From: Paguma larvata
Taxonomy: Eukaryota; Chordata; Mammalia; Carnivora; Viverridae
NCBI GenBank assembly: GCA_030068075.1
Contig: CM057841.1
Span: 47,223,030 to 47,287,029 of the forward strand
Length of the DNA: 64,000 nt
Direction: 5' to 3'
Shown: positions 1 to 64,000 of the stretch, one piece after another
Position numbering within the stretch: position 1 is the stretch's first letter
Layout of the letters: the number at the start of each line of letters is the position of its first letter
Notes under the pieces: generated by a model
Told to the model about the DNA's origin: nothing
Seen by the model: only the letters and a program-made list of their open reading frames with translations
The model's database searches: none
Translations under genes and position numbers: made by a program

Positions 1-77
1 CCTGTAGCCGGATCCAGGAGTTCTGCGAGCTGCACTATCACTGTGCTGAGGGGAGCCAGGAGGAGTGTGACAAATAG
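1..77 (+). CDS. TAT: Tyrosine aminotransferase, 3' end of the last coding exon (partial)
   Basis: TAT is the liver pyridoxal-phosphate enzyme that transfers the amino group of tyrosine to 2-oxoglutarate, the first step of tyrosine breakdown. Only the C-terminal end is in the window. Reading from base 3 gives CSRIQEFCELHYHCAEGSQE and then ECDK, ending at the TAG at 75-77. This is the mammalian TAT C-terminus with at most a substitution or two against the human protein as I recall it. The catalytic lysine and PLP-binding region lie off the left edge. The reading frame is fixed by the family match. The longer open frame that starts at base 43 is a shadow. Gene order with CHST4 on the opposite strand agrees with human 16q22 inverted. 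Confidence is high despite the short length because every residue fits. Confidence 0.93.
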   Translation, partial: CSRIQEFCELHYHCAEGSQEECDK

Positions 78-668
78 GCCCAAGTCCATTTTCTTGAGTA
101 TGTGTCCCATCCGGGGAAGGCTGGACTGGGCCTTGTTGTTCCTCAAGGGGGGTCAAGTGCCCCTACTGGGAGAGGGGCCTCGAAAGTATGTCAAGGGTTC
201 AGAACCGCTCCTGCTTTCCCCACCTATGTCCACATCCACACTCTGAATCCCGGATTCTCCTCTCACTCTGCTCTGCTGGAGTGACTCACTCATTCATTAA
301 TCTGCCCCCTCCTATATGACTTCCTCCTTTTTTCCTGAAAGTACTACATGAACAAAATTTACCAGAAAGCAGTAGAGACAAGAAATTAAAAGCTCACGAT
401 AAGAGAAACAAAAGATTGAGCAAATTTGTGCCCCCAACCATTTCCTCATATTATAAGTAAGAATACACTCTCTCCAGTTAGGTCTGAGGCCCAATTCTGT
501 TACTGCTTCACTTCAGGTATACCTCGCTTTATGCAATAGAACTATAATGAAAAGAAGTTGGGGACACCTATATTGGTTAATTCTAAACACAGTAGGAAAG
601 TTTGCTAATTTGAAAGATCCCATACAGAAACATTTTCATAGATTTTTTTTAAAAGAATTGTTGATTGT

Positions 669-789
669 TATGGGGTGCCTGTCTGGCTCAGTTGGTAAAG
701 TATGTGACTCTTGATCTTGGGGTCATGAGTTCGAGCCCCACACTGGGTTCAGAGATTACATCAATCAATCAGTCAACCAATCATTCACT
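669..789 (+). mobile_element. Short CAN SINE inside the TAT 3' UTR
   Basis: tRNA-Lys-like head (GGGGTGCCTGTCTGGCTCAG, then GAGTTCGAGCCCCACACTGG) ending in a CAAT-rich tail. It lacks the long CT-rich felid body seen in most other copies. It is bracketed by identical 16-bp target duplications at 653-668 and 790-805, so boundaries are exact. Confidence 0.95.
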
Positions 790-1113
790 AAGAATTGTTG
801 ATTGTAAAGGTAATCAATGAACTTTCTAAATTTAGATATGTGTACATCAGGGTTTCTTAAAATGAGAGCACATCTATTAAAAAAAAAAAAAGGAGGAATC
901 ATAGGACCTTCCGGAAATACTGTGGTGTAAGGGCCAGAAATATTCTCACTTATTATTATTATGGAATCATTGCTTTTGCTGTAAGGTTGATAACGATTTA
1001 TTGATATATATATTATATTATCTTTTCATATGTTTTCTAAGAAACATTTATATTGACAAGATCCTTTATTTTGCCAAGGGCATAAATTATTATTTTTCTT
1101 CTTTTTTAAAAAA

Positions 1114-1119
1114 AATAAA
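1114..1119 (+). terminator. TAT: Probable TAT polyadenylation signal AATAAA
   Basis: Canonical AATAAA followed about 20-45 bases later by a GT-rich element (TGTGATGTGG, TCTGTGGGG). It is the first such pair after the TAT stop. It lies about 1.04 kb beyond the stop, a plausible 3' UTR length. Confidence 0.65.
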
Positions 1120-1140
1120 TTTTACCAAGTATGCTCTTCT

Positions 1141-2216
1141 GTGATGTGGTTTTTCTCCTCTGTGGGGAATTCCTATATCCAGGAGCTGTTCATTGCTCAG
1201 TCTGATTGATGCATTACCCACTAGGCTTCATTTATTTCCTTGTCCATGTACTGACATTCGGAGTGACTTAAGAAACACTATTCCTAAAATATTTTATTTG
1301 GGAGCTCATCTTCTGGGTCGCTACTTATAAATAAGGCAACTAAGAAGCAACATTATAAACCTCTGGCTTTTGACTTTACACTTTCAACTTTTTGGACTCC
1401 AATCTCTGGTCCCAAATTCCTATGCTGTACATCGGCTAACCACTCACTGCTGAATGAAACTGAATGGGCTCAGGCGGCCCAGGGAATGAGAGGTGTCAGG
1501 CAGCTTTCCTCATCCCCCTTTTGTATGCAAATCCTTTTAGGCAGAGTTGACTAATTTCCCTTACAGAAACTTCCCTTACAGAAGGGAGCATGAAGTTATC
1601 TCACAAGGTTGGGGGAGGAGTGTATCATAATCAGTCTGCAGATTTCTCACCCAGAGAAATTTTCCTTATCCTGAAGAGGAACTTCAGGTCTCAACCCTGC
1701 CAATCACACCCAGTTAATTTCCTTTGCAAAAATAAATATCAAATGTCCACATTTAGTGAGTTCATGCTAAAATTTACCTTAATTTTCTTTGGCAAATCCA
1801 AAAGGAACATACAACAATAGAGATAATAAAGATTTGTTTCCTGTAGGCCACCACAGCCAAATATTTTCCGAAAGTGTCCAGTTCCTCTTTTCCTATACCA
1901 CCCATGCCCCAACCCCTTAAGACCTCTGTCCAGAAATATTCAGGAAAACTTGGTGGTTTACACAAGATGTTTTATCTTAACACGTACATATAATTCTATC
2001 CGGCTTTACTGAATTCTACTCAGATTTCTTAAACTTGCGACTTTCTTTTGTGTCTATATTTTGATAACGGAGTCAAGGACACGCTCAAGCGTTAAGAAAA
2101 AAATACATGCACACCAGACACATTTCAAGAGACGCAAACAAACGAAAGACAAAAAAGCACGCCTGCAAACGTGTGTGTGAAGTTTTCCTTTTTTCTTTCC
2201 TCTCTTCAAAGTAACT
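1141..2216. other. Intergenic sequence, no gene seen
   Basis: Between the TAT poly(A) site and the next SINE I find no long open frame, known repeat or RNA gene. Short open frames (for example 1590-1820) have no recognisable protein content. Confidence 0.6.
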
Positions 2217-2442
2217 ATTTTTTTTTTAATTTTTAAAGTTTATTTGTTTGAGAGAGCGCGCGCGCGCAAGCGCGCGAGCAGGGGAGGGGAAGCGAGAGGA
2301 AGAGACAGAATCTCCAGCAGGCTCTACACTGCCTGAACCGCACACAGCCTGATGCTGGGTTGGAACTCATGAACAGCGAGATCATGATCTGAGCTGAGAT
2401 CAAGAGTCAGACGCTTAAGTGACTGAGCCACCCAGGCGCCCC
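2217..2442 (-). mobile_element. CAN SINE, antisense, with alternating GC run
   Basis: Ends in GAGCCACCCAGGCGCCCC, the reverse complement of the SINE head. Near its tail an alternating purine-pyrimidine GCGCGCGCGC tract (2256-2276) has replaced the usual GAGA run. Imperfect duplication AAGTAAcTATT/AAGTAAaTATT on both sides. Confidence 0.9.
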
Positions 2443-2689
2443 ATCAAGTAAATATTATGCAGCTTTATAATTCCGCTCCCTGTGTAACACAAAGAAAGGA
2501 TGGTATTTCTGAGGTGTCCATTACCTCCAGGGTGTTTCTGAATAAAAAGAACCCCTGTGGGTGGCTGCTTCCAAACAAGAGTAAAATTCCCCCAGAGACA
2601 GCTTCCAGCGGCTTCGATGGCCGTGGCAGGACAGGAGAATGCGTTAGAAAGTCTGTGAATTCACCTTTTTTCCTAGGCCAGAGCACCGC

Positions 2690-3010
2690 CTATAGGGTAA
2701 CTGGCCAGTACCGCAAACCAGGTGTTGCATCACGTTGTTGTTGCCAACAACCCCTGGACGGGTCCCAGGCTGCGCAGGCGCTGTTGCGAGCTTGAGCGCC
2801 GATCTCCTAAGGCGCATGCGCTATGGGGGGCGGCGTGAGGCACGAAGGGCATATCAGAGCGCAGGCGCAGAATCTCAGAGGTCAGGGAGGGTGGATCTGT
2901 TTAGCAGGTGCTGGTTTTCCGCCCCAGGTTGGGGCCTCGGTTTTGTTTCCTCCTCCTGTGTCTTTCCCGGACCCGCGCGCTGTGGAGAGATTCTCTTTCC
3001 CCTTTGCCCC
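2690..3010 (+). promoter_or_regulatory. CpG-rich promoter with NRF1-like sites (probable distal ZNF19 promoter)
   Basis: A compact CpG-dense block in otherwise CpG-poor DNA. It holds a perfect NRF1-type palindrome GCGCATGCGC at 2812-2821 and two near copies (TGCGCAGGCGC at 2771-2781, GCGCAGGCGC at 2860-2869). There is no TATA box, which fits a housekeeping promoter. About 1.6 kb separate it from the TAT poly(A) signal and about 34 kb from CHST4. If the 8.8-kb provirus and other insertions are subtracted, this spacing matches my recollection of the human ZNF19 long-transcript start. Direction and gene assignment are inference. Open frames through it (2457-3085) look like chance GC-rich frames. 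Confidence 0.6.
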
Positions 3011-3779
3011 CTGTCTGGGCCACATCTGGCAGGAGGATTCCCAGAAGTTGACACCTCATCCCTAGGTATTGTAAATACCTGTTAAATAAGTGAACTGTAC
3101 ATTTATTTCTTTTCCCAGCTCTGGGTCAATCCCGGCAAGTCCGATGAGTTGTGAAACAGAAACAGCAATTCCCAGTAGCTGTTGTCAACTGACAACAAAA
3201 GTGTGGTCCCTGGAACTTTTCTCCAAAGAATTGTGTCTTTCATAGTCCCCAGTACCTGGGATATGTATTCGGACCCCTACTCAGCCGGATAAATGAATTC
3301 ACTGCTATGTTCCACACACTCTGAACATTACTACCAGTAGGGGCTGTATTTTATGTTATGTTAATTTATTATTATTTTCAGGAGGGGCCGAATCTTAAGT
3401 CCCTTAAAGGTTGAATTATTGAATTCGTTGGAGAAGAACTGAGTTCCCAGTATGTCTAATTCATACTCTTATTTATTTGAAACAATTTGGGTATGTTACA
3501 AACAAGTTTCATAAGGTGTCCTAGAATCTACAAATCTGGATGCGCTTTATGGGTCAGATTGTTACACTGCGTCTTCCAAAGAAGCAGCCACTTTCTAACA
3601 TTACAATTGAGGTATATTATGTAGGATGTGATGCCACTTCGGCAAAGGAAACAAGGAGCAGAACTAGCAAGTGCATGTTAATTTTTCTCAGTGTTTCAGG
3701 CATGAAAAAGAACTCTTGGTCTTTGAGACGTTTACTCATTTGGAAATTGAAAGGCAAAGTACGTTATGGAATTCGAACT
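3011..3779. other. Sequence downstream of CpG promoter, no gene seen
   Basis: Presumably first-intron sequence if the promoter fires rightward. A possible splice donor CCTAG|GTATTG lies near 3065, but nothing confirms it. No repeat recognised. Confidence 0.5.
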
Positions 3780-3967
3780 ACAATTATGCCTTATTTATTT
3801 ATCTAAAAGGGAGTGCCAGGGAGGGGGGCAGAGGGAGAGAGAAAGAATCTCAAGCAGGCTCTATGCTCAGCGAGGAGCCCAATGCAGGGCTCAGTCTCAC
3901 AACTGTGAGATCATGACCTGAGCCGAAATCAAGAGTCAGACGCTCCCCTGAGCCACCCAGTCACCCC
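3780..3967 (-). mobile_element. CAN SINE, antisense
   Basis: Reverse-complement head GAGCCACCCAGTCACCCC at the right end, TGAGATCATGACCTGAGCCG box B region, GA-rich body and TTATTTATTTAT tail remnant at the left. Confidence 0.9.
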
Positions 3968-4006
3968 ACATTATGTATGCCCCGTTTAAAAAATAAAGCC
4001 ACAGGA

Positions 4007-4086
4007 GTTCTTGCTCTGCCAGCACATATACTAAAATTGGAACAATACAGAGATGAGCATGGTCCTAGGAGTCCAAATTCAACAGC
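4007..4086 (+). pseudogene. U6 spliceosomal snRNA retropseudogene
   Basis: The stretch GCACATATACTAAAATTGGA followed by ACaATACAGAGAtGAGCATGG is the conserved 5' two-thirds of U6 snRNA. The 5' hairpin is mutated and the 3' third is degraded (CAAATTC still visible). There is no upstream TATA or proximal sequence element, so it is a dead copy. It passes directly into L1 ORF2 sequence on the same strand, the arrangement expected of a U6-L1 chimeric retrocopy. Confidence 0.85.
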
Positions 4087-4202
4087 ACAGTAAAAGGATT
4101 ATACACGGTGACCAAGTAGGATTTATTCCTGGAACTCAAGAATGGTTCAACATATGAAAACCAATCAGTGTAATACATGACCACAACAAAATAAAGCATG
4201 AA

Positions 4203-4373
4203 GGGCACCGGGATGGCTCAATCAGTTGAGTGTCAGACTCTTGATTTTGGCTCACGTCATGATACTGTCCTGGGATCGAGCCCCATGTCAGGCTCTGTGC
4301 TGAGCATGTAGCCTGCCCAAGATTCCCCACTTCCTCGCGCATGCACACACTCTCTCTCTAAAACAAAAAAAAA

Positions 4374-4417
<44 letters not shown>

Positions 4418-4418
4418 G
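4203..4418 (+). mobile_element. CAN SINE with (AAAT)n tail
   Basis: Head GGGCACCGGGATGGCTCAAT, CT-rich middle, and an (AAAT)n tail of about 11 units at 4376-4418. Inserted in the L1. Confidence 0.92.
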
Positions 4419-4660
4419 GTCACCTGGGTAGCTGAGTTGGTTAAATGTCTAACTTCGGCTCAAGTCATGATCTTGCAGTTTGTGAGTTCGAGCCCCGTAT
4501 CGGGCTCTGTGCTGACAACTCAGAGCCTGGAACCTGCTTCAGATTCTGTGTCTTCCTCTCTCTCTGCCTCTCCCCCATTCATGCTCTGTCTCTCCCTCCC
4601 TCAAAAAAAAAAAATAGAAATAAAATTTGTAAAAAAATTAAAAAAATAAAAAATAAAGGG
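4419..4660 (+). mobile_element. CAN SINE, felid-type body
   Basis: Head GGTCACCTGGGTAGCTGAGT abuts the tail of the preceding SINE. It has the full felid body (CTGACAACTCAGAGCCTGGA, CTTCAGATTCTGTGTC) and a long A-rich tail. Confidence 0.92.
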
Positions 4661-5017
4661 CAAAACAACACGATCATCTCTATTGATGCAAAGCATTTAA
4701 GAAGATACTACACTCTTTCATGATAAAAACACTCAAGCTAGAAATAGAAGGAAATGATATCAACATAATGAAGGTGATCTATGAAAAGCCCATAGCTAAC
4801 ATCATCCTCAATGGTGAAAGGCTGAAAGCTTTTCCAAGGATGCCCACTCTCACCCATTCGATTCACATCATATTGGAAGTCCTAGCCAAAACAAATAGGC
4901 AAGAAAAAGAAATAAAAAGCATCCAAATTAGGAAGGAAGCAGTAAAATTACTTGTATTATTAGAAGACATGATCATATATGTAGAAAACCCTAAATATTC
5001 CATAAGAAAACTAGAAC

Positions 5018-5098
5018 ATATCAACTATACTTCAATAAAAAATAAAAATGAAAAAAAGCAAAAATCACCAAAAACAAACAAACAAACCAAAAAACCCT
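5018..5098 (+). mobile_element. Tiny 5'-truncated L1 3' tail
   Basis: About 80 bases: CAACTATACTTCAATAAAAA, a typical carnivore L1 3' terminus, plus an A-rich tail. Flanked by the 8-bp repeat ACTAGAAC at 5010-5017 and 5099-5106, so it looks like a very short retro-insertion into the older L1. Confidence 0.65.
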
Positions 5099-5130
5099 AC
5101 TAGAACTAACACCTGAATTCAGCAAAGTTG

Positions 5131-5252
5131 GGCTCTGTGCTGACAGCTCAGAACCTGGAACCTGCTTTGGATTCTGTGTCTCCCCCTGTCTCTGCCCCTC
5201 CCCTGCTCACACTCTTTCTCCAAATAAATGTTAAAAAATTGAAAAAAAAGAT
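5131..5252 (+). mobile_element. CAN SINE fragment lacking its head
   Basis: Begins abruptly at GGCTCTGTGCTGACAGCTCA and runs through the CT-rich body to an A-rich tail. The tRNA-like half is missing. Confidence 0.88.
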
Positions 5253-6103
5253 TAAACAAGGAGATTAAAGGTGAAAAGATGCTCTCTACTCCTCAGAGAA
5301 ATTCAAAACAAAGCAACAATGAGATATCACCTCATGCCCATTAGGATGATGATTACTATGAAAGGATCGAAGGAAGGAAGGAAGGAAGGAAGGACAGACA
5401 GGAGGTAGGAAGGATGGAAGGAAGGAAAAAAGAAAAGGAAGGGAGAGAGGGAGGAAAAGAAAGAAAAAAAGAAAAAGAGAAGAGAAAAGAAGTGTTGGAG
5501 AGGTTTGAAGAAATTGGAACTTGAGTTCACTGTTGGTGAGAATGTAAGATGGTACAGCCACCATGGAAAATATTATGGCAGTTCCTCAAAAAACTAAAAA
5601 TTGAACTACCGTATGATCCAGAAATACTACTTCTGGGTATATATCCCAAAGAATTGAAAGAAGGGTCTGCAAATATGTGTTCATAGCAGCATTATTCACA
5701 AGAGTCAAGGGGTGGAAGCAATCCAAATGTTCACTGATGGATAAATGGCTAAACAAAATGTGATGTATACATACAATGGAATACTATTCAGCCTTAAAAA
5801 GGAAGGAAACGCTACAACATGGATAAACCTTGAGAATATTATGTTAAGTGAAATGAGCTAGTAACGAAATGACAAATAATGTATGATTCCAAGTATAGGA
5901 GTTATCTAACATAGTCACTTTTGCAGAAACAGAAAGTAGAATAGTGGTTACCAGGCATTGGTGGGGGGAAGGGATTTGTTGTTTAGTGGGTATAGAGTTT
6001 CATATTTGCAAGATAAAAAAGTTCTGGACATTTGTTTTACAACAGTGTGAATATACTGAACGTTAGTGAACTGTACACTTACATTTAGAGATGTTTAAGA
6101 TGG
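5253..6103 (+). mobile_element. Old L1 3' end, sense
   Basis: ORF2 C-terminal remnants (ACAATGGAATACTATTCAGC; ATCCAGAAATACTACTTCTG) followed by L1M-type 3' UTR ending near GAACTGTACACTTACATTTA. Contains the GA-rich simple repeat 5371-5491. Confidence 0.85.
5371..5491 (+). repeat. (GGAA)n and GA-rich simple repeat
   Basis: About six AAGG units at 5371-5393 followed by a degenerate purine-only tract, replacing part of the host L1. Confidence 0.9.
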
Positions 6104-6320
6104 GGGGGCGCCTGGGTGGCTCAGTAGGTTAAGTGTCTGACTCTTGGTTTCAGCTCAGGTCGTGATCTCACGGTTTGTGAGTTCGAGCCCTGCTTCGGGC
6201 TCTGTGCTGACAGTGTGGAGCCTGCTTGGGATTCTCTCTTTCTTCCTCTCCGCGCTTCCCCTGCTCGAATGCTGTCTCTCTCTCTCTCTTTCTCTCGAAA
6301 TTAAAAAGAAAAAAAAAAAG
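6104..6320 (+). mobile_element. CAN SINE, sense
   Basis: Starts GGGGGCGCCTGGGTGGCTCA, with a pure (CT)n run near the tail. Separates two old L1 3' ends. Confidence 0.93.
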
Positions 6321-6800
6321 AATGTCCACAGCAGCATTATTCATAATAGCCAAAAGATGGCAATAACCCAAATATCCATCAGATGATGAATGGATAAATA
6401 AAGTGTGATGTATATCCATACCACGGAATATTACCTGGCAGTAAAAAGGAATGAAGTACTGATGCATGCTACAGCGTGGATGAACCTTGAAAATATTGTG
6501 CTAAATACTGTGAAACAATCCAGTGAAAAAGACTATATTTTGTGTAATTCCATATATATCAAATGTCCTGGGTAGCCAAACTCATAAAGACAGAAAACAA
6601 ATTAGTTGAGGATGAGGGTGAATGTGGGGGCGGAAGGTGGAGAGTGCATGCTTACAGGTACAAGTTTTTTTGGGGGGAGGTGATAAAAATGTTCTCAAAT
6701 TGATTGTGTTAGTGGTTGCATAACTTTGAATATACTATAAACCATTAACTTTTACACTTAAATGGAAGTGTACAGTATGTGAATTGTATTTCCATACACT
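6321..6800 (+). mobile_element. Old L1 3' end, sense
   Basis: CAGCAGCATTATTCATAATA, CGGAATATTACCTGGCAGTA and a 3' UTR with GTGAATTGTATTTCC near the end. It resembles the preceding L1 3' end, so two related old copies lie in tandem. Confidence 0.8.
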
Positions 6801-7092
6801 GTTTTCCTTTTTTAAAGGTACAAAGGAGTCAGATTTCAGGAAGACCAACTCAAATATTTGTTTGGCATTTAAAGGAATTTCAGGTTTTTAAAAGAAAGGT
6901 AAGAAACCCATGAAATTACCATCTTCATTTATCTGTTCATGATGGGAGTAACTTTTGCTCATGTTAACCATATCCACAAAGGTTGTGACATTATTTTAGA
7001 CATTAGCATTCTAAGAGGTATAACACCATTTTTTTATTAGGGAGTCCACACTAGGTCTTACTTACTTTTAAAAATTTTCTTGTTGCTGTGGA

Positions 7093-7290
7093 GGGGAACC
7101 TGGGTGGCTCAGTCGGTTAAGCGTCTGACTCTTGATCTCGGTTCAGGTCATGGTCTCTGAGTTTGTGACATCGAGCCGTGCGTCCGGCTCTGCTCTGACA
7201 GTGTGGAGCCTGCTTGGGATTCTCTTTCTCTCTCTCTCTTTTTTTCTCTCTCTCTCAAAATAAATAAATAAACCTTAAAAAAATAAATAT
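7093..7290 (+). mobile_element. CAN SINE, sense
   Basis: Head GGGGAACCTGGGTGGCTCAG, GAGCCGTGCGTCCGGCTCTG, CT-rich run, AAATAAATAAA tail. Confidence 0.93.
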
Positions 7291-7515
7291 GAACATTTTC
7301 TTAGGGACTGGAACTAGATGGGGTGACTTCATCATTGTTGTTTCATCTCAGGGTACAAAGTGTTTTTTCTTGATTCTGGTATTTTATTATAGAACCAGGG
7401 CAAAGCATCAGTTGGGCTTCCCCACTGGGAAGCATAAGAATTATATAGTGTAACTTATATGCTACACTAGTGCTCTTTAAGCACTGTACCCATCATCCAT
7501 TATCAAGACTTTGCT

Positions 7516-7722
7516 GGGGCACCTGGGTGGCTCAGTCTGACTTCAGCTCAGGTCATGATCTCACGGTTCGTAGGATTGAGCTCCGCGTTGGGCTCTGTGC
7601 TGACAGCTCAGAGCCTGGATCCTGCTTCAGATTCTGTGTCTCCTTCTGTCTCTGCCCCTCCCTTATTCACTCTCTGTCTCTATCTCTCAAAAATAAAAAA
7701 ATGTTTTTTAAAAATTTAAAAA
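7516..7722 (+). mobile_element. CAN SINE with internal head deletion
   Basis: Head GGGGCACCTGGGTGGCTCAG is followed directly by TCTGACTTCAGCTCAGGTCA, missing about 15 bases of the usual head. Flanked by near-identical AGACTTTGC / TGACTTTGC. Confidence 0.93.
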
Positions 7723-7729
7723 ACATGAC

Positions 7730-8260
7730 TTTGCCATATTTCTTCTTTCCTGCTCGTTTTCTCTGTTGAGGAATTATGAAGCAAATCCAAGGCATGTGTC
7801 TTTTTCCTCATACGCCCAGTATGCATCTCTAAAAACATAATTTCTTAATCAAAGTGCCACATTGCCTCAAATAATCAGATATCTTCACTTGTCTCCAAAA
7901 TGTCTCTTGTAGATGGTTCATTCAAATTAGGAGCCAAACTTTTAGTTTTAGTTTTAGGTCTCTTAAATCTCTCTTAATCTCTTCATGCCATTGACTCATT
8001 GCAGAGATACTTGTCCTGTGAAATGTCCCACACTCTGCACGTGTTTGTTTGCTTCCTTGTGGTGTCTTTTAACTGGGACCCCTAAACCCCAAATGTCCAT
8101 TGAATGGAATTTAGCTCTAGCACATGTATTTTTCACCAGGGGTGATATTCGAAATTTTACATTATTCCTTTTCCCTCTTTATCTTATATTTCAATTCCAT
8201 GTTCCCCCCTAATTTATGTTAATGTAATCCTTTGTTCTCCTTGCAAGTGTTGCAGTGATC
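7730..8260 (-). mobile_element. Very old L1 (L1ME-like), antisense
   Basis: GAGGAATTATGAAGCAAATC and CTTGTGGTGTCTTTTAACTG match the 3' region of ancient mammalian L1ME elements in reverse orientation. Diverged, so limits are approximate. Confidence 0.5.
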
Positions 8261-9390
8261 ATATTTCTCTTCAACAAACATGTAGACCGAAGTGGTGGAC
8301 TGCTAGGTGTTCTCCAACACCCGTTCTCCCCCTCTTGTCCAGTATTAAAATGCCCAGACAAGAACCACTTTTCATGTGAATTTCTCAAGTTGGGGTCCCA
8401 GACCATTCAGGTAGTATACATTTGAACACCAAGCCCATGTGAAGGAATGCCCACGGTTACAGATTCTCATGGGAGAGTTTGTTTTTTTTTTTCTTCCCAG
8501 AAGCCAGACCAAGAAGGATTTCTTTTGAGTCCATCTTTTCATTCAAGCTTAACATTGGGAGGGTCCTGACTTTGTGAAGAATCTAAATATTAACTCCCTG
8601 CCTTACCTGAGCCTAAGGGCTCCTCTCCCAGTGTCAAGATGCAAACCCTCGGGTTGCCGAGCCAGCACCAGCATAAGCAGGCTCTCATTGTCCTAGTTTT
8701 CAGTCCCTCTTTATTTGTGTTCTTTAGAAGATTCCCTTACTGTCTGCAAGTTTAGCTCTGAATCTGAAAATGTTTGTTAGATTTGATCCAGCATATCTAG
8801 ATGTTTTGAAGGCCAAACATTTTCCCGTTATCTAGTTTCAGATATGGCTATAGACTTTCCCATAGTTGTAGCTCTCTCCAATCTGATGCTTCCTCCTTCC
8901 ATTCTTCCCCCTGGAATCCTCGTTCCAATGCAGATAAAATTCCCCCGTCATTCCCAGATTCTTTAGAACAATTCCTTTACCTCTTTGCATTAGCTGGTAC
9001 TGGCTGTTCCCCCAGTGGCACTGCCACGCCTAAAGCCAGTTTGAACATGCTTTTCTGTTCATCGTCTAGACTCTTACTTATTGTCATTTTAGGGTCTCTA
9101 CTCTCTCAGAGTCAGACGGTAACTATCCTTCTTTAAACTATAGGATTTATTACTTTACACCCTTTTTGTGCCCTTTCTTTTATTTACTTAGGGTCTTGAC
9201 GTGTGGGAAATTCCAGCATTTCTGTCGATGACCTCACTAACCAACACCTTAACCTCGAGGTCTCCTGCCTGTCTTAAACCTAAGGAGCCACAATTCCTGC
9301 CCCTTTATGGCCACCCACTCCCACAGCCTCACCTTTGTTTTTCATTTTTCATTATTAACCTGGAACTAGACTGTTTTAGAAATCTTACTT
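8261..9390. other. Unannotated stretch, no gene seen
   Basis: No convincing exon, RNA gene or classifiable repeat. Composition is ordinary. It could hold an old LTR or L1 piece too diverged to name by eye. Confidence 0.5.
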
Positions 9391-9394
9391 AGCC

Positions 9395-9770
9395 ATCAAA
9401 AGGAATGAAGTACTGATACATGCTACGACTTTGATGAACCTCAAAAATATGCTAAATACAAGAAGCCATACATAAAAGATCACATATTGTGTGATTCCTT
9501 CTGTACGGAATATTCAGATTAGGGAAATCATGATCCAAAAAGCAGATTAGAGGTTGGTGGAAGGGATAGGGGGAGTGGGGATGGGGAGTGATAACTTAAT
9601 GGATATGGGGTATTCTTCTGGGACAATGAAAGAGTTTGAAACTAAGGAGAGTTGGTTGTACAGTACACTAAATGCCACTGAATCGTATGGTTTTAAATGG
9701 TTAATTGTATGTTAGTTCAATTTCACCTCTTTAAAAACAAAGAGAAAAGAAAACAACTATAAAACTATAA
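9395..9770 (+). mobile_element. Old L1 3' end, sense
   Basis: AGCCATCAAAAGGAATGAAG, TGCTACGACTTTGATGAACC and a 3' UTR ending in an A-rich stretch. Similar to the copy at 6321-6800. Confidence 0.8.
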
Positions 9771-10142
9771 AAGAAAAACGAAAAAGTTAAACCACCTTTA
9801 ATCCTCATGCCCAGAGATAATCACCATTACTATTTGGCTCTGCTGGATTTCTTTTAGACTTTTTTTAAAAATATGAGATTATGCTAGCTACATTGATTTG
9901 TAAAATATGTTATTTCATTTACTAGATCATGCATCTTCAATATTTTAAAAATGGCATATGATGGTGATGACATTGTATCTTGACTGTATTAACGTTAATA
10001 TCCTGGTGGCGATGTTGTACTACAACTTTACAAGATGTCATTGTGGGGGGAAAGTATATGAAGGGTATATTGGGTCCCTCTGTATTATTTCTCACAACGG
10101 GCTGCAATTATCTTAAAAAATTAGTTATAAAAATATCACCTT

Positions 10143-10352
10143 GGGGCACTTGGGTGGCTCAGTCAGTTAAACGTCTGATTTCAGCTCAGGTCATGATCTC
10201 ACAGTTCGTAGGTTCGAGCCCTGTATTGGGCTCTGTGCTAACAGCTCAGAGCCTGGAGTCCGCTTCAGATTCTGTGTCTCCCTCTCTCTCTGCCCCTCCC
10301 CTGCTCTGTCTCTCTCTCTCTCTCTTAAAAATAAGTAAAAAATGTTAAAAGA
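10143..10352 (+). mobile_element. CAN SINE, sense
   Basis: Head GGGGCACTTGGGTGGCTCAG, felid body GAGCCTGGAGTCCGCTTCAG, (CT)n and A-rich tail. Confidence 0.93.
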
Positions 10353-10429
10353 AAACCCACACTATCAAAATCAGTTTCTTTAAAAAAATATATGAAACTC
10401 ATGAAACTTATATTAGAAAACATTTTTCC

Positions 10430-10885
10430 AGGCTTTTCAGTTTAAGCTTTTGAATAGGCAATATAGTCATGAGACAAAATTTTAAGAATAAAGAGTCATG
10501 AAGTAAAAGTCTTCTTTCATCCTTATTCCTCATCTCTAATCCAACCTGCCTTATTCCCCGTGGGGCCACTTTTTATTGTCTCATATATCCTTCCATGGAA
10601 TATAGGTATATACAAGCAAATCTGAATATAGATTTATATACTCCCCTTAATATAGAAGATAGCATGAAATCACTGTCTTGTACTTTGCCTTTTTCTTTTA
10701 AATATACAAATATGTGTGTGTGTGTCTATGAATTGGGGAGCTTTCTATATATGCACACAGAGAAATTTGCCTCTCTCTCTCTGTGTCTCTCTCCCTCCCT
10801 TCTGCCACTATACTATGGAATACTGTAGTATTCCATAGTATGGCTATACCATAATTGTCGCCCATAAATTTTGCCCATCACTAAG
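10430..10885 (-). mobile_element. Probable ancient L1-type 3' sequence, antisense
   Basis: ATATCCTTCCATGGAATATA and TAGTATTCCATAGTATGG are typical of reverse-strand L1ME 3' regions. Contains a short GTGTGT run and a 14-bp-armed palindrome at 10810-10841. Classification is tentative. Confidence 0.4.
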
Positions 10886-10887
10886 GG

Positions 10888-11101
10888 ATTTTTTTTAATG
10901 TTTGTTTTTGAGAGGGAGAGGGAGAGTGCATGCCTGCAAGCGAGCAAAAAGGGTAGGGACAGAGAGAGAGGGAGACAAAGGGTCTGAAGTGGGCTCCGTG
11001 CTGACAGCAGAGAGCCCGACATGGGGCCAAACTCGTGAACCGTGAGATCATGACCTGAGCCAAAGTTGGATGCTTAACCACCTGACCCACTGCAGTGCCC
11101 C
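10888..11101 (-). mobile_element. CAN SINE, antisense
   Basis: T-rich tail at the left, GATCATGACCTGAGCCAAAG, ends CACTGCAGTGCCCC. Flanks CACTAAgGGATT / CACTAAaGGATT. Confidence 0.93.
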
Positions 11102-11473
11102 ACTAAAGGATTGGTTAATAAAGAAGTTAATCGCTTGATAGATAAATTATGATATCATTTGGAGGACACCAAGAGAGAAGCCAGGGGTAGAGCAACTTTC
11201 GCTATGAAGCAGTGTCAGAAGATACGGAGGCTGTCAGCTGAGGCTTGCCTGGAGGGTGAGTGGTAGCGCTCACCAGGTGGAGAGGAACACCGAGCCATCC
11301 TCTAACACTAGTGAAGATGACACCATTGCTGGCAGAATGCGTTGCTTCTAGAAGCGAGTCTAAGGCTTTCCCCCAGCCCACCACTTCTCCCTCAGGCTCC
11401 TCACTCAGCCCTCCCCTTTCCAAGGTTCCCTTCCAGTATTTCTGCCTCAACTGCCTTCTCTTTAAGAATCATC
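11102..11473. other. Unique sequence, no gene seen
   Basis: Short open frames on both strands (for example 11202-11450, 11260-11502) run into the next SINE and show no family features. Confidence 0.5.
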
Positions 11474-11690
11474 TGGGGCACCTGGGTGGCTCAGTCAGTT
11501 AAGCATCCTACATTGGCTCAAGTCATGATCTCATGATTTGTGAGTTGGAGCCCTGCGTTGGGCTCTGTGGTGACAACTCAGAGCCTGGGGCTTGCTTCAG
11601 ATTGTGTCTCCCTCCCTCTCTCTGCTCTCCCCTGCTGGCACTCTATCTCAAAAATAAATAAACATTAAAAAAAAATTAAAAAAAAGAAAA
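11474..11690 (+). mobile_element. CAN SINE, sense
   Basis: Head GGGGCACCTGGGTGGCTCAG. Flanking duplication AAGAAtCATC / AAGAAcCATC. Confidence 0.93.
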
Positions 11691-11819
11691 GAACCATCCA
11701 ATCCCAGGGGTTCCCATCTGCTAACTCCTCCCTTTCTGAGGCCATCTTATCCATATTTCAGTAACCGTAAGTTGATGATTTCTAGAAGTACATCTCTAGT
11801 CTAGACTTCTGAACTCTTT

Positions 11820-12036
11820 TCTGTTTTAATGTTTATTTGTGAGAGAGAGAGAGAGAAAGGCAGAGCGTGAGTTGGGGAGGGCTCAAGAGAGAGAGGGACA
11901 CACAGAATGTGAAGCAGGCTCCAGGCTCTGAGCTGTCAGCATAGAGCCTGATGTGGGACTTGAACTCACGAACTGTGAGATCATGATCCTGAGCCGAAGT
12001 CAGACGCTTAACTGACTGAGCCACCTGGCACCCCCT
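11820..12036 (-). mobile_element. CAN SINE, antisense
   Basis: TTTTAATGTTTATTTGTGAG tail side, head GAGCCACCTGGCACCCC at right. Target duplication GACTTCTGAACT on both sides. Confidence 0.94.
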
Positions 12037-13139
12037 GGACTTCTGAACTGCTGGCTTGCACACCCAGCTGCCTCCTCCCATCCACTTGGAGGTCTAAAAA
12101 GTACCACCAAGTTTTCATTCCACTCACATCTTCCAAATCTGGCCTTCGTCCACTGTACCCTCTCTCAGGAAGTGGCATCTCCAGCTGCACAAGCTAGAAA
12201 CCGAAGAGACCTCTTCAATACCTCCTTCACTTGCATTTCCCCATATACTCCCCAGTACCCCTTATATCTGGCCATTTCCATCTCTATAGACTGCTCACTC
12301 TAATCCAAATTATCACCGGCTACTACAGTCTCTTAACAACATCTATTCTGCCCTGCTGTCCTCTCAACATTGCAGCCGAAGTGTTTCATTTGTTTGTTTG
12401 TTTTTTAAATTTGAAATCGAATTTCGTCACCTGCCTAAATAATCACTTTCCATTGATTTCAAAATTCAACAAAATTGGAAGCTTTCAAAATGAAAAAAAA
12501 GAAACTTTCAAAGTGGACAGTGGACAGTATTTTGAAAAAATACTAAATGTAGTGAATGTAACCAAAAAAAAAAAAAAAAAGGCCTTTGCATGGCCTTCAG
12601 GGTCCTGCACTGTCTGACTCTGTCTGCTTTCCTCCGCTTTCACCTTGCACTAGGCACCTGCTAGCTTTGGGGTTTTTCCTGCTGCAAAGTCCTGCTCCCT
12701 CGTGCCATAGGCCTTTTGTTCACACTCTTCCCTCTGTCTGTATCATTAACTTCTATTCATTGTTCAAACCGCAACTTGTAGAAGTCTTCTGTTGATCCTT
12801 AGCTTTGGTCGGCTTTCTTTTCCTCATTGTTCTTATCTCCTTTTGTTATTATATATTCCCTTGAGTAGTTTCAACATTTGATTAATGTTTGTCTCCTTCA
12901 TTAGGCTATAAGCAACCTGAGTCTAGGGACTACCTGTTTTTGCTTATCATTGTCACACAGCGGTTAAATTCCGAATGAATGTATTGCTGCTGGTGCTGTG
13001 ACGAGAGTGAATGGCGCCTCTTCACTACCTTTAGTTACTACCACCCCCTTGGAGATACTGTAGATCACAGTCCTCTCTCTCACTCCTTGGGGAATGCTGC
13101 AGAGGAAGAAGCATCCACCAACCAAGAGCTTATGCTCCG
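12037..13139. other. Unique or old-repeat sequence, no gene seen
   Basis: The segment 12200-12800 (for example GCCTTTGCATGGCCTTCAGG, TGTTCAAACC) resembles an old mammalian interspersed repeat of uncertain family, antisense, with an A17 run near 12563. Nothing coding recognised. Confidence 0.4.
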
Positions 13140-13255
13140 GAGGCAGGGAGATCTGGGCCTGTCTAGACTCTGCCATCTGCCAGCTGTGGATGCTTGGGCA
13201 AGTCCCTTTATTTCTCTAAACCTTAGTTTCCCAGTCTCTGAAAAAGGGTTACCTC
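13140..13255 (-). mobile_element. MIR fragment
   Basis: CTGCCAGCTGTGGATGCTTGG followed by GGCAAGTCCCTTTATTTCTC and AAACCTTAGTTTCCCAGTC is the conserved MIR core in reverse orientation. Confidence 0.75.
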
Positions 13256-13480
13256 TTTTTTTTTTTTTTTAATGTTTTTTGTTTATTCTTAAGAGATATA
13301 CAGACATAGCATGAGCAGGAGGAGGACAGAGAGAGAGGGAGACACAGAATCCGAAGCAGGTTCCAGGCTCTGATGAGCCATCAGCACAGAGCCTGACGCG
13401 GGGCCCGAACTCACAGACCATGAGATCATGACCCCGAGCCAAAGTCGGCTGCTCAACCAACTGAGCCACCCAGGCGCCCC
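13256..13480 (-). mobile_element. CAN SINE, antisense
   Basis: T-run at the left, head GAGCCACCCAGGCGCCCC at the right. It split the MIR and duplicated GAAAaAGGGTTACCTCTT, which reappears as GAAAgAGGGTTACCTCTT at its right. Confidence 0.95.
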
Positions 13481-13781
13481 TGAAAGAGGGTTACCTCTTA
13501 CCTCTTAAAGTTGGTTTTTGTTGTTGGTGGTGGTGGTTTTTCGTCATACTCACTACATTAATAGTTTTTCAAAAAATTATCTGATACATTGTCCATTTTG
13601 AAAATTTCTTCCCCCCCACCGCCATTTTGAAAGTATCTAATATTCCCCATCATGGCTTTTTTAGCATTTCTTTTTTGAATCTGGATCCAATCGAAGTTTA
13701 CCCATTGCATTTTGATGTCCTATTTCTTTAGCCCTCTTTAATTGAAAGCAGTGCATTTGTCTTTAAAAAACTGTTTGTCTT

Positions 13782-13905
13782 CGGGGTACCTGGCTGGCTC
13801 AGTCAGAGGAGCATGCCACTCTTGATCTCAGGGTCCAAGGTTCTAGCCTCATATTGGGTGTAGGGATTACTAACGTAAATAAATAAATACACTTAAAAAG
13901 ATTTT
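13782..13905 (+). mobile_element. Short older CAN SINE
   Basis: GGGGTACCTGGCTGGCTCAG head, GGTTCTAGCCTCATATTGGG, then a direct AAATAAATAAATA tail without the felid CT body, like the copy in the TAT 3' UTR. Confidence 0.85.
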
Positions 13906-13979
13906 TTTTAAAGTTTGCCTTTTATGATATCGACAGTTTTGAAGAGTCCGGGCCCATTGTCTGACAGACTGTGCATGTT

Positions 13980-14677
13980 CAGCACTTGATTGCTGCCTTA
14001 TGATGAGATTCTGGTCAAACATTTTTTTGGCAAGAGGACCACGTCAATGATGATGTGTGCTTCCTCATACACGCCACCAGGAGGCATGCGATACCAGTTT
14101 GTCTCATGATTAATGATGCCGAATTCGATCACACAGTTAAGGTGGCATTAACCTAACACAGTTGTGCTGGGGAGATTCGACGAAAGAATGTACCCAAAGG
14201 GTCTGGCCCATAAACCTTACTTCTTACTCTTTCCCCTTCAACTTTCACTTTGGGGCAAATACATAACATTTCCAACTATACTTTCCTACCACAAGTGCCT
14301 CTTGGTGGGACTGGTAGTTATCACTAATTTGAGACTGTTTTTAAAAGAATATTTTATTATGAAACTTTCATACCTACAGAAAAGTAGAGAGAGTAGTATA
14401 ATGCATCTCAATGTATTCATCACACAGTTCCCAAAATTATCACCATTTTGCCAATTTGTTTCCTCTTTTTCTTTTCTGGTGTATTTTAAAGCAAATCCAA
14501 GATATATAAATTCATCCATAAGTACTTTAGTATGATACATCATTAATAGAGACTATGTATGTATGTATATTTACACATACGTACAGCATAACCATGATGC
14601 CATTATAAAATCTAACAAAATTAAAAATAATTTCAATGTTGTCTAAGAACCAAGCCATATTCAAAGCTTTGGAATTA
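13980..14677 (-). mobile_element. Very old L1 (L1ME-like), antisense
   Basis: GATGATGTGTGCTTCCTCAT, ACAGTTAAGGTGGC, then CATACCTACAGAAAAGTAGA are characteristic of the reverse strand of ancient L1 3' regions. A central part may be unrelated. Confidence 0.55.
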
Positions 14678-14885
14678 ATTTTTTTTCTTTCAAGTTTATT
14701 TATTTGAGAGAGACAGAGACCGTGTGAATGGAGGAGGGGCAGAGAGAGAAGGAGAGAGACAGAATCCCAAGCAGGCATCACGCTGCCAGCGCAGAGCCTG
14801 ATGCAGGGCTCAAACCCACAAACCCACGAGATCATGACCTGAGCCAAAACCAAGAGTCAGACACTCGATTGACTGAGCCCCCCAG
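14678..14885 (-). mobile_element. CAN SINE, antisense
   Basis: TTCAAGTTTATTTATTTGAG, GATCATGACCTGAGCCAAAA, ends TTGACTGAGCCCCCCAG. Head slightly eroded. Confidence 0.9.
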
Positions 14886-15542
14886 CTTTATTTTTTGAGC
14901 CTCTCTTCTTTTTCTTAACACACAGGTCCCCATGTGGAAGCACTGCATAGACTGTTACACAGACTTCGATCTCACCTTATATATACATATATTTGTCTCT
15001 TTAGGCAAGAGATGTGCAGTTAAAAGCACAGATGAACCAGTCTGTGGAGGTGCAGCCCAAGAATTTGTAACTTTGGTACGCACTCAGGTGATGGACGCTC
15101 GGCCCGTGGCTGCCTTAGAAGTTAGTTCTAGTCATGAGAAATGAGAGGAGTGGTTAGAGAGTGTCAGAACAGTTTGTTCCTGCTTTCGTCCTGGACTCAG
15201 CATGTTGTTGTGGAATTTGGCCAGTCAACCATAAGGTATTTATTGAGCATCTGCTATCCAGACAAGGCAGAAACATCCTATCTGAAGAAGGAAGACAGAA
15301 AATAAACATGCAAATAACTGAGACACCTGTAGGTACTGAGAAGGTTTATAAAGAATTGCCAAAGAATGCAATAGACCCGTGTTTTCCTTGTTTTAATTTT
15401 TACCTCTTTTCCTTTTTCTTTTTTTCTCTCTCTCCTCTGCTTTCCCTTTGTTCTCCCTTTCTAACGCCCCTGCCCCTGAAGCCTAACTAGCAGGAGGTGT
15501 CTTTCAGGACTTACAAAGATAACTCTCAAAAGAACCGTTTCA
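14886..15542. other. Unique sequence, no gene seen
   Basis: Contains short open frames (14932-15144, 15161-15490) with no recognisable domain and a CT-rich patch near 15400-15470. Confidence 0.5.
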
Positions 15543-15768
15543 GGGGCACCTGGGTGGCTCAGTTGGTTAAGCGGCCGACTTCGGTTCAGGTCAGATCTCA
15601 CGGTCTGTGAGTTCGAGCCCCGCGTCGGGCTCTGTGTTGATGGCTCAGAGCCTGGAGCCTGCTTCAGATTCTGTGTCTCCGTCTCTCTCTGCCCTTCTCC
15701 TGCTCATACTCTGTCTCTATGTCTCTCAAAAGTAAATAAACGTTAAAAAAAAAATTAAAAAGAAAAAA
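15543..15768 (+). mobile_element. CAN SINE, sense
   Basis: Head GGGGCACCTGGGTGGCTCAG and a full felid body close to consensus. Flanking duplication AAAGAAcCGTTTCA / AAAGAAcTGTTTCA. Confidence 0.95.
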
Positions 15769-16289
15769 AGAACTGTTTCAGTAGCCACCAAAGTAAGATT
15801 GCACCAACAATCATGAGAAAGAGGCATGAAAACCCCAACATAACCCACTCATTCCGGCTGCAGATGACAGCCATCACAGATAAAGAAAAATTGCACCTGG
15901 GGCAACGTCATAACCACACGCCCCCTCCTCTGTGCCTTGTACAGAAGAATTCCAGTCATGCTTCAGCTCAGGGAGTTAACATTGCGAGGGGCTACCTGAC
16001 ACACACCGGCTAAATGTCCGAGTCACTTTAACTATTTTTTGTTCCTTGACAAAATATAGAAGAAATCATTTGAAGAGGGAAAGACTTGTGGGAAAATGTC
16101 TCTGAGGAGGATTCTAAATAACGTTGAGACTAAGTAATGAGAAGGAGATCAGCGTCAGATAATTTGGGGTAAAATGTTCCAAGTAGAAACCACAAGTGCA
16201 AAGGCCAGAAAATTGGTGGAAAGAAGAGAGCGTGGATAGGAGAGAGTGAATGAGAGAAGGGCTGTGTGGGCCGGGAAACCCCTGGAGGT
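15769..16289. other. Unique sequence, no gene seen
   Basis: No supported exon or repeat. It ends where the antisense L1 begins. Confidence 0.5.
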
Positions 16290-16697
16290 TTCTCTTTTGT
16301 TTGTCTTAATGGCTTTATTGAGATGTAATTCCAATATAATTCATCCATTTAAAGTATACAGTTCTGTGGTTTTTAGTATACTCACAGAATTGTGTGACTA
16401 TTACCACCATCAATTTTCAAACATTTTTTATCACCCCCCAAAGAAATCCCGTACCCATTAATGTTCACTTTCTACCCTCACACCTCATTCTCACCCCCAG
16501 TCCTAGGCTGTCTAGTCCTAATCTATTTTCCATCTGCATTAATTTGCCTGTTCTGGACATTTCATGTATATGGAATCATACAATATATGATCTTCAGTGT
16601 TTTTATTTTCTCATGATGTCTTTAACAGGATGTTTTCAAGATTCATCCATGCTGTAGTATGTGTCAGTACTTTCTTTTTTATGGCAGGATATTACAC

Positions 16698-16700
<3 letters not shown>

Positions 16701-16736
<36 letters not shown>
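16701..16736 (+). repeat. (AC)n microsatellite
   Basis: Eighteen uninterrupted AC units inside the antisense L1. Confidence 0.98.
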
Positions 16737-16738
<2 letters not shown>

Positions 16739-17406
16739 CTTTTGTCTATCCATTTATTGGTTGATGAACCCAGATGAACATCTAGGTTGTTTCCGTTTTT
16801 GGTTAGTATCAGTAATGTTGCTATACACATTCACATACAGGTTTTTGTGTGGGTATGTGTTTTCATTTTCCTTGAGTGTATACCTATGAATGGAATTGCT
16901 AGGTCACATGGTGACTCTGTTTAACCTTTCAAGGAACTGCAAAGCATTTATTGTCTGTCTTTTTTACTTTAGCCGTCATGGTGGGTATCTCATTGTGGTT
17001 TTGATTTGCAACTCCCTAATGACTGATGATTTTGAACATCTTTTCATATGCGTATTGGCCATTTGTATATCTTCTTTGGAGAACTGTCTATTCCCCTCCT
17101 TTGCCCATTTTAAAACTGGATTATTTTTCTTTTTATTGTTGAAGTGTAACAGTTCTTTGTGTATTCTGGGTATAAGTTCCTTTTCAAATATATAATTTGC
17201 AGATATTTTCTCTCATTCTGTGGGTTATCTTTTCACTTTCTTGATGGTGTCCTTTGAGCGTAGAAGTTTTTAATTTTGGTTAAGTCCACCTCATCTCTTT
17301 TTCTTAGTTGCTTGTGCTTTTGGTGTCATATCTAAGAAACCATTGCCCAACCAAAGATCACGAAGATTTACTTTTATGTTTTCTTCTAAGAGTTTCATAG
17401 TCTTAA

Positions 17407-17705
17407 CTTTTTTAAAAAATAATTTATTGTCAAATTAGTTTCCATACAACACCCAGTGCTTATCCCAGCAAGTGCCCTCCTCTGTGCCCATCACCCACTC
17501 TCTCCCCTCCCACACCCCCCTCTTCCCTCAGTTTGTTCTTAGTCTTTGAGAGTCTCTTATGTTATGTCTTCCTCCCTCTCTGTGGCTTTTTCTCCCCCCT
17601 CCCTTCGTCCCCTCCCCCCCTGGTTTTCTGTTAGGTCTCACAAAGCCTACCTATGCGTGGAAACATATGGCATCTGTCTTTCTCTGCCTGACTTATTATA
17701 GTGTT
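17407..17705 (-). mobile_element. Younger 5'-truncated carnivore L1 3' end, antisense, nested
   Basis: AATAATTTATTGTCAAATTA, CACCCAGTGCTTATCCCAGC and GAGAGTCTCTTATGTTATGT form the 3' terminus of the young carnivore L1 seen again at 38597 and 48929. Flanks GTCTTAACTtTT / GTGTTAACTcTT suggest a target duplication. Confidence 0.85.
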
Positions 17706-17765
17706 AACTCTTACATATAGACCTATGATTCATTTGAGTTAATTTTTGTATATGGTGTGAGGTAG

Positions 17766-18367
17766 TGTAAGGGTCGAGACCCCAAATACCCAAGAAAAGA
17801 AAGTTCCAGACGCCGAGGCTGCAAAAGCATAGGAGATTTATTAGCTAGCTCGAGCTAGGGTCCAAAACCCAGAGCACCAGCGCAGTGGCCTCTTTTAGGG
17901 TAAGGACCCCTGCTCTCGGGATTCAGTTCTCTTTTTATAACATTTGTAGGGTTACGTGAGCTGTCTCTGCCCCTTCTCTTTGTTCTTTTGAGTCCAGTTG
18001 GCCGTGTCTTTCTTCTGATTGGCTCGTTTAAATTCGGGGCCTTTCAGTTGGGGGGGGGCGGGGGCGGGCTTCCTTTGTTAGTCTCATGAGGCGGGTCAAA
18101 CTGGCTCTCCCTGAGAAACAGAAACTCCAGGAGGTACAGGAAACGTAAACTGAAAGCTTTTAACCTATATCACAGAAACTGAAAGCTTTTAACATATATC
18201 ACAGAAACTCCAGGAGGTACAGGAAATGTAAACTGAAAGCTTTTAACCTATATCACAGAAACTGAAAGCTTTTAACATATATCACAGAAACTCCAGGAGG
18301 TACAGGAGATGTAAACTGAAAGCTTTTAACCTATATCACAGAAACTGAAAGCTTTTAACCTCCTTCA
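17766..18367 (-). repeat. Provirus 3' LTR (602 bp)
   Basis: On the - strand it runs from TGAAGGAGG to CCCTTACA. U3 carries three 83-bp direct repeats (starts at 18125, 18208, 18291), each with a doubled GAAAGCTTTTAACCTATATC motif. A CCAAT box lies near 18019, a TATAAAAAG box near 17932-17940 and an AATAAA poly(A) signal near 17836-17841. It differs from the 5' LTR by about four substitutions, a one-base gap and a G-rich indel near 18048-18066. Confidence 0.95.
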
Positions 18368-18385
18368 TTTCCCCCTTTTCTTTTT
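18368..18385 (-). promoter_or_regulatory. Polypurine tract (plus-strand primer)
   Basis: Immediately inside the 3' LTR the - strand reads AAAAGAAAAGGGGGAAA, the standard retroviral polypurine tract abutting the TG of U3. Confidence 0.9.
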
Positions 18386-18472
18386 ATTTACGAGCATTCT
18401 TGCTCGTACATAGGGTTTAGCTGGTGATATTGCTGTCTCATGACCATCAGCTGAACCGTGCTAACCCGTTCC

Positions 18473-20036
18473 TTAATAAAAGCTATGTCTATTTAAGATG
18501 CAGGGACCAAAGGTAAGGATAAGGATAAGTATAAGCAGTGGTCCGAGCAGGGTTGAAACCAGAGTAGTTAACCAAGGGGATGCGTTAAACCAAGACTCAA
18601 ACCAGCCTTCCCTCTGTTCTCGTTCTCGTTTACGCCGGGCCAGTCTTCTCGAACTTTGGCCATTGATTCTCGGACCACTCCAGTGTGGTCAGCATAAAAA
18701 CAACATTCTTCTCCCAAAGCTGCACATAAACCCCCTTGTTGGAGGAAGACTAGATCTAGCCCCCTTCGGTTCTGTAGGACTACTTCAGAAAGAGAGGTCA
18801 GAGATTTTTCTAGGTGCGAGATTGATTCTTCAATTCTGGCTATATCTTCATCAATGGCTGCCCTTAGGCTGTTGAATCCCCGGTGCTGCACGGCTAGTGA
18901 TGAGATCCCTGTTCCTGCCCCTATGGCACCAAGGCCAAATAAGGTGGCCAAGGTTATGGCTGTGAAGGGCTCTCTTTTTGTTCTTATTGGCTCTCTCACC
19001 TCTGTCCCTTCTGTCCATAGATCATACAAAACATATTCTCGGTGGTAAATAACCTTTGGAAACACCAATACCATGATACAATATTCTATTGATGGATTAA
19101 AAACATCCCTGTTAACACACGGAGTGAGCCCTGTCTTAGAACAAACCCACCACCCATTAAGGGCTGGAATTATCCACTTAGATTCATTTATAGAGTAATT
19201 AGTCAGGGCACAGAGCTGGATATGGCTAGAGGGGACTTTTCCTATACAAGTGCCATTGCCAGCGACTGTTTGCAGTGTGAGGCCGGGGCCCTTTCGATCC
19301 CACCTGCAGGCTGCTGGCGACGCTTCTCCTGATTGCGAAAAAGGGGCAGCTAGACCTACAGCTTCGTAGAAGGGGGGTTTTATATCATAACATAACCAGC
19401 ATGCCTTTGTCGCCTCAGGCTCCGAACGGTTTAAGGCCTCATACGCTGCTGTTAGCAATTTCCATAGGGGGTCTATGTCTTCTAGGGCCTGATTTTCTTG
19501 GACAGCTTGTGTCCTTGCCCCTTGGGTAAGGACGGGGGTCTTGCTGGAGGGAGTGGTGGAGATCTGCCTGGGTATAGGCTTTCCTCTTTTTCCCTCTAAT
19601 ACCTGATTTGGCCCTACCGGTTGCATAAGAGGGGAGACTTTCAATTTTATTTGAATGGCAGTCCCAAAGAGGGGATGTTGATATAAGTAGAGTCCCCAAG
19701 TGAGTCCTGAGACCCATCGCCTGTCCTTTTTTTTCCTTCCTCTGTAAACCTTACACAGATAAGGTTACAGTCATCATAATACCAGGTCCGGGTACATGGT
19801 CAGACATAGGACATTTCAATCAATTGGGGTTTTACTTTCTATTTCCGTTCCCCATCATTGGTGGTGACACAGCTCCAGGCTGCACAGTAGAAGTTTTCAA
19901 TCCCCTCCACATGTGCACCTCATTGCCCCCATCCTATATCCCGGACATGCATAAAGTCCATTTCTATTTATTGACACCCTCCTTCGATATTGTCTCCATT
20001 TACCTTCCTCCATTTTTTCTAATGGGCTAACTTTTT
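18473..20036 (-). pseudogene. Gammaretrovirus-like env relic (SU C-terminal part plus TM)
   Basis: Envelope remnant lacking its start and N-terminal receptor-binding part. The main open stretch (18568-19644, 358 codons) is in order: an SU CXXC motif CWLC at residues 82-85, the furin-type site RTKR at 221-224 (18973-18984), a hydrophobic fusion peptide, the coiled-coil and conserved QNRRGLD region at 291-297, and CX6CC at 307-315. A frameshift near 18600-18630 then moves the membrane anchor into another frame, which stops at 18473-18475, leaving almost no cytoplasmic tail. An upstream SU piece (19897-20030) is in a different frame. No signal peptide or env start remains. It is a dead gene whose TM ectodomain is best kept. 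Closest in style to the MLV/GALV/FeLV group. Confidence 0.9.
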
Positions 20037-20039
20037 TTT

Positions 20040-20262
20040 TTTTTTTTAACTGAAATATAGATCCACCCACCATGACCATATTTTCCTGGCTTAATCTCTG
20101 TAAAATCTATTTCCCAATAACGTCCGGGTTGCCTCCCCCGTTCCCTGGTGCCTGTGTGGGCGCCCCCGGACCTTCCCTGGTCTTGTAACCTGGCAGACAC
20201 GACAGCTGCTTGGGAATATTTCTTAAAATCTCTCTCCCGAGGTAGGCTAGCCAGAGTCAATT
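20040..20262 (-). pseudogene. Gammaretroviral integrase fragment
   Basis: An open stretch containing GRYWEIDFTEIKPGKYGHGG matches the start of the gammaretroviral integrase catalytic core with its first aspartate. Downstream it collapses into a poly-A run (20031-20047 on + as T) that joins env SU, so the rest of integrase and the env N-terminus are deleted. Confidence 0.8.
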
Positions 20263-20639
20263 AGCTCCAATCATCACAGTTATTAATCCAGGGAATGAAT
20301 GAGAAGTCCTCACATATAGCTAGAGTAACCAGATTATAGAAGGAGAAATAGTGATAGACAAAGAGAGAGTTTCTTATATTAAGCCAACACGAAGTCGTCT
20401 AGCCTCAATTTCCTACCACAGTCCTGACTTGAAACCCACAGCAATAATCACATTCCTGAGGGTCTGGCATCAGTCTAAATAGATCAAAATACATTTTAAA
20501 CTCTTCAGAGATTTTATTTCCATGATCCTCAAGTATGGCAGCATATGCTGGTTTAATAGGGGAAGAAGCTCTGGAGCCACTCTTATTATTATTATTATTA
20601 TTTTTTATGGCCCGTCTTCTTCAGAATATTAAGATAAAT
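20263..20639. other. Unassigned sequence within the provirus
   Basis: Lies between the gammaretroviral integrase scrap and the possible class II LTR. It includes (ATT)n at 20580-20602. I could not match it to any retroviral gene. It could be LTR or non-coding leader sequence. Confidence 0.35.
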
Positions 20640-20933
20640 CTCAAATCAACACAGAGGCCCAGTGACCCTATAGCCAGGTGTCCTGGCGACTCTTACCTGA
20701 CCGTTGCCTGTCTTAGGTTGCCCCCCGCTGTGAGGAGTCTTACCCGTCATTGGCTAACCGGCCCTCCTTCAGAGTCAGACCAGCCATTATGTTCTCGTCG
20801 TATTACAACCTGGCATTTGCTTCAAGGCATCCCCATCCACCGATGAGGGTCCCAGTCTAGGGCACTGCCTTATGGGCCTGAGTCTTTTCCTTAGGTACAG
20901 GTTACCAGGGCCAGTATCTTCTGGTCTCCAGCA
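20640..20933 (-). repeat. Possible class II retroviral LTR edge
   Basis: On the - strand a purine tract AAAAGGGGAGA (20934-20944) is followed by TGCTGGAGACC, which looks like a polypurine tract abutting an LTR start. This is just downstream of a class II env-TM remnant, where a 3' LTR belongs. The far LTR end is not identified and no partner 5' LTR was seen. Confidence 0.35.
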
Positions 20934-20945
20934 TCTCCCCTTTTC

Positions 20946-21240
20946 CTGTTGAAACAGATTTTTATGCTGCCCCTAAAATTCTAAAGATAACAAAATTAGA
21001 ATAGAAACTCTGATATTGATCATCATGGAAACAAAAAAAGTGATGAACAAAGTTAGAAACATTATTATCCAGACCCCCAGTATGTGTTTCTATACTTTAT
21101 CCCAGGAATGTTCAGTCTTATTAAAACACAAAGGAGTAACAAACCCACTTTCAGGTCACATGAGAGCATCACTGATCTCCTGGATGACTTGTACTAATGC
21201 AATTAGATAAAACACAATCGGAATAAGAAATATAACCTCG
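20946..21240 (-). pseudogene. Class II (betaretrovirus-like) env TM remnant
   Basis: The - strand shows an ALVQVIQEISDALM stretch, then FNKTEHSWDKV, then a hydrophobic run resembling a membrane anchor, with stops between. The pattern resembles betaretroviral TM proteins, unlike the gammaretroviral TM at 18600-18900. Weakly supported by eye. Confidence 0.45.
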
Positions 21241-21337
21241 TTCATTTCTACCCTAAATTTCCCAGAAGACTAAAGTACAAAAGAACATATGAGGCCTGGA
21301 CACAGGCTGAAACAACATAGAGAAAACGTCTCAGGGG

Positions 21338-21915
21338 TCAAGGGAGTCCCTTGACTCTCAACAACAAGGCGGATTGTTCTGCAAAGAGAGCTTGCTCAGG
21401 GCCCTGGAGAGCATTATCCTCCATCTCTGGTAGGTAGAAGGCAGTGGAGGCGTCGGAGTGAAGTTTCAAAGAGCGTCTCTGCATCTCCCTTTGGGTCATC
21501 CTTTGAAGAACCGGAGGAGATGGCAGTGGCTTGGGGAGGCTGGACATAGGCTGTACCAATCTATCAGGAATCGACAGAGGGGAGTCCACGTCCTGTGGAA
21601 ATGCACAAGCATACCCTCGCCCCCAGGTTAACACTACATCCTATTAGATCTTTTGAAGGCGGCTGGTGTATAAGCAGGGGCATTGTCTGTTTTGATTGCC
21701 CTGGGAATTCCCAAGTAGGAAAAGCATAGACAAAGGTGCTGGATCACATCCTTAAAGGCCTCTCCTGTATGTGCCAAGGCAATAACATGAGAAAGGTATC
21801 CACACACATGCACATAGGAAAGTTTACCAAAAGATAGAACATGAGTAACATCCATCTGCCAAAGATCATTAGGCCTCAGGCCTCTAGGGTTCCAATTGAC
21901 CTTTGCTATAGGCAA
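21338..21915 (-). pseudogene. Class II (betaretrovirus-like) integrase remnant
   Basis: Two pieces. The upstream one (21634-21915) has the core motifs [11 protein letters not shown] and [10 protein letters not shown] with the first two acidic residues of the DDE triad. The downstream one (21338-21634) begins LTWGRGYACAFPQD and continues toward a DRLVQP stretch, the C-terminal DNA-binding domain style of betaretroviral integrases. The part between them, with the third catalytic residue, is missing. This differs clearly from the gammaretroviral integrase scrap at 20040-20262, so two integrase lineages coexist in one provirus. Confidence 0.8.
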
Positions 21916-22019
21916 TTACTAGGTTTGCCCCCCTTTGTTAGTAAAGTAGCCAGCAGTGCCAGATAAGATGTAACTATCTTTCTGGGTGTGGAGGACAGAT
22001 GTAACCATGTAAAGGTGCC

Positions 22020-22213
22020 TCGCGTTAAGCCTCATTAAAAGCCCACAAAACCAAACTGGTTTTAAAGCTTGATCCACAAACCTTTTGACATAGGGTGGGG
22101 CTATTTTTCATGCCCTGAGGCATGATACCTCTGAAAAGGCCACCTAAGGTTCTCAGAAGGCAGGCTAAAGGCAAATCTAGGGCGACCTTCCCGATCTAGG
22201 GGAATGATGATAT
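22020..22213 (-). pseudogene. Class II (betaretrovirus-like) reverse transcriptase fragment
   Basis: The - strand encodes PRFAFSLPSEN and, after frameshifts, MPQGMKNSPTLCQK and then FVDQALKP. The QGMxNSP block with the following LCQKFV is the class II form of the RT B motif. The catalytic YXDD region and RNase H are absent before integrase begins at 21915. Confidence 0.75.
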
Positions 22214-23545
22214 TGCCACCATTTTTTTCCAGCCTTTGGATCAAAGGAGGAGGAATTTTTACCACTTGATAAAAGTACAATCCTGTGTACTTTTAAAATC
22301 CATGTCTTTTAACCTTAGTCTGTCCTGACCACACATAATACTCCTTTTTTAAAGGTTTTTTTTCCTTCATGAACCTTCTACAATTTGTCTTTGGCATTTA
22401 GATTTTGTCCAAAGCCATTTTTCTCCAAATAACCAGTCAGATTTAGGACAATATTACTTTCTTTTACCTTCAGTAAAAGCATATTTCTATTTTTTTAAAT
22501 ATTTTTTTATATTTCCTACTTTCTTACATACAGAGTTGTTTTCCTTATTTTTATCAGTCTTAAATACACTTCCCAGAATTTTAACTGCTAGAAACCTTAG
22601 TCTTCAGTGAAAACTAAGTAATAACCAGTCGTGAACTCTGTTATATCAGAATTTGCTAGATGGCAAACTTATAAATTGATTAAGCACAAAGCATGTTTTT
22701 CAACAGTTCCAAATATCCTTAGTTTTTGCAACAGGTCCAAAGCACAAACCTACATTTAGTAATTAGTGCTTCAGCTTCTTATCTCGTTAGATAGCCAATG
22801 ATTTCAATTTCAAGTTCTCATGCAAGCCAAACTCTTAACACTTTAGGTTACCAAGGACTTTGAAAGCTATCTTAACATTTACCCACAAAAACTATGAGGC
22901 AGATCAAGTTAACCATCGCTTTCAGGCTTCCTTATGCTAACAAATTGGAACAGAGATAACATAAGTTTGTTTGACCTTCAGTAAACCTTAGTAAAATAAA
23001 CTTTTATGTTTAATGCTGATAACTTTAAAGACAGATCCATCAAACAAATTTACCAAATATGTTTCATTTACGATTTCATTTCTGGGGAGTTTGTTAAAAC
23101 CTTAGGAAGTCATTATAAAGCACATCCTAAATAGGATCACAGATCATTACAAATCTTAAAACTCTATTTGACCAAGGCGGCAATAAAAAAATCCTAAAGG
23201 CCAAAGTATAGCATCATATAGCTGTTAGCAAAACCTAGCTCCTTTAACATTGAGATGTTTTTACTGAGCAATTAAAGACCTGATAAAGATGAAACCTAAA
23301 GCTTTGGTTTTCCCGTAGAAAAGAGAAAAAAATCCTTTCTTCACATGATCTTATCAAGAGCAGAGTAGTCCCAGAAAACTTTGTTTTAAATGGAGAAAAA
23401 AAGCAGAACTCCAACTCTATACCAGTGTACTTTTGAAATCCCATTCATCTCAACCTTACTTAGTATCTATCTTAACAATATTTTATCCATGTCCCCCTAA
23501 AAGTTTACCATTGTTAGGTTTCTCCCCGTGGAACCAATGAGGAAA
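22214..23545. other. AT-rich non-coding core of the provirus
   Basis: About 1.3 kb of AT-rich sequence without a meaningful frame on either strand and with no retroviral motif I recognise. The motif GTGTACTTTT(a/g)AAATCC occurs near both ends (22286 and 23424). A perfect 9-bp-armed hairpin (22271-22279/22286-22294) lies at its left end. It occupies the place of gammaretroviral RT. Possible origins are captured host sequence or degraded class II leader or LTR. Confidence 0.5.
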
Positions 23546-23879
23546 TTTAAAATTTAAAGATGCGGTTTTTTTTTTTTTTTCCTTTCGACAGTGTGGGGGT
23601 GGGGAGCGGAATGCTACCTGAGGCATTGAAGAGCCAGAGACCTAGGCCCCACCCCAGGCCACCCCCACGCGGCGGCAGAAACGGAAGGAGGGGGAAGGGA
23701 GGACAGGATGGGCGCAGAGGCCTAGAGGCTTGAAGGCAGATTAAAGCAGCCTGAAGGCAGACTGAAGCACACAGGGCAGAGAAAAGAGCTTTACATGGTC
23801 CTAAAGTCCGTCCTCTAGTTTCATAGTTAGGACCTGGATGGGTGCCATTGGTGACCTGAGGCCCCCCTTGTCTGAAAGT
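23546..23879 (-). other. GC-rich provirus segment after protease
   Basis: Proline- and leucine-rich in the open frame 23547-23960 but unlike any retroviral protein I know. Bounded by an A14 run on the - strand near 23567. Looks like rearranged sequence. Confidence 0.35.
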
Positions 23880-24056
23880 ACCCAGGACTTCTCGCTGGCT
23901 GACTTTCCTCGTGGGGTGCGGAGGACTGAATGTTGTGCTCCGCTGTCGACAAGAGGTCAACAGGGGTCCGCTCCACTTTAAGAGTTACCCTGGGCTCGGG
24001 GAGAGGGTCCGAACCCCGACTCCCCTAGTCACTCAGTTTACCTAGCTCTAAGACTT
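23880..24056 (-). pseudogene. Gammaretroviral protease relic after a gag-pol read-through stop
   Basis: The - strand carries GAC-TAG-GGG with the amber codon at 24025-24027. An in-frame stretch of protease N-terminus type follows (GSDPLPEPRVTLKVE). The usual active-site DTGA is lost to mutation or frameshift. The amber codon in this context is the gammaretroviral gag-pol read-through junction. A nearby stop ending LIE (24057) shows an extra frameshift at the end of gag. Confidence 0.75.
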
Positions 24057-25200
24057 TTACTCGATTAGCCTTGCTTTCTTCCCAGCGGCCTTTTTCGGAC
24101 ATTCTCGGGCCCAATGCCCTATCTCCTTGCAGCATGCACACTGATCTTTCTGCAGCCTCTGCTTCCTCCCGCCTCTGGTGGTTCCTTTACTTACTTCTGA
24201 GTCATCAGCCAGTCGCCGGAGATGGCGCTTTTGTTCCTTGGGGGAGTCGGCAGTGGAAGCTAGTAGTATTCTGGCCAGGTCTCGAGTCTGTTTGCTGCTG
24301 GCAGCCGCCATGGCGCAAGCCTGCCTATCCTCAGGAGGCTCTCGGTTGTTGTATACCTTTTCGGCTATTACCAGCAAATCCTGAAGACTTTTTTTTTTCT
24401 CCCAGTCTATCTATTTTCTGTAATTTCCTTCTGATGTCTGCAGCCAATTGATTTACAAAGGCCATGATAACAGCTGCCTTACTTTCCGGAGCCTCTGGAT
24501 CCATAGGGGTATAGGTACGGAATGCCTCCATGATTCTTTCTAAAAAGGCTGCCGGGGACTCATCCTTTCCTTGTTGTACGTTCCCTACCTTGGCCAGATT
24601 GGTTGGCTTCCTAGCAGCCATTCGGAGACCCCCCATTAGAGTCTGGCGGTAGACCCGGAGCCTCTCCTTACCCTCTGCCGTATTAAAATCTCATTCGGGC
24701 CGAGTTAAGGGGAAAGAGGTATCTATCTGAGCCTGGTTGGTGGTGGGATTCCCATCTACACCCGGAACCAGTCTTCGGGCCTCATTGGGGATTCTCTCTC
24801 TCTCCTCGGTCGTGAACAAAACCTGCAAAAGCTGCTGACAGTGGGCTGAGGGGTAAAGAGAACAGAATCTAATAAATCAATAAGCTCTGCCGGTTTTTCT
24901 GAAAACTTAGGATTCTGAGTTTTCCAATTGTAGAGGTCACTAGTGGCGAAGGGCCAATAGTGATGGGGCTGATTCCCCTCTGCGTCTGGGGGACCGGTGG
25001 CTCGCAGAGACAGAATAGTGGAGTGGGCGGCGGGGGCGGACTGCTCCCTCTGAGCCCTTTGTCTGGTAAAGGGCGGGCTTCCCACCGGAGCATTCCTGCT
25101 TCCCATTCTCGGAACAGTGCCCGCCTCCCCCAGAGGGGGAGGCTGGTGTTCCTCTGGCACCCTGGAGGGCAGGTACGGAGGAGGAAAGGTTAATTTTTTT
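24057..25200 (-). pseudogene. Gammaretroviral gag relic (capsid and nucleocapsid)
   Basis: Spread over three frames. 24756-25160 holds the capsid start (YWPFATSDLYNWKTQNPKF) and then a junction where capsid is internally deleted. 24331-24636 has the major homology region (QGKDESPAAFLERIMEAF). 24057-24377 ends with one zinc finger, C-x2-C-x4-H-x4-C at residues 80-93 of that frame, and basic flanks. A single CCHC finger is a gammaretroviral trait. The matrix region is not confidently recognised upstream. At least two frameshifts and one deletion make it non-coding. Confidence 0.88.
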
Positions 25201-25510
25201 TTTCTTCAGTCCCCCCTTGCAGGACAGGGTAGGGGGGTGGTGAAGGCTTGATAGGACTTTTTTTCGTCCTTTTTTCTCTCCGTCCACTGCAAAGCAAAAA
25301 TGGATTTAATTTCCAGGCGGCGCAGGGGCAGAAAGGGTTTAAGCCAAGAGGGTGGGTCCTCTACAAGGTTCTGCCAAGTAATGTCCCTAGAAACAATAAA
25401 AGAGTAGTTTGAGTCTGTCCCATAATGTACGTCCAGTAAGTCCACAAATGACACACACACACAAAAAAACACAAAAACAGACAAACAGAGGGCCCCTAGA
25501 AACAATCCTG
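25201..25510 (-). other. Leader or matrix-region remnant of the provirus
   Basis: The open frame 25206-25526 (with DITWQNLVEDPPSWLKPFLP) lies where gag matrix would begin. I cannot confirm a matrix domain or a myristoylation-type start. Includes a short CA and A-rich run at 25450-25475. Confidence 0.35.
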
Positions 25511-25810
25511 ATGGTTTCCCTCGCAAGCAGCCCCTTCAGGCCCTTGGCGGAAACTTCCCGACGGCTTCCCTCGCAAGCAGCCCCTTCAGGCCCTTGGCGG
25601 AAACTTCCCGACGGCTTCCCTCGCAAGCAGCCCCTTCAGGCCCTTGGCGGAAACTTCCCGACGGCTTCCCTCGCAAGCAGCCCCTTCAGGCCCTTGGCGG
25701 AAACTTCCCGACGGCTTCCCTCCCAAGCAGCCCCTTCGGGCCCTTGGCGGAAACCTCCCGACGGCTTCCCTCCCAAGCAGCCCCTTCGGGCCCTTGGCGG
25801 AAACCTCCCG
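25511..25810 (-). repeat. Six tandem 50-bp repeats in the proviral leader
   Basis: Six head-to-tail 50-bp units start at 25511, 25561, 25611, 25661, 25711 and 25761. Units 2-4 are identical. The two nearest the primer site (25711-25810) share CTCCCAAG and TTCGGGCC variants. The array lies between the primer-binding site and gag, where packaging and dimerisation signals normally sit. Confidence 0.97.
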
Positions 25811-25971
25811 ACGAGAGTGAGAGACGTCTGCCTACACCCTCGACCAGCGACCTTCCAGCGCATCCGCCTAGGTCCTTTGCTGGTTCCTTTTGGGCCCAGT
25901 AGCCTGTACCGTACGGATTTCCAGAATTCACTCCTCCTCGGCTCAAAGTTCTGCTCCTGGGGTCTCTGGAT

Positions 25972-25989
25972 ATCCCGGGAGAGCCCCCA
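25972..25989 (-). promoter_or_regulatory. Primer-binding site, tRNA-Pro-like
   Basis: The - strand reads TGGGGGCTCTCCCGGGAT, the complement of the tRNA-Pro 3' end apart from two adjacent bases in the middle. It starts two bases after the LTR end CA, the usual spacing region. Confidence 0.88.
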
Positions 25990-25991
25990 TA

Positions 25992-26581
25992 TGTAAGGGT
26001 CGAGACCCCAAATACCCAAGAACAGAAAGTTCCAGACGCCGAGGCTGCAAAAGCATAGGAGATTTATTAGCTAGCTCGAGCTAGGGTCCAAAACCCAGAG
26101 CACCAGCGCAGTGGCCTCTTTTAGGGTAAGGACCCCGCTCTCGGGATTCAGTTCTCTTTTTATAACATTTGTAGGGTTACGTGAGCTGTCTCTGCCCCTT
26201 CTCTTTGTTCTTTTGAGTCCAGTTGGCCGTGTCTTTCTTCTGATTGGCTCGTTTAAATTCGGGGCCTTTCAGTTCGGGGGGGCTTCCTTTGTTAGTCTCA
26301 TGAGCCGGGTCAAACTGGCTCTCCCTGAGAAACAGAAACTCTAGGAGGTACAGGAAACGTAAACTGAAAGCTTTTAACCTATATCACAGAAACTGAAAGC
26401 TTTTAACATATATCACAGAAACTCCAGGAGGTACAGGAAATGTAAACTGAAAGCTTTTAACCTATATCACAGAAACTGAAAGCTTTTAACATATATCACA
26501 GAAACTCCAGGAGGTACAGGAGATGTAAACTGAAGGCTTTTAACCTATATCACAGAAACTGAAAGCTTTTAACCTCCTTCA
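25992..26581 (-). repeat. Provirus 5' LTR (590 bp)
   Basis: Same structure as the 3' LTR, including three 83-bp U3 repeats (starts near 26338, 26421, 26504), TATAAAAAG near 26157-26165 and AATAAA near 26062-26067. It contains CTCTAGG, GAAGGC and GAGCCGGG variants and a shorter G-run than its partner. Confidence 0.95.
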
Positions 26582-27078
26582 GTAGGAGTCCAACTTCTTT
26601 CTTTTACATATGGATATCGAATTGTCCCAGAACCATTTGTTGAAAAGACTATTCTTTCACCATTGAGTGGTCTTGGAATGCTTGTCAAAGATTATTTGAC
26701 AATATATGCAAAGGTTCGTTTTTTGGCTCTCTATTCCATTGAGCTATTTGTCTGTTTTATACCCGGACCATATTGTCTTAATGACTATTGCTTTGTAGTA
26801 AGTTTTGAAATTGGGACTTTTTTCCCACAATATTTTAGAATCAGTTTGTCAATTTCTGCAAAGAAGCCAGATGAGATTTTTAGATTATTTGGTAGTAAAC
26901 AGAAATAGAATTGGTGTACATATAGAATAAATAGAATTGGTGTATACATAAGTTGTGTATAGTATATAGAAATGGAATTGGTATTTGTTTATTGATCTTG
27001 TGTCCTGCAACCTTGCTAAACTCCTTTATTACTTCTATTATTTTTAGTGGATTCCTTAAGATTTTATTTTTCTTAGTT

Positions 27079-27269
27079 TTTAAATTTTATTTTATTTTTT
27101 CTAGAGAGAGTGCAAGTAGAGGAGAGGGGCAGAGGGAGAGAGAGAATCTTGAACAGACTCCACACTTAGTGGAGCCTAACATGGGACTCAATCCCCAGAC
27201 TCTGAAATCATGACCTGAGATGAAATCAAGATTTGGATGCCCAATCAACTGAGCCACCCAGACACCCCA
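27079..27269 (-). mobile_element. CAN SINE, antisense
   Basis: GAAATCATGACCTGAGATGA and head GAGCCACCCAGACACCCC. Inserted in the antisense L1. Confidence 0.9.
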
Positions 27270-27493
27270 GAATTTTCTATATACAAGATCATGCCATCTG
27301 AAATTAGAGATCATTTTACTCTTTCCTTTCAATCTGGATACCTTTTATTTCTTGCCCAGTTGCCCTTCATAGAACCTTGAATACATTATGGATAAAAAAG
27401 GTGAGAATGAACAGCTTTGTCTAGTTTCCGATCTTGGGAGGGAGAGCATTTGTTCTTTTGCCATTAAGTATAATGTTATCTGTGAGATTTTTT

Positions 27494-27693
27494 CTTAAAG
27501 TTTATTTATTTTTGAAGGAAAGAGACAGAGAGGGAGCAGGGCAGAGAAAGAGAGGGAAACACAGAATCAGAAACAGGTTCCAGGCTCCGAGCTGTCAGCA
27601 TAGAGCCTGATGCAGGACTTGAACTCACTAGCCGTGAGATCATGACCTGAGCTGAAGTTAGATGCTTAACTGATTGAGCTACCCAGGTGCCCC
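27494..27693 (-). mobile_element. CAN SINE, antisense
   Basis: TTAAAGTTTATTTATTTTTG tail side, GAGCTACCCAGGTGCCCC head. Flanked by CTGTGAGATTTTT / CTGTGAGTTTTT. Confidence 0.92.
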
Positions 27694-27895
27694 TCTCTGT
27701 GAGTTTTTAATAGATGCCCTTTTATCAGTTTGAGGAAGTTCCCTTCTACTCTTCGTTTATTGAGTGTTTTTAATCATTGATCGTTTTTGGATTTTGTCAA
27801 GTGCCTTTTTTTTTTGGCATCTATTGACACAATCAAATGATTTTTGTTTTCTATTTTATTAGTACGGTGTATTACATTACTTGATTTTTTCCTAA

Positions 27896-28049
27896 ACTTT
27901 TTTTTAATGTTTATTTTTATTTTTGAGAGAAAGAGAGAGACAGAGAGTGAGCGAGGGAGGACCAGAGAGAGAGGGATAACCCACGAACCATGAGATCATG
28001 ACCTGAGCTGAAGTTGGTCACTCAACTGACTGAGCCACTCAGGCGCCCC
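27896..28049 (-). mobile_element. CAN SINE, antisense, internally deleted
   Basis: The middle of the felid body is missing (GAGAGAGGGATAACCCACGA joins directly). Target duplication CATTACTTGATTTT on both sides. Confidence 0.93.
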
Positions 28050-28814
28050 CATTACTTGATTTTCTGATATAAAGTCAAGCTTATATTTGTGGGATAATTC
28101 CCACTTAGTCATGGTGTCTAATCCTTATATGCTATCGGGATTCAGTTGATACTAGTATTTGATGAGGCTTTTTTGCATTTATATTTCTAAGAGATATTGG
28201 TAAGTAGGGGTTTTTGTAACATGTTTTTCTGGTTTTTGTCTCAGAGTAATAGTGGCCTTATACAACAAGTTGGCAGGTATTTCCTCATTTATTTTGGAAG
28301 AGTTCAAGAGGATTCTATTCTATTTTCTCTATCAGTAAAGCCATTTGGGCTTGGGATTTTCTTTGTGGGAAGTTTCGAATTACTGATTCAATCTCTTTAC
28401 TTGTTACAGGTCTTTCCAGACTTCTGATTTTTTTTTTTTTTTGAGTTAGTTTCGGTAGTTTGTGTCTTTCTAGGACTTTGTTCATTTTGTCTGTGGTTGT
28501 TCATAGCATTCCTTTATAATCTTTTTTATTTTTATAAAGTCGGTAGTAATATCTCCACTTTCATTTTTGATTTTAGTAATGTTAGTCTTCTTTTTTTATT
28601 ATTCCACCTAGCTAAAGGTCGATAAATTTTTCTGCTTGGAGATTTGGCTAAAAACCAATTGGAAGGCAATCAGTAAGCAAGATTTTGCCGAATGCTTCCA
28701 GGTGGCAATTGATTAGATAATATGTTACACCCTGTAAACACATGCAACTCTTCAGAAACCAGCATAATTTGAAGCTCCTCTTGCCACAGTAATATTAGAA
28801 GTCAATTTAATTTC

Positions 28815-29036
28815 TTAAAAAAATTTTTTTTAAACATATATTCATTTTTGAGAAACAGAGAGACACAGAGTGCAAGCAGGGTTGGGGTAGAGAGAGAGGG
28901 GACACAGAATCTGAAGCAGGCTCCAGGCTCTGAGCTGTCAGCACAGAGCCTGACAGAGGGCTTGAACTCATGAACTGTGAGATCATGACCTGAGCCAAAG
29001 TTGGAGGCTTAACCAAATGAGCCACTCAGGAGCCCT
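28815..29036 (-). mobile_element. CAN SINE, antisense
   Basis: TTTGAGAAACAGAGAGACAC body start and GAGCCACTCAGGAGCCC head. Flanks GTCAATTTAaTTTC / GTCAATTCAgTTTC. Confidence 0.92.
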
Positions 29037-29424
29037 AGAGATGTCAATTCAGTTTCTGAATCTCTGCTGTATCCCCTATGTCCCATCTCCCACTCCACTT
29101 GACCCAGCACTTCTGAGCTGTTGGCCTTAAGATTCAACTTCCCTTATTTCTTTCAAACAGGAAACTTTTAAATGTTGGTGCTTTCTTATCTGAATCTTTA
29201 AACATGTCACTGTGTTTCTCAGAATAGAACGTTCTGTGATTAGCCTTTTTTTTCTAAGAATTACATAAAAAATGCGCCCTTTACATATAACACAGATAAA
29301 CTCAAGTTTTCACTTATTAAACTTTTAACGAATACCTACCATGTGCCAGGAACTGTGTGAGGCATTGATTATAACCCAGTAAACAAGATAGTTTCTGCCT
29401 TCAAAAAGCTCAAAGAACACGTAA

Positions 29425-29538
29425 GCTGGATGGTTTTATCATATTATAACAAATTCTCTGAGTAGAAAGCTTGTACAAGTGGCTGGATGGTTTTATCATA
29501 TTATAACAAATTCTCTGAGTAGAAAGCTTGTACAAGTG
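29425..29538 (+). repeat. Perfect 57-bp tandem duplication
   Basis: Unit 29425-29481 is repeated without mismatch at 29482-29538. Zero divergence implies a recent duplication, polymorphism or assembly artefact. Confidence 0.95.
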
Positions 29539-29871
29539 GCACTCAACAGAGGCCTAAGGGTCAAGCTGGGAAAAACTCCCAGAGGAAATGTTTTAGTTGA
29601 GAAGGGATTAAAAAAAAAATGAGCCAGAGAACCTGGTGCTGGGACAGAAGAGCACACTGTAGGCGGTCGAAATAGCATGATCTAAGATGCAGACATATAT
29701 GTGGAACGTTGGCAGACCTACAAATTTGAGGTGTTAGGAAAGTACGCTCTAAGAGGGAATGACAAGAGAGGGGTGCAAGAGCCAGATCCCGAAAGACTAT
29801 CTAAACTATATTAAGAAAATGGACTTTCTGAACTTTCAAAACAGTGTAGATTGTATTTTTCTTTATTATTT

Positions 29872-30083
29872 TTTTTAACATTTGAATTTATTTTTGAGAG
29901 ACAGAGAGAGTCAGAGTACAAGCAGAGGAGGGGCAGAGAGAGAGACACACACACAATCTGGATCAGGCTCCAGGCTCTGAACCATCAGCAGAGAGCCTGT
30001 TGCAGGGCTTGAACCCATCCACTGTGAGATCATGACCTGAGCCAAAGTTGGATGCCCAACTGACTGAGCCAGCCAGGTGCCCC
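29872..30083 (-). mobile_element. CAN SINE, antisense
   Basis: TTTGAATTTATTTTTGAGAG and head GAGCCAGCCAGGTGCCCC. Flanks aGATTGTATTttt / gGATTGTATTgaa. Confidence 0.92.
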
Positions 30084-30936
30084 CTGGATTGTATTGAAGT
30101 GGGAAGCTTGTAGGCAGGAAGACCAGTCAGTGGTTCAGGAAAGAGATAGTGGTGGCATGAAAAAAAAGGGGGATGATTGGAGGAACAAGGAAAGAGAAAT
30201 AAAAGGACTTAAGAAATGTCGATGGGGTAGAATCAATAGTTGTTGGGGATTTACTGGTGGAAGAAGTCAAGGGAAAAGTACAGTTTTTTTTATTTGGTAA
30301 CAGCCTGAAAAGCGGGGAAGAGGCCTTAGAGGGATGAAGATCTTTGGCGTGGTCTAGGGGGGCGGAGGGAAAATTGTGAATGTGATGTTTAGACATGTTG
30401 AGTCTAAGGTGTCTTTTGAGATGTGTAAGGGACCTTGATTGGTAATTGGATTTACAAATCTGGAGCTCAGAGAAAATATACATCAAAGATACATATTTGT
30501 GGATCATCTACATGTAGGTGGTTTTTAAGAACCACGTGGGCATGGACGAGATAGTCTAGAGAGAAAGCATAGAGTGGGGAAAGAAGAGGATCTATGCTGT
30601 GCCTTAAGTAATACCAGCATTGAATAGCCAAGTAGAAGAGAATAATTCTACAAAAAATTGAGAAGCGGCAAGACAAATAGGAGAAAAACTAGGATACAGT
30701 GTCTCAAGGAGGAAGTTCTCGATCAAATTTGTTGCTGAAATGAGAACTGGAAATGTCCGTCGACTAAAAGAGTAACATGGAATTTAAATTTTTTTGTAAG
30801 CTAGAGCAGTTTAGAGAAGGAGGCGAGATCCAGATTGAAGAGGGTGGAGGACGAAGTAGAAGGTGAGAAAAATAAAGCCAATGAATATAGACTATTCTTT
30901 AGAACAGTTTGGCTGTGCAGTGAGGACAGAGAGGCT

Positions 30937-31434
30937 AATACACATGGTCTCTGACTTCCAATGGTGCGACTGAAGGAGTTTTTGACTTTATGATGGTGCA
31001 AAAACAGTAGGCATTTAGTAGAAACCATACATCAGTTTGAATTTTTATTTTATCCCAGGGTCACAATATGTGGTCCAGTTCTTCCAGGACGCTGGATAGG
31101 AACAGTGAGCCACAGCTCCCAGTCAGCCATACCATCACAAAGGTAAAGAACTGATGCATTTACAACCATCTGTATCCATACAGTCAGTCTGTGTTTTGCT
31201 TTCAATACAGTATTCAATGAATTGCATGAGATATTTAGCACTTTATTATAACATAGGCTTTGTGGGAGATAATTTTGCCCAAATGTCAGTTAACGTAAGT
31301 ATTCTGAGAATGTTTAAGGTAAACCAGGCTAAGTTATGGTGTTCACTTCACTAAGGGTATTAAATGCATTTTTGACTTACAGTGTTTTTGACTTAGGATG
31401 GATTTAACGCCATCGTAAGTGGAAGATCTGTAGT
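30937..31434 (+). mobile_element. Probable non-autonomous DNA transposon (Tigger/pogo-like)
   Basis: Ends carry complementary motifs (GTCTCTGACTTCCAATGG at left; CCATCGTAAGTGGAAGATC at right) and TA-containing flanks. Internal text TTTTGACTTTATGATGGTGC and AGCCACAGCTCCCAGTCAGC is a familiar old mammalian DNA element. No transposase frame. Family assignment is tentative. Confidence 0.5.
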
Positions 31435-31677
31435 TAGATAATGATATGGGAACAAAGGAGAGTTTTTTCAAGATGGGAGTATACTGAGTAAGTTGAAAAG
31501 CTAAAGAGAAGGATTCAGTTGAAGAGAAGTTGAGTTGAGAGGCAGTGAATACTAAAAATATACAGTTTTTGAAAAAGTAAGTGGATAGAATCCAAAGCTC
31601 TGATAGTAGAGAGGCTGGCCTTTGACAGGAGACAGAACGACCTCTATCTGGTAACACAATAGAAGAAGGAAAACAGA

Positions 31678-31890
31678 TGGGGCACCTGGGTTGCTCAGTT
31701 GATTAAGCATCCGACTCTTGGTTTCGACTCAGGTCATGTTCCTGTGGTTTCGTGGGTTTGAGTCCCATGTCAGGCTCTGTGCTGACAGCGCAGAACCTGC
31801 TTGGGATTCTCTCTCTCCCTCTCTGCCTCTCTCCCATTCATGCTGTTTCAGCCTCTCTCTCTCTTTCAAAAAAAAAAAAATCTTTAAAGA
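31678..31890 (+). mobile_element. CAN SINE, sense
   Basis: Head GGGGCACCTGGGTTGCTCAG. Flanking duplication GAAGGAAaACAGA / GAAGGAAgACAGA. Confidence 0.94.
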
Positions 31891-32441
31891 AGGAAGACAG
31901 AATGTTAGGGGAACCTTAGATGTTTGTAGTGAGGATTTGAGAAGTCCAATATCAGATGGCTTTTCTTTTCTCTGGGAAGGAGGGGAAGGTATGTGGCCAG
32001 AAGATGACTAGGGAAACTTCTGGTGCTGAGGGGGAAAGTGTTGCAGGTGAGTGTCGAAGTGATCATAAATTGATGTGAGCGAACATAAAGCCCAAGTGAA
32101 TTAACAGCCCTCGTGTGATGTCCTCTATTTAGCACTTGCCCACCGGGAGTTGGGAGGAGGCAAAGAGAACTCATCATGTTGGAGCCATCCAGGATTGAGA
32201 TTGCTGAAGACAACTCAGTATTTCTCACACTGGCCTTTCTTGAAACATTTTCCTAACAGATGTTAATAGGTATATTGAGGAAAAAACTTCCTTGTTCTAA
32301 GAAATTTGGGAGAACCACTATCTACTCTTTTTCATTCTTAACATGCACATGAACATATTTGAGGTTCTGAGCATCTTGCATTTAAAAACTTGTTTTTTTC
32401 CTGGTTTTTTAACTTTTTCAAGCTTATTTTCTTCCAGAATG

Positions 32442-32442
<1 letters not shown>

Positions 32443-32491
<49 letters not shown>
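32443..32491 (+). repeat. (TG)n microsatellite
   Basis: About 24 uninterrupted TG units, the longest dinucleotide tract in the window. Confidence 0.98.
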
Positions 32492-32493
<2 letters not shown>

Positions 32494-33897
32494 CTCAAGG
32501 TCTTGTAGTTTGGTTTATGATTGGTCAGGTAATCAATCAGGAGTGGCATCTGTTCACCTTACCCCTCCCTGAATGGACAGGAGCCTTTATTCCTTTCATC
32601 CAGTGTGTTTGTTTACATGATCTGTCGTTAGCCATTTAAGCCCATATTGATTTGGGTGGAACAATAGCTTACTTCTTCTGACACATACCTCATTCTTTAC
32701 GAATAACGACTATATGCCCGTGTTCCACATGTTCTCAATTCTTGTCATAAACTGAAAAAAAACAAACAAGAAACTAGCTTCCTTATTGTTCTACCAGGAC
32801 CATAAGAAACCACCTTGAAATGTGACAAGGCAAACAGGGCTAAGGCCATCCCATATGGTTCGAATGAGTGCTGGCTGGAAGGGTGGCAATGAGAGTCACT
32901 AGTATTATTAGTATACTACTACTACTAAACAACATTTTTATAGATCCTTACAGTTTACAAGTTGCTCTCATATGTGTTATTTTAAATAACACATTTATTT
33001 CTGATTGAGCAAGGTACAAGTCTTACTGGTGAGAGCAAGGAACATAGTTTGGGGGGATGACAAATGAGAAGACACAGTGAGGAAAACAGGAGCTGGGAAT
33101 GGAGCTAAGTGTCAGGAACAGTGGTCTAGATCATGCGTTCTCAGTGGAGCTGCTGTTGCCACCAACGGGTTAAAAAGTGGTTTGTGGGGGGGCGAAAAAT
33201 GTAGGTATTACAGTGATTCGCGGCCATTTGGAGGGCCATAAAAACTACGTAAAAATATGCAGTAAATTTGTGGTGTTGGCATTCATGGTAGAGGACGATT
33301 GGAACAAAAATGTCTGCCATAGGCTTGCCAATGGTGGGAAGCCGTAATGGGGAAAAGGCTGGGGAACCATGGTTTAAATCCCGTAGTGCCTGTGGAACTT
33401 GCTGACATTCATGAGTGATTTTTCTGTTCCCAGACGTGTTAGACAGCTCATTTGTCCAAGAGTAGTGTCTGCTTCTGGCTTCTTTTGTCCTGCCTGTCTT
33501 CCCCAGGCCCTAAATGACCATGTTTTTGCCCCCTTTGAAGTCTATTCTTGCCACAGCTGACTGAATTAGAGTGGATATAAGTCAAGACCATTTAAGGCAC
33601 AGACTGGTCAGTGCATTGACTGATCCCAGGAAGCCCGCCTGTGCTCACTTCCTCTTATCAGACCCCTGTGATGCTGCTCTGTATCTTTATAATGTCAATT
33701 GTGCTACTTACTCTCTTTAAGATGATTTGAATGGGTGCCAGAGGAGCCCTGGTTGTGACATCTGCCCAGTCAGGACACTTGTCCTGGGGATGTACTATTT
33801 GAGCAAGACCGAATGTGACCGAGTGAAGATAGGAGAGAAATCTCTTTGAGTCATTGGCTCTTCATCCTGCATATATTCACCATCTGATGAGTGTAGA
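32492..33897. other. Unique sequence, no gene seen
   Basis: No supported exon. Scattered short AT-rich repeats (TATTATTAGTATACTACTAC near 32905) may be old MIR-type debris. Confidence 0.45.
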
Positions 33898-34124
33898 GTG
33901 CAGTTTCTCAACAGCTACACTACTGACATTTTGGACTAGAGAATTTTAGATTGAGGATGGGAGTGGGGGCTCTCCTGTACATGGTAGGATGTTTAATACC
34001 ATCCTGGCCACTCCCCACTAGATGCCGGTAACACCTCACTGCACCAGTTCTGATAACCAAAAATGTCTCTAGAAATCGCTCAATGTCCCCTGGGGAACAA
34101 AATTGCCTTGGGTTGAAAACAACT
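33898..34124 (+). mobile_element. MER5A-type hAT (Charlie) DNA transposon fossil
   Basis: Ordered matches to MER5A: CTGACATTTTGGACTAGAGA, GGGGGCTCTCCTGTACATGG, TAGGATGTTTAATACCATCC, CCACTAGATGCCGGTAACAC, CCAAAAATGTCTCTAGAAAT, TGTCCCCTGGGGAACAAAAT. Short non-autonomous element, ancient in placental mammals. Confidence 0.9.
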
Positions 34125-34289
34125 GATATAGATAAACTGGACTATCAGAGAGTTATAAATCTAATTGTATCAGTATGATCAGAAATGCCATAAAGGACTT
34201 TTGCTGTTGAGCATCACCTTACTAAGGACGTTACCAGAAATGATGAAAGACAGTCCTTGAGAGGGCTAAAACCAGTGTTGTTATCAAGA

Positions 34290-34520
34290 TATTCACAGCT
34301 CCCTCTTAGTGAGTGTTTGCTTACATGACAGATGCTTGCTAAGCATGTTGCATATATTAACTCATCGGCCCTCCCAACTCCAAGAAGTCACTGCAACCAT
34401 TATTCCACCTGCCCTACAGTTGAGGGAACTGAGACATGGAGATGTTAACGGACTTGCCAGAGGTCATCCAGCTGGTAATGTTAGGGCTACCCAGGCAGCA
34501 CGGTTCCAGAGCCCATGCAC
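34290..34520 (+). mobile_element. MIR
   Basis: ATATTAACTCATCGGCCCTC, CCCTACAGTTGAGGGAACTG, AGACATGGAGATGTTAACGG and CAGAGGTCATCCAGCTGGTA follow the MIR consensus order. Confidence 0.85.
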
Positions 34521-35560
34521 TCGTGAGCGCTTAGCGATTGCTTGGGAGAAGGAAAAGCAAGCAGCTCTGTACTCGAGCATTCCACAGAAATGGTTCCTAA
34601 GGAAGTTGCTAACTTTAAGACAATTCAGGTGGAGACTGGAATTTCAGAGGGAAAATCAGAGGCGGTTGAGTCTATTGCTGTCTGTCCCTGCCTCTGCCCC
34701 ACAATGGTTTTCACTCTCTTTGCACCATAACCTACTGCCCTGGCCTTATTTCCAATGCTGGGGGAATTTCACTCTTTTACAGTTTTGGAAGATTTGTAGA
34801 GGCAAGTAGCATTTGCTTGGGAGATCCTAGGCTCTTGAGGAGTGTCTAGAGTGGCTTAAGTTTGGATGTTAGAATAAATTCCCTCCTTTAGACCACATGT
34901 CAGTGAACTTTGCCAGACCCAGCTGGCAAAGGTAGCTACTGCCACGTCTCCGGTGCTACAATAGCCTAAGAGCTCCTCGGCAGAATCAAGTGTGAGAATT
35001 CCCAACTGACATCGAGGGTGCTTTATGGAGTGAAGATCATGTCCAAAGTGGGAGTGGGAACAAAAGGAAGGATGATATTATTTTTCAGATTTGGCCAAGG
35101 CGAAATATTAAACGAGTCAGGACTCAGGAGTTCCAGACAGATATAGACCTTCTTCCTATTCCTTCCAACCTGAGGACAGTACCAATGTAAAAGGTAAGCA
35201 GCATGACACTTGGTGTGTGCTGAAAAGACATCTGTCTTGCAGCAGAAAGGCAAACAGTGCTGCTGCCCCGTGCAGGGTGTGGTGTCGCCAGGCTGGCCAT
35301 GATAGAATCATCAGGGCTGCTCCATCAACATACAGAAGCTCAGCCCCCACCCTGGCAGAACCCAATTCCAGCCGATCTCAGATGGTGCATGGCCAAACGA
35401 ATGTCTAACAGTGGATTCTGATGCATAACTAGACTAGAGGGTGCTGCAGAGACTGGGAGAAACAACCTCTGTTGTGAGATGTGACCAGGGAGAGCTGAAC
35501 AACGCCAGCTGTCCTAGACCTAAGGTCGTCTGGCTGAGGATCACATTAAAAGAACCCTTT
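34521..35560. other. Unique sequence, no gene seen
   Basis: Open frames (for example 34309-34809, 35023-35253) show no domain. Composition is ordinary. Confidence 0.45.
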
Positions 35561-35666
35561 TGTTGGTTGAGCTCGAGCCCCACTTTGGGTGAGCCCCACT
35601 TCCCTCTCTCTCTCTCTCTCTGTCTCTCTTTGCTCCTCGCTTACTTGCACCTTCTCTCCCTTTCAA

Positions 35667-35709
<43 letters not shown>

Positions 35710-35728
35710 ATTCATTAATTAAATAAAA
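35561..35728 (+). mobile_element. CAN SINE fragment with long (AAAT)n tail
   Basis: Partial body (GTTGAGCTCGAGCCCCACTT), CT-rich run and a polymorphic-looking (AAAT)n of about 11 units at 35665-35710. Confidence 0.8.
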
Positions 35729-35832
35729 GAACTCTTTGCCCAGACCCTAGAGTGATAAATACAGTATTATTACAACTCACACCTTGCACATGAAAGGGCT
35801 TAGTTGCTGGTTGTCTACTTTCTACAGGTTTT

Positions 35833-36034
35833 CTTTTTTAAGTTTATTTTATTTATTTTGAAAGAGAGAGTGTATGTGTATATGTGAGAAGAGGAAGGGC
35901 AAAGAGAGAGGGAGAGAGAGAATCCCAAATAGAGGAAACTTGACACAGGGCTCGATCACAAAAACCATGAGATCGTGACCTGAGCTGAAATCAAGAATCG
36001 AACGTTCAGCTAACTGAGCCATCCAGGTGCCCCA
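35833..36034 (-). mobile_element. CAN SINE, antisense
   Basis: TTTAAGTTTATTTTATTTAT, GATCGTGACCTGAGCTGAAA, head GAGCCATCCAGGTGCCCC. Confidence 0.92.
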
Positions 36035-36951
36035 GCCACAGATTCGTAAGAGCATAACGTGACGGTCAGTATTGATCAGTTTAGACTCAGTTTATCCGCT
36101 GACACCAAACAATGTCTTAGCAATTTTTTAATGTGTGGGTAATAGAAAATAGCAAAAGTATTTTAAAAAATCTGTAAAAACGCTTGTGCTATCAGGTTAG
36201 GATCCTATAAGAATTAGTGTTTATTACTAAGTAATTGGAAAACAAAAAAGGGGAAACTCCAAACGCAATCCTATTTGGAATTTTAGTGTTAGCGGACGGC
36301 AGCTTCACAAATCAAAATCTTCTATGTGATAGGAAAACACTGAGGGGACATGATGTCCACATGGGGCCCAGGCCACCCCATGAGTTTAAGAGCTTGCTCT
36401 GTTGTGCAGAGATCTTAGTTCTATTTGTGATAACTGCTAGCTGTGATGGCCACACTCACCAGTAAGCATCCAACTCTGTTCTCCGTTCCCATTTTGAATC
36501 CACCAGAAGCTCCTAGGGCTCCAAGTTCATATCCCTGTGGAATATCCTGGTGGGCTCTTTGGCAGAAGACCTATTTCACTGGTTTTCCTGACCCACTGGT
36601 GACACAGAAGTTTATGAATTTACTCCACTGCTACTATGTGGTGTCAAATAGGACCCCAGGCCACAAAGTCTTTGAGGTATATGCAGAAAAGAAGGCCTGG
36701 AAGAGAAGAAAGGTGATACTCCTTTTTCAGCGGTGGAATGTGCTGCCCATACAGGTTCCTGAATCTCTTCTTGGCATGAGTTGATACACGGAGACTTCCC
36801 AGCTTGAGCATATGTGGGTACAACGCATGCTCACATGTACACCGACAGATAGGTAATTAAGGCTCAGAAGACTTGAGCTAATGTGGCCGAGGCTGGTGCC
36901 AAATGGGGACAGAGGCTCCTCAACCCTCTTGGTCGACGTACTGGAGGGGGT
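36035..36951 (-). other. CHST4: CHST4 3' flank, probable 3' UTR
   Basis: Directly downstream of the CHST4 stop on the - strand. No recognised repeat. A candidate AATAAA (- strand) is at 36220-36225, about 730 bases past the stop. Open frames at 36235-36784 have no family features. Confidence 0.45.
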
Positions 36952-38088
36952 CTAAGTAGACAGAAGATCCAGTGACAGGTTTCTCTGCTCTTGCTCAGAT
37001 CTGACAAGGTGGTAGCCCAGCAAAGTCATGGTATCATTGCAGACTTTCTGAATTCGAGAAACCTTAGTGTAAGGCAAGGTCCAGCGCCAGGCCTGAGAGA
37101 CATTGAGGGCATTCCTGGCATTAGTGTGGAAGGCGTGATTACCCACGCCCTCGCCTCGAGTGCTGTTGTACACCCAGGTCTGGAGGTGGGGCAAGAATTT
37201 CAACCCCACAAATTTATACATTTGGGCAGTCTGGCCAAGGGGGTCCCGGACCAGGTCCTCATAGTGTACGAGCATGTAGCGTTGCCTCAGGGCTGTGGGC
37301 AAGGACTGCACGGCCTTGTAGATCTCCATCTGGCTTTGGCAGATGACCTGCATCGCATAGTAGGGCTGGTCCTCCTTCTTGAGTTTGTCCCGCTGCTGCC
37401 CCATCACAATGCGGGTGTCCGTCCTGAGTTCTTCTGTGGTACGCTCTCGAGAACGGAACACTGCCCGGGGGTCCCGCACCAGGTGCACGATGTGCAGGTT
37501 GAGGGAAGGGTCTCTCAGCAGTGGGTACAGCACTTGCAGATTGAAGAAGCGCACCTCCTTGAGTACCACGTGGCTATAGGAGCGACAGGCTTTCTCTACC
37601 ACCTCAAAAGGCTGTTGGCCGCACAGAAGTTTGCAGTGAGCCTGGGGTATGATCATATCCCGTGAGAAGATGTTGCAGGCAGGCGGGGAACACAGGGCCC
37701 GGCTGCCGTCCCACTGGAAGAGACTGGATTGTTTCCGAGGGCCGGGTTTCATGTAGGCATCAAAAACACTCATGTCACACAGAAAAATGGCACGTATCAG
37801 ATCCCTGGCTGCCATATGCAGCTTCCAGGAAGTGCTCTGTGTGAAGGTCATCCAGATGTGCCAGGCAGGCTCCATCAGGTAGAAGACATCTGGGTGCTGC
37901 CCAAAAAGCTGTCCCACAAAAGAAGAGCCAGAGCGCCAGGAAGACAGGACCAGCACATGCATGGGCTTGGGCTCCTCCTTTGTGGACAGGGAGTTGAAGT
38001 TGTGACCGTATAGATGGAATAATAGAATAAAGATGGCCACCTGGGACCCCAGGAACAGCAGTGGCCTCATTTTTTTTGGCAGTATCAT
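36952..38088 (-). CDS. CHST4: Carbohydrate sulfotransferase 4 (GlcNAc-6-O-sulfotransferase 2), complete coding exon
   Basis: Golgi type II membrane enzyme that moves sulfate from PAPS to the 6-hydroxyl of N-acetylglucosamine. In high endothelial venules it helps make 6-sulfo sialyl Lewis x, the L-selectin ligand. The 378-residue protein has a short cytosolic tail, a signal-anchor helix at about 9-27, and a stem. It has the 5'-PAPS loop SSWRSGSSF at 49-57, then EPAWHIW at 73-79, and the 3'-PAPS motif [11 protein letters not shown] at 203-213. Downstream are the conserved [10 protein letters not shown] and SEQEQRNL stretches. Closeness to human CHST4, as opposed to CHST5/6, is clear along its length. 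Start: an upstream in-frame ATG (38268) would need intron sequence. A good splice acceptor lies 18 bases before the tandem ATG pair (38086-38091), and the second ATG aligns with the human start. The stop falls where human has Trp, so about eight C-terminal residues are absent. Confidence 0.97.
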
Positions 38089-38106
38089 CATGCTGAAGTG
38101 GAGGAC

Positions 38107-38125
38107 CTTTAAAGAACAACAGAAG
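38107..38125 (-). promoter_or_regulatory. CHST4: Splice acceptor before the CHST4 coding exon
   Basis: Read on the - strand: CTTCTGTTGTTCTTTAAAG followed by GTCCTCC. A pyrimidine-rich stretch ends in AG at 38107-38108, placing the exon start at 38106, 18 bases upstream of the ATG used. Human CHST4 likewise has its coding region in one exon after 5' UTR exons. Confidence 0.7.
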
Positions 38126-38152
38126 GGCTGTGTTAGGCTTCTGTTTCGGTGT

Positions 38153-38190
38153 CTAGGGTTGTGCAGTATACAACCTGGCCATCTGTACTG
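38153..38190 (+). repeat. 38-bp inverted repeat, left arm
   Basis: Its reverse complement is present without mismatch at 39756-39793. The arm lies about 50-85 bases upstream of the CHST4 coding exon, in the presumed intron. Confidence 0.95.
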
Positions 38191-38596
38191 ATGGACCCTT
38201 TCTTGCCAAAGCCATCTTTTCCCTGACCTCCAGCAAGGGGCAACTAGAGTGCTGGAAACTTCTGGCAACCATCTGCATAGATCCTTCTCTGAATCAGTCC
38301 CTGTCCCTTGCAGTTAGTGTGTCAATAAGTTCTATTTATTTTAGGCTCTTTACTTCCTCCCTCCTGGTCTTTCTTGTCCATCAAGCTACCAAAAATGCCT
38401 GAGGTCTGTCATATTTCATCAACGTAGAGGAACAGCCCCACCCTGGCACCTTGGTGAGGCACAGGTCTCCACAGGTCACTTAGGTAAAACTTAACCAGAG
38501 TCTGACCCAAGTTCTGGTTAAATACCCTGTGATTCCTTCTGAAACTAAGGGAGATCAGCTGACTTATGAAGAATTACCTCACCCACCTCCCTATCT

Positions 38597-39337
38597 TTTT
38601 TTTTTTTTCAGGATTTGTTATTTATTTATTTATTTAAATAATTTATTGTCAAATTGGTTTCCATTTAACACCCAGTGCTCATCCCAACAAGTACCCTTCT
38701 CTGTGCCCGTCACCCACTCTCCCCCCTCCCACATCCCCCTCACCCCTCAGTTTGTTCTTAGTCTTTGAGAGTCTCTTATGTTTTGTCTCCCTCCCTCTGT
38801 GTCTTTTTTCTTTTCCCTTCTTCCCCTCCCCCATGGTTTTTTGCTAAGTCTCTCAAAATCCACCTATGCATGGAAACATGGTATCTGTCTTTCTCTGACT
38901 GACTTATTTCACTCAGCATAATACCCTTCAGTTCCATCCATCTGGCTACACATGGCCAGATTTCATTCTTTCTCATTGCCACATAGTATTCCATTGTATA
39001 TATGTACCACATCTTCTTTACCCATTCGTCAGTTGATGGACACTTAGTCTCTTTCCATGATTTGGCTGTTGTCGAAAGTGCTGCTATGAACATCGGGGTA
39101 CACGTGCCCCTATGCATCAGCACTCCTGTGTCTCTTGGGTAGATTTCCTAGCAGTGCTATTGCTGGGTCATAGGGTAGTTCTATTTCCATTTTTTTGAGG
39201 AGCCTCCACACCGTTCTCCAGGGTGGCTGCACTAGTTTGCATTCCCACCAACAGCGTAAGAGGGTGCCTGTTTCTCCACATCCTCGCCAGCATCTATAGT
39301 TTCCTGATTTATTCATATTAGCCACTCTAACCGGTGT
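38597..39337 (-). mobile_element. 5'-truncated young carnivore L1, antisense
   Basis: L1 3' UTR plus ORF2 C-terminus. - strand frames 38776-39123 (STDEWVKKMWYIYTMEYYVA) and 39110-39433 ([20 protein letters not shown]) are recognisable but frame-broken. Flanks CACCTCC-CTATCTT / TACCTCCCCTATCTT form a likely target duplication. Within the presumed CHST4 first intron. Confidence 0.93.
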
Positions 39338-39755
39338 GACTACCTCCCCTATCTTGAGGGAGATTGCCATAGGCCATTTCTCATTACCTTCCTTCATCTC
39401 AAGCAAGCACAGGACTTTCATTCCCCTGAACAATATGGTCGCAGGCTATAAAAATGCTTGGCTTGAGTCTGGAGTTGTCTCCTCAGTGGCAGAATCAAGT
39501 GTCCATGGCACCTGTTATCTGGTCCCCTCTGGTTTGGTCTCATCCTGTGGGACTAGGGACATAAGGAAGCGACCCAATACTGACCTTACATCTGAATCTA
39601 TATGTCTTGAATTGTTGTCTCCTTAATAGCCAACCCTATGGAAGTTGTGGCAAGCCACCCTAAGAACTGCAGTAGTGATACTTGTGGCGTGTTAGCCACT
39701 ATGCTGCTGCTTGGGGGAATGTTTAACTGCTGGACACAAACTAATCAGGGCTGCT

Positions 39756-39793
39756 CAGTACAGATGGCCAGGTTGTATACTGCACAACCCTAG
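39756..39793 (-). repeat. 38-bp inverted repeat, right arm
   Basis: Exact reverse complement of 38153-38190. The matching stops sharply at both ends. Confidence 0.95.
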
Positions 39794-39898
39794 GGAATGC
39801 CTTCTCATCAGAACTTTAAGATATTTATTATTTAAAATTATTATTGTTTAAAATTATTTATTTAAAAATGATAAAAATAAATATCTTTAAAAATGTAT

Positions 39899-40088
39899 GG
39901 GGCACCTGGGTGGCTCAGTTGGTTAAGCATCCTGCTCTTGATTTTGGCTCAGGTCATGATCTCAAAGTTCGTGGGTTTGACCCCCTTGTCGGGCTCTGCA
40001 TATACAGGACTTACTCTTCTCTCTCTCTGCCCCTCCCCTGCTCTCACTCTCTCACTCTTTCAAAATGAATAAATCAACTTTAAAAAAC
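39899..40088 (+). mobile_element. CAN SINE, sense
   Basis: Head GGGGCACCTGGGTGGCTCAG, GTTTGACCCCCTTGTCGGGC, CT-rich run, AAATGAATAAATC tail. Confidence 0.93.
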
Positions 40089-40285
40089 AATGTTCTGGTA
40101 GGTGACAGTAAAGTATCTTGGTCCAACAGAATAAGGATATTCTGAAAATAGGATGATTTTCCAGCTGTTAGATGTTAATTCAGAGAAATGAGTTCCACTT
40201 AGTAATTCACACTAAGGCTCATATATACTGGTGGCGAACCTCAACTTACTCCCTTTATAATCAAGGCTCACTTTGTATGAAAAGA

Positions 40286-40441
40286 CCTGGGTGGGTGGCT
40301 TAGCTGGTTGATTTTGGCTTAGGTCGTGAGCCCAGAGTCATGGGATTGATTGAGCCCCATGTGAGTCTCTGCACTGAGTGTGGAGCCTGATTAAGATCCC
40401 TCTGCCCCTCTTGTGTGCATGCACTCACTCTCTATAAAATA
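40286..40441 (+). mobile_element. Older diverged CAN SINE, sense
   Basis: CCTGGGTGGGTGGCTTAGCT head with deletions and GGAGCCTGATTAAGATCCCT. More diverged than neighbours. Confidence 0.8.
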
Positions 40442-40633
40442 TTTATCTGTGAGACCATGGTTTCCCGTGCCATGCCCTGGAATATTATTCTGAGGGTTTT
40501 TTAAGAGCTTAGGGTTATGGGTTAAGATGAATCTGGATTATTTTGGGTGACTTTCCTAGCATAAATAACTATTGAGAGATAGAATAGCTATTTTACATAG
40601 TGCAAAATATTAATAGTAGAAAGGTACTAATTT

Positions 40634-41132
40634 GTTTTTTTTAAGATTTTATTTTTTTTAAAGTTTATTTATTTTAAAAAATTTGTTTAATGTTTATTTT
40701 TGAGAGCAAGAGAGCAAGTATGAGCAGGGAAGGGGCAGAGAGAGAGGGAGACACAGAATCTGAAGGAGGCTCCAGGCTCTGAGCTCTCGGTACAGAACCC
40801 GATGCGGGGCTTGAACTCATGAACTGCAAGATCATGATCTGAGCCGAAGTTGGACACTTAACCGGTTGAGTCCCCAGTAGAGGGGCAGAGAGAGAGAGAA
40901 TCCAAGCAGGCTCCTCACTGTCAGCACAGAGCCCAACTGAGGGCTTGAGCCCATGAACTGTGAAATCATGACCTGAGCCTAAAGCAAGAGTTGGACACCC
41001 AACTGACTGAGACACCCAGGCGCCCCCAAAGATTTTATTTTTAAGTAATCTTTATACCCAACAGGGCTCGAACTCACAACCCTGAGGTCGAGAGTTGCTT
41101 GCTCCACAGACTGAGCCAACCAGGCACTCACA
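40634..41132 (-). mobile_element. Nested cluster of three antisense CAN SINEs
   Basis: An old short SINE (pieces 40634-40660 and about 41026-41132, head GAGCCAACCAGGCACTC) was split at AAGATTTTATTTTT, a motif now on both sides. The inserted material is one SINE (about 40660-40872) abutting a second headed GAGACACCCAGGCGCCCC (about 40873-41025). Confidence 0.85.
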
Positions 41133-41641
41133 AGGTGCTGATTTACATAACACTATATATCTAAGATATTTTGTCTTCCAGCTTTAACAAAGAAAATATA
41201 TTTCTAGACAGTAATTGGAGCTGGATTTAGGGTTTGCTGGTTTCATGGTGACAGGTCTTATCCCTAATTTTTAAAGAGTTTTAATAAGCAATAGTCAGAT
41301 GGTTCACACTGTTTTAAAAAGTATTATTATGGACATTAAATCCACAAACTTAGAATTTAGAAGAAGGCTTCCTATAATTCTGTATGCAAGAAGGCAGTCG
41401 GGGGAGCTTGCCAGCCCGAGCCTGTCCTACTCCAAGTGTTTAACAGGCAAGGGGAAATACTATGACAAGCAGCTGTGTCTGTGTATGAAGCCTATAGTAA
41501 TAACATCTAGGGCTTTTTGTAAACAGGGGTAATGACATAACTTGACAATGGGCCACAGTATTTTCCTGGGGGAAAGAACACGTAAGAATTTTACCAGCTG
41601 CTGCATCAGTAAGCTCTTCTGTGCTCAGAGGTAGGATTTAA
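41133..41641. other. Unique sequence, no gene seen
   Basis: No repeat or exon recognised. The open frame 41299-41532 has no family features. Confidence 0.45.
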
Positions 41642-41826
41642 AAGAAATTTTTTTTAATGTTTATTTATTTGAGAGAGCAAGAGAGAGGGAGACACAGAAT
41701 CTGAAGCAGGTTCCAGGCTCCGAGCTCTCAGCACAGAGCCCGATGTGGGGCTCGAACTCACAAACTGACATCATGACCTGAGCTGAAGTTGGAAGCTTAA
41801 CCAACTGAGACACCCAGGCACCCTTG
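41642..41826 (-). mobile_element. CAN SINE, antisense
   Basis: TTTTAATGTTTATTTATTTG tail side, head GAGACACCCAGGCACCC. Flanks GCTCAGAGGTAGGATTTA / GCTCAGCTAGGATTAA. Confidence 0.92.
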
Positions 41827-42065
41827 CTCAGCTAGGATTAATCTACCAGCTGGTGTTTTGTTATTGCCATATAGCAAAAGTCTACTTCTAATATGTGTCC
41901 CCTGTCTGCCCGTTTCCCAACTTGCCCCCAGGTAGTAACTGGATTCATTTTTTTATGCCTTTTCAGTTGCTTTCTCTGCACCTAATAAAATTCACATGTA
42001 TATGTAGTCTTCATTCCCCTCCTCTCCTTTATAACAGAAAAAGTAGCAAGTTATATACACTTTGC

Positions 42066-42268
42066 TTTAAAAAAATTATTTTAACATTCATTCATTTTTG
42101 AGAGACAGAGAAACAGCATGAGTGGGGGAGGGGCAGAGAGGGAGACATAGAATCCTAAGCAGGCTCCAGGCTCTGAGCTGTCAGTACAGAGCCTGAAGCT
42201 GGGCTCAAACCCACAAACTGTGAAATCATGACCTGAGCCAAAGTCAGATGCTTAACCGACTGACCGAG
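42066..42268 (-). mobile_element. CAN SINE, antisense, eroded head
   Basis: ACATTCATTCATTTTTGAGA, GAAATCATGACCTGAGCCAA, then CGACTGACCGAG. Flanking TTTGCTTTAaAaA / TTTGCTTTAtAaA. Confidence 0.9.
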
Positions 42269-42570
42269 TTTGCTTTATAAACTTTACAGTATGTTTTGGT
42301 GAACTTTCCATGGTAGCACATAAAGCATTTCCTCATTCCTTTTTCATAAAACAATTCCACTACATAGATTTCTATTACATGGATGTACCACAATTTACTT
42401 AACTAGTTTAACTAGTTTCCTATTTCCAGCTTTTTTGTCATTTCAAAAACTTCGGTAATGACCTTTATGTTCATACATCATTACACGTGTATGTAAGCTA
42501 AATCCCCAGAAATGGAATTGTGGAGTCAAAAATATGGAAGTGTATAGCCTTGATGTCTGTCACCCAGATG
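42269..42570 (-). mobile_element. Probable ancient L1-type sequence, antisense
   Basis: TACATGGATGTACCACAATT, TTTACTTAACTAGTTTAACT and CCCCAGAAATGGAATTGTGG are typical of reverse-strand L1ME 3' UTR. Limits uncertain. Confidence 0.5.
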
Positions 42571-44832
42571 GCCTTCATACTGATCGTAAACCATTCTCTA
42601 TGTCCAGAGCTGCGGAGATTTCAGGGAGTAGATTTTAGAAGAGGAATTGGACAGCCATGAATGTGACTCTTGGAGTTTATAACTTGCTTCCTGAAGAGAT
42701 GGAGCACACTTCGCCAGCATGCGGGCTTCCCTTGGAAGTCCCCTGAACCTTCTGGGAAGTGCGTATTGACCCAAGCCAAACCTTGTGTGGCAGTGGCACA
42801 GAAACTCTTCTCTTCCACTCATTACAACAGTGCCTTTCTTCTTTGTGTGCCGGAGGGATCTGGCGAGCATCATCTCTCCTTCATGGCCCAGATCACTTTG
42901 CTATATGCCAGGGAAATGTTGATCAGCGGTAATTCCTTTCTTGGCCCTGAAGGTTAGAGCAGGACCAGCTAAGATATATGCTGAGGTCTTTTAAACTTGA
43001 GCGAAGAAGAAATGATTAGAAACTAGGCTATTATTAATAGTGGCCAAGAATGCCCCTCACTACCCCCACCTCCCAAAGACTGAGGAAATGACTTTAGCAA
43101 GAGAACTTCTCTCAAAGGTAATGTGAGTAGGAGGAAAAATTGGAACAAAGATAGGAAACAGCACAGCAGAAGAGAGAGAAATATAAAGGGAAGAACTTGA
43201 CCCATACACATTTATAAGGAAACTGTGATAGAAAGTTATATGCAAGGCCTGCAATCAACTCAAGAAAAAGCTAGCATTTCCTAAAGATTAGGGATGTAGA
43301 TGTCTCAAAGTTATACTTTCTCTTCCCCATGCTGGCTTTGGGCCAACTCAGTATCCTGAGTAGGATCAATGGCTCTGAGTCTTCCTTGCCTGCCGGTAGC
43401 TCCTGGCCTCATGCCCATTCTCTCTCAGAGCTGGAGCCAGGGCTTCTAACTCTCCCCATTTGTCCTCAGGCTTTAGTTGTCCACGGTTCTCCGGAATTCC
43501 CATGGAAACCCTTGGATTACATTCTCTGCTTTTTCTTACCATGAGCATTCACCCTGGCCAGAAAGAAAATATGCTTTCATAAAGTGAGTGCCATCTCTCG
43601 TCACTGGGATCTAGGCACTTGCGGGATCAAGGTAACCCATGTTGGAGCTAGCCAGGACAGCCAGGGAATACCGTAGACAAAGCTCATTTCTGCAGAGACT
43701 GTAATCAGCTGTAGAGATGGATACTTCTGAGGGCCTGGGAGGAGCGAGCAGATGTGGCTCCATGAAGAAAGGGCAAGTCAGGTTTTTATGGCCATCTCCT
43801 CTACTCTAACCACCTCTTCTCCTCCACTGGCGGCACTAACCTCTTCTGCAGTTCTCGGAGTTGGTAAGCATTTGTGAGGAGTTTATGGCAGGAAATCTCT
43901 CCATTCCAGAGACCCTAGCCCACCTTCCCAAGTTTTCTTTCCTGGTCATTCAGTTTCTCGAATCCTACTCTTGCTGTTGTCAGAATCTGAGGTCTGCTCA
44001 TCTCTAGCCTGGCCTTTGATAGTACGTATCCTCTCTCTTCTGTTTCTATTCTCCATCATCCACTGCTGCCAAAAGCTACCATTTTAAAGCACAAATCTAT
44101 CATTCCTCTCCTTGAAATCCTTCAGTAACTTTCCAATACATACAGGGTTAAATCAAAATCCCCAAGTCTTGTACCAAGGGTCCTTCATGGTCTCATCTTT
44201 GACCCCCTGTCAGTCTCCTCCTTTTCGGCACATTAGGTCTTTCCAACTTGCCTTGTTATTTAGAAGCCCTTCCTCTTGAGATTTAGTTGTTCCCCAACCT
44301 TTCCAGTACCATCTGTCTCTTACTCTAAATAACTGGAGATGAATGTCTCTCCCACTGGGCTGCTGTAACTTAAGGGTAAATGGTATGTCTTATGTTATTT
44401 ACAGATACGTGACACTTGTAACTGATTAAGCCTCTTTAAACACTTGTTGAATAAATAATAGTTGGATATGGGAAGAAGCATAGTCATTGCTGGAAAGCAG
44501 ATAACTGAATGAGATTCACTGAGAACCAGAAACTTGTCCTTCTCTAAAATGCACATGGATGTCTCTTTAGTATCAGTTACTAAAATTTAGGTGAAATTCA
44601 AAAAATAATAAAAATGTGGTGATTCTTTTGAGTATTGAGCACAGAACCAATACTATCTCAATTACATGGAACAAGATATTAAGAAAGTCAGAGGCATAGG
44701 TCTGATGATATGGTACAGTTAACCTTACTCCAAAAAAATAAGGTAGTTTCTACACTGAGCATGTACTAATGAAAACTAGAAAAATATCATGAACGTTATT
44801 AAAAAATATTTATTAATAAGAAATAAAAGCTG
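42571..44832. other. Unique sequence, no gene seen
   Basis: Open frames at 42598-42957 and 43329-43544 lack domains. About 43990-44340 (CTTGAAATCCTTCAGTAACT, GGTCTCATCTTTGACCCCC) looks like a diverged old repeat, antisense. Confidence 0.45.
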
Positions 44833-44990
44833 GGGCGCCTGGGTGGCTCACTTGGTTAACCATCGGCTTTCGCTCAGCTCACAGTCTCACAGTTCGTGTG
44901 TTTGAGCCCCACATCGGACTTTCTGCTGTCAGCACAGGGCCTGCTCAAATTTATCAAAAATAAATGAACGTTAAGAGAATTTTTTTAAAG
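44833..44990 (+). mobile_element. CAN SINE, sense, body deleted
   Basis: Head GGGGCGCCTGGGTGGCTCAC. The CT-rich section is missing before the AAATAAATGAACG tail. Target duplication AAGAAATaAAAGCT / AAGAAATgAAAGCT. Confidence 0.93.
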
Positions 44991-46425
44991 AAGAAATGAA
45001 AGCTATATTGGAGCGCATACAACCACTCTTGTCTAAGTAGCCCAAGCAAAGAAGAAAAAAAGGAGAAAACCCTTGTCACCCTGCCATCACTGTCCCCCAA
45101 GAGGGAGCACCCACATTGGGCACAGGACCACAAGGTGCCAGGGTGGGTGACCTCAGCTTCATTCCAGAGGGTTGAATTATGGATGACCCCCAAATGGGTA
45201 CTACGTAGCCTTTTAGAAACAAAATGAAGATTTCTGAGGGAAAAAAAACAACAGACAGCAATTTAAGAGCCCTGGATTCCAGACACTGGTACATTCCTAA
45301 CTTACATTCCCCAGTGAGATAATGCTCCCATAACCCGAAATTAGAGATGGCAGAAGATATTTTCACAAACCAAGAGATGAGAGCTGACTTGGGGAAACTG
45401 GCATCCACACATAAACTATAGACCCAGGAAAACCATAGAGATAAGCACGTAGGCAAAGGTGACTGTATAATAACAAACACAAACAGACTAAAGTACAAAG
45501 AAGGCTGAACCTGGGTCCTCACCGTTGCTGTGTCTCCAGTGCCAACAATAGTGTCCGGACATAGTAGGCGCCCAAGAAACATCTACTGAATGATGACTGA
45601 ATGACAAACAATTGTAGAGTAGTTTTTCCTGTCCTAACTGATCCGGGTAGGGAAGATGGGGTAAGATATTTTTATTTTGCACCTATAAACGTGTTTCAAT
45701 TCCAACTAGAAGTTCTAGACTTGTCTGAGTCCTAACAAGACAGAAGTCTCTTCTATTCAGACCCATGTGCTGGCTTCATAACTTGATTTTATTAACCTAA
45801 TCCTATTTTACATCTGAACAGCACTCCAGAACTTGGAAACCCCATTTAGCCACAGTGCTGACAACAAACGAGCTAGATATATAGGACATTGATAACCACA
45901 CACCTATTTTTCAGAATAAGTAAGCTGAACTTTAATTGAGTCGCTCAATGGTGGAACTGGTCCTATCTGAATCAGAGCCCAGGTCTTTTGAGTCTCAGGT
46001 CTGAGAGCGTTCAGTTATCACATCGCACCTCACTTGGGCTAGAGAAGCACTGCAGCACTCCGAGCCTCCCCATCTGCCGTGCTCCAGCACCTGAGCAGAC
46101 AAGCCACAGGACGTATAGAAACTCGAGCTCAGAAGCCAGGATCTGAACAAGTTAGATGCATCAGGAGTCCGCCTACAAAATATATATCCGGAAAGTCCTA
46201 GGCTTTTCCGGATCCTTTCAGAGATGGAGCTGGCAAGCAGCTTGTGCTTTTTTGAGGAGGTTCTCCAGGTGATTCTGATTTAGCCCCCCTCCACCACCCC
46301 CTCTTCTGTCATTACCATTAAAATCTAAGCTGCTGAACTGCCGGCAGTTTTCTGATACTCCGCTCCAGGAGCCCCAGGACAGTGGCTCTGCTGTGGAGGT
46401 GTATACAGAGAAACTCTCTTCTTAC
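44991..46425. other. Unique sequence, no gene seen
   Basis: The open frame 45076-45582 (- strand, 168 codons) has no recognisable domain or composition bias that would mark it as real. MIR-like debris near 45880-46000. Confidence 0.4.
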
Positions 46426-46640
46426 CTTGATAATAGCTTAGGCTTCTCCACCGCTTTAGAGAGGCTCACTGCTAGCCAAGTTGTACTTTTCTCTTCTGAC
46501 TCACCAATTCCCCTGTCAGCTTCCTCTTCCTCCTTGCATTTTGCATAAACGTCCCTACTCAGAACAAATTCCACTGCCCTCTCCCTTCTGCCAAAATAGT
46601 GACCCACCTTCCAAGATGGTGTTGAGAAAGCACTCACTCC
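46426..46640 (-). other. Candidate 5' non-coding exon of CHST4
   Basis: On the - strand the segment ends at a near-consensus splice donor ATTATCAAG|GTAAGA (boundary 46426/46425). This is about 8.3 kb upstream of the CHST4 coding exon and in the right orientation. The start is unknown and no TATA box is evident. It is purely a splice-signal inference and may be chance. Confidence 0.22.
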
Positions 46641-47189
46641 TGGGTAGCCTTGATATTTAGCAGCTTTAACCCTGAGAAGACTCAGTGGCTGGGAGAATCT
46701 GCTTGAGGTATGCCGGGCCAGGGGGGGGTGTGCCGGGCCAGGTGGGGTGTGCCGGGAGAAGCCAAGGAGGAAGCATTCTCCTCCAGGACTGGGAGCTGGT
46801 GCTGGAAAGTAGGCTCCTTGAAAGCAGCTGCGAAGGTTAACCCCCTTAGGGCAAAGTAGAAAAAGAAGAGAGAACCCTGGAGACCTAGGAGATGAGGTAG
46901 GTAGATAGGGGAATCAGCGACAATTGCTAACCCACAAGATCTTAAACCTTACTCTTATAGCTTAATCTTATCTCTGTTGCAGAAAAAAGAGGAGAAAACT
47001 TGAATGCTATTTCTGGATTGTGCCTGTCTGCTCACTCCACTGGATTTAGGGAGATAACATTTTTTTCAGCCTCTGTGTCATGTTCAACATCTTCAATGCT
47101 TCTTACAAGAGATTGTAATTAGATAATTACCTAGATGTCATAACTAAAATATTACCCCCTCAAGAAAAAAAGAAACAAGTTATTAAAAA
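46641..47189. other. Unique sequence with a small GC-rich repeat
   Basis: Contains three imperfect copies of GTGCCGGGCCAGG-like units at about 46709-46757. No gene seen. Confidence 0.5.
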
Positions 47190-47410
47190 TTATAGCTTCT
47201 TGCTAGCTGTGTGCCCTTGGGCAAATCACACAACTACTCTGAACTATTTTACATGATTATTGTAAGTATAAACAATAGCTGAGAAAACTAAAGTAAATGT
47301 AAATCCTGGCTGAGTGTAAATGCCACTGACTTGGTTCTCGGATGTCTGGGTAGGTCCTTCCCACTTCTCTGAGCCATAGAACGTCACTGTAAAATGTGTG
47401 TCTACTTTAC
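47190..47410 (-). mobile_element. MIR fragment
   Basis: TTGCTAGCTGTGTGCCCTTG, GGCAAATCACACAACTACTC is the MIR core. The rest is diverged. Confidence 0.7.
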
Positions 47411-47809
47411 TGAATTCTTGTGAATGTTAGGGTAGGATTAGTGCCTGCAACACCCCTCATACAATGTGATGAAATGATGAGTTAAAAAGTGGTAGTTAAT
47501 CACAATATCTCTTTCTTCTTGCTCAGTTGCTGGCTCATTTTCTAGACTTTGAAAGAGCAGGCAGGGAGTTGTAGGAATTCTAGAATAATCTAGGAAGTAT
47601 CTTTGCTGATTTCCATCAACCGAGCTCCTCAAGGCCTTGTCATTGACACAAATGACCAGACCTGTAGTAGTAGAATTTTAATTGTGTGGTTCTCCTTCTC
47701 TCCCAATTTCTCCCTGAAGGGAGAAGAGAAATTTCTCTTCCTCAAAATAACCCCATGCCGAGATGAAAATTGAAGAGCCAGAACTGAGCAGTTGGTGGCT
47801 TTTTATTTT

Positions 47810-47827
47810 ATTTTATTTTTTTAGCAT

Positions 47828-47866
<39 letters not shown>

Positions 47867-48055
47867 CGTTTATTTATTTTTGAGAGAGAGACACAGTGTG
47901 GGCAGGGAAGGGGCAGAGGAAGAGGGAGACAGAATTCGAAGCAGGCTCCAGGCTCTGTCAGCACAGAGCCCCAGGCAAGGCTCACACCCATGAATCACGA
48001 GTTCATGACCTGAGTGTAGTCAGATGCTTAACCGACTGAGTGACCTAGGCGTCCC
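47810..48055 (-). mobile_element. CAN SINE, antisense, with (TTTA)n
   Basis: (TTTA)n of about ten units at 47827-47866 is the expanded SINE tail. Head GAGTGACCTAGGCGTCCC at the right. Confidence 0.92.
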
Positions 48056-48619
48056 TATTCTTACTATAAAAGTAATACTGTTCATTATTAAAAATTTGAA
48101 AAATGCAAAATCTATAAGGAAGACAATATAGATCCCTTTAGTTTTGCTGCTCAGAGAAAACCACTGTTGATCTTTCCTCCCGGTGCATGCAGAAATCTCT
48201 ATAATTGAGATCACACTGGAAAATACAGCTTTGTGCTTGGTTTCCCTTTTCTTTACTGAAAAACATTTTAAATTATGAAATTAGAATAAGGGCATGAAGT
48301 ACAATTTAACAAGTAATATAAATAGAAACTACCACTTAAAAACAAAACAAAACCAGGACCTTGTCAGAGTCCTTTCAGTGTCTCCTCCCTCCCATAGTCT
48401 CACCCACCCTAGTTACTCAGAAGTGATCACTGCCAAGGTAAGTGGTTCCTTGCTTTTCCTTATAGTTTATCATCTTAAGCAAGACAGTTAAAATTTCTCC
48501 AATTCGACCTTTATGTAAATAGAATCTGTTTTGAGCTTTGCTCTTTCCATTTCATATTATCCTTGTAAAATTCATCATGTGGTTTCATAGAGTTACAGGG
48601 CTTTTAAAAATTTGTTTTT
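48056..48619 (-). other. Ancient L1-like and unique sequence
   Basis: AAGTAATACTGTTCATTATT, AATTTGAAAAATGCAAAATC and GAGAAAACCACTGTTGATCT resemble an ancient reverse-strand L1 segment. The remainder is unassigned. Confidence 0.4.
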
Positions 48620-48815
48620 GGGGCACCTCTGTGGCTCAGTTGGCTCAGGTCATGATCTCATGGTTTGTGAGTCCGAGCCCCGCGTCAGGCTCTGTGCTTA
48701 TAGCACGGAGCCTGGTACCCACTTGGAGTTCCGTGTCTCCCTCACTCTCTGCCTGTCCCCTGTTCACTCTCTGTCTCTCTCTCTCTCTCTCAAATATAAA
48801 TAAACATTTAAAAAA
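48620..48815 (+). mobile_element. CAN SINE with shortened head
   Basis: GGGGCACCTCTGTGGCTCAG joins GTTGGCTCAGGTCATGATCT, lacking part of the head. Then (CT)n and AAATATAAATAAAC tail. Confidence 0.92.
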
Positions 48816-48928
48816 ATTGTTTTTATTTTCCTTGTAACATTCTGTGTGTGAATATACCATTATTTGTCTATAGTCTTGTTAACGGACATCTGAAATGTTT
48901 GTATTTTGGAGCTATGACTGATATTCTT

Positions 48929-49074
48929 TTTTTTTTTTTAATAGTTTATTGTCAAATTGGTTTCTATACAACACCCAGTGCTCAATCCAACGAGCGCCCT
49001 CCTCTGTGCCCACCACCCACTCTCCCCACTCCCACAACCATCTCTCCCCTCAGTTCTTTCTTATTCTTTGAGAG
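48929..49074 (-). mobile_element. 146-bp L1 3' tail with perfect target duplication
   Basis: T-run then AATAGTTTATTGTCAAATTG, CACCCAGTGCTCAATCCAAC, ending GTTCTTTCTTATTCTTTGAG. Bracketed by identical 16-bp copies of TATGACTGATATTCTT at 48913-48928 and 49075-49090. Confidence 0.96.
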
Positions 49075-49497
49075 TATGACTGATATTCTTGACCTGCCTA
49101 CTGGCACACATTTACGCAAGTGTCTCTAGGCAATGCTGGGACATGAGGAGTGTTTGGCTCAGATTTTTTCACCTCATAGTATGTAATAAACATTTACTCA
49201 TGTAAACAAATATTAATGGAAGACATTATGTTGAAAGGATTTGTCATAGGCCAACGTTCCAGTGCTGTCAGGCATTTAGATTATTCCAGTTTCCCTATTA
49301 CATGCAACACTGTGATGAATACAGTGATCTTAAGTATTAATGAAACACCTAGCATGATCTCAGTACAAGTAGCTGCCCCACCTCTTTCCTTACATGTAAT
49401 ACCACAGATCTTAGACTCTAGTTTGTGACTCATAAATCGGGAAGAATTTTTGGAAAGGCTGGTCTGGGAGCAGCCATTAAGAAATAGGTATTCACAG

Positions 49498-49700
49498 AGG
49501 CACTTGGGTGGCTCAGGTGATTAAGCATCTTAGTCCAGACCGAGTCATGATCTCATGGTTTGTGAGTCTGAGCCCCACGTCGGGCTTTCTGCTGTCAGCA
49601 CAGACCCCACTTTGGATCCTCTGTGGCTCTCTTTGCCCTTCCCCACTTGTTTTCCCTCTCTTTGTCTCTCTCTCAAAAAAAAAAAATAAATAAAGAAAGA
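49498..49700 (+). mobile_element. CAN SINE, sense
   Basis: Head GAGGCACTTGGGTGGCTCAG. Target duplication AGAAATAGGTaTTCACAG / AGAAATAGGTgTTCACAG. Confidence 0.94.
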
Positions 49701-49799
49701 GAAATAGGTGTTCACAGTAATAAAGAAAACCCAGGGTATCCAAAACCCGAAACAGAGGGCATTCCCAGTAAGGAATTAGGAAATATGAAGACTATGATG

Positions 49800-50020
49800 A
49801 AGAGAATGATAGCTCCTGCTTGTTCAGGGCTAGCTACAAGCCAAGTACTGCACTTCATGCTTATTTCGGTCTTAGTATTTAGGAGGTTAAGTTTCATATT
49901 TTCCAGATGACAGAACAGAGGTGTGGAGAAGCTAAACAGCGTATTGACAATTACATGGTTTATAGTGGGAAAGTCTATATCTCAGCCTCCTGGTCTGAAA
50001 TCAAAGTGCAGGCTTACTCA
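49800..50020 (+). mobile_element. MIR
   Basis: CTACAAGCCAAGTACTGCAC, TTTTCCAGATGACAGAACAG, AGGTGTGGAGAAGCTAAACA and CTCAGCCTCCTGGTCTGAAA in MIR order. Confidence 0.75.
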
Positions 50021-53000
50021 TCAGGCAGTGCTGCCTCTCTATATGATCATGGACAGGACTATCGAGTCTTCTCTTTTGCTGTACTCTGAAGAGTAGTTGA
50101 CAGTTCATTCAGGGCAGAACTCTTTCTGCAGTTATAGGAATAGAAATTTAATCTTCATAAAGAGGAAAGAACTGCCCAAATTCCCTGTATCTCCTTGTAA
50201 TCCTCAGTCCTTGAAGACCTCGTGGGGGATTTTATTAGCCTCATGTAAAAGGAAACAAAAGAGAGAAAGTAGGTCTTTGTCAATGATAAACACTGATAAT
50301 TTTATCCAGGCTTTTCTTTTGTTCTTTTCTTGCTTTTCTGAAGCCTTCCCAAATATAATGAGGGCATTCAAATACACCAAAACCCTTAAATAATTCATAT
50401 CACCTACCATCTTTTTCTTGATAGGGATTTGTGCTGGTAGAATGCCAGATAGCTAAAGAAAAGACTCCTTTGGTCACTCGCATCTGGTGGTAGTCAGCAC
50501 GTTTCTATATGCGTCTTCTAAGAGTCTACAGTATTCCACAGCAACAAAAGAAATTTGAATGCAGGTATCGGATACCTGCCTTCTTGCAGAACTTTCACAG
50601 AGAAAAACACCATTTCTTTAAGTCAGCACCATCCATAGAACTTTCTGTGATGAAGAAATGTTATGTATCTGTGCTGTTTAACACAGCGGCCACTACCAAA
50701 TGAAACCACTGAACACCTGAAATGCGGCTAATATACCAGATTAGAAAGTTCAATTAAGATTGTATAGATTCACTCTCTTTTTGAGTGTCAGAAAATCTTT
50801 TGCAAGATAAATACGGTTTCTCTAGAAAAATATACATTTGATCTACAAAATGATATCAAATTGCAATACCCAGTTACCTTAAGAATCCTGACAAAAGGCT
50901 GTGTGTTCTTTAGGTGTTTCTCAAAGCATGATTTCAAGAGAGTTGTCTCCCAGGGACCTCTGTTCAGTAGAGCTTTGTGTGCTCCCTCATCCCTCCATCC
51001 CTTAGACTTTTGTCATCTTTATAATCTGGAGACCTACTCAAATAGTAGAGTCAGACATTGAGCCAGAGTCTGATTTTCTCAGGAGTCAGGAAGAATCTTT
51101 CCACTGGTTATATACTCCATCCCTACCTTTACCCAGACTGTCACTCCCTGTGTACTAGGATTGGAGTTTCTTCACTGCTCTATGTGGCTACATGTCTTTC
51201 CTTTCACCGTGGTGTTAAAAGAATAGCAGGCTTTCCTTGAGTGCCTTTTTCCATGGGGGCTCCAGAGTTCTACACTTTTACTCAGTATGCCTGAGTCTCC
51301 AATATGAATGTCAAGACCTGAAACATGAGTGACATATACTCCCTGTGTTGGTCACCAGCCCTATGTTACTTACCAAAGCCTAGTGTCAGGCCTAATGAAG
51401 GTATTGGCTGGGTTTAGAGAATAGATTCTGGAGGACAAGAGCTTTCTGCTGGCTAAACATCTGCACTCTACAGAGGTGGGACCTCAGCTTCCTAGGGAGC
51501 CAGCGACTTCTGAAAAAGTGCCAGGAAGGGAATTTTGATTGCTGTAAATCCTGTTACCAAATGGACAATGCCTTCAGTAGAACCTTCTTCCCTGAGCTGG
51601 GCCCTGGGGGTGGACACCTGACTGGCAATTCAGTGACCCTTATCTCTGTGTTTGAAAGTGTTTGTTTCAATAGTGGGAGAACAAGTTGGATTAGGGTAGG
51701 TCAGGATGAGGGAAAAGGTAAACATGGTGTTAAGTTTCTTGTTGATGCTTACTTTCTCGAGACCCCTTAATAGGACAGAGAGGGTGAGCAAATGGGGAAT
51801 AAAGGGTCAGGAGTTCCTTATAGATAAAGCTCAATCTTATATATCATTGGTGGTGTGGGAGCTTGTCATTTTTGGACACTGCAGGCCTTATCTGGAATTG
51901 GGCCAGAATACAATCTGAGAATTCTACCTCCAGGCTTTCAAAAGATCTCCAAAGATCGACGAAGGTGATCCATGATGGCCTAGTCAAGGAGTTTCTGGGG
52001 ATGAAATCCGGGGAGATTAAAGAAGTGTCTTCTGGTGCGTTCCAACCCCATGTATCACACTGATCACCAGGTCTGTCTGTTCTACCCCTGTATAACTCAC
52101 ATTTGCTTCCCTTTTGTTTTCATCCACAGATACTGTCTTTGCTCAGGCTCTCAGTTTTTCTTGCTTGAATTTCCACCAACAACTCTTCAATTCTTCCCTC
52201 AACCTCCAATCCTACCCTCTCCGGTCTATCTCCTCCACCCTGCAGCTAGAGCGAGCTTTCATTTTTTGGATCTAATCTCAATCACTTATCCACTGAAATG
52301 CTGCAATGGAGCTCATTATAGACAAGGTGACAATTTTTTTGGCATGCCATTAAGCACCTTTTTAAGAGTGGGTGTCTCTCTACTTTCCATCATAATTTTC
52401 TTTATGTGATAAATTCCAGAACTATTTGTTGGTTGCCTGTTACACACTAGGCTTTGCTGTAGGTCCTAAAAACATCGGGGAACAAAAGAAAAAATTCCCT
52501 GCCTTTGTGGAGCTTGCATTCTACTGGATGGGGGACAAGCACATAAATAAGATGTGCGGTATATCAGATTGCGGTAAGTGCTATGAAGAAAAATAAAGAT
52601 AGAATAAGAGAGAGATTGTGACCTGGGCAATGTTATTCCAATTTTAAATTGAGAGGTCAGGGAAAGTAACATTTTGGCAAGGACGTGAAGGAGGTGAGTG
52701 GGAAAATAAAACAAGAAAATATTTGAGAAAAGACCATTCCAAGAAAGGAAATGGGCAAGTGGAGTGGTACTAAGCCAGGAATCACAAGAAAAGCAGTATG
52801 ACTAATCAGAGTGGGTAATAGGAGAATAAACAAGGAAGTTGCGTGTTTGTCTTTATTAGTGGGAATTTGACCCCTATTTGGGATGAAATGGGAAGCTACT
52901 GGAGGGTACGATTTTGGGAATGACTTCTACTCTAAAAGGATCATTTGGGATACAGTAAGGGGAATGAACATTTAAGGGCAGAAGATGGGGAGATCAGCTA

Positions 53001-53079
53001 TGAGACTAGGCAAGAGACCAGTGGCTTGGATCAGGGTAGTATCAGTGAAGGGAGTAGATCCTACAATATCTATTAAAAC
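50021..53079. other. Unique sequence, no gene seen; old repeat in right third
   Basis: No open frame in 50021-52400 shows a domain or splice context I can support. From about 52420 to 53070 the + strand carries the same uncertain old repeat family as 29310-32080 (TGTGGAGCTTGCATTCTACT; AAATGGGAAGCTACTGGAGG; AGAGACCAGTGGCTTGGATC). Confidence 0.45.
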
Positions 53080-54488
53080 ATATATTTTATTTTATTTATT
53101 TATTATTTTTATTTTTTAAATTTATGTCCAAGTTAGTTAGCATATAGTACAACAATGATTTCAGGAGTAGATTCCTTAATGCCCCTTACCCATTTAGCTC
53201 ATCCCCACTCCCACAACCCCTCTAGTAACCTTCTGTTTGTTCTCCATATTTAAGAGTCTCATGTTTTGTCCCCCTCCCTGTTTTTATATTATTTTTGCTT
53301 CCCTTCCGTTATGTTCATTTGTTTTGTATCTTAAAGTCCTCATATGAGCAAAGTCATATGATATTTGACTTTCTCTCACTGACTTATTTTGCTAGCATAA
53401 TACCCTCTAGTTCCATCCACGCAGATGCAAATGGCAAGATTTCATTCTTTTTGATTGCCAAGTAATACTCCATTGTGTATATACACCATATCTTCTTTAT
53501 CCATTCATCTGTTGACGGACATTTGGGCTTTTTCCATTCTTTGGTTATTGTCGATAGCACTGCTATAAACATTGGGGTGCATGTGCCCCTTCGAAACAGC
53601 ATACCTGTATCCCTTGGATAAATCCCTAGTAGTGCAATGACTGGGTCGTAGTGTAATTCTATTTTTAATTTTTTGAGGAACCTCCATACTGTTTTCCAGA
53701 GTGGCTGCACCAGTTTGCATTCCCACCAGCAGTGCAAAAGAGATCCTCTTTCTCTGTATCCTCGCCATCATCTGTTGTTGCCTGAGTTGTTAATGTTATC
53801 CATTTTGACCGGTGTGAGGTGGTATCTCATTGTGGTTTTGATTTGTATTTCCCTGATGATGAGTGACGTTGAGCATCATTTCATGTGTCTGTTGGCCATC
53901 TGGATGTCTTCTTTGGAGAAGTGTCTATTCATGTCTTTTGCCCATTTCTTCACTGGATTATTTGTTTTTTGGGTGTTGAGTTTGATAAGTTCTTCATAGA
54001 TTTTGGATACTGACCCTTTATCTGATATGTCATTTGCAAATATCTTCTCCCATTCTGTCAGTTGCCTTTTAGTTTTGCTGATTGTTTCCTTTGCTGTGCA
54101 CGAGTTTTTATTTTGATGAGGTCCCAATAGTTCATTTTTGCTTTTGTTTTCCTTGCCTCCAGAGACGTGTCTAATAAGAAGTTCCTGTGGCCAAGGTCAA
54201 AGAGGTTTTTCCTTGCTTTCTCCATGAGAATTTTGATGGCTTCCTGTCTTACGTTTAGGTCTTTCATCCATTTTGAGTTTATTTTTGTGTATGGTGTAAG
54301 AAAGTGGTCCAGGTTCATTTTTCTGCAAGTCACTATCCGCTTTCCCCAGCACCACTTGCTGAAGAGTCTGTCTTTATTCCATTGAATATTCTTTTCTGCC
54401 TTGTCAAAGATTAGTTGGCCATACATTTGTGGGTCCATTTCTGGGGTCTCTATTCTGTTCCATTGATCCGAGTGTCTGTTTTTGTGCC
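53080..54488 (-). mobile_element. 5'-truncated L1, antisense
   Basis: L1 3' UTR then ORF2 C-terminal and RT-distal sequence. - strand open stretches 53384-53737 (PSTDEWIKKIWCIYTMEYYL), 53876-54127 and 54058-54438 (FLTPYTKINSKWMKDLNVRQ) lie in successive broken frames. Moderately old. Confidence 0.92.
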
Positions 54489-54700
54489 AATATTTATTTA
54501 TTTTTGAGAGAGGAAGAGAGAGGCAGAGACCACAAGTAGGGGAGGGGCAGAGAGAGAGAAGGAGACACAGAATCCGAAGCAGGCTCCAGGCTCTGAGCTG
54601 TCAGCACAGAGCCCGATGCAGGGCTTGAACCCACGAACTGTGAGATCATGACCTGAGCCAAAGTAGGATGTTCTACTGACTGAGCCACTGAGGTGCCCCA
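54489..54700 (-). mobile_element. CAN SINE, antisense
   Basis: ATATTTATTTATTTTTGAGA, GATCATGACCTGAGCCAAAG, head GAGCCACTGAGGTGCCCC. Sits at the left end of the L1 text. Confidence 0.93.
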
Positions 54701-55387
54701 CCAGCACTTATTTCTTATGTTTTTTAATTTAGCCAGAGAATATCATTATTATGAAAGGTCAGCAATCACAAGGCATGGCATGTTTTGGGGACACAAAGTA
54801 ATTTTACCTAAGAGGAGAGTTTTTGCAGAGAAATAATAAGTAAGTTTAACTAATGTTAAATGTCAATTATATATACATTTTTTTAATAAAAGGCTGGAAG
54901 TGGCAGGGCAGGATGGATCCCAATTGTGAAAGTCCTTGAATATAAGGTGAGGGACATTTTAATGTCACCTTTTACTCAGCAGAGGATAATTAAACAGCTT
55001 TTGAGCAAAGGAGTGACATCATGAAGTGTTGGGTCAATGTTAGCTGTTGGATTCTAGCAATATTATGTGGGATGGTTTTTGCAGGAACATATTTCATAGT
55101 CATATTAAATAATTTAATATCAAAATACTATTATGCATATGATGTTCCCATTTGTTTTAAAATCACATGTCTCATTAAAGTCTAGGTTTATACTGGATGC
55201 AGATGAGCAAGGAATTATTTGAAATCATAAGGTTTGCTATTCTTTTTCTGATAGTCATTTAGCCTGTTGTCTATTAGAAGTCTGTGAATGACTTTTTCTC
55301 CCTCTGGTCATTGTTTCATTTTCTTTTTTTCTGCTTTTAGTATACTCCCCTGGCTCTGTTTGTCCAGTTCTATAAAAAACTATATAT
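54701..55387. other. Unique sequence, no gene seen
   Basis: Contains a further piece of the old uncertain repeat (AATGTCACCTTTTACTCAGC, TTGAGCAAAGGAGTGACATC) near 54890-55050. Confidence 0.45.
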
Positions 55388-55606
55388 GGGGGCCCCGGGG
55401 TGGCTCAGTTGGTTAAGCATCTGACTCTTGATCTGGGCTCAGGTCATGATGTCACAGTTTGTTGGATTGAGCCACATATTGGGCTCTGCATTGACAGCAG
55501 GGAGCCTGCTTGGGATTCTCTCTCTCTCTCTTTCTGCCCCTCCCCCACTCAAGCTCTCTCTCACTCTCTCAAACCTAAAAAGAGTTTTAATAAAGCTTAA
55601 AAAAAA
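55388..55606 (+). mobile_element. CAN SINE, sense
   Basis: Head GGGGGCCCCGGGGTGGCTCA, CT-rich body, A12 tail. Confidence 0.92.
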
Positions 55607-57261
55607 AAAAACAAAACTAGTTACAGACTAGTGTGTAAGTGTGGAAGTCAGAAGTCAGAATGAATGGGACTCCATGTAACCAAAACCAGAATCAATATTG
55701 GTATAAACTTTTCTAAGCGCCTTTTCCAAGAATACGTCTCACCTGAGTTTTGGTAGTATTTACCTTTTGGGTGTGGGGGTGTCATTGTGTTCTTGAAAAA
55801 TGTTTCATAATCCACTAATTGAATTTGCTACCTGGGTGTCACTATTTCTTTTTATTCAAGTGGAACTTAAGAGTCAGGAAGGTAAATACCTTACCTTAAA
55901 TCCTCTGTCATGTTAGCGATAGAAGACTTTTCATGCTTCCTTCCTCTGTATCTGTTTTCTTTAGCATGTTCTCTTCTCCACCTTACTCCCAATTCCACTA
56001 TACAAACTCCCGTTCGATTTTCAAAACTCTATTCAGACATGCCTTGTCTGTGCAACCTTGTCTTGTCCCCATGCGCAGTTTTGTCTCCTCTCATCCATCC
56101 TCCTTCCCTTATAGAAATGATCATTCCCTGGGCTGTACAAACTTCTGTAATTATGCATTTTCCTTTACGTATCTGTCTCCCCTGTTGCATTGTAAGAGCC
56201 TTGGGGTTCCTCTCCTCTGTGTCTCCAGCACCAAGCTGGGGTACACACTAAGAACTCAGTTAATGTCAAATCCAAAGTGAAAGAATTGAAAAGCAAAAAG
56301 GAAAGTTCCAAACTCTTCTAACAATCGTACCAAAAGATTAAGGGATAACACCTAAAGCTATCTCCACTCAGATTCATGTTTTTCTTCTTTAAAATGTTTG
56401 CGAAAGGACATTTCCCAGCCCTCCTGTAGCCGTCAAGGAAATGTCAGTGCTGCCTCTTTGTGGTGTTCCCTTCAGGGGTTCCCCTGTGGACTCCCTGCAG
56501 CTGTGTGCTAAGCAGTTCCCACGACATTTTGACCCCTCTCAGGGGCCCTGCAGAGGGTGGTTACTTTTTCTGCCTCGCTGCATCTCCAATGTGGATGCTC
56601 ACTCTACTTCACTTTGTCTTGGTTTTCTCACATTTCCTCCATACGGTAACTGTTTTTCTTTCGCTTGAGGAGATCTGCCTTCCTCACCACACCTTCCTCC
56701 ACCCACTGCCTCCCGAGAGAGCAGGTGAGAGGAGGCATCCTCTGGGCTTTTGGGTGTGTTTTCTTTTACTTAATGTATATTCCTTCCAGTTTTTCAAAAC
56801 TGTAATCAGATAGGCATGAAGCGTAATCCTTAGGCAATGAAGACTGAACACGAGCACAGTTTATTTAGGGGGAGAGAAGGAAGTCTACACTAGCAAGTCT
56901 GCTCTTCTAGCTTCTTCTAGCTTCCTACTGGTAAAATCACTGGTATTACTGGATTAGGTTTGAATCTGGCATGTGGGTCTTGGGGAAGCCAAATCATGAA
57001 GCTCCAAACACATCCCAATTCTCGAGATGCCAAAAGAACCAGGGAAGGAGCAGGCTAGGTTCAAGGGATGGATGGGGGACCAGATAGGGGAGATTGAAGG
57101 TAGACCATGAGGGCAAAGTGTGTTGTTATGCCCTTGAATTCCTCAAATGTGTAACAAAGCAGGGCCCAGGAGGCCCCACTACTCTAGCTTTAAGGTCTTT
57201 CTCCAAGTACTTTCCCAGGTGACATAGTCAGGGATTTGGCAGAGGAAAATAATCTAATAGC
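55607..57261. other. Unique sequence, no gene seen
   Basis: Overlapping open frames at 55910-56280 and 56441-56813 are low-complexity, pyrimidine-rich and without domains. About 55930-56280 may belong to an old repeat. Confidence 0.45.
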
Positions 57262-57399
57262 CTAGTCAGGATCGAGCCCCGAGTTGCACTTTGCACTGAC
57301 GGTGCAGAGCCTGCTTGGGATTCTCTCTCTCTCCCTCTCTCTCTGCCCTTCCCCTGCTCACATACTCTTTCTCTCTCTCAAAATAAATAAATAAACATT

Positions 57400-57401
<2 letters not shown>
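57262..57401 (+). mobile_element. CAN SINE lacking its head
   Basis: Begins at GTCAGGATCGAGCCCCGAGT, then GGTGCAGAGCCTGCTTGGGA, CT-rich, AAATAAATAAATAAAC tail running into (CA)n. Confidence 0.88.

Positions 57402-57444
<43 letters not shown>
57402..57444 (+). repeat. (AC)n microsatellite
   Basis: About 21 AC units grown from a SINE tail. Confidence 0.98.
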
Positions 57445-57445
<1 letters not shown>

Positions 57446-58337
57446 CAGAGCGCAGAGTCCGAAGTTGCAGAAGTCTGCACCATTGCCAGTGTTGTGCCTG
57501 GCCGGCTTAGCAGTGCTCTGGTGGAGGAGGGCAGAAACCCTGAGTGGGCAGCATAGTCTGAGGATCCTCTAGGTTCCACAGGAAGAGGCAGTTCCCCTGC
57601 TTGGAATGCATTTGGGAGAGAGAGCATGATGTCTCAGGAGAGAAGGGATCCGGGTGGTGCCTTTGAGCTGCCCTGTTTGGTAGCATAGGAATGGGAGTGC
57701 TGGCTGAGGGCAGTGAGCCTGTGCCGGCTTTCTGCTGTGCTTTGCCATAAACTCTGAGTCACGGCACATTTGTGCAGCCGATTTCTGGGACAAACTGGTG
57801 GATGGTCCCAGCACAGTGAGACCTTCCCTAAGGGGACTGGTGTGGGACTGCACTGCAGGGATCTCTAGAATCTGAAGTTTTGGAACCCAGCCAGTACCTG
57901 AGATAAAGCCTAGGAGTGCTGTGCTGCCCAACAGGCAGACAGCTCAGAGGTAGGCAGGATGAAGGAGGGATCTGATGGAGGCCAGGGACACAGAAGCGAT
58001 TGTTTGTTCTTCTGTGAGAGCTTCCTGAAAGGTGGCCAGTGCGAGCTCCCAGCTCTGAGGATTAGCAAGTGGAGCCACACCATTTTCACCCCACCCATCA
58101 GCACTGAGAGCAAAACAGTGCCACCTAGTGCAGGCTGGAGCTGCTTACACCAAGCCCCGCCTCCCTGCACACTGCAGGCTCTTCTCCACTAGAGCAAGTT
58201 CACCTGAGAATCTGCACACCAGGCCTCACCCCCAGAAGACCAGCACAGACCCCTTCAGGGCACCAAGTCTACTGATCATAGAGTGTTGCAAAGCTTCATT
58301 TCTAGGGGAAATAGGATCGAGCTTCGTTTTTTTTTTT

Positions 58338-58518
58338 CCTTTTTAATGTTTATTTATTTATTTTTTTGAGAGAGAGAGTAGGGAAGGGAAAGAGAGAGAG
58401 AGAGAGAGAGAGACAAAGAATCCGAAGCTGACTCCAGGCTCCGAACTGTCAGCACAGAGCCTGATGCGGAGCTCAAAGTCACAATCTATGAGATCATGAC
58501 CTGAGCCAAAGTCAAACA
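58338..58518 (-). mobile_element. CAN SINE fragment, antisense, in L1
   Basis: TTTTTAATGTTTATTTATTT, (GA)n, GATCATGACCTGAGCCAAAG. The head is missing after AAAGTCAAAC. Confidence 0.88.
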
Positions 58519-58551
58519 GATCTGGCTTCCTTTTTATTTTATTATTTAAAG

Positions 58552-58750
58552 AATTTTTTTAAATGTTTACTTATTTTTGAGAAGGAGAGAGCAAGTGGGG
58601 GAGAGGCAGAGATAGAGGGAGAGAGAGGATCTGAAACAGGCTCTATGCTGTCAGCAGGAAGCCTGATATGGGGCTTGAACTCATGAAACCATTAGATCAT
58701 GGCCTGAGACGAAGTCAGATGCTTAACTGCCTGAGCCACCCAGGCACCCC
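58552..58750 (-). mobile_element. CAN SINE, antisense, in L1
   Basis: AATGTTTACTTATTTTTGAG, GATCATGGCCTGAGACGAAG, head GAGCCACCCAGGCACCCC. Flanks TATTTTATTATTT on both sides. Confidence 0.92.
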
Positions 58751-58964
58751 TATTTTATTATTTTATATATATTGTATATATATGTATATATATTTAATTT
58801 TAATTTTTTTATTTCTTATTTTGTAATTTATTTTTATTTTTGGATCTATCTTCTTTTTAACAAGCAGACCAAAACACATCTAGGATCTAGCTTTCCTTCT
58901 TTTTTTGAAATAGAGTTTTGTTGTTTCTTTTATTTTTGAACTTTTAAACAAAACGTTTAAACCA

Positions 58965-59172
58965 AAAGTTTACTTTTAAACTTAAAGTTTATTTATTTTG
59001 AGAGCAAGAGAGCGAACAGGGGAGGGGCAAAGAGGTAGGAAAAGAGAGCATCCCAAACACGCTCCGTGTCAGCACAGAGTTGGATGCGGGGCTTGAACTC
59101 ACCAACCATGAGACCATAACCTGAGCTTAAGTCTAGAGTCAAGACACTCAATCGAGCCACCCATGCACCCCT
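58965..59172 (-). mobile_element. CAN SINE, antisense, in L1
   Basis: CTTAAAGTTTATTTATTTTG, GACCATAACCTGAGCTTAAG, head GAGCCACCCATGCACCCC. Confidence 0.9.
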
Positions 59173-59244
59173 CTATTTCTTAATATATATTTTAATTTGT
59201 TTTTAATTTTTAATTTTAATTTTTAATTTTCTGAATCTAGCTTC

Positions 59245-59457
59245 TTTTTAAAAAATTTTTTTTAAACATTTTTTTTTGAGAGATAGAGCACAAGCAGGGG
59301 AGAGGCAGAGAGAGAAGGAGAACAGAATCCAAAGCAGGCTTCAGGCTCTGAGCCAGCTGTCTGTACAGAGCCCGATGTGGGGCTTGAACCCACAAACCGT
59401 GAGATCATGACCTTTGTCAAAGTTAGATGCTCAACCAACTGAGCCACCCAGGCACCC
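59245..59457 (-). mobile_element. CAN SINE, antisense, in L1
   Basis: TTTTGAGAGATAGAGCACAA body, head GAGCCACCCAGGCACCC. Flanks ATCTAGCTTCTTTTTAA / ATCTAGCTTCTTTTAAC. Confidence 0.93.
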
Positions 59458-60742
59458 TGGGATCTAGCTTCTTTTAACAAGCAGACTAAAACACACCTGG
59501 GATCTAGTTTCCTTTTTTTTTTTTCTTTTCTGAACAAAATGACATGATGGAGAAGTTCACCTCAAAAGAAAGAATAGGAAGAAGTGATTTAATCAATATA
59601 GATATAAGTAAGATGTCTGAACTAGAATTTAAAACTATAATTATAAGGATACCAGCTGGTCTTGACAAAAGAATGGGAGACCCTAGAGAATCCCTCACCA
59701 CAGAGATAAAAGAATAAAAACTAGTCAGGCTGAAATTACGAATGCTATAACTGAGATACAAACCCAAATGCATGCTATGAAAATGAGGATAGATGAAGCC
59801 AAGGAATGAATCAGGGATATAGATCATAAAATTATGAAAATAATGAAACTGAAAAGAAGAGGGAAGGAAATATATTGGATCACAAATGTAGACTTAAAGA
59901 ACTCAGTGACTCCTTACAGTGTAATAACATTTCATATAACAGGAGTCCCAGAAGATAAAGAGAGAGAAAAAGGGGCAAAAGGTTTATTTAAGCAAGTTAT
60001 AGCTGAAAACTAATCTGGGGAAGGAAACAGACCTCAAAAGCACAGAGAATTTAACTCCTGTTAAATTCAACAAAAACTGGCCATCACTAAAGACATATTG
60101 TAGCCAAATTCACGAAATACATAGACAAGGAAAGAATCCTGAAAGCAACAAGGCAAAAAATATCCTTAAGCTACAAAGGAAGACAGATCAGATTTATAGC
60201 AGATCTGTCCATAGAAACTTGGCAGGCCAGAAGGGAATGGCAGGATATGTTCAACGTGCTGAATGGGAAAAATATGCAGCCAAGAATACTTTATCTAGCA
60301 AGGCTGTCATTCAGAATAGAAGGAAATATAAAGAATTTCCCAGAGAAACAAAAACTAGAGGAGTTTGTGACGATTAAACCAACCCTACAAGAATTAAGGG
60401 GGACTCTTTGAGTGGGGAAAAAAGACCAAAAGCAGCAAAGACTAGAAAGAAACAGAGAACAACACCAGAAACACCAGCTTTATAGGTAGCACAATGGCAC
60501 TAAACTCATATATTTCAGTAATCACTCTGAATGTAAATGACTAAATGCTCCAATCAAAAGACGTAAGTTATCAGAATGGATTAAAAAAAAAAGACCCATC
60601 TATATGCTACCTAAAAGAGACTCATTTTAGACCAAAAGACCCTCTACAGATTGAAAGTGAGGGGATGAAGAGCCATCTATCATGCATGGACTTAAAAAGA
60701 AAGCCAGAGTAGCCATACTTATATCAGACAAACTAGATTTTA

Positions 60743-60962
60743 TTTTTATTTATTTATTTATTTTTTTATTTTCGAGAGACATAGAGACATAGTGTGAGCA
60801 GGGGAAGGGCAGAAAGAGAGAGGGAGACACAGAATCCGAAACAGGCTCCAGGCTCTGAGCCATCAGCACAGAACCCGACGCAGGGGCTCGAACTCACAGA
60901 CCGGGAGATCATGACCTGAGCCGAAATCAGCCGCTCAACCAACTGAGCCACCCAGGCACCCC
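60743..60962 (-). mobile_element. CAN SINE, antisense, in L1 ORF2
   Basis: Exact 14-bp target duplication CAAACTAGATTTTA at 60729-60742 and 60963-60976. Head GAGCCACCCAGGCACCCC. Confidence 0.96.
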
Positions 60963-63923
60963 CAAACTAGATTTTAAACCAAAGACTGTAACAAGAGATG
61001 AAAAAGGACTTTATATCATAATTAAGGGGCCTATCCATTAAGAAGACCTAACAATTGTAAATATTTATGTCCCCAACATGAACCACCCAAATATATAAAT
61101 CAATAACAAACATAAAGAATCTCACTGATAATAATACAATAATAATAGGGGATTTTTAACACCCTACTCACAGCAATGGACAGATCACCAAAACAGAAAA
61201 TCAACAAGCAAACAATGGCTTTGAATGACACACTGGACCAGATGGACTCAACAGATATTTTAAGAAGATTTCATCCTAAAGCAACAGAATACGCATTTTT
61301 TCCAGTGCACATGGAACATTCCACAGAATAAATCATATACGGAGTCACAAATCAGCCCTCAACAAGTATAAAAAGATTGAGATCATACGATGCATATTTT
61401 CAGAACACAATGCTATGAAATTTGAAGTCAACCACAAGAAAATATTTGGAAAGACCACAAATACTTGGAGGTTAAAGAACATCCTGCTAAAGAATGAATT
61501 GGTTAATCAGGAAATTAAAGAAGAAGTTAAAAACTACATCAAAGCAAATGAAAATGAAAACATAACAGTCTAAAATCTTTGGGATACAGCAAAGGGCAGT
61601 TCTAAGAAGGAAGAATATTGCAATATAGGCCTACATCAAGAAGCAAGAAAAGTCTCAAATACACAACCTAACCTTAAGGAGCTAGAAAAGGAACAGCAAA
61701 TAAAGTCTAGAGCTAGCAGAAGAAGGGAAATAATAAAGATAAAAGCTGAAATAAATGATATAGAAACAGAAAGAAACAGTAGAACAGATCAATGAAACTG
61801 AGCTGGTTCTTTGAAAGAATTAATAAAATTGATAAGCTCTTAGCCAGACTTATCAAAAAGAAAACAGAAAGGACCCAAAATAAATAAAATCACAAATGAA
61901 AAAGGAGAGATCACAAGCGACACCACATAAATACAAACAATTTTAAGAGAATATTATGAAAAATTATATGCCAACAAACTGGGCAATCTGGAAGAAATAG
62001 ATAAATTCCTAGAAACATACAAACTACCAAATCTGAAACAGGAAGAAATAGAAAATTTGAACAGACCTGTAACCAGCAAAAAAATTGAATCGGTAATCAA
62101 AAGTCTTCCAAAAATAAAAGTCCAGGGCCAGATGGGTTTCCAGGGGAATTCTACCAGGCATTTAAAGAAGAGTTAATACCTATTCTTCTCAAACTGTTGC
62201 AAAAAATAGAAAAGGAAGGAAAACTTCCAAACTCCTACAAGACCAGTATTACCCTGATTCCAAAACCAGACAAAGACCCTATGAAAAAGGAGAATTACAG
62301 GCCAATATCCTTGATGAACATGGATGCAAAAATTCTCAACAAGATACTAGAAAATTGAATTCAACAATATGTTAAAAGAATTATTCACCACCATCAAGTG
62401 CAATTTATTCCGAGGCTGCAGTGCTGGTTCAATATTTGCAAATCAATCAACGTGATATACCACATTAATAAAAGAAAGGATAGAAACATATGGTCCTGTC
62501 AGTAGATGCAGAAAAAGCATTCGACAAAACACAGCAACCATTTTTTATAAAAACCCTCAACAAAGTTGGGATAGATGGAACATATGTCAACATCATTAAA
62601 GCCATATATGAAAGACCCACAACTCTCATCTTCAATGGGGAAAAACTGAGAGCTTTTTCTCTATGGTCAGGAACAAGACAAGGATACCCACTCTCACCTT
62701 TACTATTTAACATACTATTGGAAGTATTAGCCTCAGCAATCAGGCAACAGAAAGAAATAAAAGGTATTCAAATTGGCAAGGAAGAAGTCAAGCTTTCGCT
62801 ATTTGCAGACACCATGATACGCTGTGTAGAATACCTGAAAGACTCCATCAAAAAATTGCTAGAATTAATATCTTAATTCAGCAAAGTCACAGGATATAAA
62901 ATCAATGTACAGAAATCTGTTGCATTTTTATACACCAATAATGAAGCAGCAGAAAAAAGATATAAAGGAATAAATCTCATTTAAAATTGTACCAAAAACC
63001 ATAAGATGCCTAGAAATAAACCTAACCAAAGAGGTAGAAGATCTGTACTCTGAAAATTATAGAATGCTTATGAAAGAAATTGAAGGGGATACAAAGAAAT
63101 GGAAAAGCATTCCATGCTTATGGTTTGGAAAAACAAACATTATTCATATTCTATACTACCCGAAGCAATCTACACATTTAATGAAAGCCTTATCAAAATA
63201 CTACCAGCATTTTTCACAGAGCTAGAACAAACAGTCCTAAAATTTGTGTGGAACCACAAAGGACCCCAAATAGTCAAAGAAACCCTGAAAAAGAAAAGCA
63301 AAGCTGGAGGCATCATGATTCTAGACTTCAAGCTATATTACAAAGCTGTGGTCATCAAGACAGTATTGTACTGACACAAATACAGACACAGAGATTAACG
63401 GAACAGAATAGAAAATCGAGAAATGTACCCACAACTATATGGTCAACTAATCTTCAACAAAGCAGGAAAGAATAGCCAATGGATAAAAGATAGTCACTTC
63501 AACAAATGGTGATGGGAAAACAGGACAGCTACATGCAGAAGAATGAAACCAGACCACTTTCTAACATCATACACAAAAATAAATTCAAAATGGATGAAAG
63601 ACCTAAATGTGAGACAGGAAATCATCAAAATCCTACAGAAGAGCACAGGCAGCAACCTCTTTGACCTCAGCTGCAGCAATTTCTTACTAGACCTGTCTCC
63701 AGAGGCAAGGGAGACAAAAGCAAAAATGAACTATTGGGACTTTATCAAGATAAAAGACTTCCACACAGTGAAGGAAACAATCAACAAAACTAAAAGGCAG
63801 CCTAAGAATGGGAGAACATATCTGCAAATGACATATCTGATAAAAGGTTAGTATCCAAAATCTATGAAGAACTTATCAAACTCAACACCCAAAAAACAAA
63901 TAGTCCAGTTAAGCAATTGGCAG

Positions 63924-64000
63924 GGGACGCCTTGGTGGCTCAATCGGTTGAGTGTCCAACTTCGGCTCAGGTCATGATCTCACTGCTGGTGAGTTCGAGC
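63924..64000 (+). mobile_element. CAN SINE head, cut by the window edge
   Basis: GGGGACGCCTTGGTGGCTCA, CTTCGGCTCAGGTCATGATC, GTGAGTTCGAGC. The body lies beyond base 64000. Confidence 0.93.

What the first reader, a model, noticed from the sequence alone, without database searches (positions are those of the whole stretch)
17766..26581. One provirus built from two retroviral lineages
Gag finger, protease junction, env, PBS and 4-bp duplication are gammaretroviral, but the middle carries class II RT (22020-22213) and class II integrase (21338-21915) in the same orientation. A separate gammaretroviral integrase scrap (20040-20262) is also present. Two integrase lineages within one LTR pair indicate either nested insertion followed by deletion, or a recombinant genome that was packaged and integrated as such. 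The absence of a recognisable class II 5' LTR weakly favours recombination.
Basis: partly seen in the sequence, partly recalled or inferred. Interest (0 to 1): 0.75.

Follow-up and report, generated by a model that had tools for sequence, protein, structure and literature searches.

The report
Multi-copy two-class recombinant endogenous retrovirus
A broken retrovirus fossil built from gammaretroviral and betaretrovirus-like pieces is not a one-off accident: many copies in this genome share the same internal joints, so the hybrid itself was copied and inserted repeatedly, some copies recently.

Summary
The minus-strand provirus (17766-26581, LTRs 5 mismatches in 590, duplication GTAG) is gammaretroviral at both ends with a class II middle (integrase nearest MMTV integrase, E 4e-28). 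All 40 places scored for the 5' joint, all 40 for the RT/AT-rich stretch and 27 of 40 for the 3' joint carry it at 86-100% identity; 8 of 9 other copies align across the 3' joint as one 4-kb block at 94.4-99.0%. Six of six loci with both edges readable have different flanks and 4-bp duplications. So the hybrid was reverse-transcribed and integrated repeatedly. Breakpoints: gamma protease/class II at 23811/23812, class II/gamma integrase near 20201, with 2-3 shared bases. An older-looking type (L052, L053) has the class II block inside a different gamma family, so ours looks like a second-step recombinant: two gamma families plus one class II element. With gag broken, pol in fragments and env truncated, it most likely moved in trans, like VL30. 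Trans-mobilisation and template switching are inferred; the host species was not tested. New variant of a known kind.

The parts
17762..17765 (.). 4-bp target-site duplication GTAG (left)
   Evidence: matches 26582-26585
17766..18367 (-). 3' LTR (602 bp, with 83-bp internal tandem units)
   Evidence: same family as L009 at 84-86%
18368..18384 (-). polypurine tract next to the 3' LTR
   Evidence: read directly from the sequence
18568..19764 (-). gammaretroviral env, open frame of 398 aa lacking the N-terminal part
   Evidence: TLV_coat E 1.2e-38 for 18851-19764; 18288-20072 is 89.7% like L009
20072..20200 (-). gammaretroviral integrase scrap, joined by an internal deletion of about 1 kb to env
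   Evidence: L009 5026 and 6024 flank the deletion; alignment to L009; weak by itself (rve E 0.054; no retroviral PDB match)
20201..20397 (-). piece of class II sequence from the gag-side region of the class II relative, out of order (3' of class II pol)
   Evidence: 20333-20200 matches L020 1077-1210 at 90%; 20334-20397 not firmly assigned
20398..21337 (-). class II sequence downstream of integrase
   Evidence: about 80% to L010 and L020 over 20398-21324
21338..21915 (-). class II integrase core and C-terminal domain, in two frames
   Evidence: rve and IN_DBD_C; best PDB matches recalled as MMTV integrase
22025..22292 (-). class II reverse transcriptase fragment; RNase H missing here
   Evidence: collinear with L010 RT, PDB 7sr6 E 2e-24; RNase H present in L020
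22293..23551 (-). AT-rich stretch without long frames, carried by the class II relative and by both recombinant types
   Evidence: 87% to L010 over 22318-23449, 85% to L020 over 22369-23551; GC 0.29-0.34 for windows within 22300-23499
23552..23811 (-). 5' end of the class II-derived block; joint with gamma protease at 23811/23812
   Evidence: L020 1359-1471 matches 23812-23686 at 76%; 2-base overlap with L017 alignment; 23552-23685 is held by L052 but not firmly by L020
23812..23984 (-). remnant of gammaretroviral protease
   Evidence: 80-83% to five G1-family loci over 23811-23879 and about 92% from 23880 on; no Pfam protease match by itself
24057..25205 (-). gammaretroviral gag (capsid, CCHC finger), broken into several frames
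   Evidence: Gag_p30 E 1.3e-36 and 2.2e-9, zf-CCHC E 3.2e-4; about 92% to L016-L018 and L021
25516..25813 (-). leader with 6 copies of a 50-bp unit; G1-like/G2-like switch lies about 25564-25756
25972..25989 (-). primer binding site, 16 of 18 to tRNA-Pro (reference 18-mer recalled)
   Evidence: read directly
25992..26581 (-). 5' LTR (590 bp)
26582..26585 (.). 4-bp target-site duplication GTAG (right)

Best explanation
This is one copy of a multi-copy, non-autonomous recombinant LTR retroelement. Step 1 (older): the interior of a defective class II provirus, already carrying the AT-rich stretch, was joined to a gammaretroviral family (G1) at the protease, giving a hybrid (R1: L052, L053, probably L010) that amplified. 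Step 2: R1 recombined with a second gammaretroviral family (G2, like L009), gaining G2 LTRs, PBS-side leader, an integrase scrap and env; this hybrid (R2, the window type) amplified too. Shown: shared joints in many loci, different flanks, 4-bp duplications, broken or incomplete genes. Inferred: the order of the steps, that the joints arose by RNA template switching, and that a gammaretroviral helper supplied Gag, RT and IN in trans.
For: 3' joint region in 27 of 40 scored places at 88-100%; 5' joint in 40 of 40 at 86-100%; RT/AT-rich stretch in 40 of 40 at 90-100%. 8 of 9 other copies align as one 4-kb block at 94.4-99.0%. 4-bp duplications GTAG, GCTT, ATTA, TAAT, CTCA, TTTG with different flanks in 6 of 6 loci with both edges readable. 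LTR mismatches from 0/394 to 20/464 in 5 loci: repeated integration over time. L052 and L053 carry the block within another LTR. L020 has Gag_p10 (class II by recall), RT, RNase H and IN and a PPT with an LTR-like start. Joints carry 2-3 shared bases. Class II pieces are out of order. Env has in-frame stops in 7 of the 9 R2 copies compared.
Against: No helper was identified and no expression was tested. L010 shares the gamma-side breakpoint 23811 but resumes at 23449, which a single simple joint does not explain. L053 lacks window 23051-23451. L020 is itself rearranged, matches at 76-90% and may not be the true donor. C15's duplication needs an LTR ending CG, not CA. The class II integrase fragment 21634-21915 has no stop in 8 of 8 R2 copies compared, though it is only 93 codons. 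Some unplaced-contig copies may be assembly duplicates; C1099 holds two equal-scoring places. Only 40 candidates were scored per search.
Confidence: 0.87

Rival explanations
1. Nested insertion private to this locus: a class II provirus inserted into a gamma provirus here and then lost its LTRs by deletion.
For: Class II provirus nested in a class I element is a known event (VL30/ERV-beta4 at mouse nonagouti; PMC6466679 passages).
Against: The same joints are present at many loci; the 1000 bases from L020's LTR-like start on have no match around the block's borders; class II pieces are out of order.
Confidence: 0.02
2. One ancestral nested insertion into a G1 gamma provirus, trimmed by deletion, was transcribed through and then replicated as an RNA, later recombining with G2.
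For: Would also give shared joints and a class II block between gamma protease and gamma 3' sequence. The block is in the same orientation.
Against: Needs deletions that remove both class II LTRs, and does not by itself explain the gag-side class II piece lying 3' of pol.
Confidence: 0.2
3. The copies spread as segmental duplications or gene conversion and not by retroviral integration.
For: Several copies sit on unplaced contigs, and C1099 and C1330 hold two places each.
Against: Six of six loci with both edges readable have different flanks and their own 4-bp duplications.
Confidence: 0.03
4. The hybrid spread as an infectious virus using its own env.
For: The window env frame is open for 398 aa; pairwise dN/dS to eight of the nine R2 copies is 0.34-0.96, to the ninth (L030, 137 codons) 2.19.
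Against: No complete gag or pol frame in the window; env lacks its N-terminal part; 7 of 9 other R2 copies have env stops.
Confidence: 0.04

Closest known systems
Harlequin (human class I mosaic: HERVE-HERVW-HERVIP-HERVE)
   Same: Multi-copy mosaic provirus with a recurring internal pattern; some such mosaics proliferated after recombination (PMC4724089, abstract and passages)
   Different: All Harlequin parts are class I; here a class II block sits inside class I ends. [quoted passage not shown]
VL30 (mouse non-autonomous class I element co-packaged with MLV)
   Same: Non-autonomous class I element mobilised by a gammaretrovirus (PMC6466679 passages)
   Different: VL30 is not described in those passages as carrying class II pol; the helper is known for VL30, only inferred here.
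ETn/MusD (mouse)
   Same: LTR element without coding capacity moved in trans by a coding relative (PMC6466679 passages)
   Different: MusD is class II and ETn derives from it; no cross-class block is described there.
Group VIII betaretroviruses (bats, MPMV/SRV) and Avibeta2 with gamma env
   Same: Beta/gamma recombination preserved in proviruses (PMC3621094 passages; Avibeta2 in PMC4724089 passage)
   Different: There the backbone is class II and only env is gamma; here gag, env and LTR are gamma and the middle is class II.
CfERV-Fc1(a) (dog)
   Same: Carnivore gamma recombinant whose recent spread is ascribed to complementation (PMC6407205 passages)
   Different: Both parents are gamma-like; the exchange is of env.
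Nonagouti VL30/ERV-beta4 nested insertion (mouse)
   Same: Class II inside class I (PMC6466679 passages)
   Different: One locus, class II LTRs present: a true nested insertion, unlike here.

Membership tests
Gammaretrovirus-like (class I) ERV | Gamma gag, env and 4-bp target duplication | tested here: met
   (4 bp as the gamma size is recalled)
Gammaretrovirus-like (class I) ERV | Gamma RT and integrase | tested here: not met
   only a scrap of about 130 bp of gamma integrase; the RT/IN present is class II
Gammaretrovirus-like (class I) ERV | tRNA-Pro primer binding site | tested here: inconclusive
   16 of 18 to a recalled 18-mer at 25972-25989
Class II (beta-like) ERV | Class II RT and integrase | tested here: met
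   (RT by way of L010); fragments only
Class II (beta-like) ERV | Class II LTR, gag and 6-bp duplication bounding the element | tested here: not met
   LTRs, gag and 4-bp duplication are gamma; class II gag domain only in L020
Amplified mosaic ERV (Harlequin-like) | Same internal joints in many loci with different flanks | tested here: met
Non-autonomous element mobilised in trans (VL30/ETn-like) | No full coding capacity but recent insertions | tested here: met
   broken gag, fragmentary pol, truncated env in the window, env stops in 7 of 9 other copies; LTR mismatches 0/394 to 20/464
Non-autonomous element mobilised in trans (VL30/ETn-like) | Identified helper, transcripts and co-packaging | not testable with these tools
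   G1 and G2 families are candidates only
FcERV gamma6 / MLERV1 family | Sequence identity to the published family | not tested
   I looked for no reference sequence of that family; PMC4643047 seen in abstract, one section and passages

The most novel reading that the evidence does not exclude
The class II/AT-rich block is kept because it replaces a cis-acting RNA function (nuclear export or translation control) that gammaretroviral pol sequence normally provides, so that a gamma element which lost its pol could still make packageable RNA. The same block would then have been kept through two successive recombinant families.
Probability: 0.1. Interest if true: 0.8.

Novelty: new variant of a known kind. 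Interest (0 to 1): 0.5.

Why it matters
The cross-class recombinants in the passages I read are mostly env swaps. Here a class II pol region sits inside a gammaretroviral shell, and the hybrid was copied to many loci in two forms, some with nearly identical LTRs. It suggests that an element without a working polymerase of either class can stay mobile, and gives base-level joints with which to test how RNAs of two retroviral classes meet.

Tried and rejected
Private nested insertion: rejected by shared joints. A class II 3' LTR starting near 20933 (my early note): rejected, because in L020 and L010 the PPT and LTR-like start lie about 165 bases beyond the stretch shared with the window. Direct repeat within the AT-rich stretch (22287 and 23424): seen by eye, not pursued. 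Constraint on the block: 300-base windows against R1 and R2 copies show no clearly protected stretch by eye, which gives the novel case no support. None of the titles and abstract starts listed by literature searches names such an element, and one search listed no paper; subscription journals are not held, so absence from print is not shown. Searches did not complete: window 20130-20400, a leader pattern, PF00552. The script failed on a file name; that stopped with an error on its last comparison (gag 24057-24410 against L009), rows before it were printed.
Full report
WHAT IS THERE. The window lies at G000:C19:47223030-47287029 of an unnamed 2.44-Gb genome. The element is on the minus strand. 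Its LTRs are 25992-26581 (5') and 17766-18367 (3'), with 5 mismatches in 590 aligned bases plus indels (one search prints 6, one just outside the LTR), flanked by GTAG on both sides. In proviral order it has a PBS at 25972-25989 (16 of 18 to tRNA-Pro, reference recalled), a leader with six 50-bp units, gamma gag (Gag_p30 E 1.3e-36, CCHC finger), a protease remnant, a class II-derived block, a scrap of gamma integrase, gamma env (TLV_coat E 1.2e-38), a polypurine tract and the LTR. Gag is split over several frames, pol is reduced to fragments and env, though open for 398 aa, lacks its N-terminal part.

IS THE MIDDLE REALLY CLASS II. The integrase core fragment's four best PDB matches, E 4e-28 to 9e-28, are entries named 'Pol polyprotein' or 'Integrase' that I recall as MMTV; the next is E 8e-8. 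The C-terminal part gives E 1.2e-10 to one of them, and IN_DBD_C E 5.8e-9. The RT fragment alone is weak, but the collinear stretch of L010 gives 7sr6 ('Polymerase', recalled as HERV-K RT) at E 2e-24, next best HIV-2 RT at 5e-13. By contrast the RT of L009 matches RT/RNase H p80 entries at E 1.5e-74 (recalled as gammaretroviral) and an entry named MMLV reverse transcriptase at 3.2e-52, far ahead of 7sr6 at 1.1e-7; its pol bears MLVIN_C.

THE GAMMA INTEGRASE SCRAP. Alone it is barely recognised: rve at E 0.054 and no retroviral chain in the PDB at E up to 10. It stands on L009: 29 residues at 79% and the DNA alignment.

PARENTS. L009 (G2) gives LTR (84-86%), env and 3' region (89.7%) and the outer leader (88.6%), but its gag is only 69% alike. 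L015-L018 and L021 (G1) give gag at about 92% (L015 only 23880-24411). L010 and L020 give the middle at 76-90%. The other 12 of the 20 had no match inside the element at this DNA threshold; three of them (L012, L013, L019) matched only its flanks. L020 has Gag_p10, RT, RNase H, integrase zinc finger, core and C-terminal domain (Gag_p10 as a class II mark is recalled), and at its 3' end a purine tract followed by an LTR-like start TGTTGGGAGCC at 7482 (that this start is typical of IAP-like LTRs is recalled). It already carries the AT-rich stretch, so that stretch probably came in with the class II donor. L010 has gamma Gag_MA (E 3.9e-7), class II pol and an LTR pair at 89%, so it is itself a hybrid.

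JOINTS. The gamma protease alignment (L017) ends at 23811 and the class II alignment (L020) begins at 23812, overlapping by two bases. The class II alignment ends at 20200 and gamma integrase (L009) takes over there, with three shared bases. The class II piece at 20200-20333 corresponds to L020 1077-1210, on the gag side, yet lies 3' of class II pol here. A simple nested insertion would keep class II order and leave LTRs or a 6-bp duplication; the 1000 bases from L020's LTR-like start have no match in 19800-21400 or 23400-24200.

OTHER COPIES. (window 20000-21000) scored 40 of 1802 candidates: 27, the window included, carry the whole stretch (or all but 11 bases) at 88-100%; 11 of these 27 are on chromosome-sized contigs. 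The other 13 carry the class II side plus a 55-base piece directly beside it, without the gamma part. (23200-24200) scored 40 of 1026; all 40 span the 23811 joint at 86-100%. (21900-22700) scored 40 of 1300; all 40 span nearly all of it at 90-100%. These are lower bounds. Of nine other R2 copies fetched, eight align over about 4 kb from env to the AT-rich stretch as one block at 94.4-99.0%; L030 has gaps.

INDEPENDENT INSERTIONS. I fetched both expected ends of 10 copies. All 10 have this LTR family at the 3' end, at about 79-99% in the pieces listed; in 5 of 10 the 5' edge was not in the stretch fetched (C12, C11, C8:48.15M, C10, C5). In the other 5, and in the window, flanks differ and 4-bp duplications are readable: GTAG, GCTT, ATTA, TAAT, CTCA and TTTG; the last needs an LTR ending CG. 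LTR mismatches, read for five loci, are 5/590 (window), 2/423 (C9), 0/394 (C1227), 4/395 (C8:115.62M) and 20/464 (C15), gaps aside. With the felid rate of 1.8e-9 per year used in PMC4643047 (passage), which presumes a felid host, that is about 0 to 12 million years, 2.4 for the window; CpG sites were not removed and gene conversion was not excluded.

TWO STEPS. L052 and L053, two of the 13, are elements with their own LTR pairs (97.2% and 91.2%). L052's LTR and leader resemble G1 (L017, 87-89%). L052 matches the window from 24172 to 20379 at 90.3% over 3881 columns, with the same 23811 joint; L053 matches in two pieces, 93.4% and 91.4%, lacking 23051-23451. So the class II block also sits in a G1-like element (R1), and the window type (R2) has G2 ends. 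That R1 came first is inferred; L053's diverged LTRs fit, but two loci are few.

HOW IT MOVED. No frame in the window encodes a full set of proteins. In-frame stops occur in env of 7 of 9 R2 copies; pairwise dN/dS to the window is 0.34-0.96 for eight and 2.19 for the short comparison with L030. The 93-codon class II integrase fragment has no stop in 8 of 8 R2 copies. Four-bp duplications fit a gammaretroviral integrase. The likeliest route is transcription from the LTR, packaging by a gamma helper, and reverse transcription and integration in trans. This is inference; no helper or transcript was tested.

COMPARISON. [quoted passage not shown] VL30 is a non-autonomous class I element co-packaged with MLV, and at nonagouti it holds a nested class II provirus with LTRs (PMC6466679 passages). 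The beta/gamma recombinants in the passages I saw have gamma env on a class II backbone (PMC3621094). Felid class I and class II ERVs are described in PMC4373062 (12 of 18 passages shown), where recombin- occurs once and chimer- never. I place this as a new variant of a known kind.

WEAK POINTS. L010 has the same gamma-side breakpoint but resumes at 23449. L020 is rearranged and may only be a cousin of the donor. Copies on unplaced contigs may repeat each other. No constraint on the block was visible, so the idea that it serves a cis function, suggested by a report that gammaretroviral pol sequence acts in cis on RNA (PMC4174252: title and start of abstract in a search listing), rests on its persistence alone. 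On checking I lowered confidence from 0.88 to 0.87, because the gamma scrap is weak by itself and L053 lacks part of the block.

Noticed in passing
L010 3202-3290: L010 shares the gamma-side breakpoint (window 23811) to within a base or two, but continues at window 23449, skipping about 360 bases of the block.
   Followed up: partly
G000:C1227:701931-710181: The R2 copy here has LTRs identical over 394 bases, the best sign of a very recent insertion among the five LTR pairs read.
   Followed up: no
17766-18367 and 25992-26581: The LTR holds about three 83-bp tandem units here; several other copies have a shorter LTR (about 394-450 bases), so unit number seems to vary among copies.
   Followed up: partly
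L020 1-7536: A class II provirus with the AT-rich stretch between a gag domain and RT, and a small extra copy of integrase sequence ahead of RT.
   Followed up: partly
22287 and 23424: Similar short motifs at both ends of the AT-rich stretch, possibly an internal direct repeat.
   Followed up: no
G000:C11:99065000-99083003: R2 copy with a second stretch of class II block (87.7% to the window, L037) where its 5' LTR was expected, and an LTR of this family further on at 99082615: possibly nested or tandem elements.
   Followed up: no
11944-12029, 13389-13475, 15548-15632, 58660-58745: ARAGORN reports four tRNA-like genes (bacterial code); perhaps SINE-derived, not tested.
   Followed up: no
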